NCBI GenBank assembly: GCA_018267155.1
Contig: JAFDZE010000025.1
Location: 535 to 48,465 of the forward strand
Length of the DNA stretch: 47,931 nt
Direction of reading: 5' to 3'
DNA from: Bacteroidota bacterium
GTDB taxonomy: Bacteria; Bacteroidota; Bacteroidia; Flavobacteriales_F; PHOS-HE28
Position 1 is the first letter of the stretch; the number at the start of each line of letters is the position of its first letter. This document shows, in pieces, positions 1-47,931 of the stretch. Under the pieces are notes generated by a model, which saw nothing but the letters and a program-made list of their open reading frames with translations, made no database searches and was not told the origin of the DNA. The position numbers and the translations under genes were made by a program.

Positions 1-573
<573 letters not shown>

Positions 574-723
574 TCCACCGGTCATCCTCGCCCGATGTCC
601 AGAACCGCCATCCGTATGGAACGCCAGGATCGGATCTTTTCGAGCTTCGCAAGCTTCGTGGCGACCACGAACAACGAACCTTGTACCTGCTCCACTTCCC
701 GTAGGACAAGACCCTGTTCATGA

Positions 724-740
724 TCCCGGTGGAACCGGGA
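724..740. terminator. Small hairpin between hutU and the CDF gene
   Basis: A perfect 7-bp inverted repeat (724-730 with 734-740, 3-nt loop) lies in the 208-base gap between hutU and the CDF transporter. There is no T-run after it, so a terminator role is only a guess. The rest of the gap shows no gene. Confidence 0.25.
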
Positions 741-781
741 GGCACGCAGGGGGCCCGAACCGTGCAGGAAGGAGCAGCCGG

Positions 782-1675
782 ATGAAAAGGGCAGAGAGGA
801 CCATGACAACAGCACACGAGCAGACCGCGATCAGGGCCACCTGGTTCAGCATCATAGGCAACACGGGACTGGCGGCGATCAAAGGCCTCGCGGGATCCTT
901 CGGGAACTCCTACGCGCTGATCGCGGACGCGATCGAATCGACCACGGACATACTTTCCTCCTTCCTGGTATTGTTCGGGCTGAAGTACGCGAACCGACCG
1001 GCGGACAAGAACCACCCGTACGGACACGGGCGCGCGGAACCATTGATCACCTTCCTGGTGGTCGGTTTCCTGATCACGTCCGCGACGATCATCGCCTATG
1101 AAAGCATCAGGAACATCGGCGCCCCGCACGAGTTGCCGAGGACCTGGACCTTGGCGGTCCTTGTTCCGCTGGTGATCTGGAAGGAGGTCTCGTTCCAACT
1201 GGTGATGAAAAAGGCGAAGGAGACGAACAGTTCCTCCCTGAAGGCCGACGCTTGGCACCATCGAAGCGATGCGATCACATCGGTTGCGGCACTGATCGGC
1301 ATTTCCGTGGCCCTGTACCTGGGCAAGGGCTATGAATCAGCGGACGACTGGGCGGCGCTGTTCGCATCCGGTTTTATACTTTACAACAGTTATAAGATCC
1401 TCAGGCCGGCACTCGGGGAGATCATGGACGAGCATCTGTATGACGATCTTGTTGCTGATATCAGAAGGATATCCTTGACCGTTGAGGGCATTCGGGACAC
1501 GGAAAAATGCTTTGTCAGAAAGGCCGGGATGAAATACCATGTCGACCTTCACGCGGTGGTCGATGCGAACATCACGGTCAAGCTCGGTCACGGGATAGCG
1601 CACGCACTCAAGGACACCCTTCGAAGAGAACTGCCACAATTGGGCCACGTATCGATCCATATCGAACCCGACTGA
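782..1675 (+). CDS. Cation diffusion facilitator (CDF) family metal transporter
   Basis: A 297-residue inner-membrane protein of the cation diffusion facilitator family, which exports divalent metals such as Zn, Fe, Mn or Co in exchange for protons. The transmembrane metal site is visible as D49/E52/D56 (ADAIESTTD) in one helix and H159/D163 (WHHRSD) in another. The conserved HPYGHGRAE loop lies near residues 78-86. A C-terminal cytoplasmic domain of about 85 residues follows the last helix (EIMDEHL onward). The ATG at 782 was chosen because AAGGAG sits 7 bases upstream, although the frame is open further 5'. Length is normal for the family. Metal specificity cannot be read from the sequence. 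The gene stands alone between hutU and a secreted-protein gene. Confidence 0.92.
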   Translation: MKRAERTMTTAHEQTAIRATWFSIIGNTGLAAIKGLAGSFGNSYALIADAIESTTDILSSFLVLFGLKYANRPADKNHPYGHGRAEPLITFLVVGFLITSATIIAYESIRNIGAPHELPRTWTLAVLVPLVIWKEVSFQLVMKKAKETNSSSLKADAWHHRSDAITSVAALIGISVALYLGKGYESADDWAALFASGFILYNSYKILRPALGEIMDEHLYDDLVADIRRISLTVEGIRDTEKCFVRKAGMKYHVDLHAVVDANITVKLGHGIAHALKDTLRRELPQLGHVSIHIEPD

Positions 1676-1872
1676 TCATGGAGAACGGTGGCACGGGGCA
1701 CACCGATGTCATCCGTGTGGGTCCGAGCTTCCTTATATTCGATACGCAGGCGTTGTACCTTGTGGCTGCCCGTCCCTCGACCTTGGACCGGAACGGTCTT
1801 TTTCATCCCACACCCAACCTCGGTCCCTTTTCCTGCGTGTATGGGAACAGAACACAACACCCTTCAGACCCC

Positions 1873-3492
1873 ATGAGATCCACTCTTCGCTCCCTCGCTT
1901 TCGGCCTCGCGGTCACGTCAGCTGGTGCCACCATGGCCCAGTACCCGTACACCGTCGTGGTGATGGGCAACGTGACCAACTGTTACGCCGGCCAGTACGT
2001 GACCATCCAGACCACGCAGAACACGGAACCATCGTATGACTTCGAAGTGCCGGTGGACACGACTACCTGCACCTTCACCGTGGGGTTCGGGGTATCGAGC
2101 AACCCGGCGTTTTTCACGGTCAGCACCATGTGCAACGGCATGGTGGTCACCGTTCCAGGCCAGGCGGCGTTCAATTTCATACAGGATTCCATGTTCGTAT
2201 CCATCACCTTGGACTGCGGAGGTGGCGGCAATGTGTACGACTGCAACAACGTGCTGAACGGTCCGGACATGCCAGGCACACCCTGCGACGATGGCAACCC
2301 GATGACCACGGATGATGCATGGTCGTTGGATTGCGTGTGTGGCGGGGACAGCATGAATACGGGATGTCAGGCCATGTTCACGGTAGGATCATCGCAACCC
2401 TGGACCATCACCACCACGAACGGGAGCACTGGTGCCGCACCACTTTCCTACGAATGGTGGTTGCCGGATGGATCCCAGAGCAGCGCGGCCGAGCCGGGCT
2501 ACACCTTCACCACAGCTGGTGTGTACGGCATCTGTCTCACGATCACCGACGCGAACGCCTGCAGCAGTTGGTACTGCGATACGCTGGTGGTGGACTCGAA
2601 CGGTATCATTTCCAACATACCCGTCTGGTACGACTGCTTGGGCGTGATGTACGGTAATGCGGTGGCCGGTACGCCATGTACCACCTTCCTGGGTCTGTCC
2701 GGCGAGTGGAACGCGGATTGCGTGTGCATCCCGGATTCGATGAATACCGGCGATGACTGCCTCGGGATCCCGAATGGCCCGAACGTGCCAGGAACGCCAT
2801 GCATCGTTCCGGGCACGACGCTTGATGGCCTTTGGAACACGGATTGTGTGTGCGTCCCGGATGATCCGATGCCCTGCCAGGCCGATTTCTGGGTGATGCA
2901 GGCCATGGGTCAGGATAGTCTGCCCGTACCGTACGAACTCTGGATCTGGAACCTGAGCAGCGGAGGCAGTGGCAACTTCCAGTACTTCTGGGATTTCGGT
3001 GACGGTACCAATTCCACCGAAGCATTCCCCACGCATACATACAGCGGCAATGGCCCGTACACGCTCTGCCTCACGATCGCGGACAACCAGAATTGCACAA
3101 GCACCCACTGCGACAGCATCTCCATCAACGGTGATGGCATTTACGAGGGCATGATGGTGCATGACGAGGTCCGTCAGGAAGGCTTTACGATCAATGTGCA
3201 GAACGGTGCGCCGAGCGCTGTTCCGGACGTGACCATCACCAACAACCTGGCACTTTGGCCGAACCCCGTGGCGGACGAGCTGAACATCGCCATCGCGGGC
3301 GGCATGAAGGGGATGGTGACGGTGACGGTCACCGACATGGATGGCCGCACAGTGAGTGCAGAAGGGATGACCTTGGCGGGTGGTCGCGGTCAGCTGCGCA
3401 TCGCGACCGGCAACCTGCCCTCTGGCATGTACATGTTGCGCATCAGCAACGGATCCACGAACCTGAGCCAGCGATTCGTGAAGACGAACTGA
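1873..3492 (+). CDS. Secreted PKD-domain protein with cysteine-rich repeats and T9SS sorting domain (paralogue A)
   Basis: A 539-residue exported protein. A Sec signal peptide (about residues 1-22, ending ATMAQ) precedes an N-terminal cysteine-containing domain (about 23-118). Three roughly 40-residue repeats follow (about 122-165, 253-294, 295-333), each with C...PGTPC...CVC spacing. A PKD-like domain (about 166-241) is inserted after the first repeat, and a canonical PKD domain with YFWDFGDGT lies at about 335-419. The last 80 or so residues form a type A T9SS sorting domain (LALWPNPV ... LPSGMYMLRISNG ... QRFVKTN), so the mature protein should cross the outer membrane and be attached or released. 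The ATG at 1873 was chosen because the upstream in-frame extension overlaps the CDF gene and lacks a signal peptide. It is paralogous to the gene at 5790, and the two flank a sigma/anti-sigma pair. The ligand is unknown; adhesion or surface display is inferred. Confidence 0.85.
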   Translation: MRSTLRSLAFGLAVTSAGATMAQYPYTVVVMGNVTNCYAGQYVTIQTTQNTEPSYDFEVPVDTTTCTFTVGFGVSSNPAFFTVSTMCNGMVVTVPGQAAFNFIQDSMFVSITLDCGGGGNVYDCNNVLNGPDMPGTPCDDGNPMTTDDAWSLDCVCGGDSMNTGCQAMFTVGSSQPWTITTTNGSTGAAPLSYEWWLPDGSQSSAAEPGYTFTTAGVYGICLTITDANACSSWYCDTLVVDSNGIISNIPVWYDCLGVMYGNAVAGTPCTTFLGLSGEWNADCVCIPDSMNTGDDCLGIPNGPNVPGTPCIVPGTTLDGLWNTDCVCVPDDPMPCQADFWVMQAMGQDSLPVPYELWIWNLSSGGSGNFQYFWDFGDGTNSTEAFPTHTYSGNGPYTLCLTIADNQNCTSTHCDSISINGDGIYEGMMVHDEVRQEGFTINVQNGAPSAVPDVTITNNLALWPNPVADELNIAIAGGMKGMVTVTVTDMDGRTVSAEGMTLAGGRGQLRIATGNLPSGMYMLRISNGSTNLSQRFVKTN

Positions 3493-3508
3493 TCCCGACC
3501 TGAACCGG

Positions 3509-3545
3509 CCCGAGGGGCGTCCCGATCATGGGGGAGCCCCTCGGG
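3509..3545 (+). promoter_or_regulatory. Strong hairpin in the leader of the ECF sigma gene
   Basis: A perfect 10-bp GC-rich inverted repeat (3509-3518 with 3536-3545, 17-nt loop) lies between the stop of the secreted PKD gene and the sigma start at 3557. Its 3' arm ends 11 bases before the ATG, so it could terminate the upstream transcript or mask the sigma ribosome-binding region (GAGG at 3549-3552). There is no T-run. Confidence 0.45.
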
Positions 3546-3556
3546 CACGAGGTCCC

Positions 3557-4120
3557 ATGATCAACGACCACATCATAGCCGGTTGCGTCCGCCAGGAACC
3601 CAAGGCGCAGTACGAATTGTACCGTGCCTTGTACCCCATGATGATGGCGATCTGCACGCGGTATGAGCGCGACCGGCAGGAGGCGGCCGCCACCATGAAC
3701 CAGGGCTTCCTGAAGATCCTGGACAACATCGGAACACGGCGCAAGGAGGTGCCCGTCGAACCCTGGGCCAGGCGGATCATGATCAACACGGTGATCGATG
3801 CACACCGGCGGAACAAGGAGCGCAAGGCGATGGAGGGTGCGGACATCGACGACCACGCGGAAGGTACCAGTGGGATCAATGACTACCTGAAGGACATGGA
3901 AGCCGAAGCATTCGCCGAGCTCCTTCACCGGGTGCCCGCGATGTCCCGCACCGTGTTCAACCTCTACGCCATCGACGGATTCAGCCACGCCGAGATCGCC
4001 GGGATGCTGGGGTTGAGCGAAGGCACCACGAAATGGCACGTATCGCACGCGCGCACCGTGTTGCGCAACGCCATCGCCGCAGAGGCGATGGCGCGTACCG
4101 AAAAGACCGTATCCCGATGA
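3557..4120 (+). CDS. ECF-type RNA polymerase sigma factor
   Basis: A 187-residue sigma-70 family protein of extracytoplasmic-function type. Region 2 spans about residues 17-95, including YELYRALYPMMM, an unusual degenerate DQ(E/D)-like stretch (ATMNQGFLKIL) and RRIMINTVIDAHRRNK for -10 recognition. Region 4 spans about 125-178, with a clear helix-turn-helix (FSHAEIAGMLGLSEGTTK followed by WHVSHARTVLR). It would redirect RNA polymerase to its own promoters when released from an anti-sigma factor. The start has GAGG upstream. The stop codon overlaps the next ATG (ATGA, 4117-4120), so it is translationally coupled to the putative anti-sigma/beta-barrel gene. Both flanking genes encode T9SS cargo, which makes them likely regulon members (inference). 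Confidence 0.9.
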   Translation: MINDHIIAGCVRQEPKAQYELYRALYPMMMAICTRYERDRQEAAATMNQGFLKILDNIGTRRKEVPVEPWARRIMINTVIDAHRRNKERKAMEGADIDDHAEGTSGINDYLKDMEAEAFAELLHRVPAMSRTVFNLYAIDGFSHAEIAGMLGLSEGTTKWHVSHARTVLRNAIAAEAMARTEKTVSR

Positions 4121-5793
4121 AAGACCAGAACGGATTCGACGAATTGGCGCGGCAGAAACTGGCCGAACGCGACTTCACGTTCGACCCGTCGCACTGGACC
4201 GCCATGGAAGGCCTGCTGGCCCGCCCCGGACGGAAGCGTGGAGCGTGGTGGCCATGGTTGGCTGCAGGCGTGCTGCTGGTGGGCGGCGCGACCATCTGGA
4301 TCACGGCCCGGGAGCATGATCCGGCGGCCAGCGTCACGAACCCGGGGGGCGGACCGCGTGCGATAGCAGGGGAAGTGAAGGGAGTGAACGGGAGTGCGGC
4401 GATCACGGAGATGGAGAATGCTTCATACGGGAACGATCATCCAGGAACAATGAACGCCGACCCTGCGGTTCCCGTGACCGGAGAAACACGGGCGACGGCG
4501 GGTACCATGCGGGGTGAGACGTCCGGAGAGCCAAGGATGAGAACGGAAGCCACTCGTACGCGCAAGGAACATGGGACAGGAACATCCGATCGGGGCACGG
4601 TGACCATGCAGGTCAATAAGATACCGGTATCTTCTATTAGCGTCCGGCAGGGTGAGGATCCACATGCGGCGAACGTCAGGACCGGGGAGGCAACGAACGA
4701 TGTGTCGTCGACCATGACCGGTCCAGGTGCGGCTGCGGTAGCTGGGGATGGGGCGTCGGACGAAAGGAGCAACCTGGCCACGGGTGCGGTCGATCCCGTG
4801 CGGAGTGATGCATCGGCAGCGCCTGCAGGTGGCGGAACGCATGGGGAAGAGCAGCCCGATAGCGTCCTGCAGCATCAACCTCCTTCTGCCGGGACCGGAC
4901 CGGTCGTTGTGGCTGGATCGGGCGATAGCGCATCGACAGGTGCGACAGCAGCGCCTGCTCCAGTGGACCCGGTTGCAGCAGCACTTGTCCCCCCGGCGTG
5001 GTTGGCGATCACCGCACCCTACGAACTCACGTTGCTCGGCGGCGCCTTCAGTACAACAGGTCGGTACACAGGCGTTGATGCGGAGTCCTGGCCGGCACGA
5101 ACGGAACGGCAGTGGACCACGGACTTCGGCCTGGAAGCCGTGCGCAATTTCGGCAGGCACTTCGCGGTGGGTACCGGGGTCCATTTCAGCAGCTACAAGG
5201 AGCGGTTGATCACCGACGAGGTGAGTCGGACCGAACAACAGCTGAGTACGTCGTACTTCTGGGTGGCCCACGACACCATGGTGACGATCGTGGTGGGCGA
5301 TACCGCCATCAACGGCGCCACCTACCACATGACCCAATTGGTGCCCATGACCATCAATGAGTTGGGGGTGGATACGGACACGGCGTACCAGACAATGGTG
5401 ATCCGCCAGCGTCGCTCGGCACTGAACACGGTGAGTTATGTGGAACTGCCCTTGCTGCTGGACGCGCACACCGCGCGGGGACGATGGGTTTTCGGGCTGC
5501 GCGGTGGCCCATCGGTCGGCCTGCTCACCGGTCGTAGCGGAAGCCTGCCCGACAACAGCGGCGAGGGATACCATACCTTGAACGAAGTGGCCTTCCGGGA
5601 ACTGACCGTCGGTTGGACGGCCCGGGCCTACGTACGGTATCGCCTCTCCGCAGGCTGGTCAGTGGGCGTGGAGCCCACGATGCGTGGCCAGTTGTTCAAC
5701 AGTTTGCGCAACGCTGATCTTGATCGACGTGCCTCAGCGATGGGGATGATGCTTTCCTTGTCGTACCGGATACAACCAACACCGCAGCCGTGA
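4117..5793 (+). CDS. Putative anti-sigma factor fused to an outer-membrane beta-barrel domain
   Basis: A 558-residue protein starting inside the sigma stop codon (ATGA). Residues 1-40 form a short cytoplasmic segment with FDPSHWTAMEGLL, the kind of short amphipathic stretch seen in Bacteroidota proteins next to ECF sigma genes. One transmembrane helix follows (about 43-62, WWPWLAAGVLLVGGATIWI). A long low-complexity linker rich in Gly, Ala, Thr, Pro and charged residues runs to about residue 305. The last 250 or so residues alternate hydrophobic/aromatic and polar positions like an 8-12-stranded outer-membrane barrel (LTLLGGAFSTTGRY, HFAVGTGVHFSSY, SYVELPLLLDAH, WSVGVEPTMRG) and end MMLSLSYRIQPTPQP. 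If the topology is right, one chain spans both membranes. The anti-sigma role is inferred from position and N-terminal features. The stop overlaps the GTG of the next gene (GTGA). Confidence 0.78.
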   Translation: MKDQNGFDELARQKLAERDFTFDPSHWTAMEGLLARPGRKRGAWWPWLAAGVLLVGGATIWITAREHDPAASVTNPGGGPRAIAGEVKGVNGSAAITEMENASYGNDHPGTMNADPAVPVTGETRATAGTMRGETSGEPRMRTEATRTRKEHGTGTSDRGTVTMQVNKIPVSSISVRQGEDPHAANVRTGEATNDVSSTMTGPGAAAVAGDGASDERSNLATGAVDPVRSDASAAPAGGGTHGEEQPDSVLQHQPPSAGTGPVVVAGSGDSASTGATAAPAPVDPVAAALVPPAWLAITAPYELTLLGGAFSTTGRYTGVDAESWPARTERQWTTDFGLEAVRNFGRHFAVGTGVHFSSYKERLITDEVSRTEQQLSTSYFWVAHDTMVTIVVGDTAINGATYHMTQLVPMTINELGVDTDTAYQTMVIRQRRSALNTVSYVELPLLLDAHTARGRWVFGLRGGPSVGLLTGRSGSLPDNSGEGYHTLNEVAFRELTVGWTARAYVRYRLSAGWSVGVEPTMRGQLFNSLRNADLDRRASAMGMMLSLSYRIQPTPQP

Positions 5794-7169
5794 GGAAGAA
5801 CCTGATCCGATCGGCGCTTCTCCTGCTGGTCTGCACGAGTGGCCCCACATCCGTCGCACAATCCTTCACGTACGTGGTATCGGGTACCGTAATGCCATGT
5901 AACCCCGGGGACTCCGCGCTGCTGGCATTCACCTTCTATAGTGCTCCACCGTGGGATACACTGATCGCGGTGGACGACCTCACCTGCCAGTTCAGTTTGT
6001 CCTTGACGACGAACGACACGTACCCCACCGTGACCGCGAGCATGCCCTGCAACGGGACGATCGCGACCGCAACGGATTCCACTTTCTTCGTTGACCCCGG
6101 CCAGATCCTGGCCTATGATACCTTGCTCTTGGATTGCGGTGGGGTCGCGTACGACTGTGCCGGCGTGCCCATGGGCCCTAACGTGCAGGGAACACCCTGC
6201 GAGGACGGTAACCCCACCACGGAGGATGAACTGTGGCAACCCGATTGCTCATGCGCAGGGGATACCACCTTCCAGTTCGATTGCCTGAGTGTTCCTGGTG
6301 GGCCGAACATGCCGGGCACGTCCTGCGATGACCTCGATTCGCTCAACACGAACGATACCTGGTCCACGGCATGTACCTGTGAGGGTGAGCCGTTCACGAT
6401 CGATTGCAATGGGGTTGTGTACGGGCCGGATATGCCGGGCACATTGTGCGATGACGGTGACCCGTTCACTACCGGCGATATGTGGACCGCCTCGTGCCTG
6501 TGCATCGGCTACACACCCGCGCCTTGTGCCATCAACTTCCAAGTGACCCAGGCCTTGGCGTTCGACAGTGCGACCTGGACCTCCATGCCGATTCCCGGAA
6601 CACTTTGGGTAACATTCCAAAGCAACGGTGCATGGCCGTACACGTACCTCTGGGATTTCGGTGATGGCACCACCTCCACGGAACCCTACCCGACGCATAC
6701 GTATCCGGGCTTCGGTCCGTACAACCTCTGCGTCACCATCACCGATGGTACCGGTTGCACGAGCACTACCTGCGATAGCGTAGCGGTGGATCCCGATGGC
6801 TTCATCATCCTCATGGGGCTCGGCGGTGGCCATGTCACAGCGGCGCACCCGCGTTCCGGGTTCACCATCATAGTCCTGGGTGACGTGCCGACCACCGTTG
6901 CGGGACATCAGGCGGATGAGGAGCTGACCGTATGGCCCGTACCGGCCGCCGAGGAAATATACATGGGTATCGAACAACCGTCTGGTGAACGGGTGCAGGT
7001 GCGCGTACTGGACATCAACGGGCGAGCAGTACGACCTTGGGGTTCACCCGAGGTGACTGGATCGGACATTGTCGTCCTGCGGATCGATGCGGTCCTCGAA
7101 GGGATGTACACGATCCAGGTCAAGGAGGGAGGTCGTATCCGCTCCGCATGTTTCGTCAAGGTGGAGTAG
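5790..7169 (+). CDS. Secreted PKD-domain protein with cysteine-rich repeats and T9SS sorting domain (paralogue B)
   Basis: A 459-residue exported protein that begins with GTG overlapping the preceding stop, so it is the third gene of the sigma operon. A signal peptide ends near residue 24 (TSVAQS). It shares its plan with the gene at 1873: an N-terminal cysteine domain (about 25-118), three tandem C...G(P)...GTxC...CxC repeats (about 121-161, 164-202, 205-244), one PKD domain with YLWDFGDGT (about 246-335), a linker, and a T9SS type A tail (LTVWPVPAAEEIYMGI ... LEGMYTIQVKEGG ... SACFVKVE) from about 377. It lacks the extra PKD-like domain found in paralogue A. The role at the cell surface is unknown; coupling to the sigma/anti-sigma pair suggests it is both a product and possibly a monitored cargo of that pathway (inference). 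Confidence 0.85.
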   Translation: MRKNLIRSALLLLVCTSGPTSVAQSFTYVVSGTVMPCNPGDSALLAFTFYSAPPWDTLIAVDDLTCQFSLSLTTNDTYPTVTASMPCNGTIATATDSTFFVDPGQILAYDTLLLDCGGVAYDCAGVPMGPNVQGTPCEDGNPTTEDELWQPDCSCAGDTTFQFDCLSVPGGPNMPGTSCDDLDSLNTNDTWSTACTCEGEPFTIDCNGVVYGPDMPGTLCDDGDPFTTGDMWTASCLCIGYTPAPCAINFQVTQALAFDSATWTSMPIPGTLWVTFQSNGAWPYTYLWDFGDGTTSTEPYPTHTYPGFGPYNLCVTITDGTGCTSTTCDSVAVDPDGFIILMGLGGGHVTAAHPRSGFTIIVLGDVPTTVAGHQADEELTVWPVPAAEEIYMGIEQPSGERVQVRVLDINGRAVRPWGSPEVTGSDIVVLRIDAVLEGMYTIQVKEGGRIRSACFVKVE

Positions 7170-7200
7170 CCCTTCGCGGGAAGAACGAAGCCGCAACGGA

Positions 7201-7533
7201 TCAGAGCAGTTCCACGCAGGTGTGACCGTGCCGACGGAGCAGGGCCATCAGGGGTTCTTTGACCTGCGCATCGGTCACCACACGCAGGATGCGATCGCGG
7301 TCTTCCAGGTCGAAGCTCCAGCGACCACCGCTCGCGATCAACTCGTCCAGCATGGGACGGAGTGCGTGGACCTGGTCGTTGTTCTCCACGGAAGTCCGGA
7401 ACACAAGGACATCTTCAGGAGGCATATCGAACAGCGGCTTGACAGCGTGGATGCGGCTTTGCATGGCAGAATGAAGGAGCTTCAACGTGGCAGACGGACC
7501 AATGCCCCGAAAACCTTGATCAAGCGGGATCAT
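7201..7533 (-). CDS. Uncharacterised 110-residue cytoplasmic protein
   Basis: I do not recognise a family. The start at 7533 (MIPLDQGFRGIG) is supported by a GGCAGG element just upstream and by a 14-base overlap with the 3' end of the preceding membrane-protein gene; the open frame extends further but overlaps that gene heavily. The protein has no signal peptide or membrane helix. It appears as a compact alpha/beta polypeptide (SRIHAVKPLFDMPPEDVLVF, then RTSVENNDQVHALRPMLDEL and RWSFDLEDRDRILRVVT), which is suggestive of a ferredoxin-like two-layer fold as in heavy-metal-associated or ACT-like domains but lacks a CxxC metal motif. It is the last gene of the sigma (7952) to membrane protein (7520) unit and probably acts with them. 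Confidence 0.7.
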   Translation of the reverse strand: MIPLDQGFRGIGPSATLKLLHSAMQSRIHAVKPLFDMPPEDVLVFRTSVENNDQVHALRPMLDELIASGGRWSFDLEDRDRILRVVTDAQVKEPLMALLRRHGHTCVELL

Positions 7534-7933
7534 TTTTTTCCTGCCAGCCCCCGCAGCGGGCTTTCCAGGACGCCTTGAACTTGGCGCGCTGCTCCGGATC
7601 CATGCCCTGCCATGTGGCCCGCCATTCCTTGCGGCGCTCTTGCCATTGTTCGCGTTCCTCCGGGGACAGGTTGCGCCACCAGGCCATGCGCATGCCCGCA
7701 CGCCGGCCGGCCCAGTGCCCACCACCAGGTCCGAAGCGCCGCCCCGGAGGGCCGCTGAAGAGGATCTTGCACAGGACGAGCAGGCCCATGGCTTTCCAGT
7801 AAGAGAGCACGGCCCAGCCGGTGATGCCGGGAATGATCGCGTTCCACAGCAGCATCACCACCAGGCTGAAGACGGCAACAGCAGCGATGGGGATCAGCGG
7901 GAACAGGAGGTGACGGGGACGGAAGTGGTACAT
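7520..7933 (-). CDS. Small membrane protein with charged C-terminal helix, downstream of ECF sigma gene
   Basis: A 137-residue protein. Two hydrophobic segments (about residues 9-33, LLFPLIPIAAVAVFSLVVML, and about 41-60, VLSYWKAMGLLVLCKILF) are followed by a glycine/arginine stretch and a highly charged helical tail of about 50 residues rich in Trp, Arg and Glu (LSPEEREQWQERRKEWRATW). The tail resembles the helical hairpins of small Bacteroidota metal-sensor or anti-sigma partner proteins, but no conserved metal motif is visible. It begins 18 bases after the sigma stop codon and overlaps the next gene by 14 bases, so it is probably co-expressed and may control the sigma factor. That function is inferred from position only. 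Confidence 0.75.
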   Translation of the reverse strand: MYHFRPRHLLFPLIPIAAVAVFSLVVMLLWNAIIPGITGWAVLSYWKAMGLLVLCKILFSGPPGRRFGPGGGHWAGRRAGMRMAWWRNLSPEEREQWQERRKEWRATWQGMDPEQRAKFKASWKARCGGWQEKNDPA

Positions 7934-7951
7934 GGTATTCGGGTTTTCCGG

Positions 7952-8512
7952 TCAGGGTCGGGTCAGTTCGTGGTAGATGGTTTCCAAACGCTCGCGCAGG
8001 TGCTGCACGGCGTAACGTTTTCGGGAGATGATGGTCTTGATGTTCTCGCCCTGTTCCTCGGCGATGACGCGCAGGGCCTTGTCCTCCAACTCATTTTGGA
8101 CGAAGACGAGGCGTTGGTTCTCGGGCAACTCGGCCAATGCGGCTTCCAGTTCCTGCCAGAACAGGTCGCGCAACAGGCGCAGGTCGGGATCATCCTCCAC
8201 GGCCAACAGCAGTTCGCCGAAACTGAAGGTACCCTCTTCATCTTCGGTCACCAGGTCATCCAGCGCCTCGGTACTTCCCTTGCGGTACCGGTCGATGATC
8301 TTGTTGCGGGCCACGCGGTACAGCCAGCCGCTCATCTGATCGATCGCCTCCACCTCGGGTTGCAGGCTCAGTTGTGCCCACACGTCCTGCAGCAGGTCCT
8401 CCGCATCGGCATCGGTGGGAACCCGGGCACGGATGAAGCCGAAGAGCGCCCGGCCGTATCTGGCCACCGCCCGGGTGATCCCGCCCTGCTTGCGCGCCAT
8501 GGTCAGTTCCAT
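7952..8512 (-). CDS. ECF-type RNA polymerase sigma factor (second)
   Basis: A 186-residue sigma-70 family protein. Region 2 covers about residues 15-90 (YGRALFGFIRARV, DAEDLLQDVWAQL, SGWLYRVARNKIIDRYRK) with the classical DAEDLLQDVW core-binding helix. Region 4 covers about 125-182 (LAELPENQRLVFVQNEL, LRVIAEEQGENIKTII, RKRYAVQHLRERL). The start at 8512 (MELTMARKQ) is uncertain; ATG 8500 is equally possible, and the open frame extends to 8644 but would run into the divergent pyrophosphatase gene. It heads a minus-strand unit with a small membrane protein and a 110-residue protein. No anti-sigma domain is recognisable, so the membrane protein is the best candidate regulator. Confidence 0.88.
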   Translation of the reverse strand: MELTMARKQGGITRAVARYGRALFGFIRARVPTDADAEDLLQDVWAQLSLQPEVEAIDQMSGWLYRVARNKIIDRYRKGSTEALDDLVTEDEEGTFSFGELLLAVEDDPDLRLLRDLFWQELEAALAELPENQRLVFVQNELEDKALRVIAEEQGENIKTIISRKRYAVQHLRERLETIYHELTRP

Positions 8513-8626
8513 CGCATCGGTCCCCACGGATGTGATGACGGATGGCGGGGCGAAATACGCTACCGAACCGTCCGGCCGGGAGAAAAATGGTGATGTCCAT
8601 CGGCATTGGTGCCGAACTTGCGCCCC

Positions 8627-9154
8627 ATGCCCAACTTGGAACACCTACCTGCCCTGCTGCCCAACGGTCACGTGCAAGCCGTGATCGAGATACCAGCTGG
8701 TACCAGCGACAAGCGCCAGTACGATATCGCCACGAACACCTTTCCGGTCGACCTGCGGAACGGCATACCGCGCCGCATCAAGTTCCTGCCGTATCCCGCC
8801 AACTACGGTTTCATACCCGGCACCCGGATGGACAAGGCCCAAGGTGGCGATGGGGACGCGCTGGACATCTTCGTGCTTTGCGCCGGCGTGGCCAGTGGCA
8901 CCGTGCTGGAGGTGGAGCCCATCGGCATCATCGAGCTGTTGGACGCGGGCGAACGGGACGACAAGGTGATCGCCCTGCCCGTGGATCCGGCCCTGCGCAC
9001 CGTGGAGGCCAGCGACATCCTCGGCCTGCCGCAAGCCGCACGCGACATCCTGGTGGCCTGGCTGTTGAACTACGACCCGGAGGACGGGGCCAAGCTGGTG
9101 GGCGTGAGGGACAAGGCCGAGGCCATGGCCGCGATCAGGAAATGGGTGGAATAA
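8627..9154 (+). CDS. ppa: Inorganic pyrophosphatase (family I)
   Basis: A 175-residue family I soluble pyrophosphatase that hydrolyses PPi to two phosphates in the cytosol, pulling biosynthetic reactions forward. Diagnostic segments are VIEIPAGTSDKRQYD, the substrate-site PANYGFIPGT, the metal-binding GDGDALDIFVL and ERDDKVIALP. The ATG at 8627 (MPNLEHLPALLPNG) gives the normal family length; a TTG at 8606 in the same frame is an alternative. The gene is divergent from the sigma factor gene, with about 114 bases between the starts. Sequence and length are fully consistent with an active enzyme. Confidence 0.95.
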   Translation: MPNLEHLPALLPNGHVQAVIEIPAGTSDKRQYDIATNTFPVDLRNGIPRRIKFLPYPANYGFIPGTRMDKAQGGDGDALDIFVLCAGVASGTVLEVEPIGIIELLDAGERDDKVIALPVDPALRTVEASDILGLPQAARDILVAWLLNYDPEDGAKLVGVRDKAEAMAAIRKWVE

Positions 9155-9229
9155 GCCTGGCAGGGCTCGGATCCAGCAGGACGCGTTAGGGCAATACACG
9201 GCAGCCCGTTTCGTTGGTATTGTGCGTCA

Positions 9230-9880
9230 ATGCCAATCATCATGTTGCAGAAATGCCGGCTACCGCACTTGATCACGGCCGTGCTCTGCTTGGAAGTCGC
9301 GATCTACCTCTGGGCGGTATGGACGTCAACGCTGGACAGCGGGAATTTCTTCGCGATAACCCCGGAGTTCATCTTTGACAAATGTGCTCGCAACGCAGGC
9401 CGTGTGTCCTCAGGCATCAATCTATTGATCCTCTTGTTGGTCGGTCACAAGGGCTTGTCCGCGATCTTTCGGAATGGCAGCTCAAGAATCGAGTTGTTGG
9501 TCCTCATAACGCTGTTCTCCATCAACCATTTGATCCATCTGTTCTTTGTCATTCAGAATTTCGCCCATCATGGGATGGATCTTTCCATTGGGGAGAATCT
9601 ACATGGCTTCCTGACATTCTTTTTGATCGTGATCGTCCCGGTGGTTCTGTGGATGTCCCACGAGTTCGGTCCAGCGCTCTACGTACTTATCATCTTTCAT
9701 CTGCTCAACATCAGCTACTTCACCATGGAGACCTTCCTCTCCAAGGTAAAGCCGGGAAAGCCCGCATACCACGAGCAGCTGGGCATGGCGATCACTCTCC
9801 TTGCGTGCGTCTATGTGATGCACAGTGTGGTCCGTGACTACAAAACCCATCTTCGTGCCGTTGGGGTTCCAAGACGGTGA
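9230..9880 (+). CDS. Uncharacterised six-helix integral membrane protein
   Basis: A 216-residue hydrophobic protein that I cannot assign to a family. Likely membrane helices lie at about residues 12-31, 59-77, 83-107, 123-142, 146-166 and 182-201, with histidines in or near helices (FSINHLIHLFF, NFAHHGMDL, FHLLNISYF). There is no N-terminal cleavable signal. Its codons use A and T in third positions clearly more often than the neighbouring ppa and pheT genes, which suggests relaxed selection or transfer from a lower-GC source. It stands alone, with 75 bases from ppa and convergent to pheT. The ATG at 9230 is the first in frame. Confidence 0.75.
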   Translation: MPIIMLQKCRLPHLITAVLCLEVAIYLWAVWTSTLDSGNFFAITPEFIFDKCARNAGRVSSGINLLILLLVGHKGLSAIFRNGSSRIELLVLITLFSINHLIHLFFVIQNFAHHGMDLSIGENLHGFLTFFLIVIVPVVLWMSHEFGPALYVLIIFHLLNISYFTMETFLSKVKPGKPAYHEQLGMAITLLACVYVMHSVVRDYKTHLRAVGVPRR

Positions 9881-9977
9881 TCCCGGTCAGCATTCCAGAC
9901 CCCGGTCACGGGCAGCGGTCCTGAACATTTCAAGAAGTCGGCGCGGTGGCAACGACGGGCGCCAACGCCACGTTCGC

Positions 9978-12413
9978 TCACCCCCTCAACTCCGCACCTG
10001 CCTCTTTCTCCAGTGCTGAACGGATGCGGCCCATGGCCTTTTCCACCTGATCATCGGTAAGGGTTTTCTCCTCGTCCAGCAGGATAAAGCTTAGCGCATA
10101 GCTCTTCTTGCCGGCGGGCAGCTTATCGCCCTCGTAAACATCGAAGAGGCCGACCTCGCGCAGGAGCTTGCGTTCGCTCTGGCGCGCTGCGCGTTCCAGT
10201 TGTGCGAAGGTCACGGAGCTGTCCAACAGCAGGCTCAGGTCGCGACGCACGGAGGGGAAACGGGGCACTGGAACGAACGTGGTGCTTCGGCCCGATAAGA
10301 ACTCCTTGCAGGCTGTCAAGTCCAACTCGGCATAGAAAGCAGGCTGTTCCAAATCGAAGGCTTTGGCCACGTCGGGCCGGACCTGCCCCCAGTGAACAAG
10401 GGTGTTGCGCTTTGTCGCGAAGTGCGCGGCAGTGTGCAGTAGGGGGTGCTCGGTCATTTCCGCAGGCCCGGTCCGCGCGTTGAGCCGACGTAAAAGATCC
10501 TCCACCTCCGCAGCGATGTCCACAGTGCTCGCAGGTCCGGTTTGTTGGCGCCATGTTTCAAGCCTGTCGGCACCGGTGATGAGCAGCGCGATGCGTTCCT
10601 GCTCGAACGTAGTGCCATCGTTCCGGATACCGTAGATCCTGCCCGACTCGAACAGGCGCAGGCTCTTTTGTTGGCGCGCGATGTTGTGCGCCGCGCTCTG
10701 CAACAGGCCGAAGAGCAGGGTGGGGCGCATCACGTCCAACTCGGTGCTCAACGGGTTCTTCAGGTGTACGAGTGATGCGGTGGTGGCGGCGTTCAGGCGT
10801 ACCGTGCGTTCGCCGTTCACCAGGGACGGGGTCATCACCTCGTGGAAGCCGCGCGCTGCCAGGTGTGCTGCGACCTGGCGTTGCAGTCCGTCGAATGTCA
10901 CTTCATCGCGCACCACGGACGGCATCATCAATCGTTCGGGCAGGGGCACCCGGTCGAACCCGATGATGCGCACCACCTCCTCGATGAGGTCCGTCGGGCG
11001 TGTGACATCCACGCGGTAGGGCGGGACCTCAACGGTGATGCTGTCGGCATCGCTGGCCACGGTGCGACAGTCCAATACTTCAAGCACGGTGCGCAGTTCC
11101 TGCGGGTCGATGCGCGTACCGAGGAGCGAGTTCAACGCATGGTACGGCAACTGTACCTGCTTCCATTCGGCAGGGCGGGCGATCAGGTCGGTGATCCCGG
11201 ATGCGATGGTGGCCCCGGCCACGTCCTGCAGCAGCAGTGCGGCACGCTTGAGCGCGTATACGGTTATTTCGGGATCAACACCACGTTCAAAGCGGAACGA
11301 AGCATCGGTATTCAGGCCATGCCTGCGCGCGGTCCGGCGGATGGTGGTCGCATCGAAGCAGGCACTTTCAAGGAAGATCGACGTGGTCGCATCGGTCACA
11401 CCGCTGTTCAAGCCACCGAAAACTCCAGCGATGCACGCGGGCTGTCCAGCGTCGGCGATCACCAGGTCCTGCGCCGAGAGGGCACGTTCCCTGCCATCGA
11501 GCGTGGTGAACGGCTCACCTTCCGCTGCCATGCGAACAACGATGCGACCATCCTTCAGCTTGTCCGCGTCGAATGCGTGCAGCGGTTGCCCCAGTTCGTG
11601 CTGTACGAAGTTGGTCACGTCCACCACGTTGTTGATGGGCTTCAGGCCGATACTTCTCAAACGGTCCTGCAGCCACGCCGGGGATGCAGCGACCTTCACG
11701 TTGGTGAGCGTGATGCCCGCATAGCGGGGACAGGCGGCGGTGGATCGGACCTCCACCTGTATGCCACCCGGACCGGATCCCGGCATGAACGCGGACACGT
11801 CGGGCCATTTCGCCGATACCTTTTTTCCTGTACGGACGGTGATCGCCGCGGCCAGGTCGCGCGCCACGCCGATGTGGCTCATGGCATCGGACCTGTTGGG
11901 CGTGAGGCCGATCTCCAGTGCGAAGTCGGACGAGAGGCCGAGCTGTTGCGCAGCGGGTGTGCCCTCCACGGCGGAGGGGTCCAGTACAAGGATGCCCGCG
12001 TGGCCCGCACCAAGGCCGAGTTCATCCTCGGCGCAGATCATGCCATGGCTCTCAGCACCGCGGATCTTCGACTTCTTGATCGTGAGTGGATCGCCGGAGA
12101 CGGGGTACAACGTGGTGCCGATGGTGGCCACGAGGACTTTTTGGCCGGTCGCCACGTTGGGTGCTCCGCAAACGATGTGTAGCGGGTCGCCCGTTCCGAC
12201 CTCCACACGGCACAGGCGCAGCCGGTCCGCATCCGGATGTTTCGTGCATTCCACCACCTGGCCCACCACCACGCCGGCCAGCATGCCCTTCACCGGTTCG
12301 ATCGGATCCACGCCTTCGACCTCCAGACCGGTGCTCGTGAGGATATCGGCCGCTTCGCGCGGAGGAAGGTCGGTATCGATCAGCGTGCGGAGCCAGTTCC
12401 AGGAGATGCGCAT
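9978..12413 (-). CDS. pheT: Phenylalanine-tRNA ligase beta subunit
   Basis: An 811-residue beta subunit of the tetrameric PheRS that charges tRNA-Phe. The order of domains is classical: N-terminal coiled/B1 region with MRISWNWLRTLID, tRNA-binding OB fold (about 40-155, VVGQVVECTKHPDADRLRLC and IVCGAPNVATGQKV, plus SHGMICAEDELGLG), the B3/B4 editing module (about 215-380), B5, the catalytic-like core (TPSLVNGERTVRLNA, LKNPLSTELDVMRPTLL) and the C-terminal FDX-ACB anticodon-binding domain (RFPSVRRDLSLLLD to the end). The ATG at 12413 was chosen because it gives the family N terminus; the open frame continues upstream without similarity. pheS is not in the window, so the two subunit genes are unlinked or pheS lies elsewhere. 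Confidence 0.97.
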   Translation of the reverse strand: MRISWNWLRTLIDTDLPPREAADILTSTGLEVEGVDPIEPVKGMLAGVVVGQVVECTKHPDADRLRLCRVEVGTGDPLHIVCGAPNVATGQKVLVATIGTTLYPVSGDPLTIKKSKIRGAESHGMICAEDELGLGAGHAGILVLDPSAVEGTPAAQQLGLSSDFALEIGLTPNRSDAMSHIGVARDLAAAITVRTGKKVSAKWPDVSAFMPGSGPGGIQVEVRSTAACPRYAGITLTNVKVAASPAWLQDRLRSIGLKPINNVVDVTNFVQHELGQPLHAFDADKLKDGRIVVRMAAEGEPFTTLDGRERALSAQDLVIADAGQPACIAGVFGGLNSGVTDATTSIFLESACFDATTIRRTARRHGLNTDASFRFERGVDPEITVYALKRAALLLQDVAGATIASGITDLIARPAEWKQVQLPYHALNSLLGTRIDPQELRTVLEVLDCRTVASDADSITVEVPPYRVDVTRPTDLIEEVVRIIGFDRVPLPERLMMPSVVRDEVTFDGLQRQVAAHLAARGFHEVMTPSLVNGERTVRLNAATTASLVHLKNPLSTELDVMRPTLLFGLLQSAAHNIARQQKSLRLFESGRIYGIRNDGTTFEQERIALLITGADRLETWRQQTGPASTVDIAAEVEDLLRRLNARTGPAEMTEHPLLHTAAHFATKRNTLVHWGQVRPDVAKAFDLEQPAFYAELDLTACKEFLSGRSTTFVPVPRFPSVRRDLSLLLDSSVTFAQLERAARQSERKLLREVGLFDVYEGDKLPAGKKSYALSFILLDEEKTLTDDQVEKAMGRIRSALEKEAGAELRG

Positions 12414-12568
12414 CAGTATCCGCCGTAGCCCCGGCGAAGGTGGATGGTGGGGAAAACGGCTGGCGAAAGTACCCCGGACACATGGAACACGGTTGGTGCC
12501 CCGGGTCGGACGGGGGAGGAGCGGATCTTCGATGTCTCGCACCCGGGTAGGCAAGGGTTACAACGCGA

Positions 12569-12576
12569 TAGTTTCG
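12569..12576 (+). promoter_or_regulatory. Putative Bacteroidota -7 box of the sterol-desaturase-family gene
   Basis: TAGTTTCG sits 7 bases before the ATG at 12584. It fits the Bacteroidota -7 consensus (TAnnTTTG-like), implying a nearly leaderless transcript. Assignment rests on motif and position alone. Confidence 0.4.
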
Positions 12577-12583
12577 TCCGTCG

Positions 12584-13804
12584 ATGGGATACATCATCCT
12601 CTCGATCCCGGTCTTCTTCCTGCTCATCGGCGCGGAGTTGCTCTGGAGCGCATGGACACACCGCAAGGTGTACACCTTCCCGGATCTGATCGCCAACATC
12701 GGGTGCGGCATCGGCTCGCAAGTGGTAGGAGCCTTCACCAAGGCGGCCATCTTCGGTGTTTACCTGTGGACGTACGACCATCTGCGCGTGTTCACCCTGC
12801 CGGCCAATGTGCTGATCTGGGTGATCACCTTCCTGCTGGTGGACCTGGGCTACTATTGGTTCCATCGGCTGAGCCACGAGGTGAACTTCCTGTGGGCCGC
12901 GCACATCGTACATCACCAGAGCGAAGAGTACAATTTGAGCGTGGCATTGCGGCAGAGCTGGTGGCAGGGGCTGTTCAGCTTCTGGTTCTACCTGCCCATC
13001 GCGGTGCTGGGCGTACATCCTGTGGTCATCCTCACGGTGGGCGCGCTCAATACGCTGTACCAGTTCTGGATCCACACCAGGGCCATCGGGCGGATGGGCT
13101 GGCTGGAGCATGTCTTCAACACGCCGAGCCACCATCGGGTGCATCACGGCAGCGATCCGAAATACCTGGACCGCAACCACGCGGGCTCGCTCATCATCTG
13201 GGACAAACTCTTCGGAACGTTCCAGCCCGAGGAGGAGGAACCGGTATACGGCATCACCACCCCGTTGAGGAGCTGGGACCCGGTGTGGGCCAACTTCCAC
13301 TACTGGGCGGACCTTGTTGCGCTGGCCCGCCGTTGCACGGCCCTGGGCGACAAGGTGCGCGTCTTCCTGAAGCCCCCCGGCTGGCGACCAGCGGATCTGG
13401 GCGGTCGCGAACGACCGAAGGAGCACGATCGCACCAACTACCTCAAGTACAGTACGGATGCAGGTGCGAACGCGCGGCGCTATGTCCTGGTGCAGTTTTT
13501 CCTCCTGCTGGCCGTCACATCCTTGTTCCTCTTCAAGCAGGACAGCCTGCCCATCTGGGGCGCGTGGGTACTGGCCGGGATCATCGTGCTCTGGGTGATG
13601 GGCCTGGGGCTGGTGCTCGAAGGGCGGCGCGGGGCCTTGACGCTGGAGGCGGTGCGTGTGCTGCTCTTCACCGGGGCGGGTATCGCGGTGTGGATGAGCG
13701 TGCTCGGCTGGTCGTGGTGGTGTGCGGTCATCATCTTCCTGGGCGCGGCCAGCATGATCCATCTTACGGCCCTGAGCGGTGAAGGAGAGGTGGCCGGGCA
13801 GTGA
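12584..13804 (+). CDS. Sterol desaturase / fatty acid hydroxylase family membrane protein
   Basis: A 406-residue integral membrane di-iron oxygenase-family protein. The three histidine clusters of the superfamily are present in order: HRLSH (about 94-98), HIVHHQ (about 107-112) and HHRVHHG (about 184-190). They lie between membrane helices at about 5-22, 45-65, 74-93 and 130-160. After this catalytic half there is a soluble stretch of about 100 residues (RSWDPVWANFHYWADLVALA) and four further hydrophobic helices (about 303-400). This two-part form is common in Bacteroidota and related to alkylglycerol monooxygenase-type proteins. It probably hydroxylates or desaturates a lipid tail using O2; the substrate is unknown. 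All catalytic histidines are intact. Confidence 0.88.
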   Translation: MGYIILSIPVFFLLIGAELLWSAWTHRKVYTFPDLIANIGCGIGSQVVGAFTKAAIFGVYLWTYDHLRVFTLPANVLIWVITFLLVDLGYYWFHRLSHEVNFLWAAHIVHHQSEEYNLSVALRQSWWQGLFSFWFYLPIAVLGVHPVVILTVGALNTLYQFWIHTRAIGRMGWLEHVFNTPSHHRVHHGSDPKYLDRNHAGSLIIWDKLFGTFQPEEEEPVYGITTPLRSWDPVWANFHYWADLVALARRCTALGDKVRVFLKPPGWRPADLGGRERPKEHDRTNYLKYSTDAGANARRYVLVQFFLLLAVTSLFLFKQDSLPIWGAWVLAGIIVLWVMGLGLVLEGRRGALTLEAVRVLLFTGAGIAVWMSVLGWSWWCAVIIFLGAASMIHLTALSGEGEVAGQ

Positions 13805-13818
13805 GGCCGGGGCCGCTG

Positions 13819-14589
13819 CTACGGCTGCAGGTCCCTTCGTACCAAGGTGCTGGTGGCTTGTGCGGTGGGCGATACCGTCAGGTCGTTGATGCACACGTGT
13901 GGGGGCAAGCTTGCAGCGAAGTGGACGAGGTTGGCGACGTCCTCGCCCGTGAGCGGTTCGATCCCTTCGTACACCTTTTTCGCCCGGGCCTCATCGCCGT
14001 GGAAGCGTACGATGCTGAACTCCGTTTCGGCCAGGCCCGGGGCGATCTGCGTCACCTTGATCCCGTACGGCAGCAGGTCCTGTCGCATGCCCTTGGTGAG
14101 CGCGTCCACCGCGTGTTTGGTGGCGCAGTACACGTTGCCGTTGGGATACACCTCTTTGCCGGCCATGCTGCCAATGTTGATGATGTGGCCTCGCTTGCGT
14201 GCGACCATGCCGGGGATCACCGCCCGGCTCACGTGGAGCAGTCCCTTCACGTTGGTATCGATCATACGGTCGTGATCGTCGGGATCGCCGTCCTGGATCG
14301 GCGCGAAGCCAGCGGCGAGCCCCGCGTTGTTCACGAGCACATCGATCGGGCGCCACTCCTCCGGTAACGAGGCGATCGCGTGTTCCGCGGCGGCCCTGTC
14401 GCGTACATCGAACCGCAGGGCGTGTACGGCGCCCGTACCGTGCAAACCGTCCAGTTCCGTTCGCAACGCTTCCAATCGTTCGGTACGGCGGCCGGTGATG
14501 ATGACGCGCCAACGATCGGCAGCGAAGCGACGGGCCATGGCTTCGCCGAAGCCGCTTGTGGCACCCGTGATCAGGATGAGGGAGGGCAT
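13819..14589 (-). CDS. Short-chain dehydrogenase/reductase (YdfG-like)
   Basis: A 256-residue classical SDR. The Rossmann motif TGATSGFG is at residues 8-15, the NNAG motif at 87-90, and the catalytic S141, Y154 and K158 (NIGSMAG, YCATK) are all present. RR after the second beta strand (ITGRRTERL) suggests NADP preference. The best family match by memory is the YdfG/serine-3-dehydrogenase group, which reduces 3-hydroxy acids or malonic semialdehyde. The true substrate is unknown. The gene is convergent with the sterol desaturase family gene (14 bases apart). A CCTTTG element lies just upstream of its ATG. Confidence 0.9.
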   Translation of the reverse strand: MPSLILITGATSGFGEAMARRFAADRWRVIITGRRTERLEALRTELDGLHGTGAVHALRFDVRDRAAAEHAIASLPEEWRPIDVLVNNAGLAAGFAPIQDGDPDDHDRMIDTNVKGLLHVSRAVIPGMVARKRGHIINIGSMAGKEVYPNGNVYCATKHAVDALTKGMRQDLLPYGIKVTQIAPGLAETEFSIVRFHGDEARAKKVYEGIEPLTGEDVANLVHFAASLPPHVCINDLTVSPTAQATSTLVRRDLQP

Positions 14590-14810
14590 GGGGCAAAGGA
14601 AGGAGCCTTCCTGCTCATCCTGTCACACTTCAGAATGGCCGTTGACAGCCTGACTTCACACCGTTCCGGCGATGGAAGACCGCGCATGTGGGCTGGAGGA
14701 TCAAGCGGTTCAGGTGTGTTCCGGCTGGTGGATGCCAACTGGATGATCGACATCGCGCTTCGACGTCGGTTGTCTAGGTGCGCACGATCCCGTGCATGCG
14801 CACGCAGCGA

Positions 14811-16136
14811 TCAACCTGGAACAACGCCATTGACCCCCCTGGGCCAGGCCAGGTACCATTTCTCCACCGGCCGGGCGAGCGCAGCGATACCGAGGTTGTC
14901 GCTGGCCTGGGCGATGTCGCGCACGGTGCCATCCTTGAACAGCAGTTCGATGCGGTCCTTGGCGGGATCGTACGCGTTGTTCACGATGCGACCGGTAAGC
15001 ACGAAGTGGGCCGACTCCTCCGGGGTGATCCCCAACGTGTTCGACACGTGCGTCCGCAGGGCCTGCACCTCCTCATCGGTCCAACGGGCATCGCGCAAGC
15101 GGATGTGCAGGTTGTGGCGCTGGGTGAGATCGGTGGCCAGGCGGGCCAATACCTTGTCCGGGTGATCGCACCAGACCTTCACGGCACCCATGATGTCGTG
15201 ATCGTCCAGCTTGAGGAAGTCCGTCAGCACGGCCGGGTCGTTGAAGCTCGCGCGATCGTGCCGTGTGCGCAGGAAGCGAAGCAGGGCCGGGGAGCCGAAG
15301 AGCGGCACATCGGCCAGGCCGAGGGTTTTGGCGCGTCGGAGCGTTTCCACCAGCATCATCTCGCAGGCCACCACCGTCTTGTGCAGGTACACCTGCCAGT
15401 ACATCAGGCGGCGCGCCACGATGAATTTCTCGATGCTGTAGATGGCCTTTTCCTCCACCACGAGGCGGTCGTTCACCACCTGCAGCATCTTGATGATGCG
15501 TTCACCGCCGATGACACCCTCGCTCACCCCGGTATAAAAACTGTCGCGGTTCAGGTAGTCGATACGGTCCACATCAAGCTGGCTGCTCACGAGCTGATGC
15601 AGGAAGCGCTTGGGATGCTGGTCGCGGAAGATGCGGATCCCCGTCCCCAGGGCACCGTCGAACCCGGCGTTGAGGGCATCCATCACCAGGGCACTGATGG
15701 CCTCGTGGTCCATGCCTTCCACTATGCTGTGTTCCAGTGCGTGACTGAACGGTCCGTGGCCGATGTCGTGCAGCAGGATGGCCACATGCGCGCCCAAGGC
15801 CTCCTCGTCGGTGATGCTGTGGCCCTTGGCGCGCAGGGTGGCCACGGCCTCGCTCATCAGGTGCATGGCGCCCAGCGCGTGGTGGAAGCGGGTGTGCAGC
15901 GCGCCGGGGTACACCAGGTGGCCCAGCCCCAACTGCTTGATGTAGCGGAGCCGCTGGAACCACGCATGGTCGATCAACCGCTGCACCACCGGGTGGGGCA
16001 CGGTGATGAACCCGTAGATGGGGTCGTTGAGGATCTTGCCGGGAGTGGACACGCGGATCGTCAGTCCTGGCGCGGCTTCCAGGGCTTTCGCCCAAGCGTT
16101 GGGCGCAGCGGGTGGAATCGGCCTAATTTCACGCAC
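14811..16136 (-). CDS. HD-domain phosphohydrolase (dNTP triphosphohydrolase-like)
   Basis: A 441-residue cytosolic HD-superfamily protein. The N-terminal region carries the metal ligands: RFHHALGAMHL (H near 85), AILLHDIGHGPFSH (HD pair near 121-122) and QLDVDRIDYLNRDSFYTGV (D near 190). This order is typical of dGTPase/SAMHD1-like phosphohydrolases (COG1078). The C-terminal half is mostly alpha-helical without further motifs. A nucleotide substrate is likely but unproven. The first in-frame start is GTG 16136, but homologues usually begin near the KILNDPIYGF segment, so GTG 16052 may be the real start. A TATTTTCG element lies immediately upstream of 16136, which also favours a start further in. 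It is divergent from porX. Confidence 0.9.
   Translation of the reverse strand: MREIRPIPPAAPNAWAKALEAAPGLTIRVSTPGKILNDPIYGFITVPHPVVQRLIDHAWFQRLRYIKQLGLGHLVYPGALHTRFHHALGAMHLMSEAVATLRAKGHSITDEEALGAHVAILLHDIGHGPFSHALEHSIVEGMDHEAISALVMDALNAGFDGALGTGIRIFRDQHPKRFLHQLVSSQLDVDRIDYLNRDSFYTGVSEGVIGGERIIKMLQVVNDRLVVEEKAIYSIEKFIVARRLMYWQVYLHKTVVACEMMLVETLRRAKTLGLADVPLFGSPALLRFLRTRHDRASFNDPAVLTDFLKLDDHDIMGAVKVWCDHPDKVLARLATDLTQRHNLHIRLRDARWTDEEVQALRTHVSNTLGITPEESAHFVLTGRIVNNAYDPAKDRIELLFKDGTVRDIAQASDNLGIAALARPVEKWYLAWPRGVNGVVPG
16124..16131 (+). promoter_or_regulatory. porX: Putative -7 box of porX
   Basis: TAATTTCA lies 57 bases upstream of the porX ATG, within the short divergent region shared with the HD-phosphohydrolase gene. 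It resembles the other TAnTTTCG elements in the window. It overlaps the 5' end of the HD gene if the first GTG of that gene is used. Confidence 0.35.
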
Positions 16137-16188
16137 CGAAAATAGACGGCTTTCCCGTCACGTTCCGAAGGGAAATCCGGACCAACGC

Positions 16189-17742
16189 ATGAGCACGAGC
16201 ATCCTCTGGGCCGATGACGAGATCGACCTCCTGAAACCCCACGTCCTCTTCCTGGAGCAGAAGGGCTACACCGTGAACACCGTGAACAATGGCCTGGACG
16301 CCGTGGACCTGGTGGGCAAACGCGAATTCGACATCGTGTTCCTGGACGAGAACATGCCGGGCCTCAGCGGGCTCGAAACGCTGGAGCGGATCAAGAGCAT
16401 GGCCCCGCGCACCCCGGTGATCATGATCACCAAGAGCGAGGAGGAGCGCATCATGGAGGAGGCCATCGGCAGCAAGATCAGCGACTATCTGATCAAGCCG
16501 GTGAACCCCAACCAGATCCTGCTGGCGCTGAAGAAGCACCTGGATGCCAAACGGCTGGTGAGTGAGAAGACCAACACCAGCTACCAGCAGAACTTCGGGC
16601 GGCTGAGCATGCGCTTGAGCGACCGGTTGAGCGCGGCGGATTGGATCGTGCTCTATGACGAACTGGTGCGTTGGGAATTGGAGCTGAGCGCCAACCCGGA
16701 CCAGAGCATGGCCGAGATCCTGCGGAGCCAGTGGGCCGAGGCCAACGACCTGTTCTGCCGCTTCGTGGAGAACAACTACCTCACCTGGTTGACCGGCAAC
16801 GCCAAGGATGCGCCGTTGCAATCGCACCAGTTGTTCAAGGCCAAGGTGGCCCCGCTGATCGACGAGAAGCAGGCACCGCTCTTCATGGTGCTGATCGACA
16901 ACCTTCGGCTGGACCAGTGGCGCATCATTGAACCCATTGTCAGCGAATATTTCAAGGTGGAGGAGCAGGGTGCATTCTTCAGCATACTGCCCACCGCCAC
17001 GCAGTACGCGCGCAACGCCCTCTTCGCCGGCATGATGCCCGCCGACATTGAACGGCGTTTCCCGGGCAAGTGGCTGAACGAGGATGCCGAGGGCAGCAAG
17101 AACGCGTACGAGGACGAGTTCCTGGCCGCGCAGTTGAAGGGGCTGGGCAAGAACGTGAAGCACAGCTACCATAAGATCACCAACATCGCCCAGGGCAAGA
17201 AGCTGGCCGAGAGCATGCACACGTTGATGGACAACGCCTTCAACGTGATCGTGTACAATTTCGTGGACATGCTGAGCCACGCCCGTACCGAGATGGAGAT
17301 CATCCGTGAGTTGGCCGAGGACGAGCCGGCCTACCGCTCGCTCACGCGGAGCTGGTTCGAACATTCGCCGTTGCTGGACATGCTGAAGTTCATCGCCGAC
17401 AAGGGCGGTCGCGTGGTGATCACCACCGACCATGGCACCGTGCGGGTAACGCAGCCGAGCAAGGTGGTGGGCGACCGCAACACCAACACCAACCTGCGCT
17501 ACAAGCACGGCCGCAACCTCACGTACGAGGCGCGCGAGGTCTTCGCCGTGAAAGATCCGTCCAAGGCGTTGTTGCCCAAGGCCAACATGAGCACGGCGTA
17601 CGTTTTCACCAAGCGGGACCTGTACTTCGTGTACCCGAACAATTACAACCACTTCGTGAACTTTTTCCGCAACACCTTCCAGCACGGCGGCATCTCCATG
17701 GAAGAGATGATCGTGCCGGTGGTGCGGTTGAAGGCACGATGA
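16189..17742 (+). CDS. porX: PorX-type response regulator with PglZ/alkaline-phosphatase-like output domain
   Basis: A 517-residue regulator, matching the length of Porphyromonas PorX. Residues 1-120 form a receiver domain with acidic pocket (ADDE, 8-11), phospho-acceptor D53 (FLDENMPG), T81 and K103 (LIKPVNP). A helical linker spans about 125-250. The C-terminal part (about 280-517) is a PglZ-like domain of the alkaline phosphatase superfamily, with metal-site segments LIDNLRLDQW and TTDHG (D414, H415). In Porphyromonas, PorX works with kinase PorY and sigma factor SigP and is needed for T9SS function. Here it fits with the several T9SS cargo genes in the window. No PorY is adjacent. The start at 16189 gives the canonical N terminus. 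Its stop overlaps tsaE (ATGA). Confidence 0.95.
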   Translation: MSTSILWADDEIDLLKPHVLFLEQKGYTVNTVNNGLDAVDLVGKREFDIVFLDENMPGLSGLETLERIKSMAPRTPVIMITKSEEERIMEEAIGSKISDYLIKPVNPNQILLALKKHLDAKRLVSEKTNTSYQQNFGRLSMRLSDRLSAADWIVLYDELVRWELELSANPDQSMAEILRSQWAEANDLFCRFVENNYLTWLTGNAKDAPLQSHQLFKAKVAPLIDEKQAPLFMVLIDNLRLDQWRIIEPIVSEYFKVEEQGAFFSILPTATQYARNALFAGMMPADIERRFPGKWLNEDAEGSKNAYEDEFLAAQLKGLGKNVKHSYHKITNIAQGKKLAESMHTLMDNAFNVIVYNFVDMLSHARTEMEIIRELAEDEPAYRSLTRSWFEHSPLLDMLKFIADKGGRVVITTDHGTVRVTQPSKVVGDRNTNTNLRYKHGRNLTYEAREVFAVKDPSKALLPKANMSTAYVFTKRDLYFVYPNNYNHFVNFFRNTFQHGGISMEEMIVPVVRLKAR

Positions 17743-18218
17743 CCGCCCCCACAGCACCTGATCCCGAACGCTCCACCATCCAACGCTCCACCCGGATGAG
17801 TACCATCATGCCACTTGATCGGGCCGACGAAGCGGCCGACCTGGCCGCCGCCATGCTCAATGCCTGCAAAGGCCGTCGCGTCTTCGCGTTCCAGGGCGAA
17901 CTGGGTACGGGCAAGACCACGTTGATCAAAGCCCTTTGCGACGAACTGGGCGTTGCGGGGGGCACCTCGAGCCCGAGCTTCGGGATCGTGAACGAGTACC
18001 GCACCAGTGGCGATGAACCGGTCTACCATTTCGATCTGTACCGGCTGAAGGACGCTGTCGAACTGGACGGCATCGGCTTCATGGAATACATCGATAGCGG
18101 CAGGTACTGTTTTGTGGAATGGCCCGAGGTGGCGCGCAACCTGCTTCCCAGTGATGCTGTCCGCGTTCGTCTGAAGATGGCCGCCTCCGGTGGTCGGACG
18201 GTTGAACTCGCCCTGTGA
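17739..18218 (+). CDS. tsaE: tRNA threonylcarbamoyladenosine biosynthesis ATPase TsaE
   Basis: A 159-residue P-loop ATPase required, with TsaB and TsaD, for threonylcarbamoylation of A37 in ANN-decoding tRNAs. Walker A is GELGTGKTT (residues 53-61); other TsaE marks are SSPSFGIVNEY, the HFDLYRL motif and FVEWPE. The ATG at 17739 overlaps the porX stop (ATGA), implying coupled translation; an internal ATG at residue 20 would give a product closer to the usual length. Nothing suggests loss of function. The porX-tsaE arrangement is housekeeping context for porX rather than a T9SS cluster. Confidence 0.95.
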   Translation: MTAPTAPDPERSTIQRSTRMSTIMPLDRADEAADLAAAMLNACKGRRVFAFQGELGTGKTTLIKALCDELGVAGGTSSPSFGIVNEYRTSGDEPVYHFDLYRLKDAVELDGIGFMEYIDSGRYCFVEWPEVARNLLPSDAVRVRLKMAASGGRTVELAL

Positions 18219-18231
18219 ACGGGTGAAGTCG

Positions 18232-18239
18232 TAATTTCG
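18232..18239 (+). promoter_or_regulatory. ald: Putative -7 box of the alanine dehydrogenase gene
   Basis: TAATTTCG occurs 115 bases upstream of the ald ATG, just after the tsaE stop codon. It matches the Bacteroidota-type -7 element seen at other starts and suggests a separate ald transcript with a leader of about 100 bases. Confidence 0.4.
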
Positions 18240-18353
18240 GGCGAGGATCATGAACCCAAGCGCGTACCGACCGGATGCAGGCATCCAGACCTTGTGGCGC
18301 CCTCAGCGCTGCACGATGGATCCGCCTGGCCCCAACACCCGACACATCGTCTT

Positions 18354-19574
18354 ATGAGCTCAGGTTCAGAATTGCTCAAACAACTCGCGCGTGAAGTGGC
18401 CCTGTCCCCGCAGGAACAGGCGCTCGCCGTGGGCACGCGTGGAAGGAACCTGTTCATCGGCATCCCCAAGGAGACCTCGGCGCAGGAACGTCGTGTGCCA
18501 CTGACGCCCGCGAGTGTGGCCGTGCTGGTGGGCAGGGGCAATGACGTGACGGTGGAGCGTGGCGTGGGCAATGCGGTTCAATTCCAGGACAGTGATTACA
18601 CGGAGGCGGGTGCGGTACTGGCTGAGACCGCCGAAGAGGTCTTCAAGGGGGACATCATATTGAAAGTGGCACCGCCTTCACCGGCGGAGATCGAGCTGAT
18701 GCGCCCCAAGCAACTCCTGATCAGTGCGCTGCAGATGACCACGCAGCCCAAGGATACCCTTCGACGGATGATGGAGAAGAAGGTGACCGCCGTGGCATGG
18801 GATTTCATCAGGGACCGTGAGGGCATCTATCCGATCATCCGTGCCATGGGCGAGATCGCGGGCAACGCGAGCATCCAGATCGCGGCGGAGTATCTCAGCA
18901 CCGATAAAGGAGGGCCCGGCCTGATGCTCGGCGGTATCAGTGGCGTGGCTCCCGCCGAGGTGGTGGTGATCGGTGCGGGCACGGTGGGCGAGTTCGCCGT
19001 GCGGGCGGCCTCGGGCCTTGGTGCCAGCGTGAAGGTGTTCGACAAGAGCATCTATCGGTTGCGACGACTGCAGACCGATCTGGACCAGCGCATCTGGACC
19101 AGTGTGATCCAGCCCGATGAATTGCGAAGGGCCCTGCAACAGGCCGATGTGGCCATCGGGGCGTTGAGACCCGAACATGGCCGCACCCCCATGGTGGTGA
19201 ACGAGGACATGGTGCGCGAGATGAAGAACGGCAGCGTGATCGTTGATGTCAGCATCGATCGCGGCGGTTGTTTCGAAACGAGCCGCCCGACCGACCTCAG
19301 CGATCCGGTCTTCAAGAAATTCGGGGTCCTGCACTATTGTGTGCCCAACATCGCCAGTCGGGTTCCACGTACCGCCAGTTACGCACTCACCAACATCTTC
19401 GCTCCATTGCTCCTGGGCATGGGCGATGTGGGCGGTTTCGAGGAACTCATCAAACGTGACCTGGGCCTGCGCCATGGCGTGTACCTGTACAATGGGGCCC
19501 TGACGAGTGAGGTGTTGAGCGAGGCGTTCCGGCTTCCGTACAAGGACCTGGACATTCTTCTGGCCGCATTCTGA
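18354..19574 (+). CDS. ald: Alanine dehydrogenase
   Basis: A 406-residue member of the alanine dehydrogenase/PNT family, interconverting L-alanine and pyruvate plus ammonia with NAD. N-terminal catalytic segments are IGIPKETSAQERRVPLTP (with the substrate-binding Arg and Lys positions) and KVAPPSPAEIELM. The Rossmann core has VVIGAGTVGEFAVRAA. The C-terminal part has VDVSIDRGGCFETSRPT and HYCVPNIASRVPRTASYALTN, which are diagnostic. It has an N-terminal extension of about 35 residues (GSELLKQLAREVALSPQ), common in Bacteroidota Ald. The ATG at 18354 was chosen as the first compatible with that extension. The following gene starts 12 bases downstream. Confidence 0.95.
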   Translation: MSSGSELLKQLAREVALSPQEQALAVGTRGRNLFIGIPKETSAQERRVPLTPASVAVLVGRGNDVTVERGVGNAVQFQDSDYTEAGAVLAETAEEVFKGDIILKVAPPSPAEIELMRPKQLLISALQMTTQPKDTLRRMMEKKVTAVAWDFIRDREGIYPIIRAMGEIAGNASIQIAAEYLSTDKGGPGLMLGGISGVAPAEVVVIGAGTVGEFAVRAASGLGASVKVFDKSIYRLRRLQTDLDQRIWTSVIQPDELRRALQQADVAIGALRPEHGRTPMVVNEDMVREMKNGSVIVDVSIDRGGCFETSRPTDLSDPVFKKFGVLHYCVPNIASRVPRTASYALTNIFAPLLLGMGDVGGFEELIKRDLGLRHGVYLYNGALTSEVLSEAFRLPYKDLDILLAAF

Positions 19575-19586
19575 CGGGGCATCGAC

Positions 19587-19970
19587 ATGACATTCGGAAG
19601 ACGCTTGCGCCTGTTCATGCTCGGACTCGGACTGGGGACCATCGTTTCGTTCATGATCTTCGGGAAGAGCTGTACCAACACGGCATGGGCGCCTGAGGCC
19701 CGGGTGAAGCTGCGGATGAAGAGCACCCTCACCCGAGCGACCCCCGCAGCGGATGCGGCATTGCGAACGATGGAACTCGAACTGGCCGATCTGCGCGCAG
19801 GCATGGACAGCCTGGAGGTGGATTTTGGGGCCAGCCGTCGCACGAGTGACAGCCTGTACTACGCCATTGGCGGGAAGTTGAAAGGCCGGAGCATCCTGTT
19901 GCGCGTAGCCGCCTTGCGTGACTATACGTTGGACTCCACGAGCACCTTGCTCACCATCGGGCCTGAGTGA
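19587..19970 (+). CDS. Small membrane-anchored protein of unknown function downstream of ald
   Basis: A 127-residue protein. A basic N terminus (MTFGRRLRLF) is followed by one membrane helix (about residues 9-27, LFMLGLGLGTIVSFMIFG) and a soluble part with a helical, possibly coiled-coil segment (about 60-90, AALRTMELELADLRAGMDSL) and a final small sheet-like segment. Cys 29 just after the helix (GKSC) is not a convincing lipobox. Similar short proteins with an NxxxPEARVK-like segment after one helix are found beside ald in other Bacteroidota (by memory). It probably shares a transcript with ald, but no function can be assigned. Confidence 0.78.
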   Translation: MTFGRRLRLFMLGLGLGTIVSFMIFGKSCTNTAWAPEARVKLRMKSTLTRATPAADAALRTMELELADLRAGMDSLEVDFGASRRTSDSLYYAIGGKLKGRSILLRVAALRDYTLDSTSTLLTIGPE

Positions 19971-20138
19971 AGTGGACCTGCCCGTGGTCGGGCACGGCCC
20001 GGTATCCGGGATGTTCGTGGATCTTTCGGTCGATCCTGGAAAACCCGTTCAGAGGGATCAGAGGGCATTTGGTACCAGGTACGCTTCCAAGGCCTCCCAA
20101 TGATCCTATTTCGGACGAGGACATCCTGGAACGCGAAA

Positions 20139-20161
20139 CCCCGGGGTCGAGGACCCCGGGG
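20139..20161. terminator. GC-rich hairpin, probable terminator of the minus-strand gene at 20191
   Basis: A perfect 10-bp inverted repeat (20139-20148 with 20152-20161, 3-nt loop). Read on the minus strand it lies about 30 bases after the stop of the gene at 20191 and is followed by TTT, consistent with a weak intrinsic terminator. It could also stop transcription arriving from ald on the plus strand. Confidence 0.55.
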
Positions 20162-20190
20162 CGTCACGTGGAGCAAAGAAAGGAGCCTGA

Positions 20191-20529
20191 TTACTTCCGC
20201 TTCTTGGTGGCCTTCTTGGCCGGAGCAGCTTTTTTGGCCGCTTTTTTACCGCTGCCTTTCGGGCGGCCACGACCAACGGGCGGCTTCTGCACCCACTTCG
20301 GGCCGGGGCCCCAAACCTCCTCAACGAGGTTGAGCCAACCCGATTTGAGCAGCCACTCGTGCATCAGGTCTCGCGACGGATGGTCACCCTTGTTCATCCG
20401 CACACGCATGTTCAGGATCGATTGTTTGGCGAGCTTCAGGGGCTTCCAAATATCCGGCTGCTGGAGCATCGTTTTGAACGCGCCATGCAGGGATGATCCC
20501 TTCTTGTTGGACTGATTCGTTTTTGCCAT
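20191..20529 (-). CDS. Small basic, AT-hook-like nucleic-acid-binding protein
   Basis: A 112-residue protein. The first 75 residues appear globular and helical (GAFKTMLQQPDIWKPLKLA, then MNKGDHPSRDLMHEWLLKSG and WLNLVEEVW). The C-terminal tail has an AT-hook-like core (VGRGRPKGSG, about 86-95) followed by lysine/alanine repeats (KKAAKKAAPAKKATKKRK), like histone H1-type tails of bacterial nucleoid proteins. DNA or RNA binding is therefore inferred. The ATG at 20529 was chosen over an upstream non-ATG start because a TATTTGC promoter-like element ends a few bases before it. I do not recognise the N-terminal domain. Confidence 0.75.
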   Translation of the reverse strand: MAKTNQSNKKGSSLHGAFKTMLQQPDIWKPLKLAKQSILNMRVRMNKGDHPSRDLMHEWLLKSGWLNLVEEVWGPGPKWVQKPPVGRGRPKGSGKKAAKKAAPAKKATKKRK

Positions 20530-20532
20530 GGC

Positions 20533-20541
20533 GCAAATATG
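20533..20541 (-). promoter_or_regulatory. Putative -7 box of the AT-hook-like gene
   Basis: On the minus strand CATATTTGC ends 3 bases before the ATG at 20529. The same TTTGCGCC-ATG arrangement occurs at the xth start (42141), implying very short leaders. Confidence 0.4.
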
Positions 20542-20700
20542 CGGAGCATTCACCGGATATTCTCCCATTTATTGATCGTTAACAGACGAGATATCCACAA
20601 TTCCGGTACGAAAACCCGGAGATGAGCGACGAAAGTCATGCCAGCCCATGGGTATGCCTGCGCAACGGTATCATGATCGCCCTGCGGAGCGTTCCGGCGA

Positions 20701-21224
20701 TCACACGTAGCGCATGGCCGCACGGATCCACGGATCGAGGATGGGCGCGTCGAACACGCCCAACGGGAAGAACGTCACCCGGTTCGCCCGTTCGAAGGAA
20801 CTGAGGGTCTACGCGCCGGCACGCCCGCCGGCATTCACCCGCAGGTGCTCATTGTAGCACAATGCCCCGTCGAACAGGTCGATATGGTCCCCCGCACTGT
20901 CGTTATCTCGGACAAATATGTCGTTAAAATAGAGAATAACGCAACGACCACCCGGTTCCTCGGCACCCGGAACAGGGGCCTCACCGCATCTGCAGCTCCT
21001 TTTCTCCGCGCTGTGCACACGTCCGGGTCCGGGGAAGTCCGCCAGCCCCAAGCCACACCGCCCGGGGCCACGCTCATGCGCACGGCGCACTGGTTGGTGG
21101 CACCGCCCATACAGGGTGCACTGCCCGTGAGGTACGCGTCGTAGCAGTGCTTCAGGAAGAGGCACGAAGGGATGCTCACCGGTTCCTGGACCAGGACGGC
21201 ATATCGATCGATGAGGTCGGCCAT
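20701..21224 (-). pseudogene. Decayed Tae4-like peptidoglycan amidase gene (frameshift plus in-frame TAG)
   Basis: Read on the minus strand, the ATG at 21224 opens MADLIDRYAVLVQEPVSIP and reaches TNQCAVRMSVA, the catalytic-cysteine motif of Tae4-type papain-like amidases that cleave peptidoglycan cross-links as type VI secretion effectors. A one-base loss in the C/G run near 21060-21066 is needed to continue as RCGLGLADFPG, RVHSAEKRSCRCGE and VPGAEE. The frame then runs through CVILYFNDIF to GDHIDLFDGALC, the matching histidine motif (H-[IV]-[TD]-L-W-[DN]-G in Tae4). An in-frame TAG at 20809-20811 interrupts it, yet the frame after the stop stays protein-like (ERANRVTFFPLGVFDAP) to TGA 20701-20703. 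The spacer between the two motifs is also shorter than in Tae4. No signal peptide, immunity gene or type VI gene is visible nearby. A sequencing error could explain one lesion but hardly both. Confidence 0.65.
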
Positions 21225-21335
21225 GATCGATCGCTTGTCACATCGCAAAGGGGATCAGCGGCCCGCTGAAGGGCAATCCATACCGCGTGATCGTCGGTTT
21301 TTATCGATCGGTTGGACGTGGGGGCGGGCCTGCGG

Positions 21336-22532
21336 TCACTGCTTCCGGCGGCGCCGGATCTCCGTCAGGATCAATCCCAGTTCCCTCCCTGTCTGCCCAC
21401 GGGCACTCGTGTTCTCGATGGCTCGCCGGATCAGGTAGGGCATCACTTTGCGTACCGGACCATAGGGAACGTATTTGACCACGTTGTACCCGGCCGCGGC
21501 CATGTTGTAGCTGATGTGGTCGCTCATTCCGAGCAACTGGGCGAACCAGATCCGCTTGTCCTTCTTGTCCAGGCCGCGTTCGGCCATGAGCCGGGCCGTG
21601 AGCAACGAGCTCGCTTCATTGTGCGTGCCCACGCATACGGAGATCCGGTCGATGTGATCGATGCAGAAGCGGACCGCGGCATCATAATCGCGGTCACTGG
21701 CGGCCTTGTCGGGCTGGATGGGGTCGGGGTATCCCTTTTCCGCTGCCCGCGCACGTTCTTTCTCCATGTATGCGCCGCGCACCAGTTTCACACCGTAGTG
21801 GTACCCGCCTTTTTCGGCTTTGGCGAGCGAGGTGCGCAGGAACTCCAGACGGTCGTGCCGATAGTGCTGGGTGGTGTTGAACACGATGGCGCGTTCCCGG
21901 TTGAAGCGTTCCATCATGCGCTCCACCAACTCGTCTATCGCGGGCTGGATCCAGCTGTCCTCGGCATCCACCAGGATGGGCTCATCGGCATCGTATGCGG
22001 CCTGGCACAGGCGAAGCATGCGGGCTTCGACACGCGCCCACTCCTGTTGTTCTGCCGGATCAAGTGCGCCCGCGCTCTTCTTCTCCAGCAGGGCAAAGCG
22101 GGAGATCCCCGTGGGCTTGAACACGCTGAAGGGGATCTCCTTGTGCTCCTTGGCCGCTGCGATGGTGCGAAGGATCTCCTCCACGGTATGGTCCAACGTG
22201 GCTTCGTCCTCCTGGCCCTCCACACTGTGGTCCAAGATGGAGCCCACCCCGCTCCTGGCCAGCTGTGCCGTGGTTCCCAAGCACTCCTCGATGGTCTCAC
22301 CACCTACGAATTGCTTGAAGATGGTGGGTTTGATGGCCCATTTGATGGGCAAACGCAGCACAAGTGCGGCTTTGGCGACCCAACTGCACACGGCGGTGAT
22401 GTGAGGGTTACCGATGATGCGGAACAACTGCTGTGCACGCCATAGGTCGCCGTTGCTTTTGTGGGCGAAGGCGATGCGTGTGTCGCCCAGGTCGGGCAAC
22501 GTATCCACCGGGGCGGGGGTCGTGGTCGTCAT
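21336..22532 (-). CDS. Proline dehydrogenase
   Basis: A 398-residue FAD-dependent proline dehydrogenase (monofunctional, Bacteroidota/eukaryote-like size), oxidising proline to pyrroline-5-carboxylate and feeding electrons to the quinone pool. Visible family features are LDHSVEGQEDEATLD, ILVDAEDSWIQPAID, NTTQHYRHDRLEFL, GVKLVRGAYMEKERARA, VGTHNEASSLL, WFAQLLGMSDHISYNMA and the C-terminal YVPYGPVRKVMPYLIRRA with its substrate-binding arginines. The start at 22532 has a CCTTTGGAG element just upstream. It is divergent from aroB with a 100-base gap. No P5C dehydrogenase gene is in the window. Confidence 0.95.
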   Translation of the reverse strand: MTTTTPAPVDTLPDLGDTRIAFAHKSNGDLWRAQQLFRIIGNPHITAVCSWVAKAALVLRLPIKWAIKPTIFKQFVGGETIEECLGTTAQLARSGVGSILDHSVEGQEDEATLDHTVEEILRTIAAAKEHKEIPFSVFKPTGISRFALLEKKSAGALDPAEQQEWARVEARMLRLCQAAYDADEPILVDAEDSWIQPAIDELVERMMERFNRERAIVFNTTQHYRHDRLEFLRTSLAKAEKGGYHYGVKLVRGAYMEKERARAAEKGYPDPIQPDKAASDRDYDAAVRFCIDHIDRISVCVGTHNEASSLLTARLMAERGLDKKDKRIWFAQLLGMSDHISYNMAAAGYNVVKYVPYGPVRKVMPYLIRRAIENTSARGQTGRELGLILTEIRRRRKQ

Positions 22533-22632
22533 GTGGAGGCTCCAAAGGAAAGAAGGACCGGAGGAATGCCATGGTGATCGTTGTCACCCCTGAGCGCGGA
22601 GTTCGTTCCTTTGAGCGGAGCATAACGAACGG

Positions 22633-23760
22633 ATGAGCAAGACGCGCTTGGGAGTGGAGCGGCATGATGCCGGGGAGCATGCCGTACTGATCGGCGAAGG
22701 AGTCCTGGTGGAGTTGGAGCGGGCGCTCGAGCAGGACCTGCGTCCTTCACGGGTATTCATCCTTGGCGATGAGAACACGCTGGACCTGTGCTACGGGGAA
22801 CTCGTCCGTCAGGTGCCCGCACTCAACGATGCGCAGACCATTGAAGTGCGCAGCGGAGAACGGAGCAAGGACATCGAGGTGTGCCGTGCGTTGTGGAGCC
22901 ACCTTGCCGAGCGCGGGGCTGATCGTGCGACCATGCTCGTCTGCCTCGGCGGTGGCGTGGTCACCGATCTCGGTGGATTCGTGGCCGGAACCTACATGCG
23001 CGGCATCCGCACGGTGCATGTGCCCACCACGCTCATGGGCATGGTGGATGCCGCCATCGGGGGTAAGACGGCGATCGACCTCATGGGGATCAAGAACCTG
23101 GTGGGCTTGTTCGCTCCACCGGCGGCCACCTATGTGTATCCGCGTTTCCTGCGCACCCTCGGCAAACGCGAGCTGCTCAACGGTGTGGCCGAGATGGTGA
23201 AGCACGGCCTGGTACGTGATGCCGACCACTGGAACGCGGTGCGCCGCGCGCCACTGCACGATCTGGACGCGCTGGCACCGCTCATCGCCCGCAGTGCCGG
23301 TATCAAGGCCGCGGTGGTACAGGAGGATCCGCGGGAGGGCGGCTCCCGCAAGCTGTTGAACTTCGGCCACACCATCGGCCATGCACTGGAAGCGTTCGCC
23401 CTGGAAGGCGCCCAACGCAGCCTCTTGCACGGTGAGGCCGTCGCCATTGGGATGGTGTGCGGGTCGTGGCTCAGCTGGCGCTTGGGCCACCTGGAACGCA
23501 CCAGGATGGACGCCATCCAGGAGCACCTCCTCGGACTGTTCCAGCCGTTCGTACTGCAGGCCACCGACCACCATCGCGTGATCGAGTTGATGCGCAGTGA
23601 CAAGAAGAACAAGGAGGGCGGATTCCGTTTCACCCTGCTCACGGACATCGGACGGGCCATCACCGATGTCCCCGTTACCGCCGCGCAGGCCGCCGATGCG
23701 CTGGACCACTACCGACTGCTCACACACGATGCCCGACCGGCTGACGATCACGCGGCCTGA
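22633..23760 (+). CDS. aroB: 3-dehydroquinate synthase
   Basis: A 375-residue NAD- and metal-dependent enzyme for the second step of the shikimate pathway (DAHP to 3-dehydroquinate). Motifs: VEVRSGERSKD-type nucleotide loop (here IEVRSGERSKD), LGGGVVTDLGGFVAGTYMRG, VPTTLMGMVDAAIGGKTAIDL, the metal-binding NGVAEMVKHG, NFGHTIGHALE and HGEAVAIGM. All zinc ligands (Glu in AEMVKHG, His in GHTIGHA and LHGEA) are in place. The 3' end overlaps the start of aroA by 32 bases, so the two are one operon. The C-terminal tail beyond residue 355 is slightly longer than usual because it runs through the overlap. Confidence 0.96.
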   Translation: MSKTRLGVERHDAGEHAVLIGEGVLVELERALEQDLRPSRVFILGDENTLDLCYGELVRQVPALNDAQTIEVRSGERSKDIEVCRALWSHLAERGADRATMLVCLGGGVVTDLGGFVAGTYMRGIRTVHVPTTLMGMVDAAIGGKTAIDLMGIKNLVGLFAPPAATYVYPRFLRTLGKRELLNGVAEMVKHGLVRDADHWNAVRRAPLHDLDALAPLIARSAGIKAAVVQEDPREGGSRKLLNFGHTIGHALEAFALEGAQRSLLHGEAVAIGMVCGSWLSWRLGHLERTRMDAIQEHLLGLFQPFVLQATDHHRVIELMRSDKKNKEGGFRFTLLTDIGRAITDVPVTAAQAADALDHYRLLTHDARPADDHAA

Positions 23761-24976
23761 ACGCCCCATCGATGCGGTGATCGACCTGCCGCGCTCGAAG
23801 AGCGTGGCCAATCGGCTGCTGATACTCGCCTCGCTCGCCGGCGATCCCGGCGCGGTAAAGGATCCCGGTTCGGCGGAGGACACGCGACTGTTGCGCAACC
23901 TGCTCCGCGACCGGCCCCGCGTGATGCACTGCGGCATGGGCGGAACGGTATTCCGGTTCCTCCTGGCCTGGGCCGCCGTGCGTGAAGGCCGTGAACATAT
24001 CATCACAGGCGATGCGCGCTTGCTGAAGAGACCGCACCAGCCGCTGGTGGACGCGTTGCGCCTGCTCGGTGCCGACATCGGGGCCGTGGACAATGGTTAC
24101 CGTGTTCGCGGTAGACGGCTCGCCGGCGGGACCATCGTGATGGACGCCCCGCTGAGCAGCCAGTTCATCAGTGCGCTCCTGTTGATCGCCCCGCTGATGG
24201 AGAACGGACTGTACCTCCGTTGGACCGGAACGCGGCTGAGTGAGCCGTACGTGCTGATGACCATGCTCGCCATGGAACACTTCGATGTGCCGCCGCTGGT
24301 GGACCATGATGGGATCCGGGTGCGCGCACGGCCGCTGCGTGCCAAGCCCTGCCTTGTGCCACCGGATTGGAGCGCAGCCTCGTTCTGGTTCGAGGTGGTG
24401 GCCTTGGCCGGGAACGCGCGGATCCTGCTGCGCGACCTGCACCGGGACCGCTGGCAGGGCGATGAAGCGGCCTGTCGGCTCTGGAAACCCTGGGTGCGTG
24501 CCGACAGCACGGATCAAGGGGTACTGCTCACCTGCGAACGCTCGCCCGGCTTCGGCGACGGTCACCAGGAACTGCGTTTCAACCTGCGCGACCATCCGGA
24601 CCTCTTCCAACCACTGGCCCTCACTTGCGCCGGGCTCGGACAAGCGGCCCGCTTCACCGGGCTGGAGAACCTGCATGTGAAGGAGACGGACCGCATCGCC
24701 GCGGTCATCGACAGCCTTGTTGAACTCGGCATACGGCCCGAACTTCCGGAGAACGGATTTTCGCTCCCATTCGTCCGGGATCCCCTTGGTTCGGTACCGC
24801 ATCCGGACCGTGCGTTCAACACCTTCGGCGATCACCGCATGGCGATGTCGCTGGCTCCCCTGGCCCTCCGCACCGGTAGGATCACCCTGCGCGATCCGGG
24901 CGTGGTGGCGAAGAGTTATCCGGGGTTCTGGGAGGGTCTGCGGAAGGCGGGATTCCACGTGGGTACCGGCGTGTGA
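23729..24976 (+). CDS. aroA: 3-phosphoshikimate 1-carboxyvinyltransferase (EPSP synthase)
   Basis: A 415-residue EPSP synthase that transfers enolpyruvate from PEP to shikimate-3-phosphate. Key segments: LPRSKSVANRLLILASL (Lys of the canonical KS motif), GMGGTVFRFL (replacing the canonical NAGTAMR loop), GDARLLKRPHQPLVDALRLLG, PLSSQFISALLLIAPLM, ENLHVKETDRIAAVIDSLVELG and FGDHRMAMSLAPLAL. The short form and the GTVFRFL loop are typical of Bacteroidota AroA as I recall them. The start at 23729 lies inside aroB (32-base overlap), which supports coupled translation. Enzyme activity is likely because the Lys, Glu and Arg catalytic positions are conserved. Confidence 0.95.
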   Translation: MPDRLTITRPERPIDAVIDLPRSKSVANRLLILASLAGDPGAVKDPGSAEDTRLLRNLLRDRPRVMHCGMGGTVFRFLLAWAAVREGREHIITGDARLLKRPHQPLVDALRLLGADIGAVDNGYRVRGRRLAGGTIVMDAPLSSQFISALLLIAPLMENGLYLRWTGTRLSEPYVLMTMLAMEHFDVPPLVDHDGIRVRARPLRAKPCLVPPDWSAASFWFEVVALAGNARILLRDLHRDRWQGDEAACRLWKPWVRADSTDQGVLLTCERSPGFGDGHQELRFNLRDHPDLFQPLALTCAGLGQAARFTGLENLHVKETDRIAAVIDSLVELGIRPELPENGFSLPFVRDPLGSVPHPDRAFNTFGDHRMAMSLAPLALRTGRITLRDPGVVAKSYPGFWEGLRKAGFHVGTGV

Positions 24977-25039
24977 GTACGACAGGGCCCTGGTCCAGGC
25001 CCGGGTCGGCGGATCACTTTCCTGTGCGATCTTTCGGCG

Positions 25040-28000
25040 ATGCGCCTTTCTCTCCGGTCCGTGATCGGCCTGCACGCAGCCTTCTGTGGTGTGGCCCGGA
25101 TCCTCGCGCAACCCGCTTTCACCGTCGATACGCTCGATCTGGCCTTTTCCAAGATCACCATCAACGAGGGGCTCTCACAGGGCATGGTCAGCACCATCGC
25201 GCAGGACCGCCAGGGCTTCATGTGGTTCGGCACCAAGGACGGCCTGAACCGCTACGACGGCTACACCTTTACCGTGTTCCGGCACGATGCGGCCGACAGC
25301 AACACTGTGCGCGAGAGCACCATCACCGGCCTGTACTGCGACCGCATGGGACGGCTCTGGGTGGGCACCGCCACCGGGCTCGACCTCTTCGATGACCGTA
25401 CCGAGCGCTTTGTCCACGTACCCATTGAGGGCTCCAACGGCGACTGGGGCAGTGTGGTCCACATCGTGCTCGACGACAACGGCGATCTCTGGGTGAGTAC
25501 CACCTCCACATTGGTGAAGCTCACGTTCGCTGAGCCCTTCACCTCGCACGTCCTGCCCTCGTTCACCACAACGTGGTTCGGCGATGGCTATGCCACCATC
25601 AGCCACACACGCGATGGTACGCTCTGGGGCAACGTCAACGAGGTCACGTTCCGGATCACCCCTCATCATGGTGTACCGGACGGGATCGACACCATCGGCA
25701 CCATCGACTTCTGCAATGCCAGGGAACAGTTCGGTGCGCTCACGGTGGTGGAGGATACCGTGCGCGACAAATTGTACGGCATCTATGAGAACGGTATCGT
25801 TGAAGTGGACCGGGCCAGCGGCCGACTCGAGTATCTGATCCAGGACAGCAACACCCTGAACTGGCTGCAGGCGCTCAATCCGGTGATCGACAGGAAGGGC
25901 ATGATGTGGTTGGCGACGTTCCGTGGACTCTACCGATTTGATCCCGTCCGACGCCAACTCACGTCCATCGGCACATCCGATCCGGACCTCGGACCGTTGA
26001 TCAGCACGTTGAAGTGGTCAATGTTCGACCGCACGGGCACGCTCTGGTTGGGCACCGCCGGCTACGGCGTACTCAAGTACGATCCCCGGATCGAACGCTT
26101 CAACAACCAGGCGAGCGGAAGTGTACGCGCTCTGGCCATGACGAATGATGGCCAGGTACTCATCTCGCACTACAACAGTTACCTGACGGTCTTCGATCCC
26201 GGACCCGGGCGGTACAGCACGCGGATCAAACGCGTTGATCAGCGCTGGCCCGCGATCGGTGCGGAACTTCCGACGCAGTATGCGGAGATGACCGTGCAGG
26301 ATCGCGACGGCGTGTACTGGTCCTACCTTACGTACGGTATCCTCGGCCGGTATGACCCGAAGGCGGGCACATTCGAGCTGGTGAGACCGGCGCGTGAACC
26401 TGGCGAACCGGAGGATGGTTTCCTCTTCCCGTTGCACATCGGTACGGACAGCGCGCTGTGGTGCGGAGGCAACCAAGGCCTCTGGCGGATCGACACGCGC
26501 AGGAAGGCATGCGTGGTGCATCCCTGGCCCACAGCAGCGGTGAACAATCCGTACCCCTTCACCACAGCGATCCATCAAGGTTCGGACGGTGTGGTCTGGG
26601 TGGGCACGGTGAAGGGCCTGCTCCGTTTCGATCCCCATGCGGACACATGGCGGATCCGGGCGCACGATCCCGACGATCCCACCACACTATCCGCCCAAAC
26701 GGTCTTCGCCGTGTGCCCGGATCCAGCGGACCCGCTGAACGTCTTCTGGGTCGGCACGAACGGCGGTGGCTTGGACCGCTTTGACGCTCGCACCGGGAAG
26801 TTCTCGCGCTTCACCACGCACGAGGGCTTGCCCAACGATGTTGTGTACGGCGTGCTCAGCGATGACGCAGGCTGTCTGTGGATGAGCACGAACAAGGGGA
26901 TCGCACGCTTGGATCCACGGACCGGGGTCTTCCGCAATTTCAATGCGGGGGATGGTCTTCAGAGCGACGAATTCAACCGCTACTCCTATTGCAAGGACAA
27001 GCAGGGGCGGCTGTGGTTCGGAGGGGTCAGTGGATTCAACTGGTTCGATCCGCGTGAGCTGGCGGAGGACCCCGCCCCCCTCACCGTGCGCATCACCGGC
27101 ATCAAGCTGATGAACAAGCCGGTCATCTTCGGCTCCCCGGGCGCCCCGCTCGGATCGCCCGCTCACCTGAGCACCGGCATGACCATCCCGTACAGCGCGA
27201 GCATGGTGACGTTCACGTTCGCGGCCATGGAATTCAGTGCGCCGGAACTCCATCAGTACAGGTATAAATTGGAGGGGTTCGACCCGGACTGGATCGACGC
27301 GGGTACGGACCACAGCGCCATTTACACCAACCTGGACCCGGGTACCTACGTCTTCAGGGTGCGTGCCAGCAATCGCGACGGGATCTGGGATGAACAAGGG
27401 ACCTCCTTCTTTCTCACCGTTCGCCCGCCCTGGTGGCGGACCTGGTGGTTCTACACACTTTGCGGCCTGGTCACGATCGGCGGGGTGCTGCTGTACATAC
27501 GCAGCCTGCGCGTGCGCCAGGTGATGCTGGAGCGCACGGTGGACCAGCGCACGCACGAGTTGAAGCGCGAGATGGACCGGAGCGAGGAACTGTTGAAGAA
27601 CATCCTGCCGGTGAATGTGGCCGCAGAACTCAAACTCCGGGGACATGCCGAGGCGCGGCATTTCGACCAGGTCACCGTGCTGTTCAGCGACTTCAAGGAT
27701 TTCACGCATGTGAGCGAACAACTCTCCGCCACTGAACTGGTGGAGGAGCTGAACGTCTGCTTCAACGCCTTCGATCGGATCATGGAAAAATACGGAGTGG
27801 AGAAGATCAAGACCATCGGCGACGCGTACATGGCGGCCGGCGGCGTGCCCGATCCGAGCGGGGGCATGCCCCTTGGCGTGGTGCTCGCCGGCCTGGAGAT
27901 GCAAGAGATCATGCGGGAGCGGCAGCTTGAACGGATGGCCGCGGGCAAGCCCACGTTTGAGATGCGCGTGGGCATTCATACCGGTCCGGTGGTCGCCGGC

Positions 28001-28717
28001 ATCGTTGGTCGGCGCAAGTTCGCATACGACATCTGGGGCGATACCGTGAATACGGCCAGCCGGATGGAAAGCAGCGGAGCAACAGGTGAGGTGAACATCA
28101 GTGAAGCCACCTACCAACTGGTGAAGGATGAGCCGGATCTGCTGTTCACACCACGTGGGAGAGTGGCCGCGAAGGGCAAGGGTGACCTGGAGATGTTCTA
28201 CGTCCGTGCTCGTTCCATCAGATCGATCGTTGATGCAGAACCCTCCAGGCGGGATCCCATGGTGGTCGGCCCCCGCTTGCGCAAGGAGGAGGGATCCGGG
28301 TCCATGGAGGAACGGACAAGCCTGCTCCGCAACGTGCGGATACTGCTTGCGGAGGACAATGATTTCAACGCGATGGTGGCGCAGGGCCATCTTGAGCACG
28401 CCATCCCCGGTATGAGGCTCGTTCACGTCCTGAATGGGGTGAAAGCGGTGGAGGCCGTCCGAGCGGGCGATTTTGATGTCGTTTTGATGGATGTCCAGAT
28501 GCCGGAGATGAACGGGTATGATGCCACCCGGGCCATACGTGCCCTGCCCGGTGACAAGTCGCGAGTCCCGATCATCGCGATGAGCGCCAATGTGATGAAG
28601 GCGGAGATCGATCGTTGCTTGGAGGCGGGGATGAGCAAATTCGTCCCCAAGCCGTACAAACAGGAGCAGCTGCTGTCGGCGATCGAGAGTGTACTGAACG
28701 GAAAGGATGTGCGCTGA
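25040..28717 (+). CDS. Propeller/Y_Y_Y sensor adenylate cyclase with C-terminal receiver domain
   Basis: A 1225-residue transmembrane signalling protein. Order: signal peptide (1-24), a two-component-regulator beta-propeller of Reg_prop repeats (about 30-680; GLSQGMVSTIAQDRQGFMWF, DRMGRLWVGTATGLDLFD), a Y_Y_Y domain (about 730-797), one membrane helix (about 797-822), a short coiled coil, a class III cyclase domain (about 875-1058) and a receiver domain (about 1097-1222). Cyclase residues are intact: metal Asp in LFSDFKDF and IGDAYM, substrate Lys in EKIKTIGD, Asp in YDIWGDTVN, and Asn/Arg in NTASRMES. The Lys/Asp pair predicts ATP, not GTP. The receiver has D1151 (VVLMDVQMPEMNG) and the conserved Lys (FVPKPYKQ). 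It should make cAMP in the cytoplasm under control of a periplasmic ligand and of phosphorylation (inference). Its stop overlaps the next gene, a histidine kinase without receiver. Confidence 0.9.
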   Translation: MRLSLRSVIGLHAAFCGVARILAQPAFTVDTLDLAFSKITINEGLSQGMVSTIAQDRQGFMWFGTKDGLNRYDGYTFTVFRHDAADSNTVRESTITGLYCDRMGRLWVGTATGLDLFDDRTERFVHVPIEGSNGDWGSVVHIVLDDNGDLWVSTTSTLVKLTFAEPFTSHVLPSFTTTWFGDGYATISHTRDGTLWGNVNEVTFRITPHHGVPDGIDTIGTIDFCNAREQFGALTVVEDTVRDKLYGIYENGIVEVDRASGRLEYLIQDSNTLNWLQALNPVIDRKGMMWLATFRGLYRFDPVRRQLTSIGTSDPDLGPLISTLKWSMFDRTGTLWLGTAGYGVLKYDPRIERFNNQASGSVRALAMTNDGQVLISHYNSYLTVFDPGPGRYSTRIKRVDQRWPAIGAELPTQYAEMTVQDRDGVYWSYLTYGILGRYDPKAGTFELVRPAREPGEPEDGFLFPLHIGTDSALWCGGNQGLWRIDTRRKACVVHPWPTAAVNNPYPFTTAIHQGSDGVVWVGTVKGLLRFDPHADTWRIRAHDPDDPTTLSAQTVFAVCPDPADPLNVFWVGTNGGGLDRFDARTGKFSRFTTHEGLPNDVVYGVLSDDAGCLWMSTNKGIARLDPRTGVFRNFNAGDGLQSDEFNRYSYCKDKQGRLWFGGVSGFNWFDPRELAEDPAPLTVRITGIKLMNKPVIFGSPGAPLGSPAHLSTGMTIPYSASMVTFTFAAMEFSAPELHQYRYKLEGFDPDWIDAGTDHSAIYTNLDPGTYVFRVRASNRDGIWDEQGTSFFLTVRPPWWRTWWFYTLCGLVTIGGVLLYIRSLRVRQVMLERTVDQRTHELKREMDRSEELLKNILPVNVAAELKLRGHAEARHFDQVTVLFSDFKDFTHVSEQLSATELVEELNVCFNAFDRIMEKYGVEKIKTIGDAYMAAGGVPDPSGGMPLGVVLAGLEMQEIMRERQLERMAAGKPTFEMRVGIHTGPVVAGIVGRRKFAYDIWGDTVNTASRMESSGATGEVNISEATYQLVKDEPDLLFTPRGRVAAKGKGDLEMFYVRARSIRSIVDAEPSRRDPMVVGPRLRKEEGSGSMEERTSLLRNVRILLAEDNDFNAMVAQGHLEHAIPGMRLVHVLNGVKAVEAVRAGDFDVVLMDVQMPEMNGYDATRAIRALPGDKSRVPIIAMSANVMKAEIDRCLEAGMSKFVPKPYKQEQLLSAIESVLNGKDVR

Positions 28718-31700
28718 TGCGGGCCGGTAAACCGATCGTCATGGCCTGTCTCGTCGTGTCCGCGGGCTGCGAACGAGAAATACATCATGAACGGTCGGTA
28801 GAGACGAGGATGCCGGTGGCCGCCGTGGGCCGCGTCACGCGGATCGATGCGGCGAACGCCCCGGAGGTGCTGCCCGTGCCACCGGAGCGTACGGTGACGG
28901 CCGGACCGTTCATTCCCGTTGGGAACGATGGCGCGGTCGCGGGTGCCATCGCACACACGCGAACGTTCACCACCGACGATGGCCTGCCCATGGACGACAT
29001 CATGTGCGCGTACCGCGCTCCCGATGGGGCGCTATGGTTCGGTACCAACGGCGGTGGCATCACACGTTACGATGGCCATTCATTCACCAACTACTCCATG
29101 GCCCACGGCCTGCCGGACAACACCATCCTATCCCTCCGGGGCGACCGGCAAGGCAACCTCTGGATCGGAACGAGCACGGGTGGACTTTGCCGCTTCGACG
29201 GGCATCGTTTCACCACGTTCACGATCGGTGAAGGAACGGGTCTGGCCAAGGGCATCAACTGCATCCTGGAGGATCAGCAGGGCGTGTTATGGTTCGGGTC
29301 CCGTGGCCACGGCGTGTTCCGGTACGACGGCAAGGACTTCACGATCATGCCGGTGATCGATCCCGAGGGCAGGGATCTCCTGCTGGACATGGTCCTCGCG
29401 AATGACGGCTCCGTCTGGGCGTCGACCGATCACGGGCTCGCGCGGTACGATGGCCGTATGTTCAGACATATGATCCCGATGAATGGAGATTCGCTGGATG
29501 ATGTGATCTCCATGGTGGCCAACGCCGATGGATCCCTGTGGCTCGGGAGGGAGAACGGAGGCATCACGCGTTGTGCGATCGACCATGGTCGCATGATGAC
29601 CACCGATATCCAACTCCTGCCCGGCGAACCTGTTCGTGTCGGTCAAATGATCAACGGCCGAGGAGGCACACTCTGGATCGGGACCACGACGCACGGTGCG
29701 CTGTTGTTCAACCCACGGGAGCAGGGTCCTTCACGGGTGCGCCGATTGTCCACCGCGCAGGGTTTGCCATCGGACGAGGTATTGTGCGTGGTGATGGGCA
29801 GGCACGGCGATGTCTGGCTCGGATCACGGGGTGCCGGGCTCACCCACTACCACGGTGAAGCCCTGTCCACCTTCCGTGGCATCAGACCGATCAGCATGGC
29901 CGAGGACCCGCAAGGCATATTGTGGCTGGGCACGACGGGGGGACTGGCGCGTTTTGATGGGCAAGGCTTCAGTGAACAACGCACCGGGTCCGGTACACCG
30001 GGGTGGGTCTACTCGGTAAGTATCGATCCCCTGGGACGTGCAGGTTTCGGCAGGAACATGATCGACCCCCGTGTGAACGGGATCAGCTGGTTCGATGGTG
30101 CGCGTTACCACGTGACGAGCGTACCCGATGACCGGAAATTCCCCGACATCTTCTGGACGCTTCATGACCACCACGGTCACCTTTGGGTCGGGGGGCGACG
30201 GGGCGTGGAACGTTATGCCGATGGCCAGCGCACCAGTTACACCACGGGTCAGGGACTCGGGAGCGACCTGATCCTCTCACTCGCCGAGGACGGGCACGGA
30301 TCCATTTGGGCAGGTACGGACGGCGGGGGCGTTTCGCGCATCGACAGCACGCGGGTGACCACCTGGACCACGGAACAAGGGTTGCCCAACAACGTGGTTT
30401 GGACCGTTCTGGACGAAGGTCGCGGGACGATGTGGATGACCACCTTGGCAGGACTCTGCCGCTTCGATGGCCGGACTTTTCTCACGTTCGGTACGCAGCA
30501 GGGCCTGCCCGACGACATTGTCAATCAGGCGCTGCTCGCCAGGGACCGCAAGGCGTTGTATGTGGGCACGCTCAATGGCCTCGCGGTGATCACCGGCTGG
30601 AGGGATCGCGCCGGGCACATACGACCCTGCGATGCGTTCACCGGCCTGTCGAACGATTCCCTCGCTGCGTACGAACCGGTCGTTGAGGTCTACAACGCGT
30701 CCACCGGCTTCCCGGTAAAGGACATCCAGACCGCGGAGCATTCAATTTTTGAGGACAGCAAAGGGATCGTGTGGGTCGCCACGGGGAGCGACAAGACCGG
30801 ACTCGTGCGACTGGATCGTGCGGCACTCCAGCCTGATACGGTCCCGTTGACCGTACAGCTGATGGAGGTGACACTCGGGAACGAGCGCGTTTGTTGGTAC
30901 GACCTCCTGGCAGGATGCGACAGTACTACGCTCGCACAGCAGGAGAAATGCACCTTCGGAAGGAGCATGACGAAGGATGAGCGTGAAGCGGTACGAACAA
31001 GGCTCTCCGGCGTGACTTTCAATGCGATCAGCCCGTTCTTCGCCGTACCGCGATCGCTCGTGCTCGACCACGCGAACGATCGCATCGCGTTCAGGTTTTC
31101 GGGTATCGAGACCTCGCGCCCCGAGGTGGTGCTGTACCAGTACATGCTGGAAGGTTATGATGAGGACTGGAGCGCCCCGGCTCGAACGAGCCGTGCCACA
31201 TACGGGAACATCAACGAAGGCGAATACGTCTTCAAGGTAAAAGCGAAGAACACGGCCGGGATCTGGAGCGCACCTTTGGAGTACCGCTTCAGCGTGCTGC
31301 CGCCATGGCATCGTACATGGTGGGCATATGCGCTGTACGTGCTGGCTGTTGGCGGAGGCACCGTGCTGTACATCCGGCTTCGACTCGCGGCATTGAAACG
31401 CCAGAAGGCGGTGCTGGAGCGTACCGTGGATGAGCGCACCGTGGAATTGCGGCACAAGAAGGAGGAAGCGGACCAGCAGCGGCAGCGGGCCGAGTTGAGC
31501 GAAAAGGCCAAGGAGCAGTTCCTCGCCAACATGAGCCATGAGATCCGTACACCCATGAACGCCATCATGGGCATGAGCGACATCCTGAAGAACCGACCGC
31601 ACCCGCCGGAACAGGACAAGTTCCTCCATGCCATCACCCAGAGCAGCGAGAACCTGCTCGTCATCATCAACGACATCCTCGACCTGACCAAGATCGACGC

Positions 31701-32199
31701 CGGGCGTTTCGAATTCGAGGCTATACCGTTCGAGCCGCGCACCGTGCTCGGGAATGTGGGGGACATCCTGCAGTTCAAGGCTGAAGGGAAGGGACTCGCG
31801 CTCGCACTGGAGGTCGATGATGCGGTCCCTGAGAAGCTGATCGGTGATCCGACCCGATTGAACCAGATCGTGATGAACCTTGCCGGCAACGCCGTGAAAT
31901 TCACGGAGCGGGGAGGTGTGACCATCCGTGCCTCCATCGCGGAGCGGTCCATCGATCGCTGTTCGCTCGTTGTCGCGGTCAGCGACACGGGCATCGGCAT
32001 TCCGGAGGACCGGCTGGAAAAGATATTCGAGGAGTTCACGCAGGCATACAGCGACACCACACGGAAGTATGGTGGTACCGGCTTGGGGCTCACCATCAGC
32101 AAACGGCTCGCTGAATTGCAGGGAGGAAGCATATCAGTGACCAGCCAGCGCGACAAAGGCAGCACGTTCACGGTGGCGATCCCCTATGGCCTGGGGTGA
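28717..32199 (+). CDS. Propeller/Y_Y_Y sensor histidine kinase without receiver domain
   Basis: A 1160-residue membrane kinase whose ATG overlaps the previous stop (TGATG), implying coupled translation. An N-terminal export signal (IVMACLVVSAGC) has only a weak lipobox around Cys18. A Reg_prop beta-propeller follows (about 75-720; DGLPMDDIMCAYRAPDGALW, QGLPNNVVWTVLDEGRGTMW), then a Y_Y_Y domain (about 790-863), one membrane helix (about 865-890), a coiled coil, HisKA with H941 (NMSHEIRTPMN), and HATPase_c with N-box NLAGNAVKF (about 1052), DTGIGIPEDR (about 1089) and GGTGLGLTISKRL. The chain ends right after the ATPase domain, so no receiver, HPt or AraC output is fused. Bacteroidota hybrid sensors of this type usually carry their receiver and regulator in cis. 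The nearest receiver is on the adjacent cyclase, its probable partner. Confidence 0.9.
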   Translation: MRAGKPIVMACLVVSAGCEREIHHERSVETRMPVAAVGRVTRIDAANAPEVLPVPPERTVTAGPFIPVGNDGAVAGAIAHTRTFTTDDGLPMDDIMCAYRAPDGALWFGTNGGGITRYDGHSFTNYSMAHGLPDNTILSLRGDRQGNLWIGTSTGGLCRFDGHRFTTFTIGEGTGLAKGINCILEDQQGVLWFGSRGHGVFRYDGKDFTIMPVIDPEGRDLLLDMVLANDGSVWASTDHGLARYDGRMFRHMIPMNGDSLDDVISMVANADGSLWLGRENGGITRCAIDHGRMMTTDIQLLPGEPVRVGQMINGRGGTLWIGTTTHGALLFNPREQGPSRVRRLSTAQGLPSDEVLCVVMGRHGDVWLGSRGAGLTHYHGEALSTFRGIRPISMAEDPQGILWLGTTGGLARFDGQGFSEQRTGSGTPGWVYSVSIDPLGRAGFGRNMIDPRVNGISWFDGARYHVTSVPDDRKFPDIFWTLHDHHGHLWVGGRRGVERYADGQRTSYTTGQGLGSDLILSLAEDGHGSIWAGTDGGGVSRIDSTRVTTWTTEQGLPNNVVWTVLDEGRGTMWMTTLAGLCRFDGRTFLTFGTQQGLPDDIVNQALLARDRKALYVGTLNGLAVITGWRDRAGHIRPCDAFTGLSNDSLAAYEPVVEVYNASTGFPVKDIQTAEHSIFEDSKGIVWVATGSDKTGLVRLDRAALQPDTVPLTVQLMEVTLGNERVCWYDLLAGCDSTTLAQQEKCTFGRSMTKDEREAVRTRLSGVTFNAISPFFAVPRSLVLDHANDRIAFRFSGIETSRPEVVLYQYMLEGYDEDWSAPARTSRATYGNINEGEYVFKVKAKNTAGIWSAPLEYRFSVLPPWHRTWWAYALYVLAVGGGTVLYIRLRLAALKRQKAVLERTVDERTVELRHKKEEADQQRQRAELSEKAKEQFLANMSHEIRTPMNAIMGMSDILKNRPHPPEQDKFLHAITQSSENLLVIINDILDLTKIDAGRFEFEAIPFEPRTVLGNVGDILQFKAEGKGLALALEVDDAVPEKLIGDPTRLNQIVMNLAGNAVKFTERGGVTIRASIAERSIDRCSLVVAVSDTGIGIPEDRLEKIFEEFTQAYSDTTRKYGGTGLGLTISKRLAELQGGSISVTSQRDKGSTFTVAIPYGLG

Positions 32200-32276
32200 T
32201 ACCGTGCGCCAGGACCACATTCAACCCGATGGTTACTGAGACGGCCAGAAAGAACCGGTCGGTCCCGGGTTCAAGG

Positions 32277-32316
32277 GTGCGAGGGTGCAAGAGTCACGAC
32301 TCTCGCACCCTCGCAC
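32277..32316. repeat. 19-bp inverted repeat (REP-like or terminator)
   Basis: Arms 32277-32295 and 32298-32316 pair with one mismatch around a 2-nt loop, forming a long GC-rich hairpin 78 bases after the kinase stop. Within each arm GTGCGAGG-like units recur, and a third partial unit follows (TTTCGCACCC). A terminator role is possible, but the internal repetition looks more like a REP-type element. The rest of the 280-base gap (32200-32479) shows no gene. Confidence 0.6.
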
Positions 32317-32479
32317 TTTCGCACCCCATGGTTCATTCTGATCACGATAGTCGAGAGATCGGATCTTCATCACCGGCTCAGTATTACTGTTCGGAACATC
32401 CGATCGTGGATGGATCCTTTGGTCGCCGCATATACGGCTTCGGGGATGGGCGTAGTTTTCTCACCACAAGAACAACCAC

Positions 32480-33493
32480 ATGAGAACAAGCCCTACCCTT
32501 GTAGCCTTTCTTGGCATCCTGCCATGTGCAACCCTCTGCGGCCAGGTCACCCTCAGCAGCGGCACGGCGGATCCCTCCGCCGGCGATGCGCTCACCCTGT
32601 CCACATGCTCCTGGGTGGATCCCGGGCCCGCCGGCACGAACATCACCTGGGCCCAGCCCGACCTGGAGGTGCTCTCCACCAACGTTTCCAACTACGTCTC
32701 GGTGGCCTCCACGGGGCTGGCGGGAACCTATCCCAATGCAACGGTAGCGTATGATGGGGGTGGAGGCACGTACCTCTTCTATCGGGAGGCCGCCACCGGC
32801 TACGAGCAGGACGGTTTCGTCCTGAACATGTATTCGGCCACGTGTTCGGACCGGCTGCTCCTGCTTCCTTATCCCCTGAGCTACGGCAACACCTGGTCGG
32901 ACAATGCGACATGCACCGTGACCGACGGATCCACGTCCTGGGCGCGCACCATGAGCGTGACCGGTACAGCCGATGGATGGGGGAGCATCATCCTTCCCGC
33001 TGGCACGGTGACGAACGTGCTGCGGGTGCATTGGGTGGAGAACATGGTGGACAACCAATATGATCCGCCTTCCACCACCGTCTTCGACTACTATTCCTGG
33101 TATCGTCCTGAGACGCCCGGTCCTGTCTTTTCCACCTCCAACATCGATGTGACCATCTTCGGCTTCTCTACCAGTGATTCGAGCTCCACGCTGTTGGATC
33201 TGAGCGCGATCGGCATGCAGGAGGTGCTCGACCATGCGATCGGGGTGCGGGTGATGCCCAACCCGGTTCCGGATCGTGCGGAGGTGGTCTTCGGCCTCGG
33301 TGCGGGAGAGCGTGCGACCATCGAGTTGCTCGACGTTTCCGGTCGAGTTGTCCGCACCAGCACACGGGCCATCCAGGTGTCCGGTGCGCAGCGTGAGTTC
33401 ATCGACATGGTCGCGCTTCCGGCCGGGGCATACGTGGTGCGGATCACCGATGGCCGTGGTGCCTATGGAACAAGTCGCGTGGTGAAGCGCTGA
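32480..33493 (+). CDS. Secreted protein with T9SS type A sorting domain
   Basis: A 337-residue exported protein of unknown function. A signal peptide (about 1-21, ending TLCGQ) is followed by a beta-rich middle (about 22-240) with no recognised domain; it has a Tyr/Gly/Ser-rich surface-type composition (YDGGGGTYLFYREAATGYEQ). The C terminus (about 255-337) is a T9SS type A sorting domain (VRVMPNPVPDRAEVVF, IELLDVSGRVVRTS, LPAGAYVVRITDG, ending RVVKR). It should therefore be exported through the type IX system and attached to the surface or released. The ATG at 32480 is preceded by an A-rich stretch typical of Bacteroidota leaders. No operon partner is evident. Confidence 0.88.
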   Translation: MRTSPTLVAFLGILPCATLCGQVTLSSGTADPSAGDALTLSTCSWVDPGPAGTNITWAQPDLEVLSTNVSNYVSVASTGLAGTYPNATVAYDGGGGTYLFYREAATGYEQDGFVLNMYSATCSDRLLLLPYPLSYGNTWSDNATCTVTDGSTSWARTMSVTGTADGWGSIILPAGTVTNVLRVHWVENMVDNQYDPPSTTVFDYYSWYRPETPGPVFSTSNIDVTIFGFSTSDSSSTLLDLSAIGMQEVLDHAIGVRVMPNPVPDRAEVVFGLGAGERATIELLDVSGRVVRTSTRAIQVSGAQREFIDMVALPAGAYVVRITDGRGAYGTSRVVKR

Positions 33494-33618
33494 GCGCCCG
33501 GCCCCCTTGGAACAGGAGTTCGACCGCACAGGCACGCGGTCGCGCGGGATCCTGCATGCAGTGATCCGAAACCGGGGTGGGCAGAATTCCGCATCTTCAC
33601 CACCCCTCTTTTACACCC

Positions 33619-35301
33619 ATGGCATTCCCCACCGACCTCGAGATCGCCCAAAAGGCCACCCTGCAACCCATCACCGCCATCGGCGAAAAACTCGGCATTC
33701 CCGCTGATCGCCTGGAGAACTACGGCCGCTACAAGGCCAAGCTCCCACTGGACCTGATCGATGAAGGCAAGGTGAAGAAGAGCAAATTGATCCTGATGAC
33801 GGCCCTATCGCCCACGCCGGCGGGCGAGGGCAAGACCACCACCACCGTTGGCCTGGTGGAAGGCCTGAACAAGATCGGCAAGAAGGCCATGGCCGTGCTG
33901 CGCGAACCTTCGTTGGGGCCCGTCTTCGGTATGAAGGGCGGCGCGGCCGGTGGCGGCTACGCCCAAGTGGTGCCCATGGAGGACATCAACCTGCACTTCA
34001 CCGGCGACTTCGCAGCCATCGAGAAAGCCAACAACCTTCTGGCCGCCCTGATCGACAACAACCTCCAGAGCAAGACCAAGAACCTGCGCATCGATGCACG
34101 CACCATCGCTTGGAAACGCGTGATGGACATGAACGATCGCTCCTTGCGCGACATCGTCATCGGCCTGGGCGGCACCGGCAACGGCATCCCGCGCCAGGAC
34201 GGCTTCAACATCACCGCCGCCAGCGAGGTGATGGCCATCCTGTGCCTGGCCACCGGCTACGAGGATCTGAAGCAGCGCTTGGGCAACATCTTCGTGGGCA
34301 ACAGTCACAACCCCGAAAAGAAGTACATCTACGCCCGCGACCTCAACGCGCAAGGCGCCATGGCGCTGCTGCTGAAGGACGCCATCAAGCCCAACCTGGT
34401 GCAGACCATGGAGGGCAATCCGGCCATCCTGCACGGTGGGCCCTTCGCCAACATCGCGCAGGGCGTGAACAGCGTGCTGGGCACCAAGATGGGCCTGAGC
34501 CTGGCTGATTATGTGGTGACCGAGGCCGGCTTCGGTGCGGACCTCGGCGCGGAGAAATTCTACGACATCAAGTGCCGCGCAGCAGGCATCGCCCCGCATG
34601 CCACCGTGATCGTGGCCACCATCCGCGCGCTGCGCTACCAGGGCGGCGCCCCCATCAAGGAGGTGAACAACGCATCGGTGGAACGCGTGTCCAAAGGCAT
34701 GGCCAACCTGATGCGCCACATCGAGAACACGGCCAAGTTCGGCATGAAGGCCGTGGTGGCCATCAACCATTTCCCCACGGACACCGACGCGGAGATCAAG
34801 GTGGTGCAGGACCTGTGCCGTACCGTGGGCGTGGATGCCGTATTGGCCAAGGGATTCGCCGAAGGTGGCAAAGGCATGACCGACCTGGCCCAGGCCGTGG
34901 TGCGCGTGGTGGAGAAAGGCGAGTCGAAATTCAAGGTGCTGTACGACCTGGAGCAGCCCATTGAGAAGAAGGTGGAGGTCATCGCCAAGGAGATCTACCG
35001 CGCCAAGAGTATCACGTACAGCGAGGGCGCACGCACCATGTTGCGCCGCATCCAGAACCTGGGTCTGGAGCACCTGCCGGTGTGCATCGCCAAAACCCAG
35101 TACAGTTTCAGCGACGACCCCACCAAGTTGGGTGCCGCCACCGACCACGAGATCACCGTGAACGACATCGAGATCGCCGCTGGCGCCGGATTCGTGGTGC
35201 CCATTCTCGGCAAAATGATGCGCATGCCCGGCCTGCCCGAAACACCCGCCAGCGAGCACATGGACATCGACGCCAACGGCGTGGTCACGGGGTTGAGCTG
35301 A
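33619..35301 (+). CDS. fhs: Formate-tetrahydrofolate ligase
   Basis: A 560-residue monofunctional enzyme that forms 10-formyl-tetrahydrofolate from formate, THF and ATP for C1 metabolism and purine synthesis. The P-loop LSPTPAGEGKTTTTVGL is at about residues 65-81; other hallmarks are REPSLGPVFGMKGGAAGGGYAQ (spanning two adjacent motifs), HFTGDFAAI, DMNDRSLRDIVIGLGG, the GFNITAASEVMAILCLA stretch and VTEAGFGADLGAEKFYDIKCR. The ATG at 33619 yields the normal length. A hairpin directly follows the stop codon, so the gene is probably monocistronic. Confidence 0.97.
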   Translation: MAFPTDLEIAQKATLQPITAIGEKLGIPADRLENYGRYKAKLPLDLIDEGKVKKSKLILMTALSPTPAGEGKTTTTVGLVEGLNKIGKKAMAVLREPSLGPVFGMKGGAAGGGYAQVVPMEDINLHFTGDFAAIEKANNLLAALIDNNLQSKTKNLRIDARTIAWKRVMDMNDRSLRDIVIGLGGTGNGIPRQDGFNITAASEVMAILCLATGYEDLKQRLGNIFVGNSHNPEKKYIYARDLNAQGAMALLLKDAIKPNLVQTMEGNPAILHGGPFANIAQGVNSVLGTKMGLSLADYVVTEAGFGADLGAEKFYDIKCRAAGIAPHATVIVATIRALRYQGGAPIKEVNNASVERVSKGMANLMRHIENTAKFGMKAVVAINHFPTDTDAEIKVVQDLCRTVGVDAVLAKGFAEGGKGMTDLAQAVVRVVEKGESKFKVLYDLEQPIEKKVEVIAKEIYRAKSITYSEGARTMLRRIQNLGLEHLPVCIAKTQYSFSDDPTKLGAATDHEITVNDIEIAAGAGFVVPILGKMMRMPGLPETPASEHMDIDANGVVTGLS

Positions 35302-35318
35302 GAAAAGCCGGGCTTTTC
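35302..35318 (+). terminator. Terminator hairpin after fhs
   Basis: An 8-bp inverted repeat with 1-nt loop (GAAAAGCC at 35302-35309, GGCTTTTC at 35311-35318) starts one base after the fhs stop. The TTTT in the 3' arm gives a Rho-independent-like structure. Confidence 0.6.
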
Positions 35319-35607
35319 GGGTGACGCGGGCTTCAAGGACCTTGAAGTCTGACCAGAGCGCCAGGAAAGTACAAATCCTGTCCTACAACGATGCCATGAA
35401 GCATCATTTGTGGAATACATACTGAAATTATTGTATTTCCGGATCGGCTCCCGTTCCTCCTCGGATCGGTCAACAATGATCCGTTGTTCAGACCAGGAAC
35501 AGGCCGTCAACCGCTCAAGGAGGGGACTTCAGGTTCGAGAACCGGCCACCGGGCGCGGACCGGCCGATGCGGTCCGTGCTGCTTCATGCACTGAAGCCGG
35601 ATGGACT
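35319..35607. other. Non-coding gap after fhs
   Basis: No convincing gene is visible. The only structure noted is a near-perfect palindrome at 35331-35347 (CTTCAAGG-A-CCTTGAAG, 8-bp arms). The stretch includes an AT-richer segment near 35410-35440, unlike the surrounding genes, that could hold a promoter. Confidence 0.4.
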
Positions 35608-35703
35608 TCAGAACTGGCTCACCAGAAGTGCGAGCGCGGTGAGGGCGATGAGCAGCGCGAAGGCCAGCAGGTTGCCGCGTTGGTTGTACAGGGTCGTGTT
35701 CAT
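35608..35703 (-). CDS. 31-residue hydrophobic membrane peptide
   Basis: A tiny ORF encoding MNTTLYNQRGNLLAF followed by a continuous hydrophobic helix (ALLIALTALALLVSQF). The ATG at 35703 is preceded by AAAGGACGACC, one of the better ribosome-binding sites in the window. The frame extends upstream to 35802 but that part is not protein-like. Positive-inside rules place the N terminus, with Arg9, in the cytoplasm. It might be a small regulatory membrane peptide or a toxin-like peptide; nothing more can be said. It is the next minus-strand gene downstream of the cyclase at 35836, with 132 bases between the cyclase stop and this start. Confidence 0.5.
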   Translation of the reverse strand: MNTTLYNQRGNLLAFALLIALTALALLVSQF

Positions 35704-35835
35704 GGTCGGTCGTCCTTTCTTGGCATGAAGACGTTGTCGTGGACAAAAGGTGGCCCGGCACGCTTGTGAAATTGTGGTAAAGCGCGGTGGCGCAGGATCC
35801 ACGGGCCCAGCGGCCGGGTGCGATGCGGGGCCTTG

Positions 35836-38481
35836 CTATCGGACCCGGATGCGTTGCCTCAGGTCCATCAGCTCCGTATTCGCGGTGCGCCCGCGTTCAT
35901 CGGCGCTGAATTCGGGACGCAGCCGGTCGATGAACCAGCTCTCCACCTCACCCTTGCCCTTGATGTTCACCTTGCCGCGCGCCTCGCTGATCACGTAGGC
36001 CTCCACGTGCCGCATCACGTTGCCGGTCACGTTCACACGGCCGGGCGCGCCGTTGCTTTCCATGCGGCTGGCCAGGTTCACCGTGTCGCCCCACACGTCG
36101 TAGGCGAATTTCTTCTCGCCCACCACCCCGGCGATCAGCGGGCCGCTGTTCAGCCCGATGCGGATGGGCCAGGCCGGATCGCCCTCGCAGATGCGCTGCG
36201 CATTGATGCTGTCCACCACGCTGAGCATCTCCAGGGCCATGAGCACCGCATCCAGGGCGTGTGTGGGGCTGGGCTCGGGAACGCCACTGGCGCACATGTA
36301 CGCATCGCCGATGGTCTTGATCTTCTCGGTGCCGTACTTGTCCGTGATGCGGTCGAAGGCCCGGAAGAAGCGGTCCAGTTCGGTAACGATACCGGTGTCC
36401 TCGTATTGCTCGCTCAGCACGGTGAAGCCTTGGAAGTCGCTGAAGAGCACGGTGCAATCCGAATAGCTCCGCGCCTGTGCCGAGCCGTGCTTCTTCAGTT
36501 CCGCGGCCGTGGTCTCGGGCAGGATGTTCAACAGCAAGGTGTCGCTGCGGTGCTTTTCCTCGGTCAGTTCCTGCGTGCGCGTGGCCACGATGCGTTCCAG
36601 CCGTTCGCGTGCCTTGCGCTGTCGGCGATCGCGCAGGCGCTGCACCCCGATGAAGCCGAGCAGCAGCACGGCCGCACCCGTTGCGCGGAAGGGCGTGGTG
36701 GCCCAGAACGGCGGTGTGATCACGAAGGCGAAGCGCGCCGGCTCGTCGTTCCAGACCCCGCTGCCGTTGCGCGCTTTTACCAGGAAGGTGTATTCACCCG
36801 GCTCCAGTCCACTGAAGGTGACCTGGTCCTCACGGATGATCGGCGACCAGTCCGCATCGCGGCCGTCCAGCTTGTATTGGAATCGGACTTTCTCGGGGTA
36901 GGCGAGCGACAGGCCGCTGAAGGAGAAGGTGAGGTGGTTCTTCGCGTGGGGCAGCCGCAGCGCGATCGGAAGCCCATCACGACCGATGGAATCGCACCAG
37001 GGCGCCCAGTCCGGGTGCTCGAAGAAGAGCGTAAGGTCGATGATGCGGGTGCGCGGGGGCACGGGATCCATGAGCACCTTGCGCGGGTCGAAGCGGATGG
37101 TACCTCGCGTGGTACCGAACCACAGGGAGCTGTCCGCATCGAGCATGCACGCGTTCGGCATGGCCTCGATCCCCGGGAAGCTTTCTGCGGTCCCGTAGGA
37201 CGTGATATCGATGACCTGCTCCTGCAGCTCGTCCAGCTCGAACAGGTGGAAACCACGGTCCGTACCCACCCAGAGGTTCTGGTACGCATCGAGCAGGAGC
37301 TGGCGGATGCGGTCACTGGCCAGGCCGCTCTCCTTGGTCCAGCGTTGTGTGGTGCCGTTCCGGTAGCGCACCACGCCGGCATCCGCAGTGCCGATCCAGA
37401 CATTGTCCGCACGGTCCACGGCGAGGCAGGTGATGTCCTCCTTGCCGGCATGGAAGATCGGCGTCCAGTTGGCGGCGCTGTTGTCCAAGGGGGCTGCGTA
37501 CAGCCCCTGATGGGTGCCGATCAGGATCGAGTCGCCGTGGAACGCCAGGGCACACGCAGCAAGGGTATCCTGCCCCACGTGCAACCACTCGCTGGTCGGG
37601 GCGATCGTGATCAGCCCTTTTCCGGTGGCGGCCCAGGAGCTGCCACGGACATCGGTGAGCGCGGCGAAGACCGGGGCTTCTTGGTAGATGAAGGGCCCGA
37701 TGGAGGGGTTCTCGTGCGGGGATCCGAAACCTTCCAAGTGGAAGATCCCTTCATCGTTCCCGGCATAGAGTTGCTTTTTTCCCGGGCCCATGATCGCTCG
37801 AATGGTGCCGCCGGGCCACAGGCCCTCCAATGACCCTGTGATGCCCGCCGGGAGGTGCGCGTAAGCGATGCCGTTCTCGCCGGCCATGATGCGCAGGTCG
37901 CCTGCAGCGGAGCGATACATGGACATGACCTTCGCATAGGAACCGCCCTCCCGGCCGAATTGGAGCACAGCGTCGCTGATGTACCGGTTCAGGCCCCCTT
38001 GACGGGTGCCGATCCACATCACACCGCTGCTGTCTTCGAAAAGACAGGTGATGTCGTTGCTGCCCAGTCCATTTCCCCAGTAGAGTTTGAACAGCGGTTC
38101 CGGGGCCTTCCGCTGAGGAAAGACCTGTACGCCGGTTTCGGTCCCCTGCCAGTACCGGTTCGTTCGTGGCGATACCAATGTGCAGGTGGTACGGAGTCCA
38201 TCGTCGACACCGGGTATTGCGGTTGGCGGCATGGCAAGCGGTGTGGGGATCGGGAAACTCGAGCCCAATGGCACGTCCCTGAAATTCCGGCCATCGAATC
38301 GGCAGTCCCCGCCATCGGTCCGCACCCACAGGAACCCGGTGCTGTCCTGCGCGATGGCTGTTACCGTGCTGCCGGGCAGGCCGTCCTCCACCCCGAACAC
38401 ACGGATGTCGTATTGCTGCGCCATGGCTCGCAGGACGAGCAGACACAGGCATGGCAGGGCGATCGTGCGGAGGAAGAGCAT
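35836..38481 (-). CDS. Propeller/Y_Y_Y sensor adenylate cyclase (no receiver)
   Basis: An 881-residue transmembrane cyclase related in plan to the protein at 25040 but without its receiver. A signal peptide (1-22, LVLRAMAQQ) precedes a beta-propeller with Reg_prop repeats (about 25-500; GLPGSTVTAIAQDSTGFLWV, DSSGVMWIGTRQGGLNRY), a Y_Y_Y domain (about 517-580), a membrane helix (about 597-617), a basic coiled coil (RERLERIVATRTQELTEEKH), and a class III cyclase domain (about 672-860). The catalytic set is intact: LFSDFQGF, EKIKTIGDAYM, YDVWGDTVN and NLASRMES, with the Lys/Asp pair predicting ATP as substrate. The start at 38481 was chosen for its signal peptide; the open frame upstream is not protein-like. 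It would convert a periplasmic signal directly into cAMP. It is divergent from a small HTH gene. Confidence 0.9.
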   Translation of the reverse strand: MLFLRTIALPCLCLLVLRAMAQQYDIRVFGVEDGLPGSTVTAIAQDSTGFLWVRTDGGDCRFDGRNFRDVPLGSSFPIPTPLAMPPTAIPGVDDGLRTTCTLVSPRTNRYWQGTETGVQVFPQRKAPEPLFKLYWGNGLGSNDITCLFEDSSGVMWIGTRQGGLNRYISDAVLQFGREGGSYAKVMSMYRSAAGDLRIMAGENGIAYAHLPAGITGSLEGLWPGGTIRAIMGPGKKQLYAGNDEGIFHLEGFGSPHENPSIGPFIYQEAPVFAALTDVRGSSWAATGKGLITIAPTSEWLHVGQDTLAACALAFHGDSILIGTHQGLYAAPLDNSAANWTPIFHAGKEDITCLAVDRADNVWIGTADAGVVRYRNGTTQRWTKESGLASDRIRQLLLDAYQNLWVGTDRGFHLFELDELQEQVIDITSYGTAESFPGIEAMPNACMLDADSSLWFGTTRGTIRFDPRKVLMDPVPPRTRIIDLTLFFEHPDWAPWCDSIGRDGLPIALRLPHAKNHLTFSFSGLSLAYPEKVRFQYKLDGRDADWSPIIREDQVTFSGLEPGEYTFLVKARNGSGVWNDEPARFAFVITPPFWATTPFRATGAAVLLLGFIGVQRLRDRRQRKARERLERIVATRTQELTEEKHRSDTLLLNILPETTAAELKKHGSAQARSYSDCTVLFSDFQGFTVLSEQYEDTGIVTELDRFFRAFDRITDKYGTEKIKTIGDAYMCASGVPEPSPTHALDAVLMALEMLSVVDSINAQRICEGDPAWPIRIGLNSGPLIAGVVGEKKFAYDVWGDTVNLASRMESNGAPGRVNVTGNVMRHVEAYVISEARGKVNIKGKGEVESWFIDRLRPEFSADERGRTANTELMDLRQRIRVR

Positions 38482-38558
38482 GCAGGGTGATCGTGATCGA
38501 CGGCCGCACGAACTTCTCCTTTTTTTCCACCGGGCGAACCGATCAACAGGATAAGCAT

Positions 38559-38566
38559 TAACTTCG
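38559..38566 (+). promoter_or_regulatory. Putative -7 box of the small HTH gene
   Basis: TAACTTCG lies 23 bases before the ATG at 38590 in the 108-base divergent region shared with the cyclase gene. It is a looser match to the TAnTTTCG elements found elsewhere in the window. Confidence 0.35.
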
Positions 38567-38589
38567 GGCGTCTCCAAAACCAAGCGGCC

Positions 38590-38844
38590 ATGAACATCAC
38601 TTTCAACGAGCTCCGGAACATCAAGGACAGCCTGCCCGATGGCAGCATCCACCGCATTGCGCGGGAACTGGACCTGAACGTGGAAACGGTCTGGAACTAC
38701 TTCGGTGGGTACTCACATCCGGGCGGTAGGCCCATGGGTGTGCATTTGGAAGGCGGTGCGAATGGTGGCGTGGTTGCGTTGGACGACACACGGATCCTGG
38801 ACATGGCGCGCCGGATCCTGGATGAGGTTCCGCATCACGCGTAG
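38590..38844 (+). CDS. Small helix-turn-helix DNA-binding protein
   Basis: An 84-residue protein. Residues 5-40 form a clear helix-turn-helix (LRNIKDSLPDGSIHRIAREL then DLNVETVWNYFGG), of a type that recurs as a short stand-alone DNA-binding protein in Bacteroidota (by memory). The second half holds a glycine-rich loop (YSHPGGRPMGVHLEGGANGG) and a terminal helix (DTRILDMARRILDEV) that could mediate dimerisation. It is divergent from the receiver-less cyclase gene, so it may regulate that gene or itself. No cAMP-binding domain is present. The target is unknown. Confidence 0.8.
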   Translation: MNITFNELRNIKDSLPDGSIHRIARELDLNVETVWNYFGGYSHPGGRPMGVHLEGGANGGVVALDDTRILDMARRILDEVPHHA

Positions 38845-39009
38845 CGCTCAAGGATACCGCCCGAACGGGAACCCGCGCCAGGGCGGTGGATGAGGCTTAT
38901 CCCTTTGATGGGGTCGGGTATACATGTGAGTTGACGAACAGCCGACGGGCTGTGGGACGGTCCGTATCGCGCACGGTATGTACGTTGGAAGGTGGGGCGA
39001 AAATGCCGT

Positions 39010-40197
39010 TCAGCGCTCCACCACTTTGAACTCCACTCGCCGGTTGGTGGCCCGGTCCACTTCGGTGATCCCCTTGGCCAACGGCATCGTTTCGCCGTAG
39101 CCTTTCCAGGTGATCCGCTGGGCGTCCACTTTCTCCTTGATCAACCAGTAGGCCACGGCCTTGGCGCGGGCCTCGCTCAGCTTCAGGTTGTAATCGTCGG
39201 CTCCCTGATCGTCCGTATGTGCCCCGATCTCGATGCGCATGAGCGGGTAGTCGGTGAGCAGGTCGAGGACGGTCTCGAGCTCATCCTTGCTTTCCGGTTT
39301 CAATTCCGCCTTGTCGAAGTCGAACTGGATGTTGTCCAGCCGGATGTGCTTGCCCACTTCCGGCTCCACATGGAGAATGTCGACCTGCTTGCTGCTCACG
39401 TGATCGACCACGCGGGGCTTGGGCGGGGGCGGTTCGCAGATACCCGGGAGCGGTGATGTTTTCGCACCCTGCGGCGCCAGGCGGATGTTCACGTCATCAA
39501 TGAAATAGTAGGCGCCACGCTCGCCTTCGGGCATCTTCTCATTGCGTGTGAGTTGGTCGGTGCAGAAGTTGCCGATGAGCACGAAACGTTCATCGCCCTT
39601 CGCCTCGATCACCCCGCTCACCTTGTGCCAGCCATTGCGGATCACGTCTTCTTCGCGCACCTGTGCGGGGAAGTAGAGCGGCAGGCAGTCGCGCGTCTTC
39701 ACGGCCACCGGGCTCAGGTACATGCCCATGTTGTTCGAGGCCACGTTGCTGAAGACCGCGCGCAGGGTCCAGAATTCGCACACGTACAAGCGGCCTGCTT
39801 CGAGCGCCTCGGGCAATTCGATCTGGAGGTACTCGTGCCAGTAGGTGGGGGTGTTGCCTTTGCCGTAGATCTTGATGCCGGCCATGGCATCGCCGCTGTG
39901 CGGGGTCGCGCGTCCTTTGGACTTCTTGGCGGGATGGCTCCAGCAGTCGGGATCGGCCTTCAGGCTGAAGTGGTCGGGTGTGGTCTCGGTGGGCGAATTC
40001 CATGCGATCATCACCTCTTCACCGAACTTGCGTGCCTCCTGCGTCCACGCGCATTGTTGCCGCTTCACCAGTTCGAAGCCCGGGTTGGGCACCAGGTTGG
40101 GCATGGTGTCGTTGTTCAGGGTGCGCTGGAGCATGCTTTGCCCGTTCACGACGGTGGCCATGCACACGAGTGTGATGGGAAGGATCATTCGGATCAT
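39010..40197 (-). CDS. OmpA-family outer-membrane lipid/peptidoglycan-linked protein
   Basis: A 395-residue exported protein. After a signal peptide (about 1-20, MATVVNGQ) comes a domain of about 230 residues resembling a galactose-binding-like jelly roll (NLVPNPGFELVKRQQC, HSGDAMAGIKIYGKG, YLQIELPEALEAGRLYVCEF, YFIDDVNIRL), as often seen before OmpA domains in Bacteroidota. A proline-rich linker (EPPPPKPR) follows. The C-terminal OmpA/MotB peptidoglycan-binding domain (about 290-395) shows NIQFDFDKAELKPES, IEIGAHTDDQGADDYNLKLSEARAKAV (two adjacent motifs) and ATNRRVEFKV. It probably links the outer membrane or a bound glycan to peptidoglycan. ATG 40197 or 40188 are equally plausible starts. 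Confidence 0.88.
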   Translation of the reverse strand: MIRMILPITLVCMATVVNGQSMLQRTLNNDTMPNLVPNPGFELVKRQQCAWTQEARKFGEEVMIAWNSPTETTPDHFSLKADPDCWSHPAKKSKGRATPHSGDAMAGIKIYGKGNTPTYWHEYLQIELPEALEAGRLYVCEFWTLRAVFSNVASNNMGMYLSPVAVKTRDCLPLYFPAQVREEDVIRNGWHKVSGVIEAKGDERFVLIGNFCTDQLTRNEKMPEGERGAYYFIDDVNIRLAPQGAKTSPLPGICEPPPPKPRVVDHVSSKQVDILHVEPEVGKHIRLDNIQFDFDKAELKPESKDELETVLDLLTDYPLMRIEIGAHTDDQGADDYNLKLSEARAKAVAYWLIKEKVDAQRITWKGYGETMPLAKGITEVDRATNRRVEFKVVER

Positions 40198-40281
40198 GCC
40201 GCGAAATAACCTGCGCCGGTCGCGGTTCTCCCGGCACTTCAGTGCAAGGATCAACAAGCCGATCGTGGATGGAGCGACCGG

Positions 40282-40845
40282 TCAGCTCCGCATCCAGTTG
40301 GCGATGACGCGCCCGCCCATCGGCGTCATCACGCTTTCGGGGTGGAATTGTACCCCGCAGGTATTGAACCGGTGGTGCCGCACGGCCATGATCACGCCCT
40401 CGGCGCTGCACGCGGTGGTGCAGAGGTCCGCGGGAAGGGTTGTCGGGTCCACGGCCCAACTGTGGTACAGGCCCACGTTGAATGGCGAGGACAGACCGGA
40501 GAAGAGCGGGTCGTGTGGTTCCTCCGGGAAACAAGGGACCTCCATGCCGTGCATCACACGGGTCTGATTGTACAGCGAACCACCGCAGGTCTCGACGATC
40601 GCCTGCATGCCGAGGCAGACCCCGAGAATGGGATGGGTGGGCATGAGCGCACGCAGCAGATCCATCAGGATCCCCGCTTCACACGGCAGGCCCGGGCCGG
40701 GCGACAGCACGATCCGATCGTACCGCGCTGCCTCGTTCACCGTGATCCCGTCATTCAGGAACACGTCCACTGAAGCGTACGGCGCCAGCAGGTGGTGCAG
40801 GTTCCACGTGAATGAATCGTAATTGTCCAGGAGCAGGATACGCAT
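40282..40845 (-). CDS. pabA: Aminodeoxychorismate/anthranilate synthase glutamine amidotransferase subunit
   Basis: A 187-residue class I glutamine amidotransferase. It supplies ammonia from glutamine to a chorismate-binding partner (PabB or TrpE) for p-aminobenzoate or tryptophan synthesis. The triad is intact: Cys in GVCLGMQAI, and His/Glu in QFHPESVMT; LLLDNYDSFTWNL and LSPGPGLPCEAG are typical. The start at 40845 gives the canonical N terminus. TrpG and PabA are hard to tell apart by sequence; its position away from other trp genes favours a folate role, but the symbol is tentative. Confidence 0.9.
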   Translation of the reverse strand: MRILLLDNYDSFTWNLHHLLAPYASVDVFLNDGITVNEAARYDRIVLSPGPGLPCEAGILMDLLRALMPTHPILGVCLGMQAIVETCGGSLYNQTRVMHGMEVPCFPEEPHDPLFSGLSSPFNVGLYHSWAVDPTTLPADLCTTACSAEGVIMAVRHHRFNTCGVQFHPESVMTPMGGRVIANWMRS

Positions 40846-40924
40846 CGCGGGATCGGAGCTGCATGATGGTCCAAGGTGCCGGGGAGGTCCGTGCATTCCG
40901 GAGCACGACCGGTGGCGATGATAC

Positions 40925-41317
40925 TCAATTGTCGGTTTTTCGGGATCCGCCGATCCAGCCCAGGTGCGTGTGCTGGAAGTGATCACCGAATTTCAGTCCG
41001 AAGCCGAGCATCCGGTCCAGGGCCGAATGTCCGTACAGGATCAGGCCGGCCAGGAAATACCCGCTCTGCACGTTGGCGAGCATGTTCGCCATCTCGACGA
41101 CAAGACCGATGAGCATCAACAGGAGGGCGATGCCTTTGTGATGTGTGAGGTTGTACGTGAACGCACCGGTACGTGTCCCGACCAGGTAACCGACCATGCC
41201 GATATCCGGTCCCAGCAGGAGCAAGGGATACACCCACCAAGCGGCCCCCTTCATCACGAGCACGAGCAGGATGAGCAGGAACTGGGCGAGTTCTTCGAGG
41301 CGGAGGAGGTACTTCAT
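40925..41317 (-). CDS. DUF4260 family membrane protein
   Basis: A 130-residue protein with about four membrane helices (residues 11-24, 29-45, 62-80, 86-100). Conserved features match the DUF4260 family: the N-terminal MKYLLRLEELAQF, PDIGMVGYLVG, YNLTHHKGIALLL, and the C-terminal YGHSALDRMLGFGLKFGDHF followed by THLGWIG. The conserved histidines suggest a metal or cofactor site, but the function of the family is unknown. It is on the same strand as the amidotransferase gene and 62 bases before the end of xth. Confidence 0.92.
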   Translation of the reverse strand: MKYLLRLEELAQFLLILLVLVMKGAAWWVYPLLLLGPDIGMVGYLVGTRTGAFTYNLTHHKGIALLLMLIGLVVEMANMLANVQSGYFLAGLILYGHSALDRMLGFGLKFGDHFQHTHLGWIGGSRKTDN

Positions 41318-41379
41318 TTCCCGGTGCGGATCGGTAGGAAGAGTGGACGGTCAGCGGTAGCGGAACGGGATCGCGTTTC

Positions 41380-42141
41380 TCACCATTCGATACCGACGGG
41401 GCAGTGATCGCTGCCCATCACCTCGTTGAGGATGAAGGCGTTCTTCACCTGCTTCTCGAAGCCCTTGTTCACCAGCACATAATCGATGCGCCAGCCCACG
41501 TTCTTGGCGCGTGCGCCCAAGCGCTGGCTCCACCAGCTGTACTTCACAACCCCGGGGTGCAGGTGGCGGAACGTGTCGACCCAACCGGTATCGAGCAGGG
41601 ACGAGAGCCCGTCGATCTCCTGCTGGGTGTAGCCGCTGGTCTTGTTGTAGTTCTCCTTGGGCCGTGCGATGTCGATGGGTTGATGGGCCACGTTGAGGTC
41701 GCCGGTGACGATGACGGGCAGCTTCCCTGTTGCCAGGTTGTTCACGTATGCGCGGAAGGCGGCATCCCATTTCTCCCGATAGCTGAGGCGTTTCAATCCT
41801 TCGCCGCTGTTCGGGGTGTACACGCAGACCGTCACCACATCCTTGAACACGCAGGTGACCACGCGGCCCTCGTCGTCATGCTCGTTCACGCCGATCCCCC
41901 GCTGAACATCCAGGGGCTTTTCCTTGCTGGCGATGGCCGTACCGCTGTATCCTGCCTTGAGCGCACCGTTCGCGTGGACGTGGTAACCGTTCACCCCGCC
42001 CAACGCGGTGGCCACCTGCTCGGGGGTGGCCTTGGTTTCCTGGAAACAGACGATGTCGGCGTCCAACTGGTGGAGTGTCGCGTGCAGACCCTTGCCCACA
42101 CTGGCCCGGATACCGTTGACGTTGAAAGAGATCAGCTTCAT
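41380..42141 (-). CDS. xth: Exodeoxyribonuclease III
   Basis: A 253-residue AP endonuclease/3'-5' exonuclease of the EEP superfamily, repairing abasic sites. Catalytic segments are all present: SFNVNGIRASVGKG (Asn), VCFQETKAT (Glu), VYTPNSGEGLKRLSYREKWD (Tyr/Asp), VTGDLNVAHQPIDIARP (Asp-Asn), RIDYVLVNK and MGSDHCPVGIEW (Asp-His). The ATG at 42141 was chosen because it gives the family N terminus; a TTTGCGCC element lies immediately 5' of it. The length is normal. Confidence 0.96.
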   Translation of the reverse strand: MKLISFNVNGIRASVGKGLHATLHQLDADIVCFQETKATPEQVATALGGVNGYHVHANGALKAGYSGTAIASKEKPLDVQRGIGVNEHDDEGRVVTCVFKDVVTVCVYTPNSGEGLKRLSYREKWDAAFRAYVNNLATGKLPVIVTGDLNVAHQPIDIARPKENYNKTSGYTQQEIDGLSSLLDTGWVDTFRHLHPGVVKYSWWSQRLGARAKNVGWRIDYVLVNKGFEKQVKNAFILNEVMGSDHCPVGIEW

Positions 42142-42153
42142 GGCGCAAAGGTG
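42142..42153 (-). promoter_or_regulatory. xth: Putative -7 box abutting the xth start
   Basis: On the minus strand CACCTTTGCGCC directly abuts the ATG at 42141. The TTTGCGCC-ATG string is the same as at 20529, which suggests a near-leaderless transcript. Confidence 0.4.
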
Positions 42154-42257
42154 GTCCTTCGCTCCGATCCCGGCGATGAGCGTGCGGGAGGATGTGGGCA
42201 TGGGAGCGATGGGGCTCTTGGAGGTTGCGGATCGTGCCGCTGGTGTATCATCGCCGC

Positions 42258-43001
42258 ATGGACGTATTCACGCTGGCGGTGATCGCATGGATGTTGGTGG
42301 CCGTTGTGACGATGCCGGTGTTGCTGCGCGTACGGGCGCCGTACGGTCGGCACGTCAAACCCGGTTGGGGTCCCACGGTTGATAACCGCTGGGGCTGGTT
42401 CATCATGGAACTGCCCGCACTGGTGCTCATGCCCTTGCTCACGATCCTGGGTCCAAGAGATAAGGATACGCTCACCTGGCTGCTCACCGGCCTCTGGTGC
42501 GCACACTACGTCAATCGCACGTTGATCTTCCCGTTCAGGTTGCACACGCGGGGCAAGCGCATGCCGCTGGCCATCGTTCTCAGCGGCATCGGATTCAACG
42601 CCATCAATGGGGGGCTGAATGGCTGGTGGCTGGGTTTTACGGCCCCACCTGACCGGGGCTTCCCGGATGTGCTGTCGGTGTTGGGCATCGTGCTCTTCGC
42701 CGCAGGCATGGGGATCAATCACTGGGCCGATACCCGACTGATCGACCTGCGGGCCATTGGCGACGGCTATCAGATCCCACGCGGGGGACCGTTCGAGCGC
42801 ATCAGTTGCCCCAATCATTTCGGCGAGATCCTGGAGTGGTGGGGCTTCGCCTTGGCCGCATGGTCGTTGCCATCGCTCTCCTTCGCCATCTGGACCTTCT
42901 GCAACCTGGCCCCACGCGCGCGGAACCACCATGCGTGGTACCGTGAGCACTTTCCCGATTATCCGCCGGGGCGAAGGGCGGTGATACCTTTTATCTGGTA
43001 G
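42258..43001 (+). CDS. DUF1295 / steroid 5-alpha-reductase-like membrane protein
   Basis: A 247-residue polytopic protein with the steroid 5-alpha-reductase C-terminal domain. Around six membrane helices are visible (about 3-22, 45-66, 70-90, 103-118, 135-155, 195-215). The C-terminal NADPH-binding signature is clear: INHWADTRLIDLR, YQIPRGGPFERISCPNHFGEILEWWGF (consecutive motifs) and the end NHHAWYREHFPDYPPGRRAVIPFIW. It should reduce an enone-type double bond in a lipid or isoprenoid with NADPH. Such genes are common in bacteria that do not make steroids, so the substrate is open. A single base separates its stop from the next gene, an NAD-dependent epimerase-family protein. Confidence 0.9.
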   Translation: MDVFTLAVIAWMLVAVVTMPVLLRVRAPYGRHVKPGWGPTVDNRWGWFIMELPALVLMPLLTILGPRDKDTLTWLLTGLWCAHYVNRTLIFPFRLHTRGKRMPLAIVLSGIGFNAINGGLNGWWLGFTAPPDRGFPDVLSVLGIVLFAAGMGINHWADTRLIDLRAIGDGYQIPRGGPFERISCPNHFGEILEWWGFALAAWSLPSLSFAIWTFCNLAPRARNHHAWYREHFPDYPPGRRAVIPFIW

Positions 43002-43002
43002 C

Positions 43003-43989
43003 ATGCGGATCGCCATGACAGGTGCCAACGGGCACATCGGAACGGTTCTTTCCACCTTGATGCACGGTGCGGGCCACGAGCTGCGCCTGCTTGCGCACCA
43101 GCGCACCGACGGCATCGGCCACCTCGGCGCCGAACTTGTGCGGGGTGATGTGCTGGACCCGGCCGCTATGGATCGCTTGGTGCGGGATTGCGAGGTCGTG
43201 GCACACCTGGCCGCGCGCATCAGCATCGACAGCAACAACGATCCACTGGTACGTCCGGTCAATGTGGACGGTACGCGCAACGTGGTGGAGGCCTGCTTAC
43301 GGAACGGCGTGGGGCGCCTCGTGCATTTCAGCAGCATCCACAGCTACAACGCCCACCCACGGAACGAGCCCTTGGACGAACTGCGGGCTCCCACCGCGGC
43401 CACCTCACCGACCTATGATCGCAGCAAGGCGTCGGCGGACGTGGTGGTGCTTGATGCCGTGCGGGACAAAGGACTGGACGCGGTGATCCTGGCGCCCACC
43501 TCGGTGTTCGGCCCGATGGACCATGGACCCTCGTTGCTGGGCCGTGCCATCGCCGACCTGCACAACGGGCGCATACCACTGCTTCCGCCCGGGGGATACG
43601 ACTTCGTGGACGTGCGTGATGTAGCCGCCGCTGCGATGAGCGCGCTGACGAGGGGGGCAACGGGACAGAAGTACCTCTTGAGTGGCCAGTACCGCACCGT
43701 GCGGGAACTGGCGGCGGCCATCGGTCGCATCACCGGGAAACGGGTAGTTCAACGGGTGATGCCCGCCAGCGTGCTGCGCGCACTGATCCCCTTCTTCCGT
43801 GTGCAGGCACGTCTCGCCGGGCGCACACCGTTGGTCACGCATGAGGCGTTGAACGCGCTGACCGAAGGGCATCCGGACATCCGCAACACCAAGGCCCGGG
43901 CGGAGTTGGAGTTCCGGCCGCGCGGTTTCGAGGAGACGCTGACCGATACCCTGGAATGGATGCGGGGAGCCGACCTGCTGAACGGATAG
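43003..43989 (+). CDS. NAD-dependent epimerase/dehydratase (extended SDR)
   Basis: A 328-residue extended SDR. The NAD-binding TGANGHIG is at residues 7-14, HLAARISID near 71-79, and the catalytic Ser/Tyr/Lys are in HFSSIHSYN, TYDRSKAS (Tyr-x3-Lys). The C-terminal half has VDVRDVAAAAMSAL and KYLLSGQYRTVREL, which resembles the dihydroflavonol-reductase/3-beta-hydroxysteroid dehydrogenase branch more than sugar epimerases. It starts 2 bases after the 5-alpha-reductase-like gene, so the two are almost certainly co-transcribed and may act on the same substrate. Confidence 0.9.
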   Translation: MRIAMTGANGHIGTVLSTLMHGAGHELRLLAHQRTDGIGHLGAELVRGDVLDPAAMDRLVRDCEVVAHLAARISIDSNNDPLVRPVNVDGTRNVVEACLRNGVGRLVHFSSIHSYNAHPRNEPLDELRAPTAATSPTYDRSKASADVVVLDAVRDKGLDAVILAPTSVFGPMDHGPSLLGRAIADLHNGRIPLLPPGGYDFVDVRDVAAAAMSALTRGATGQKYLLSGQYRTVRELAAAIGRITGKRVVQRVMPASVLRALIPFFRVQARLAGRTPLVTHEALNALTEGHPDIRNTKARAELEFRPRGFEETLTDTLEWMRGADLLNG

Positions 43990-43993
43990 CATA

Positions 43994-44009
43994 TCCCCCA
44001 TTCGGGGGA
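43994..44009 (+). terminator. Hairpin after the epimerase-family gene
   Basis: A 6-bp GC-rich inverted repeat (43994-43999 with 44004-44009, 4-nt loop) starts five bases after the stop codon. Position suggests termination, though no T-run follows. Confidence 0.4.
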
Positions 44010-44066
44010 GCGGCCGACCATAGCAATAGACATCCGTCCCAATTGCCCAGAGGAATGAAAAAGACT

Positions 44067-44147
44067 TGTCACGGTGAGCCTGCCGAACCGGTCCTTGCTT
44101 CGCCGTAGCGGCTACGCAAAGGCGCGGTCGACGGGCTCACCGTGACA
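44067..44147. repeat. Palindromic intergenic element with 14-bp perfect ends
   Basis: TGTCACGGTGAGCC (44067-44080) is exactly inverted at 44134-44147, with further imperfect pairing inward (TGCCGAACCG against CGGTCGACGG). A nested short palindrome lies in the loop (GCCG-TAG-CGGC near 44102-44112). It encodes nothing and resembles REP-type intergenic palindromes found dispersed in bacterial genomes. Confidence 0.65.
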
Positions 44148-44430
44148 TTCAATAGGACTTACGACGGAGGTCGAATATCGCTATTTCTGGGTATTGCATG
44201 ACCCGATAGGGGTGCGGAACATTGCACCGCAGATCGGATGGCCCTGGTGGAGCGGGGCTGTCACCTGAACGACCCAGCGATCGGCTTGGAGCACGGCCAC
44301 CTGGTAGCGGCCCCTCGTGAACGAAGGTTCACGGGGGGCTTTCGTTCCGGGATCCAGGATGCCGGTCCCGCCGCAACAAGGTTCTCCGCCCGATCCTCCT
44401 CCCATGAACAGGGGCCAGGAGCTGATCCGC
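44148..44430. other. Gap without a convincing gene
   Basis: Downstream of the DUF1501 gene. A minus-strand open frame starting at ATG 44405 would give 74 residues (MGGGSGGEPCCGG ... IGSCNTQK), but it has no ribosome-binding site and no recognisable domain, so I do not call it. No other structure was seen. Confidence 0.4.
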
Positions 44431-46008
44431 TCAGCGAACCTTGAGGATGTTCCGCACCTGCTGGCGGCTCTCGTTCTGTAAACGGCAGTAGTAGACGCCA
44501 GCAGGCAGCTCTCCCAGATCGGCACTCAGGGTATGGTTGCCTGGAGCCATGGGGGCGTTCAGCAGGGTGGTCATCAGCTTGCCGCTCTCATTGTACACCT
44601 GCACGAGCACACGGCCACCGTTTGCCACGTAGTTCACTGTGATCCTGTCGGTGAACGGGCTCGGGTACACGCTGAGCAATCCGTCCCCTGCGCGCTGGTT
44701 CTGCTCATGCACGCCGATGTTGATGCATCCCTCCGGATCGACCAGTGCCAACGGCTGGTAGGTGTCCAACAGTACCTGATCGGTCTCTTCGGGCTGCAGG
44801 CAGAACCAGTCGGTCAGTATGGAGGCGTACACCGATCGGAAATCATACTGCATGGCCAGGTTGGTCTGCACCGAGGTGTCCACCGGGATCTCCGGGTTGG
44901 TCCCCAACATGCCGGGGATCACCTTGCTGCCGAAGAGGAACATGGGTTGGGCACTGCCGTGGTCGGTGCCGATGCTCGCATTGCTCACGATGCGCCGTCC
45001 GAATTCGCTGAAGGTCATGCCGAGCACCCTGTCCTCCAGGCCCAAGCCGGCCAGATCATTCTGGAAAGCATGGATCGCATTGTTGAGGCCTTGCAACAAG
45101 TTGGCGTGCGTGCCCAGTGTGTGGTCGCTCTCCTGCACCTGTTCGGCATGCGTATCGAACCCGGTAAGGCTTACCCAATAGATGCGGGTCTTGAGGCCAC
45201 CGCAGATCAATTGGGCCACGATCCGCAGGGCCTGCCCCAGTTTGGCGCCCGGGGTGGTCCCTTCGGGATAAGGCCCATGGGCGCAACCCATCTGCGCGGC
45301 CGCGTTGATCACGTCGCCGTACAGGTCGGTCTGCTCCTGCACGGTGCGGACCAGGCCGAGTTTGTTCCCGCTGCAGAGGGCGCTGAGCGGGTCGTTGTAG
45401 ATGTTGCCGGACAGGTCGAGCGGGTCGTCGGTGTTCACGATGGCTGTACCCATGCTCAACCCCAGATACTGCAATGCGGGTCCCACGGGACCGCCGATGC
45501 GGATCGCCAGCGGGTCGGGCATCTCCGCGTTCGGGTATCCCGATGGGTAGTTCGGGTACTCCAGGTTCAAGTAACGGCCCGTCCAGCCGCTGTTCAATAT
45601 CTGGTCGTGATCGGCCCCGGTCTCCCAGATGTCCGTGGCGCGGAAGTGCGAGTAGTTCGGTTCGGGATAACTGACGCCCTGCACGATGGACAGCTTGCCA
45701 TCATTCCACATGCTCTGCAAGCCCCCCAAGGCGGGGTGCAGCCCGGTGCCGTCCAGCCCGCTCAGGGGGAGCACGGCGCTCTCGGGTATGATCACGTGCG
45801 GCCGGACGGAGGAAAGGATACCGTACTGGTCCAACGGGATCACCGTGTTCAATCCGTCGTTGCCACCGTACAACTGCACCACCACGAGCACGCGGTCGCC
45901 CAGGTCGCGCGAGCCCAGTGCCCGCAACAAGGGGCTGCTGAAGCCGCGCACACTCATGCCGCCGATGGTGGCGATGGATGTGGCGCGGAGGAATCGTCTG
46001 CGGTCCAT
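44431..46008 (-). CDS. DUF1501 protein with Tat-like signal and T9SS C-terminal sorting domain
   Basis: A 525-residue exported protein of the DUF1501 family (sulfatase/alkaline-phosphatase-like fold). The N terminus MDRRRFLRATSIATIGGMSV is a Tat-type signal with the twin-arginine RRRFLR. The body shows the family hallmarks VVVQLYGGNDGLNTVIP, SHFRATDIWETG, IYWVSLTGFDTHAEQ, MTFSEFGRRI and TDHGSAQPMFLFG. The last 80 or so residues form a T9SS type A tail (LLSVYPSPFTDRITVNYV, ELPAGVYYCRL, ending NILKVR). The start at 46008 was chosen for the Tat motif. It lies 4 bases after the DUF1800 gene in the same direction, the usual DUF1800-DUF1501 pair. The substrate is unknown. Confidence 0.92.
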   Translation of the reverse strand: MDRRRFLRATSIATIGGMSVRGFSSPLLRALGSRDLGDRVLVVVQLYGGNDGLNTVIPLDQYGILSSVRPHVIIPESAVLPLSGLDGTGLHPALGGLQSMWNDGKLSIVQGVSYPEPNYSHFRATDIWETGADHDQILNSGWTGRYLNLEYPNYPSGYPNAEMPDPLAIRIGGPVGPALQYLGLSMGTAIVNTDDPLDLSGNIYNDPLSALCSGNKLGLVRTVQEQTDLYGDVINAAAQMGCAHGPYPEGTTPGAKLGQALRIVAQLICGGLKTRIYWVSLTGFDTHAEQVQESDHTLGTHANLLQGLNNAIHAFQNDLAGLGLEDRVLGMTFSEFGRRIVSNASIGTDHGSAQPMFLFGSKVIPGMLGTNPEIPVDTSVQTNLAMQYDFRSVYASILTDWFCLQPEETDQVLLDTYQPLALVDPEGCINIGVHEQNQRAGDGLLSVYPSPFTDRITVNYVANGGRVLVQVYNESGKLMTTLLNAPMAPGNHTLSADLGELPAGVYYCRLQNESRQQVRNILKVR

Positions 46009-46012
46009 GGCT

Positions 46013-47671
46013 TCAGAACAGTTGTATCTCGGCCGCTCCACGCATGTCGTTGAACAGGGCTTGCAGCATCACGGGAACGAGCTGCGCGGCCATGTCGGTG
46101 GTCTGCGGGTCGGCCACGTAGGTGGTGTACGCGTAGGTCCAGTACAGGTCATTCGTCTGGCCGAAGAGCAGGAAGGATGACTTCAATTGGTCGCGCACGG
46201 CAGCGGATATGGGCACGGCGAAAAGCAGGTCGGCGGCCTCCTGCACCAGTACGTTCGGGTCCGCGGGGTCGCTGAACTGGGCGACCACGGCGAGCAGGTC
46301 GGCCTTGAATTCCAGGTTCTGGCTGGACGGTTCGTACATGTTCCCGTCGGTGGTGAACCCGGCGAACAGGATCGCGGCCAAGGTGTTGCTGCGCGCGGGG
46401 TACGAGGTGGTGTCCATCCAGATCTCGTCGTACTGGGGAAACTGGTGATAGGCGGGCCAGCCGGCCACGTTGGGAGGTTGGAAGAGCGGCTGTCCGCAGT
46501 AGGCCACCAAACTGTACACCTGCATCCAGCCGGCATAACGGGCTTCCAATTGTGCGGCAGTGGGGTAGGGGAAGTCCAGGCGGCGCAGGTTCCCCACCAC
46601 CAGGTCCACCGGGGGTTGGATCATGCAGGCACGCACATCGGTGCTGAAGAAATGATCGCTGGTGAGCAGCGCTTCCATCACGATGCGCATCTGGTCCGGC
46701 GCGCCCGCGTTGTCCCGGAAGAGCTCGGCCAGCGGTGCGATCACTCCGGTCTCAACGGCCTCGCTGATCCCGCCATGTACAAAGAATCGGTACAATTTTC
46801 GGCATACGTGCAGGGAGGCCTCCTCCTTCGCCATGATCATGTCCAGCAGCGCATTCAACTCGGTCTCGCCCGCATCGGGTCCGGTCTGCCCGCTGATCAC
46901 GGTATTGTTGAAAAAGGCGCTGAAGGTCTTGTCCCCGCTGTCGTGAAGGAAGGGCACGAAGATGGTCTGGGGGATGATGGGCTGGCCGCCCTGTTCCACC
47001 TGGATCGTCCATCCCGTGAGTACGCGAGCGGCGGTCTGGACATCCTCTTCCGTGTAGCCGGTACCCTCACCCAATGTGAAGAGTTCCATCAGTTCGCGCG
47101 CGAAGTTCTCGTCCGGTGCGAAGTAGTTGTTCAGGTATCCGTTCAGGTACAGCAGCATGGCGCCGCTCGTGGCCACGTCGTGTATGAGCTCGCGGAAGTT
47201 GCCCGCCGCGTGATCCCGCAACAACTGGTCGTACGCGTACATGAACTCCGGGTTGAACACCGTGGACGCCTCGGTGGGCACGAGGTTGTTCCAGAAAAGG
47301 GTGAGTTTTTCGCGCAGTGTCCGGTCCTGTTGTGCGAGCAGGCCGGTGCGCCACGCCACGAGGCTTTCGATGCGTTTACCGCTCACGGTGGGCTCGTCTG
47401 CCGTCTGGCGCGGCGTATTTATCCACGTGTTCCCGAAGGGCACGTTCGCGTCGATCAAAGTGGGGTCGGGCGTGTTGCCGTTCAGGAGCCAATAGGTCTT
47501 GACGGGCGGTGTGGTATCGTTGCTGAAGGTGAGCAACGCGTCCACCACCTGCTGCAGCGTTTGACCTGCGAAGTGGTCGAGATCGGCGTTGCTGCAACCG
47601 AACAGGGTGCGGCGCAGGAGGTGCCGCAGCTCGGTATCGGTGAAGGGGCCGGTGTAAGGGGTGATCGCCAT
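46013..47671 (-). CDS. DUF1800 family protein
   Basis: A 552-residue protein of the DUF1800 family, almost always encoded beside DUF1501. Hallmarks are FTDTELRHLLRRTLFGCS, LREKLTLFWNNLVPTE, NENFARELMELFTLG-type core (here DENFARELMELFTLGEG), YTEEDVQTAARVLTGWTI, CRKLYRFFVH and QPPNVAGWPAYHQFP. No signal peptide or membrane helix is visible at the N terminus (MAITPYTGPFTD), in contrast with its exported partner. The function is unknown; a cofactor-bound enzyme acting with DUF1501 has been proposed in general terms only. It is the promoter-proximal gene of the pair. Confidence 0.93.
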   Translation of the reverse strand: MAITPYTGPFTDTELRHLLRRTLFGCSNADLDHFAGQTLQQVVDALLTFSNDTTPPVKTYWLLNGNTPDPTLIDANVPFGNTWINTPRQTADEPTVSGKRIESLVAWRTGLLAQQDRTLREKLTLFWNNLVPTEASTVFNPEFMYAYDQLLRDHAAGNFRELIHDVATSGAMLLYLNGYLNNYFAPDENFARELMELFTLGEGTGYTEEDVQTAARVLTGWTIQVEQGGQPIIPQTIFVPFLHDSGDKTFSAFFNNTVISGQTGPDAGETELNALLDMIMAKEEASLHVCRKLYRFFVHGGISEAVETGVIAPLAELFRDNAGAPDQMRIVMEALLTSDHFFSTDVRACMIQPPVDLVVGNLRRLDFPYPTAAQLEARYAGWMQVYSLVAYCGQPLFQPPNVAGWPAYHQFPQYDEIWMDTTSYPARSNTLAAILFAGFTTDGNMYEPSSQNLEFKADLLAVVAQFSDPADPNVLVQEAADLLFAVPISAAVRDQLKSSFLLFGQTNDLYWTYAYTTYVADPQTTDMAAQLVPVMLQALFNDMRGAAEIQLF

Positions 47672-47745
47672 GCCGGTCGTTGTGTGACGAAGGTCGGCAA
47701 AATCCGATCGCTTCGCCCAGGAGGTTCATGTGTTTTCAACCTTGG

Positions 47746-47931
47746 TCAGTGGACGCCGGGTATCGCTGGCGAAGCCGTGTCCGGCTGACCGAAGGCCTTG
47801 TCCGTCCCAAGGGTGCGTTGTTTCAGGGGTAGGACCGTTGAAAGGTGTGCCGGTTCGATCACGGCGGAATATTTTCCCACGTACGGCATTTCGGCGCGGA
47901 TGCGGGCCGGCACTTTGGTCCACCAGAAGGC
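47746..47931 (-). CDS. C-terminal end of an unidentified protein (5' truncated by window edge)
   Basis: On the minus strand an uninterrupted frame enters from the window end and stops at 47746-47748, giving 61 residues (AFWWTKVPARIRAEMPYVGK, then YSAVIEPAHLSTVLPL). Third positions are strongly G/C as in real genes here, and the other frames are not protein-like. The family is not recognised. It lies 74 bases upstream of the DUF1800 start and on the same strand, so it may head that transcript. Confidence 0.6.
   Translation of the reverse strand, partial: AFWWTKVPARIRAEMPYVGKYSAVIEPAHLSTVLPLKQRTLGTDKAFGQPDTASPAIPGVH

What the first reader, a model, noticed from the sequence alone, without database searches (positions are those of the whole stretch)
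25040..32199. Adenylate cyclase with a receiver domain, translationally coupled to a receiver-less histidine kinase of the same sensor family
Both proteins have a periplasmic Reg_prop propeller, a Y_Y_Y domain and one membrane helix. The first ends in an intact class III adenylate cyclase plus a receiver (D1151); the second ends in HisKA/HATPase with no receiver. Their ORFs overlap (TGATG). Bacteroidota hybrid sensors normally fuse kinase, receiver and AraC regulator in one chain. Here the chain is split and the output is replaced by cAMP synthesis, so the pair could form a membrane hetero-complex in which phosphorylation tunes cyclase activity. I know of no described system with this exact layout. 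The domain reading is seen; the partnership is inferred.
Basis: partly seen in the sequence, partly recalled or inferred. Interest (0 to 1): 0.78.

Follow-up and report, generated by a model that had tools for sequence, protein, structure and literature searches.

The report
Receiver-bearing sensor cyclase with partner kinase
Two overlapping bacterial genes encode a membrane sensor that should make the messenger cAMP and carries a phosphorylation switch, and a membrane kinase that most likely sets that switch; the pairing recurs in relatives, while the similar cyclases without the switch that were checked lack such a neighbour.

Summary
ORF 25040-28717 (1225 aa) is propeller / Y_Y_Y / TM / class III cyclase / receiver. 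ORF 28717-32199 (1160 aa) is propeller / Y_Y_Y / TM / HisKA / HATPase without receiver. They overlap as TGATG. The inferred partnership is now well supported. Cyclase-receiver genes were seen in 11 of 45 same-genus genomes (list cut). In all 11 a kinase gene lies beside them (G033 and G014 inferred across contig breaks; G039's kinase is interrupted). Of 104 receiver-less cyclases inspected, none has a same-strand HisKA kinase within 300 nt (74 have 3.5 kb on both sides). Eight loci have a propeller kinase downstream, three another kinase-receiver type upstream, so linkage outlives kinase swaps. Receiver phospho-site residues are intact in 30 of 30 homologues. Best reading: a dual-input receptor cyclase, tuned by its own propeller and by phosphotransfer (H941 to D1151). 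Nothing is shown biochemically; the sign is unknown. In G040 an upstream cyclase has reciprocal catalytic losses, suggesting an obligate heterodimer. Receiver-controlled cyclases are known (CyaC, Dictyostelium ACB); the C-terminal receiver, propeller sensors and coupled separate kinase make a new variant.

The parts
25040..28717 (+). Cyclase-receiver gene (1225 aa): N-terminal hydrophobic segment (signal-peptide-like), Reg_prop propeller, Y_Y_Y, TM, coiled-coil linker, class III adenylate cyclase, C-terminal receiver
25169..27200 (+). Periplasmic Reg_prop propeller region of the cyclase (approximate extent; best single repeat is residues 44-66)
   Evidence: extent judged from the alignment
27233..27421 (+). 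Y_Y_Y domain of the cyclase, residues 732-794
27443..27499 (+). Predicted membrane helix of the cyclase, residues 802-820
   Evidence: hydropathy only
27653..28204 (+). Guanylate_cyc domain, residues 872-1055; D884, K924, D928, D997, N1004, R1008 present
28340..28687 (+). Receiver domain, residues 1101-1216; phospho-acceptor D1151 = bases 28490-28492
28715..28719 (+). TGATG stop/start overlap of the two genes
28717..32199 (+). Partner histidine-kinase gene (1160 aa): lipobox, Reg_prop propeller, Y_Y_Y, TM, HisKA, HATPase_c, no receiver
28759..28770 (+). Lipobox SAGC, Cys18, of the kinase (predicted lipid anchor)
   Evidence: own regex and hydropathy, no SignalP
31117..31275 (+). Y_Y_Y domain of the kinase
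31339..31395 (+). Predicted membrane helix of the kinase, most hydrophobic 19 residues 875-893
   Evidence: hydropathy only
31507..31704 (+). HisKA domain; H941 of HEIRTP = bases 31537-31539
31843..32187 (+). HATPase_c domain of the kinase

Best explanation
A two-gene receptor system that feeds two periplasmic signals into one cAMP output. The cyclase-receiver protein works as a homodimer: its propeller/Y_Y_Y sensor acts through the membrane helix and coiled coil on the cyclase pair, as presumably in its receiver-less relatives. The separate kinase reads a second signal with its own propeller, autophosphorylates H941, and passes the phosphate in trans to D1151 of the receiver behind the cyclase, which raises or lowers cyclase activity. 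The overlap keeps the two proteins in step. Shown by sequence: domains, intact active-site residues, conserved linkage and coupling. Inferred: phosphotransfer, that ATP is the substrate, dual input, and any effect on activity. The sign is not known.
For: (1) In all 11 genomes where the cyclase-receiver was seen a kinase gene lies beside it, with a 4- or 1-base stop/start overlap in 10 of 11 (G040 has a gap; G033 and G014 inferred across contig breaks; in G039 the adjacent piece is the kinase's sensor and its kinase domain lies about 3.9 kb on). (2) Control: 0 of 104 receiver-less cyclases from own and same-genus genomes has a same-strand HisKA-type kinase within 300 nt (64, 40; 42 of the 104 are propeller-type; 74 have at least 3.5 kb on both sides). 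(3) The partner-kinase sensor occurs in 8 of 45 genus genomes at E 1e-60, all 8 among the 11 (hypergeometric 7.7e-7, not corrected for relatedness). (4) Kinase type and gene order differ (8 downstream propeller kinases, 3 upstream kinases of another type) while linkage persists. (5) Receiver E, D, D, S/T, K present in 30 of 30 homologues. (6) The partner kinase's own receiver is present or absent in a scattered way on the kinase tree. (7) Only one Hpt match, below the cut-off, in the 82%-complete assembly, which favours direct transfer. (8) Precedent in print: AphC purportedly phosphorylates and activates CyaC (PMC4284465, passage); [quoted passage not shown]
Against: No biochemical data. At five of the 11 loci (G036, G012, G014, G020, G040) the kinase has its own receiver, so phosphate could go there first. 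In 5 of 30 homologues the cyclase has lost catalytic residues (P0132, P0134, P0135 two each; P0009 and P0042 one each), so the receiver can persist on an altered cyclase. On the cyclase tree the receiver-bearing group encloses four receiver-less proteins, so the receiver is not always kept. In signalling-helix proteins the receiver lies upstream of the catalytic domain (PMC1592074, passage); how a C-terminal receiver would move the cyclase is not evident. The structure model was poor (mean pLDDT 63) and gave no docking. The 11 genomes are one genus and the propeller controls are mostly two ortholog groups, so counts are not independent.
Confidence: 0.7

Rival explanations
1. The receiver is phosphorylated by a different kinase (for example a hybrid kinase through an Hpt protein), and the neighbouring kinase serves another response regulator; the two are merely co-regulated sensors.
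For: 39 receiver matches and 12 HisKA matches in the assembly, which is 82% complete; a weak Hpt match beside the C161 receiver genes; the two propellers are only 25% identical.
Against: Kinase linkage in 11 of 11 against 0 of 104, kept through a change of kinase family and gene order.
Confidence: 0.12
2. Physical hetero-complex: kinase and cyclase sensors pair through propeller, membrane helix and the shared coiled coil, so that kinase conformation, not phosphate, sets cyclase activity.
For: The sensors align over nearly their whole length and both run into a LERTVDxRTxEL coiled coil; in G040 two adjacent propeller cyclases have reciprocal active-site losses, which suggests mixed assembly between products of neighbouring genes.
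Against: A phosphate-independent link does not explain why the receiver pocket is intact in 30 of 30, nor why kinases with an unrelated TPR sensor stand in at G036 and G014 and, by kinship, G012.
Confidence: 0.1
3. The receiver is a relic or a dimerisation module of a former hybrid sensor and has no regulatory role; co-transcription is historical.
For: The receiver lies among or near hybrid-kinase receivers in the tree; the NCBIfam best matches are TorS, ArcB and BarA receivers; some relatives inside the group lack it.
Against: Acidic pair, Asp, Ser/Thr and Lys kept in 30 of 30; coupling kept in 10 of 11; receiver-less propeller cyclases exist in 41 of 45 genomes of the genus, so loss would be easy.
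Confidence: 0.08

Closest known systems
Cyanobacterial CyaC (phosphorelay adenylate cyclase; trans input from the phytochrome-like kinase AphC)
   Same: Adenylate cyclase purportedly phosphorylated and activated by a separate histidine kinase, AphC (PMC4284465, passage).
   Different: CyaC carries its own kinase and has the receiver before the cyclase (recalled; only the title of Kasahara and Ohmori 1999 was seen, in a reference list). Here the receiver is behind the cyclase, the sensor is periplasmic, and the kinase is a separate adjacent gene.
Dictyostelium ACB/ACR (adenylyl cyclase with response-regulator domain), input from DhkB
   Same: Cyclase with a receiver whose activation is suggested to need a histidine kinase in trans without the RdeA relay protein (PMC11988041, passages).
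   Different: Eukaryote; ACB also has a kinase-like domain without the transmitter histidine. No propeller sensor and no operon (recalled).
Bacteroidota hybrid two-component systems (HTCS)
   Same: Same sensor type: Reg_prop propellers plus Y_Y_Y (PMC3243724, passages); the best solved match to the sensor part of the kinase chain is 4a2l.
   Different: HTCS are described as holding the whole phosphorelay in one chain and are often PUL-associated. Here kinase and receiver are on two chains and the output is a cyclase; no regulator domain was matched in either chain, and no SusC/SusD family was matched among the 33 window ORFs scanned.
Receiver-less propeller adenylate cyclases of the same genus
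   Same: Same sensor-cyclase layout, e.g. window 35836-38652.
   Different: No receiver, and no same-strand kinase within 300 nt in 42 of 42 inspected; the receiver-less propeller cyclase of G040 that shares the locus with the pair was not in that set.

Membership tests
Class III adenylate cyclase | Two metal Asp, ATP-selecting Lys/Asp, transition-state Asn/Arg | tested here: met
   D884, D928, K924, D997, N1004, R1008 (roles recalled); Pfam 181 bits; best solved chains are adenylate cyclases
Class III adenylate cyclase | Makes cAMP from ATP | not testable with these tools
   needs an enzyme assay
Response-regulator receiver (phospho-accepting) | Acidic pair, phospho-Asp, Ser/Thr, Lys | tested here: met
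   E1105, D1106, D1151, S1182, K1204; pattern kept in 30 of 30
Two-component pair (kinase and cognate response regulator) | Conserved gene linkage of kinase and receiver protein | tested here: met
   11 of 11 (two inferred across contig breaks, one kinase interrupted) against 0 of 104
Two-component pair (kinase and cognate response regulator) | Specific phosphotransfer from kinase to receiver | not testable with these tools
   needs a phosphotransfer assay
Hybrid two-component system (HTCS) | Kinase, receiver and regulator in one chain | tested here: not met
   receiver and kinase on two chains, no regulator domain matched
Hybrid two-component system (HTCS) | Large propeller plus Y_Y_Y periplasmic sensor | tested here: met
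   periplasmic location inferred from hydropathy
CyaC-type cyclase | Kinase domain in the cyclase chain and receiver upstream of the cyclase (layout recalled) | tested here: not met
   no HisKA in the cyclase chain; the receiver is downstream (1101-1216 after 872-1055)

The most novel reading that the evidence does not exclude
In this genus, propeller sensors encoded side by side assemble into mixed membrane complexes: heterodimeric, mammalian-like C1/C2 receptor cyclases in some lineages, and a receiver-tagged cyclase served by a lipid-anchored kinase in others. cAMP synthesis would then be a logic gate over two or three distinct periplasmic signals, one of them delivered as phosphate to a receiver placed behind the catalytic domain.
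Probability: 0.3. Interest if true: 0.75.

Novelty: new variant of a known kind. Interest (0 to 1): 0.57.

Why it matters
If true, it is a clean bacterial case of a histidine kinase controlling a second-messenger cyclase through a separate receiver, with both signals read by the large propeller sensors that in gut Bacteroidota control polysaccharide use. It gives a compact, operon-encoded pair (two genes, one phospho-site each) for testing how a C-terminal receiver tunes a class III cyclase, and natural receiver-less relatives to compare with. The G040 variant would be a natural two-gene heterodimeric cyclase, relevant to how pseudo-heterodimeric cyclases arise.

Tried and rejected
Exceptions to linkage were looked for. 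G033 seemed to have a second, unlinked kinase on C66; that contig end overlaps the cyclase contig over 385 nt at 97.9% identity, so I read it as the same gene. G014 seemed to lack a kinase; its TPR kinase is directly upstream of the 5' half of the gene on another contig, assuming both halves are one gene. G039 is poor evidence: its cyclase is split over two ORFs and its kinase is in two pieces about 3.9 kb apart; counted as linked because the sensor piece adjoins. G030 has a TPR hybrid kinase followed by a propeller ORF cut off by the contig end and no receiver-reaching match among the rows listed: left open, not counted. G012's kinase is cut before its sensor (450 aa), so its TPR type is inferred from kinship with G036's.

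AlphaFold2 of the cyclase-receiver C-terminus from 9 sequences was too poor to use; no fold search was run on it, and the second structure job was not used. Kinase-receiver co-folding was not possible with the tool (single chains). The receiver tree has few columns and long branches; the cyclase receivers do not form one clean group in it. On the cyclase tree the receiver-bearing group encloses four receiver-less proteins, so receiver loss or gain also happened on the cyclase side. The kinase tree (SH-aLRT only) mixes receiver-less and receiver-bearing kinases, so the direction of those changes is not decided. Promoter and terminator scans found no more than shuffles.

Of the 104, 74 have at least 3.5 kb on both sides and 7 have under 300 nt on one side, so a kinase could be hidden for some. 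Kinases unlike HisKA could be missed by the single kinase query. Within 6 kb, 4 of the 64 have some kinase at the threshold and 6 at the laxer one. The receiver-less cyclases that share the loci of G005, G036, G039 and G040 with the pair were not in the control.
Full report
1. What is there. The two genes are as described. The first (25040-28717) encodes 1225 residues: propeller repeats, Y_Y_Y, one membrane helix, Guanylate_cyc (872-1055) and a C-terminal receiver (1101-1216). The second starts at the ATG at 28717 inside the stop of the first and encodes 1160 residues: propeller, Y_Y_Y, one membrane helix, HisKA and HATPase_c, with no receiver. All residues that I know (recalled) to be needed for class III catalysis and for receiver phosphorylation are present. 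The phospho-site candidates are D1151 and H941. The two sensors align over nearly their whole length but are only 25% identical, and both lead into the same type of coiled coil, so this is not a recent tandem duplication.

2. Setting. The window lies in a 3.33-Mb, 164-contig assembly, 82% complete. That assembly has 14 class III cyclase matches, 39 receiver matches and 12 HisKA matches, three cNMP-binding matches and one sub-threshold Hpt match. Where an organism name was given for a cyclase-receiver protein or contig it is a Flavobacteriales MAG; many carry no name, and the placement of the window there is my inference. Upstream lie aroB- and aroA-type genes (3-dehydroquinate synthase 22633-23760; EPSP synthase, ORF 23597-24976), downstream a Por-secretion-tail protein and formate-tetrahydrofolate ligase. 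No SusC/SusD family was matched among the 33 ORFs scanned; other window ORFs were not scanned.

3. Distribution. A search of 197 relatives with the cyclase-receiver part listed the architecture in 11 genomes, all among the 45 of the same genus (two of them, G039 and G014, only in part); the other listed matches cover the cyclase only, and weaker rows were not listed. In an even sample of 395 genomes of the class, no genome outside the genus gave a match reaching the receiver at E 1e-84; more divergent ones could be missed. each list the best 120 of over 7600 hits; among the 222 proteins so returned, 32 have cyclase plus receiver: 30 are propeller/Y_Y_Y/cyclase/receiver, and 2 (P0118, P0210) are large kinase-receiver-cyclase chains. 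One search added one more, truncated (P0230).

4. Test of partnership. Reading around the 11 genes: a receiver-less propeller kinase follows in G000, G005, G035, in G039 (interrupted, in two pieces) and, by contig overlap, in G033; a kinase with receiver follows in G020 and G040; a kinase followed by a detached receiver ORF in G028; kinase-receiver genes precede it in G036 (two, TPR-type), G012 (cut by the contig start before its sensor) and, across a contig break, G014 (TPR-type by its match to G036's). Stop/start overlap is seen in 10 of 11; G040 has a gap. Conversely, the kinase sensor occurs in 8 of 45 genomes at E 1e-60, all of them among the 11. Controls: 64 receiver-less cyclases gave 0 with a same-strand kinase within 300 nt (4 with any kinase within 6 kb at the threshold, 6 at the laxer one); 40 receiver-less propeller cyclases gave 0 with any kinase in the stretch read. 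Of the 104, 74 have at least 3.5 kb on both sides. In this genus the kinase neighbour therefore goes with the receiver and not with the cyclase or the sensor. The Fisher value (1.4e-15) ignores relatedness and my choice of regions.

5. Evolutionary detail. The linkage survives a change of kinase family and a reversal of gene order. On the kinase tree kinases with and without their own receiver are mixed, so that receiver has come or gone more than once on that tree, while the receiver on the cyclase has an intact pocket in 30 of 30. It is not always kept: four receiver-less proteins fall inside the receiver-bearing group of the cyclase tree. The cyclase receivers sit among or near receivers of hybrid kinases, many of them from Flavobacteriales, so the module most likely came from a hybrid kinase. 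The detached receiver of G028 pairs with the kinase receiver of G020, so it is probably that kinase's own.

6. A lead on hetero-assembly. In G040 the cyclase-receiver has lost the transition-state Asn and Arg (also in P0134 and P0135) but keeps both metal Asp; the propeller cyclase directly upstream, overlapping it, has lost the first metal Asp (to Gln) but keeps Asn and Arg. These reciprocal losses are what a C1/C2 heterodimer would show. This is one locus; the neighbours of P0134 and P0135 could not be read. Other homologues show one-sided losses (P0009, P0042; P0223, P0190, P0226, P0194), so drift is an alternative.

7. Mechanism. I favour direct phosphotransfer H941 to D1151 and modulation of the cyclase homodimer, with the cyclase's own propeller as the other input (0.7). 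The scarcity of Hpt argues against a relay. The sign of the effect, the signals and the cAMP receptor are unknown. In print, receivers connected through signalling helices lie upstream of the catalytic domain (PMC1592074, passage); the order here is reversed.

8. Known or new. Ten literature searches listed no paper that I recognised as describing this layout; only titles and abstract openings were seen, except for passages read in PMC4284465, PMC1183210, PMC9239204, PMC1592074, PMC11988041 and PMC3243724. The library is open-access only. Control of a cyclase by a receiver is known (CyaC with AphC; Dictyostelium ACB with DhkB). The pieces are known; the arrangement (C-terminal receiver, propeller sensors on both chains, kinase as a coupled neighbour, interchangeable kinase type) is a new variant.

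Noticed in passing
window 28717-28770 and partner kinases in G035, G005, G039, G033, G020, G028, G040: All 8 propeller partner kinases have a lipobox-like Cys at the end of the N-terminal hydrophobic stretch (own regex), against 1 of 30 cyclase-receivers and 6 of 33 other propeller hybrid kinases (5 of those 6 match the partner sensor better than the cyclase sensor). A kinase anchored by a lipid and a membrane helix would be unusual ('unusual' is recalled).
   Followed up: partly
L047:3-1853 and L047:1850-5518 (G040): Two overlapping propeller cyclases with reciprocal loss of catalytic residues: a candidate obligate bacterial C1/C2-type heterodimer.
   Followed up: partly
P0121, P0124, P0133, P0136, P0137: Each of these proteins carries two class III cyclase domains in one chain; P0121 (1829 aa) has TPR and propeller families as well.
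   Followed up: partly
window 35836-38652 (-): A second propeller/Y_Y_Y adenylate cyclase without receiver, with intact catalytic residues; one search finds relatives of it in most of the genus, in at least two groups (window type and C117 type).
   Followed up: partly
G000 C96:1-4669 (L052); L041:3-5326 (G005): Tandem arrays of three cyclase genes, at least some TPR-type; the own assembly has 14 cyclase matches.
   Followed up: no
window 16018-17742: Receiver plus PglZ domain protein, PorX-like by domain content (name recalled), followed by TsaE.
   Followed up: no
G000 C161:17417-22088: Propeller hybrid kinase with receiver next to a further receiver gene and a weak Hpt match: a possible separate relay.
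   Followed up: no
L046:5575-9463 (G039): About 3.9 kb separate the two pieces of the kinase; insertion or assembly fault.
   Followed up: no
window about 32267-32326: Long G+C-rich inverted repeat in the gap after the kinase gene, seen by eye in the sequence printed; a 14-base piece of it occurs once in the window.
   Followed up: partly
L152 (G030 C29): TPR hybrid kinase followed by a propeller ORF cut by the contig end; possibly a twelfth locus (TPR type by its match to G036's kinase).
   Followed up: no
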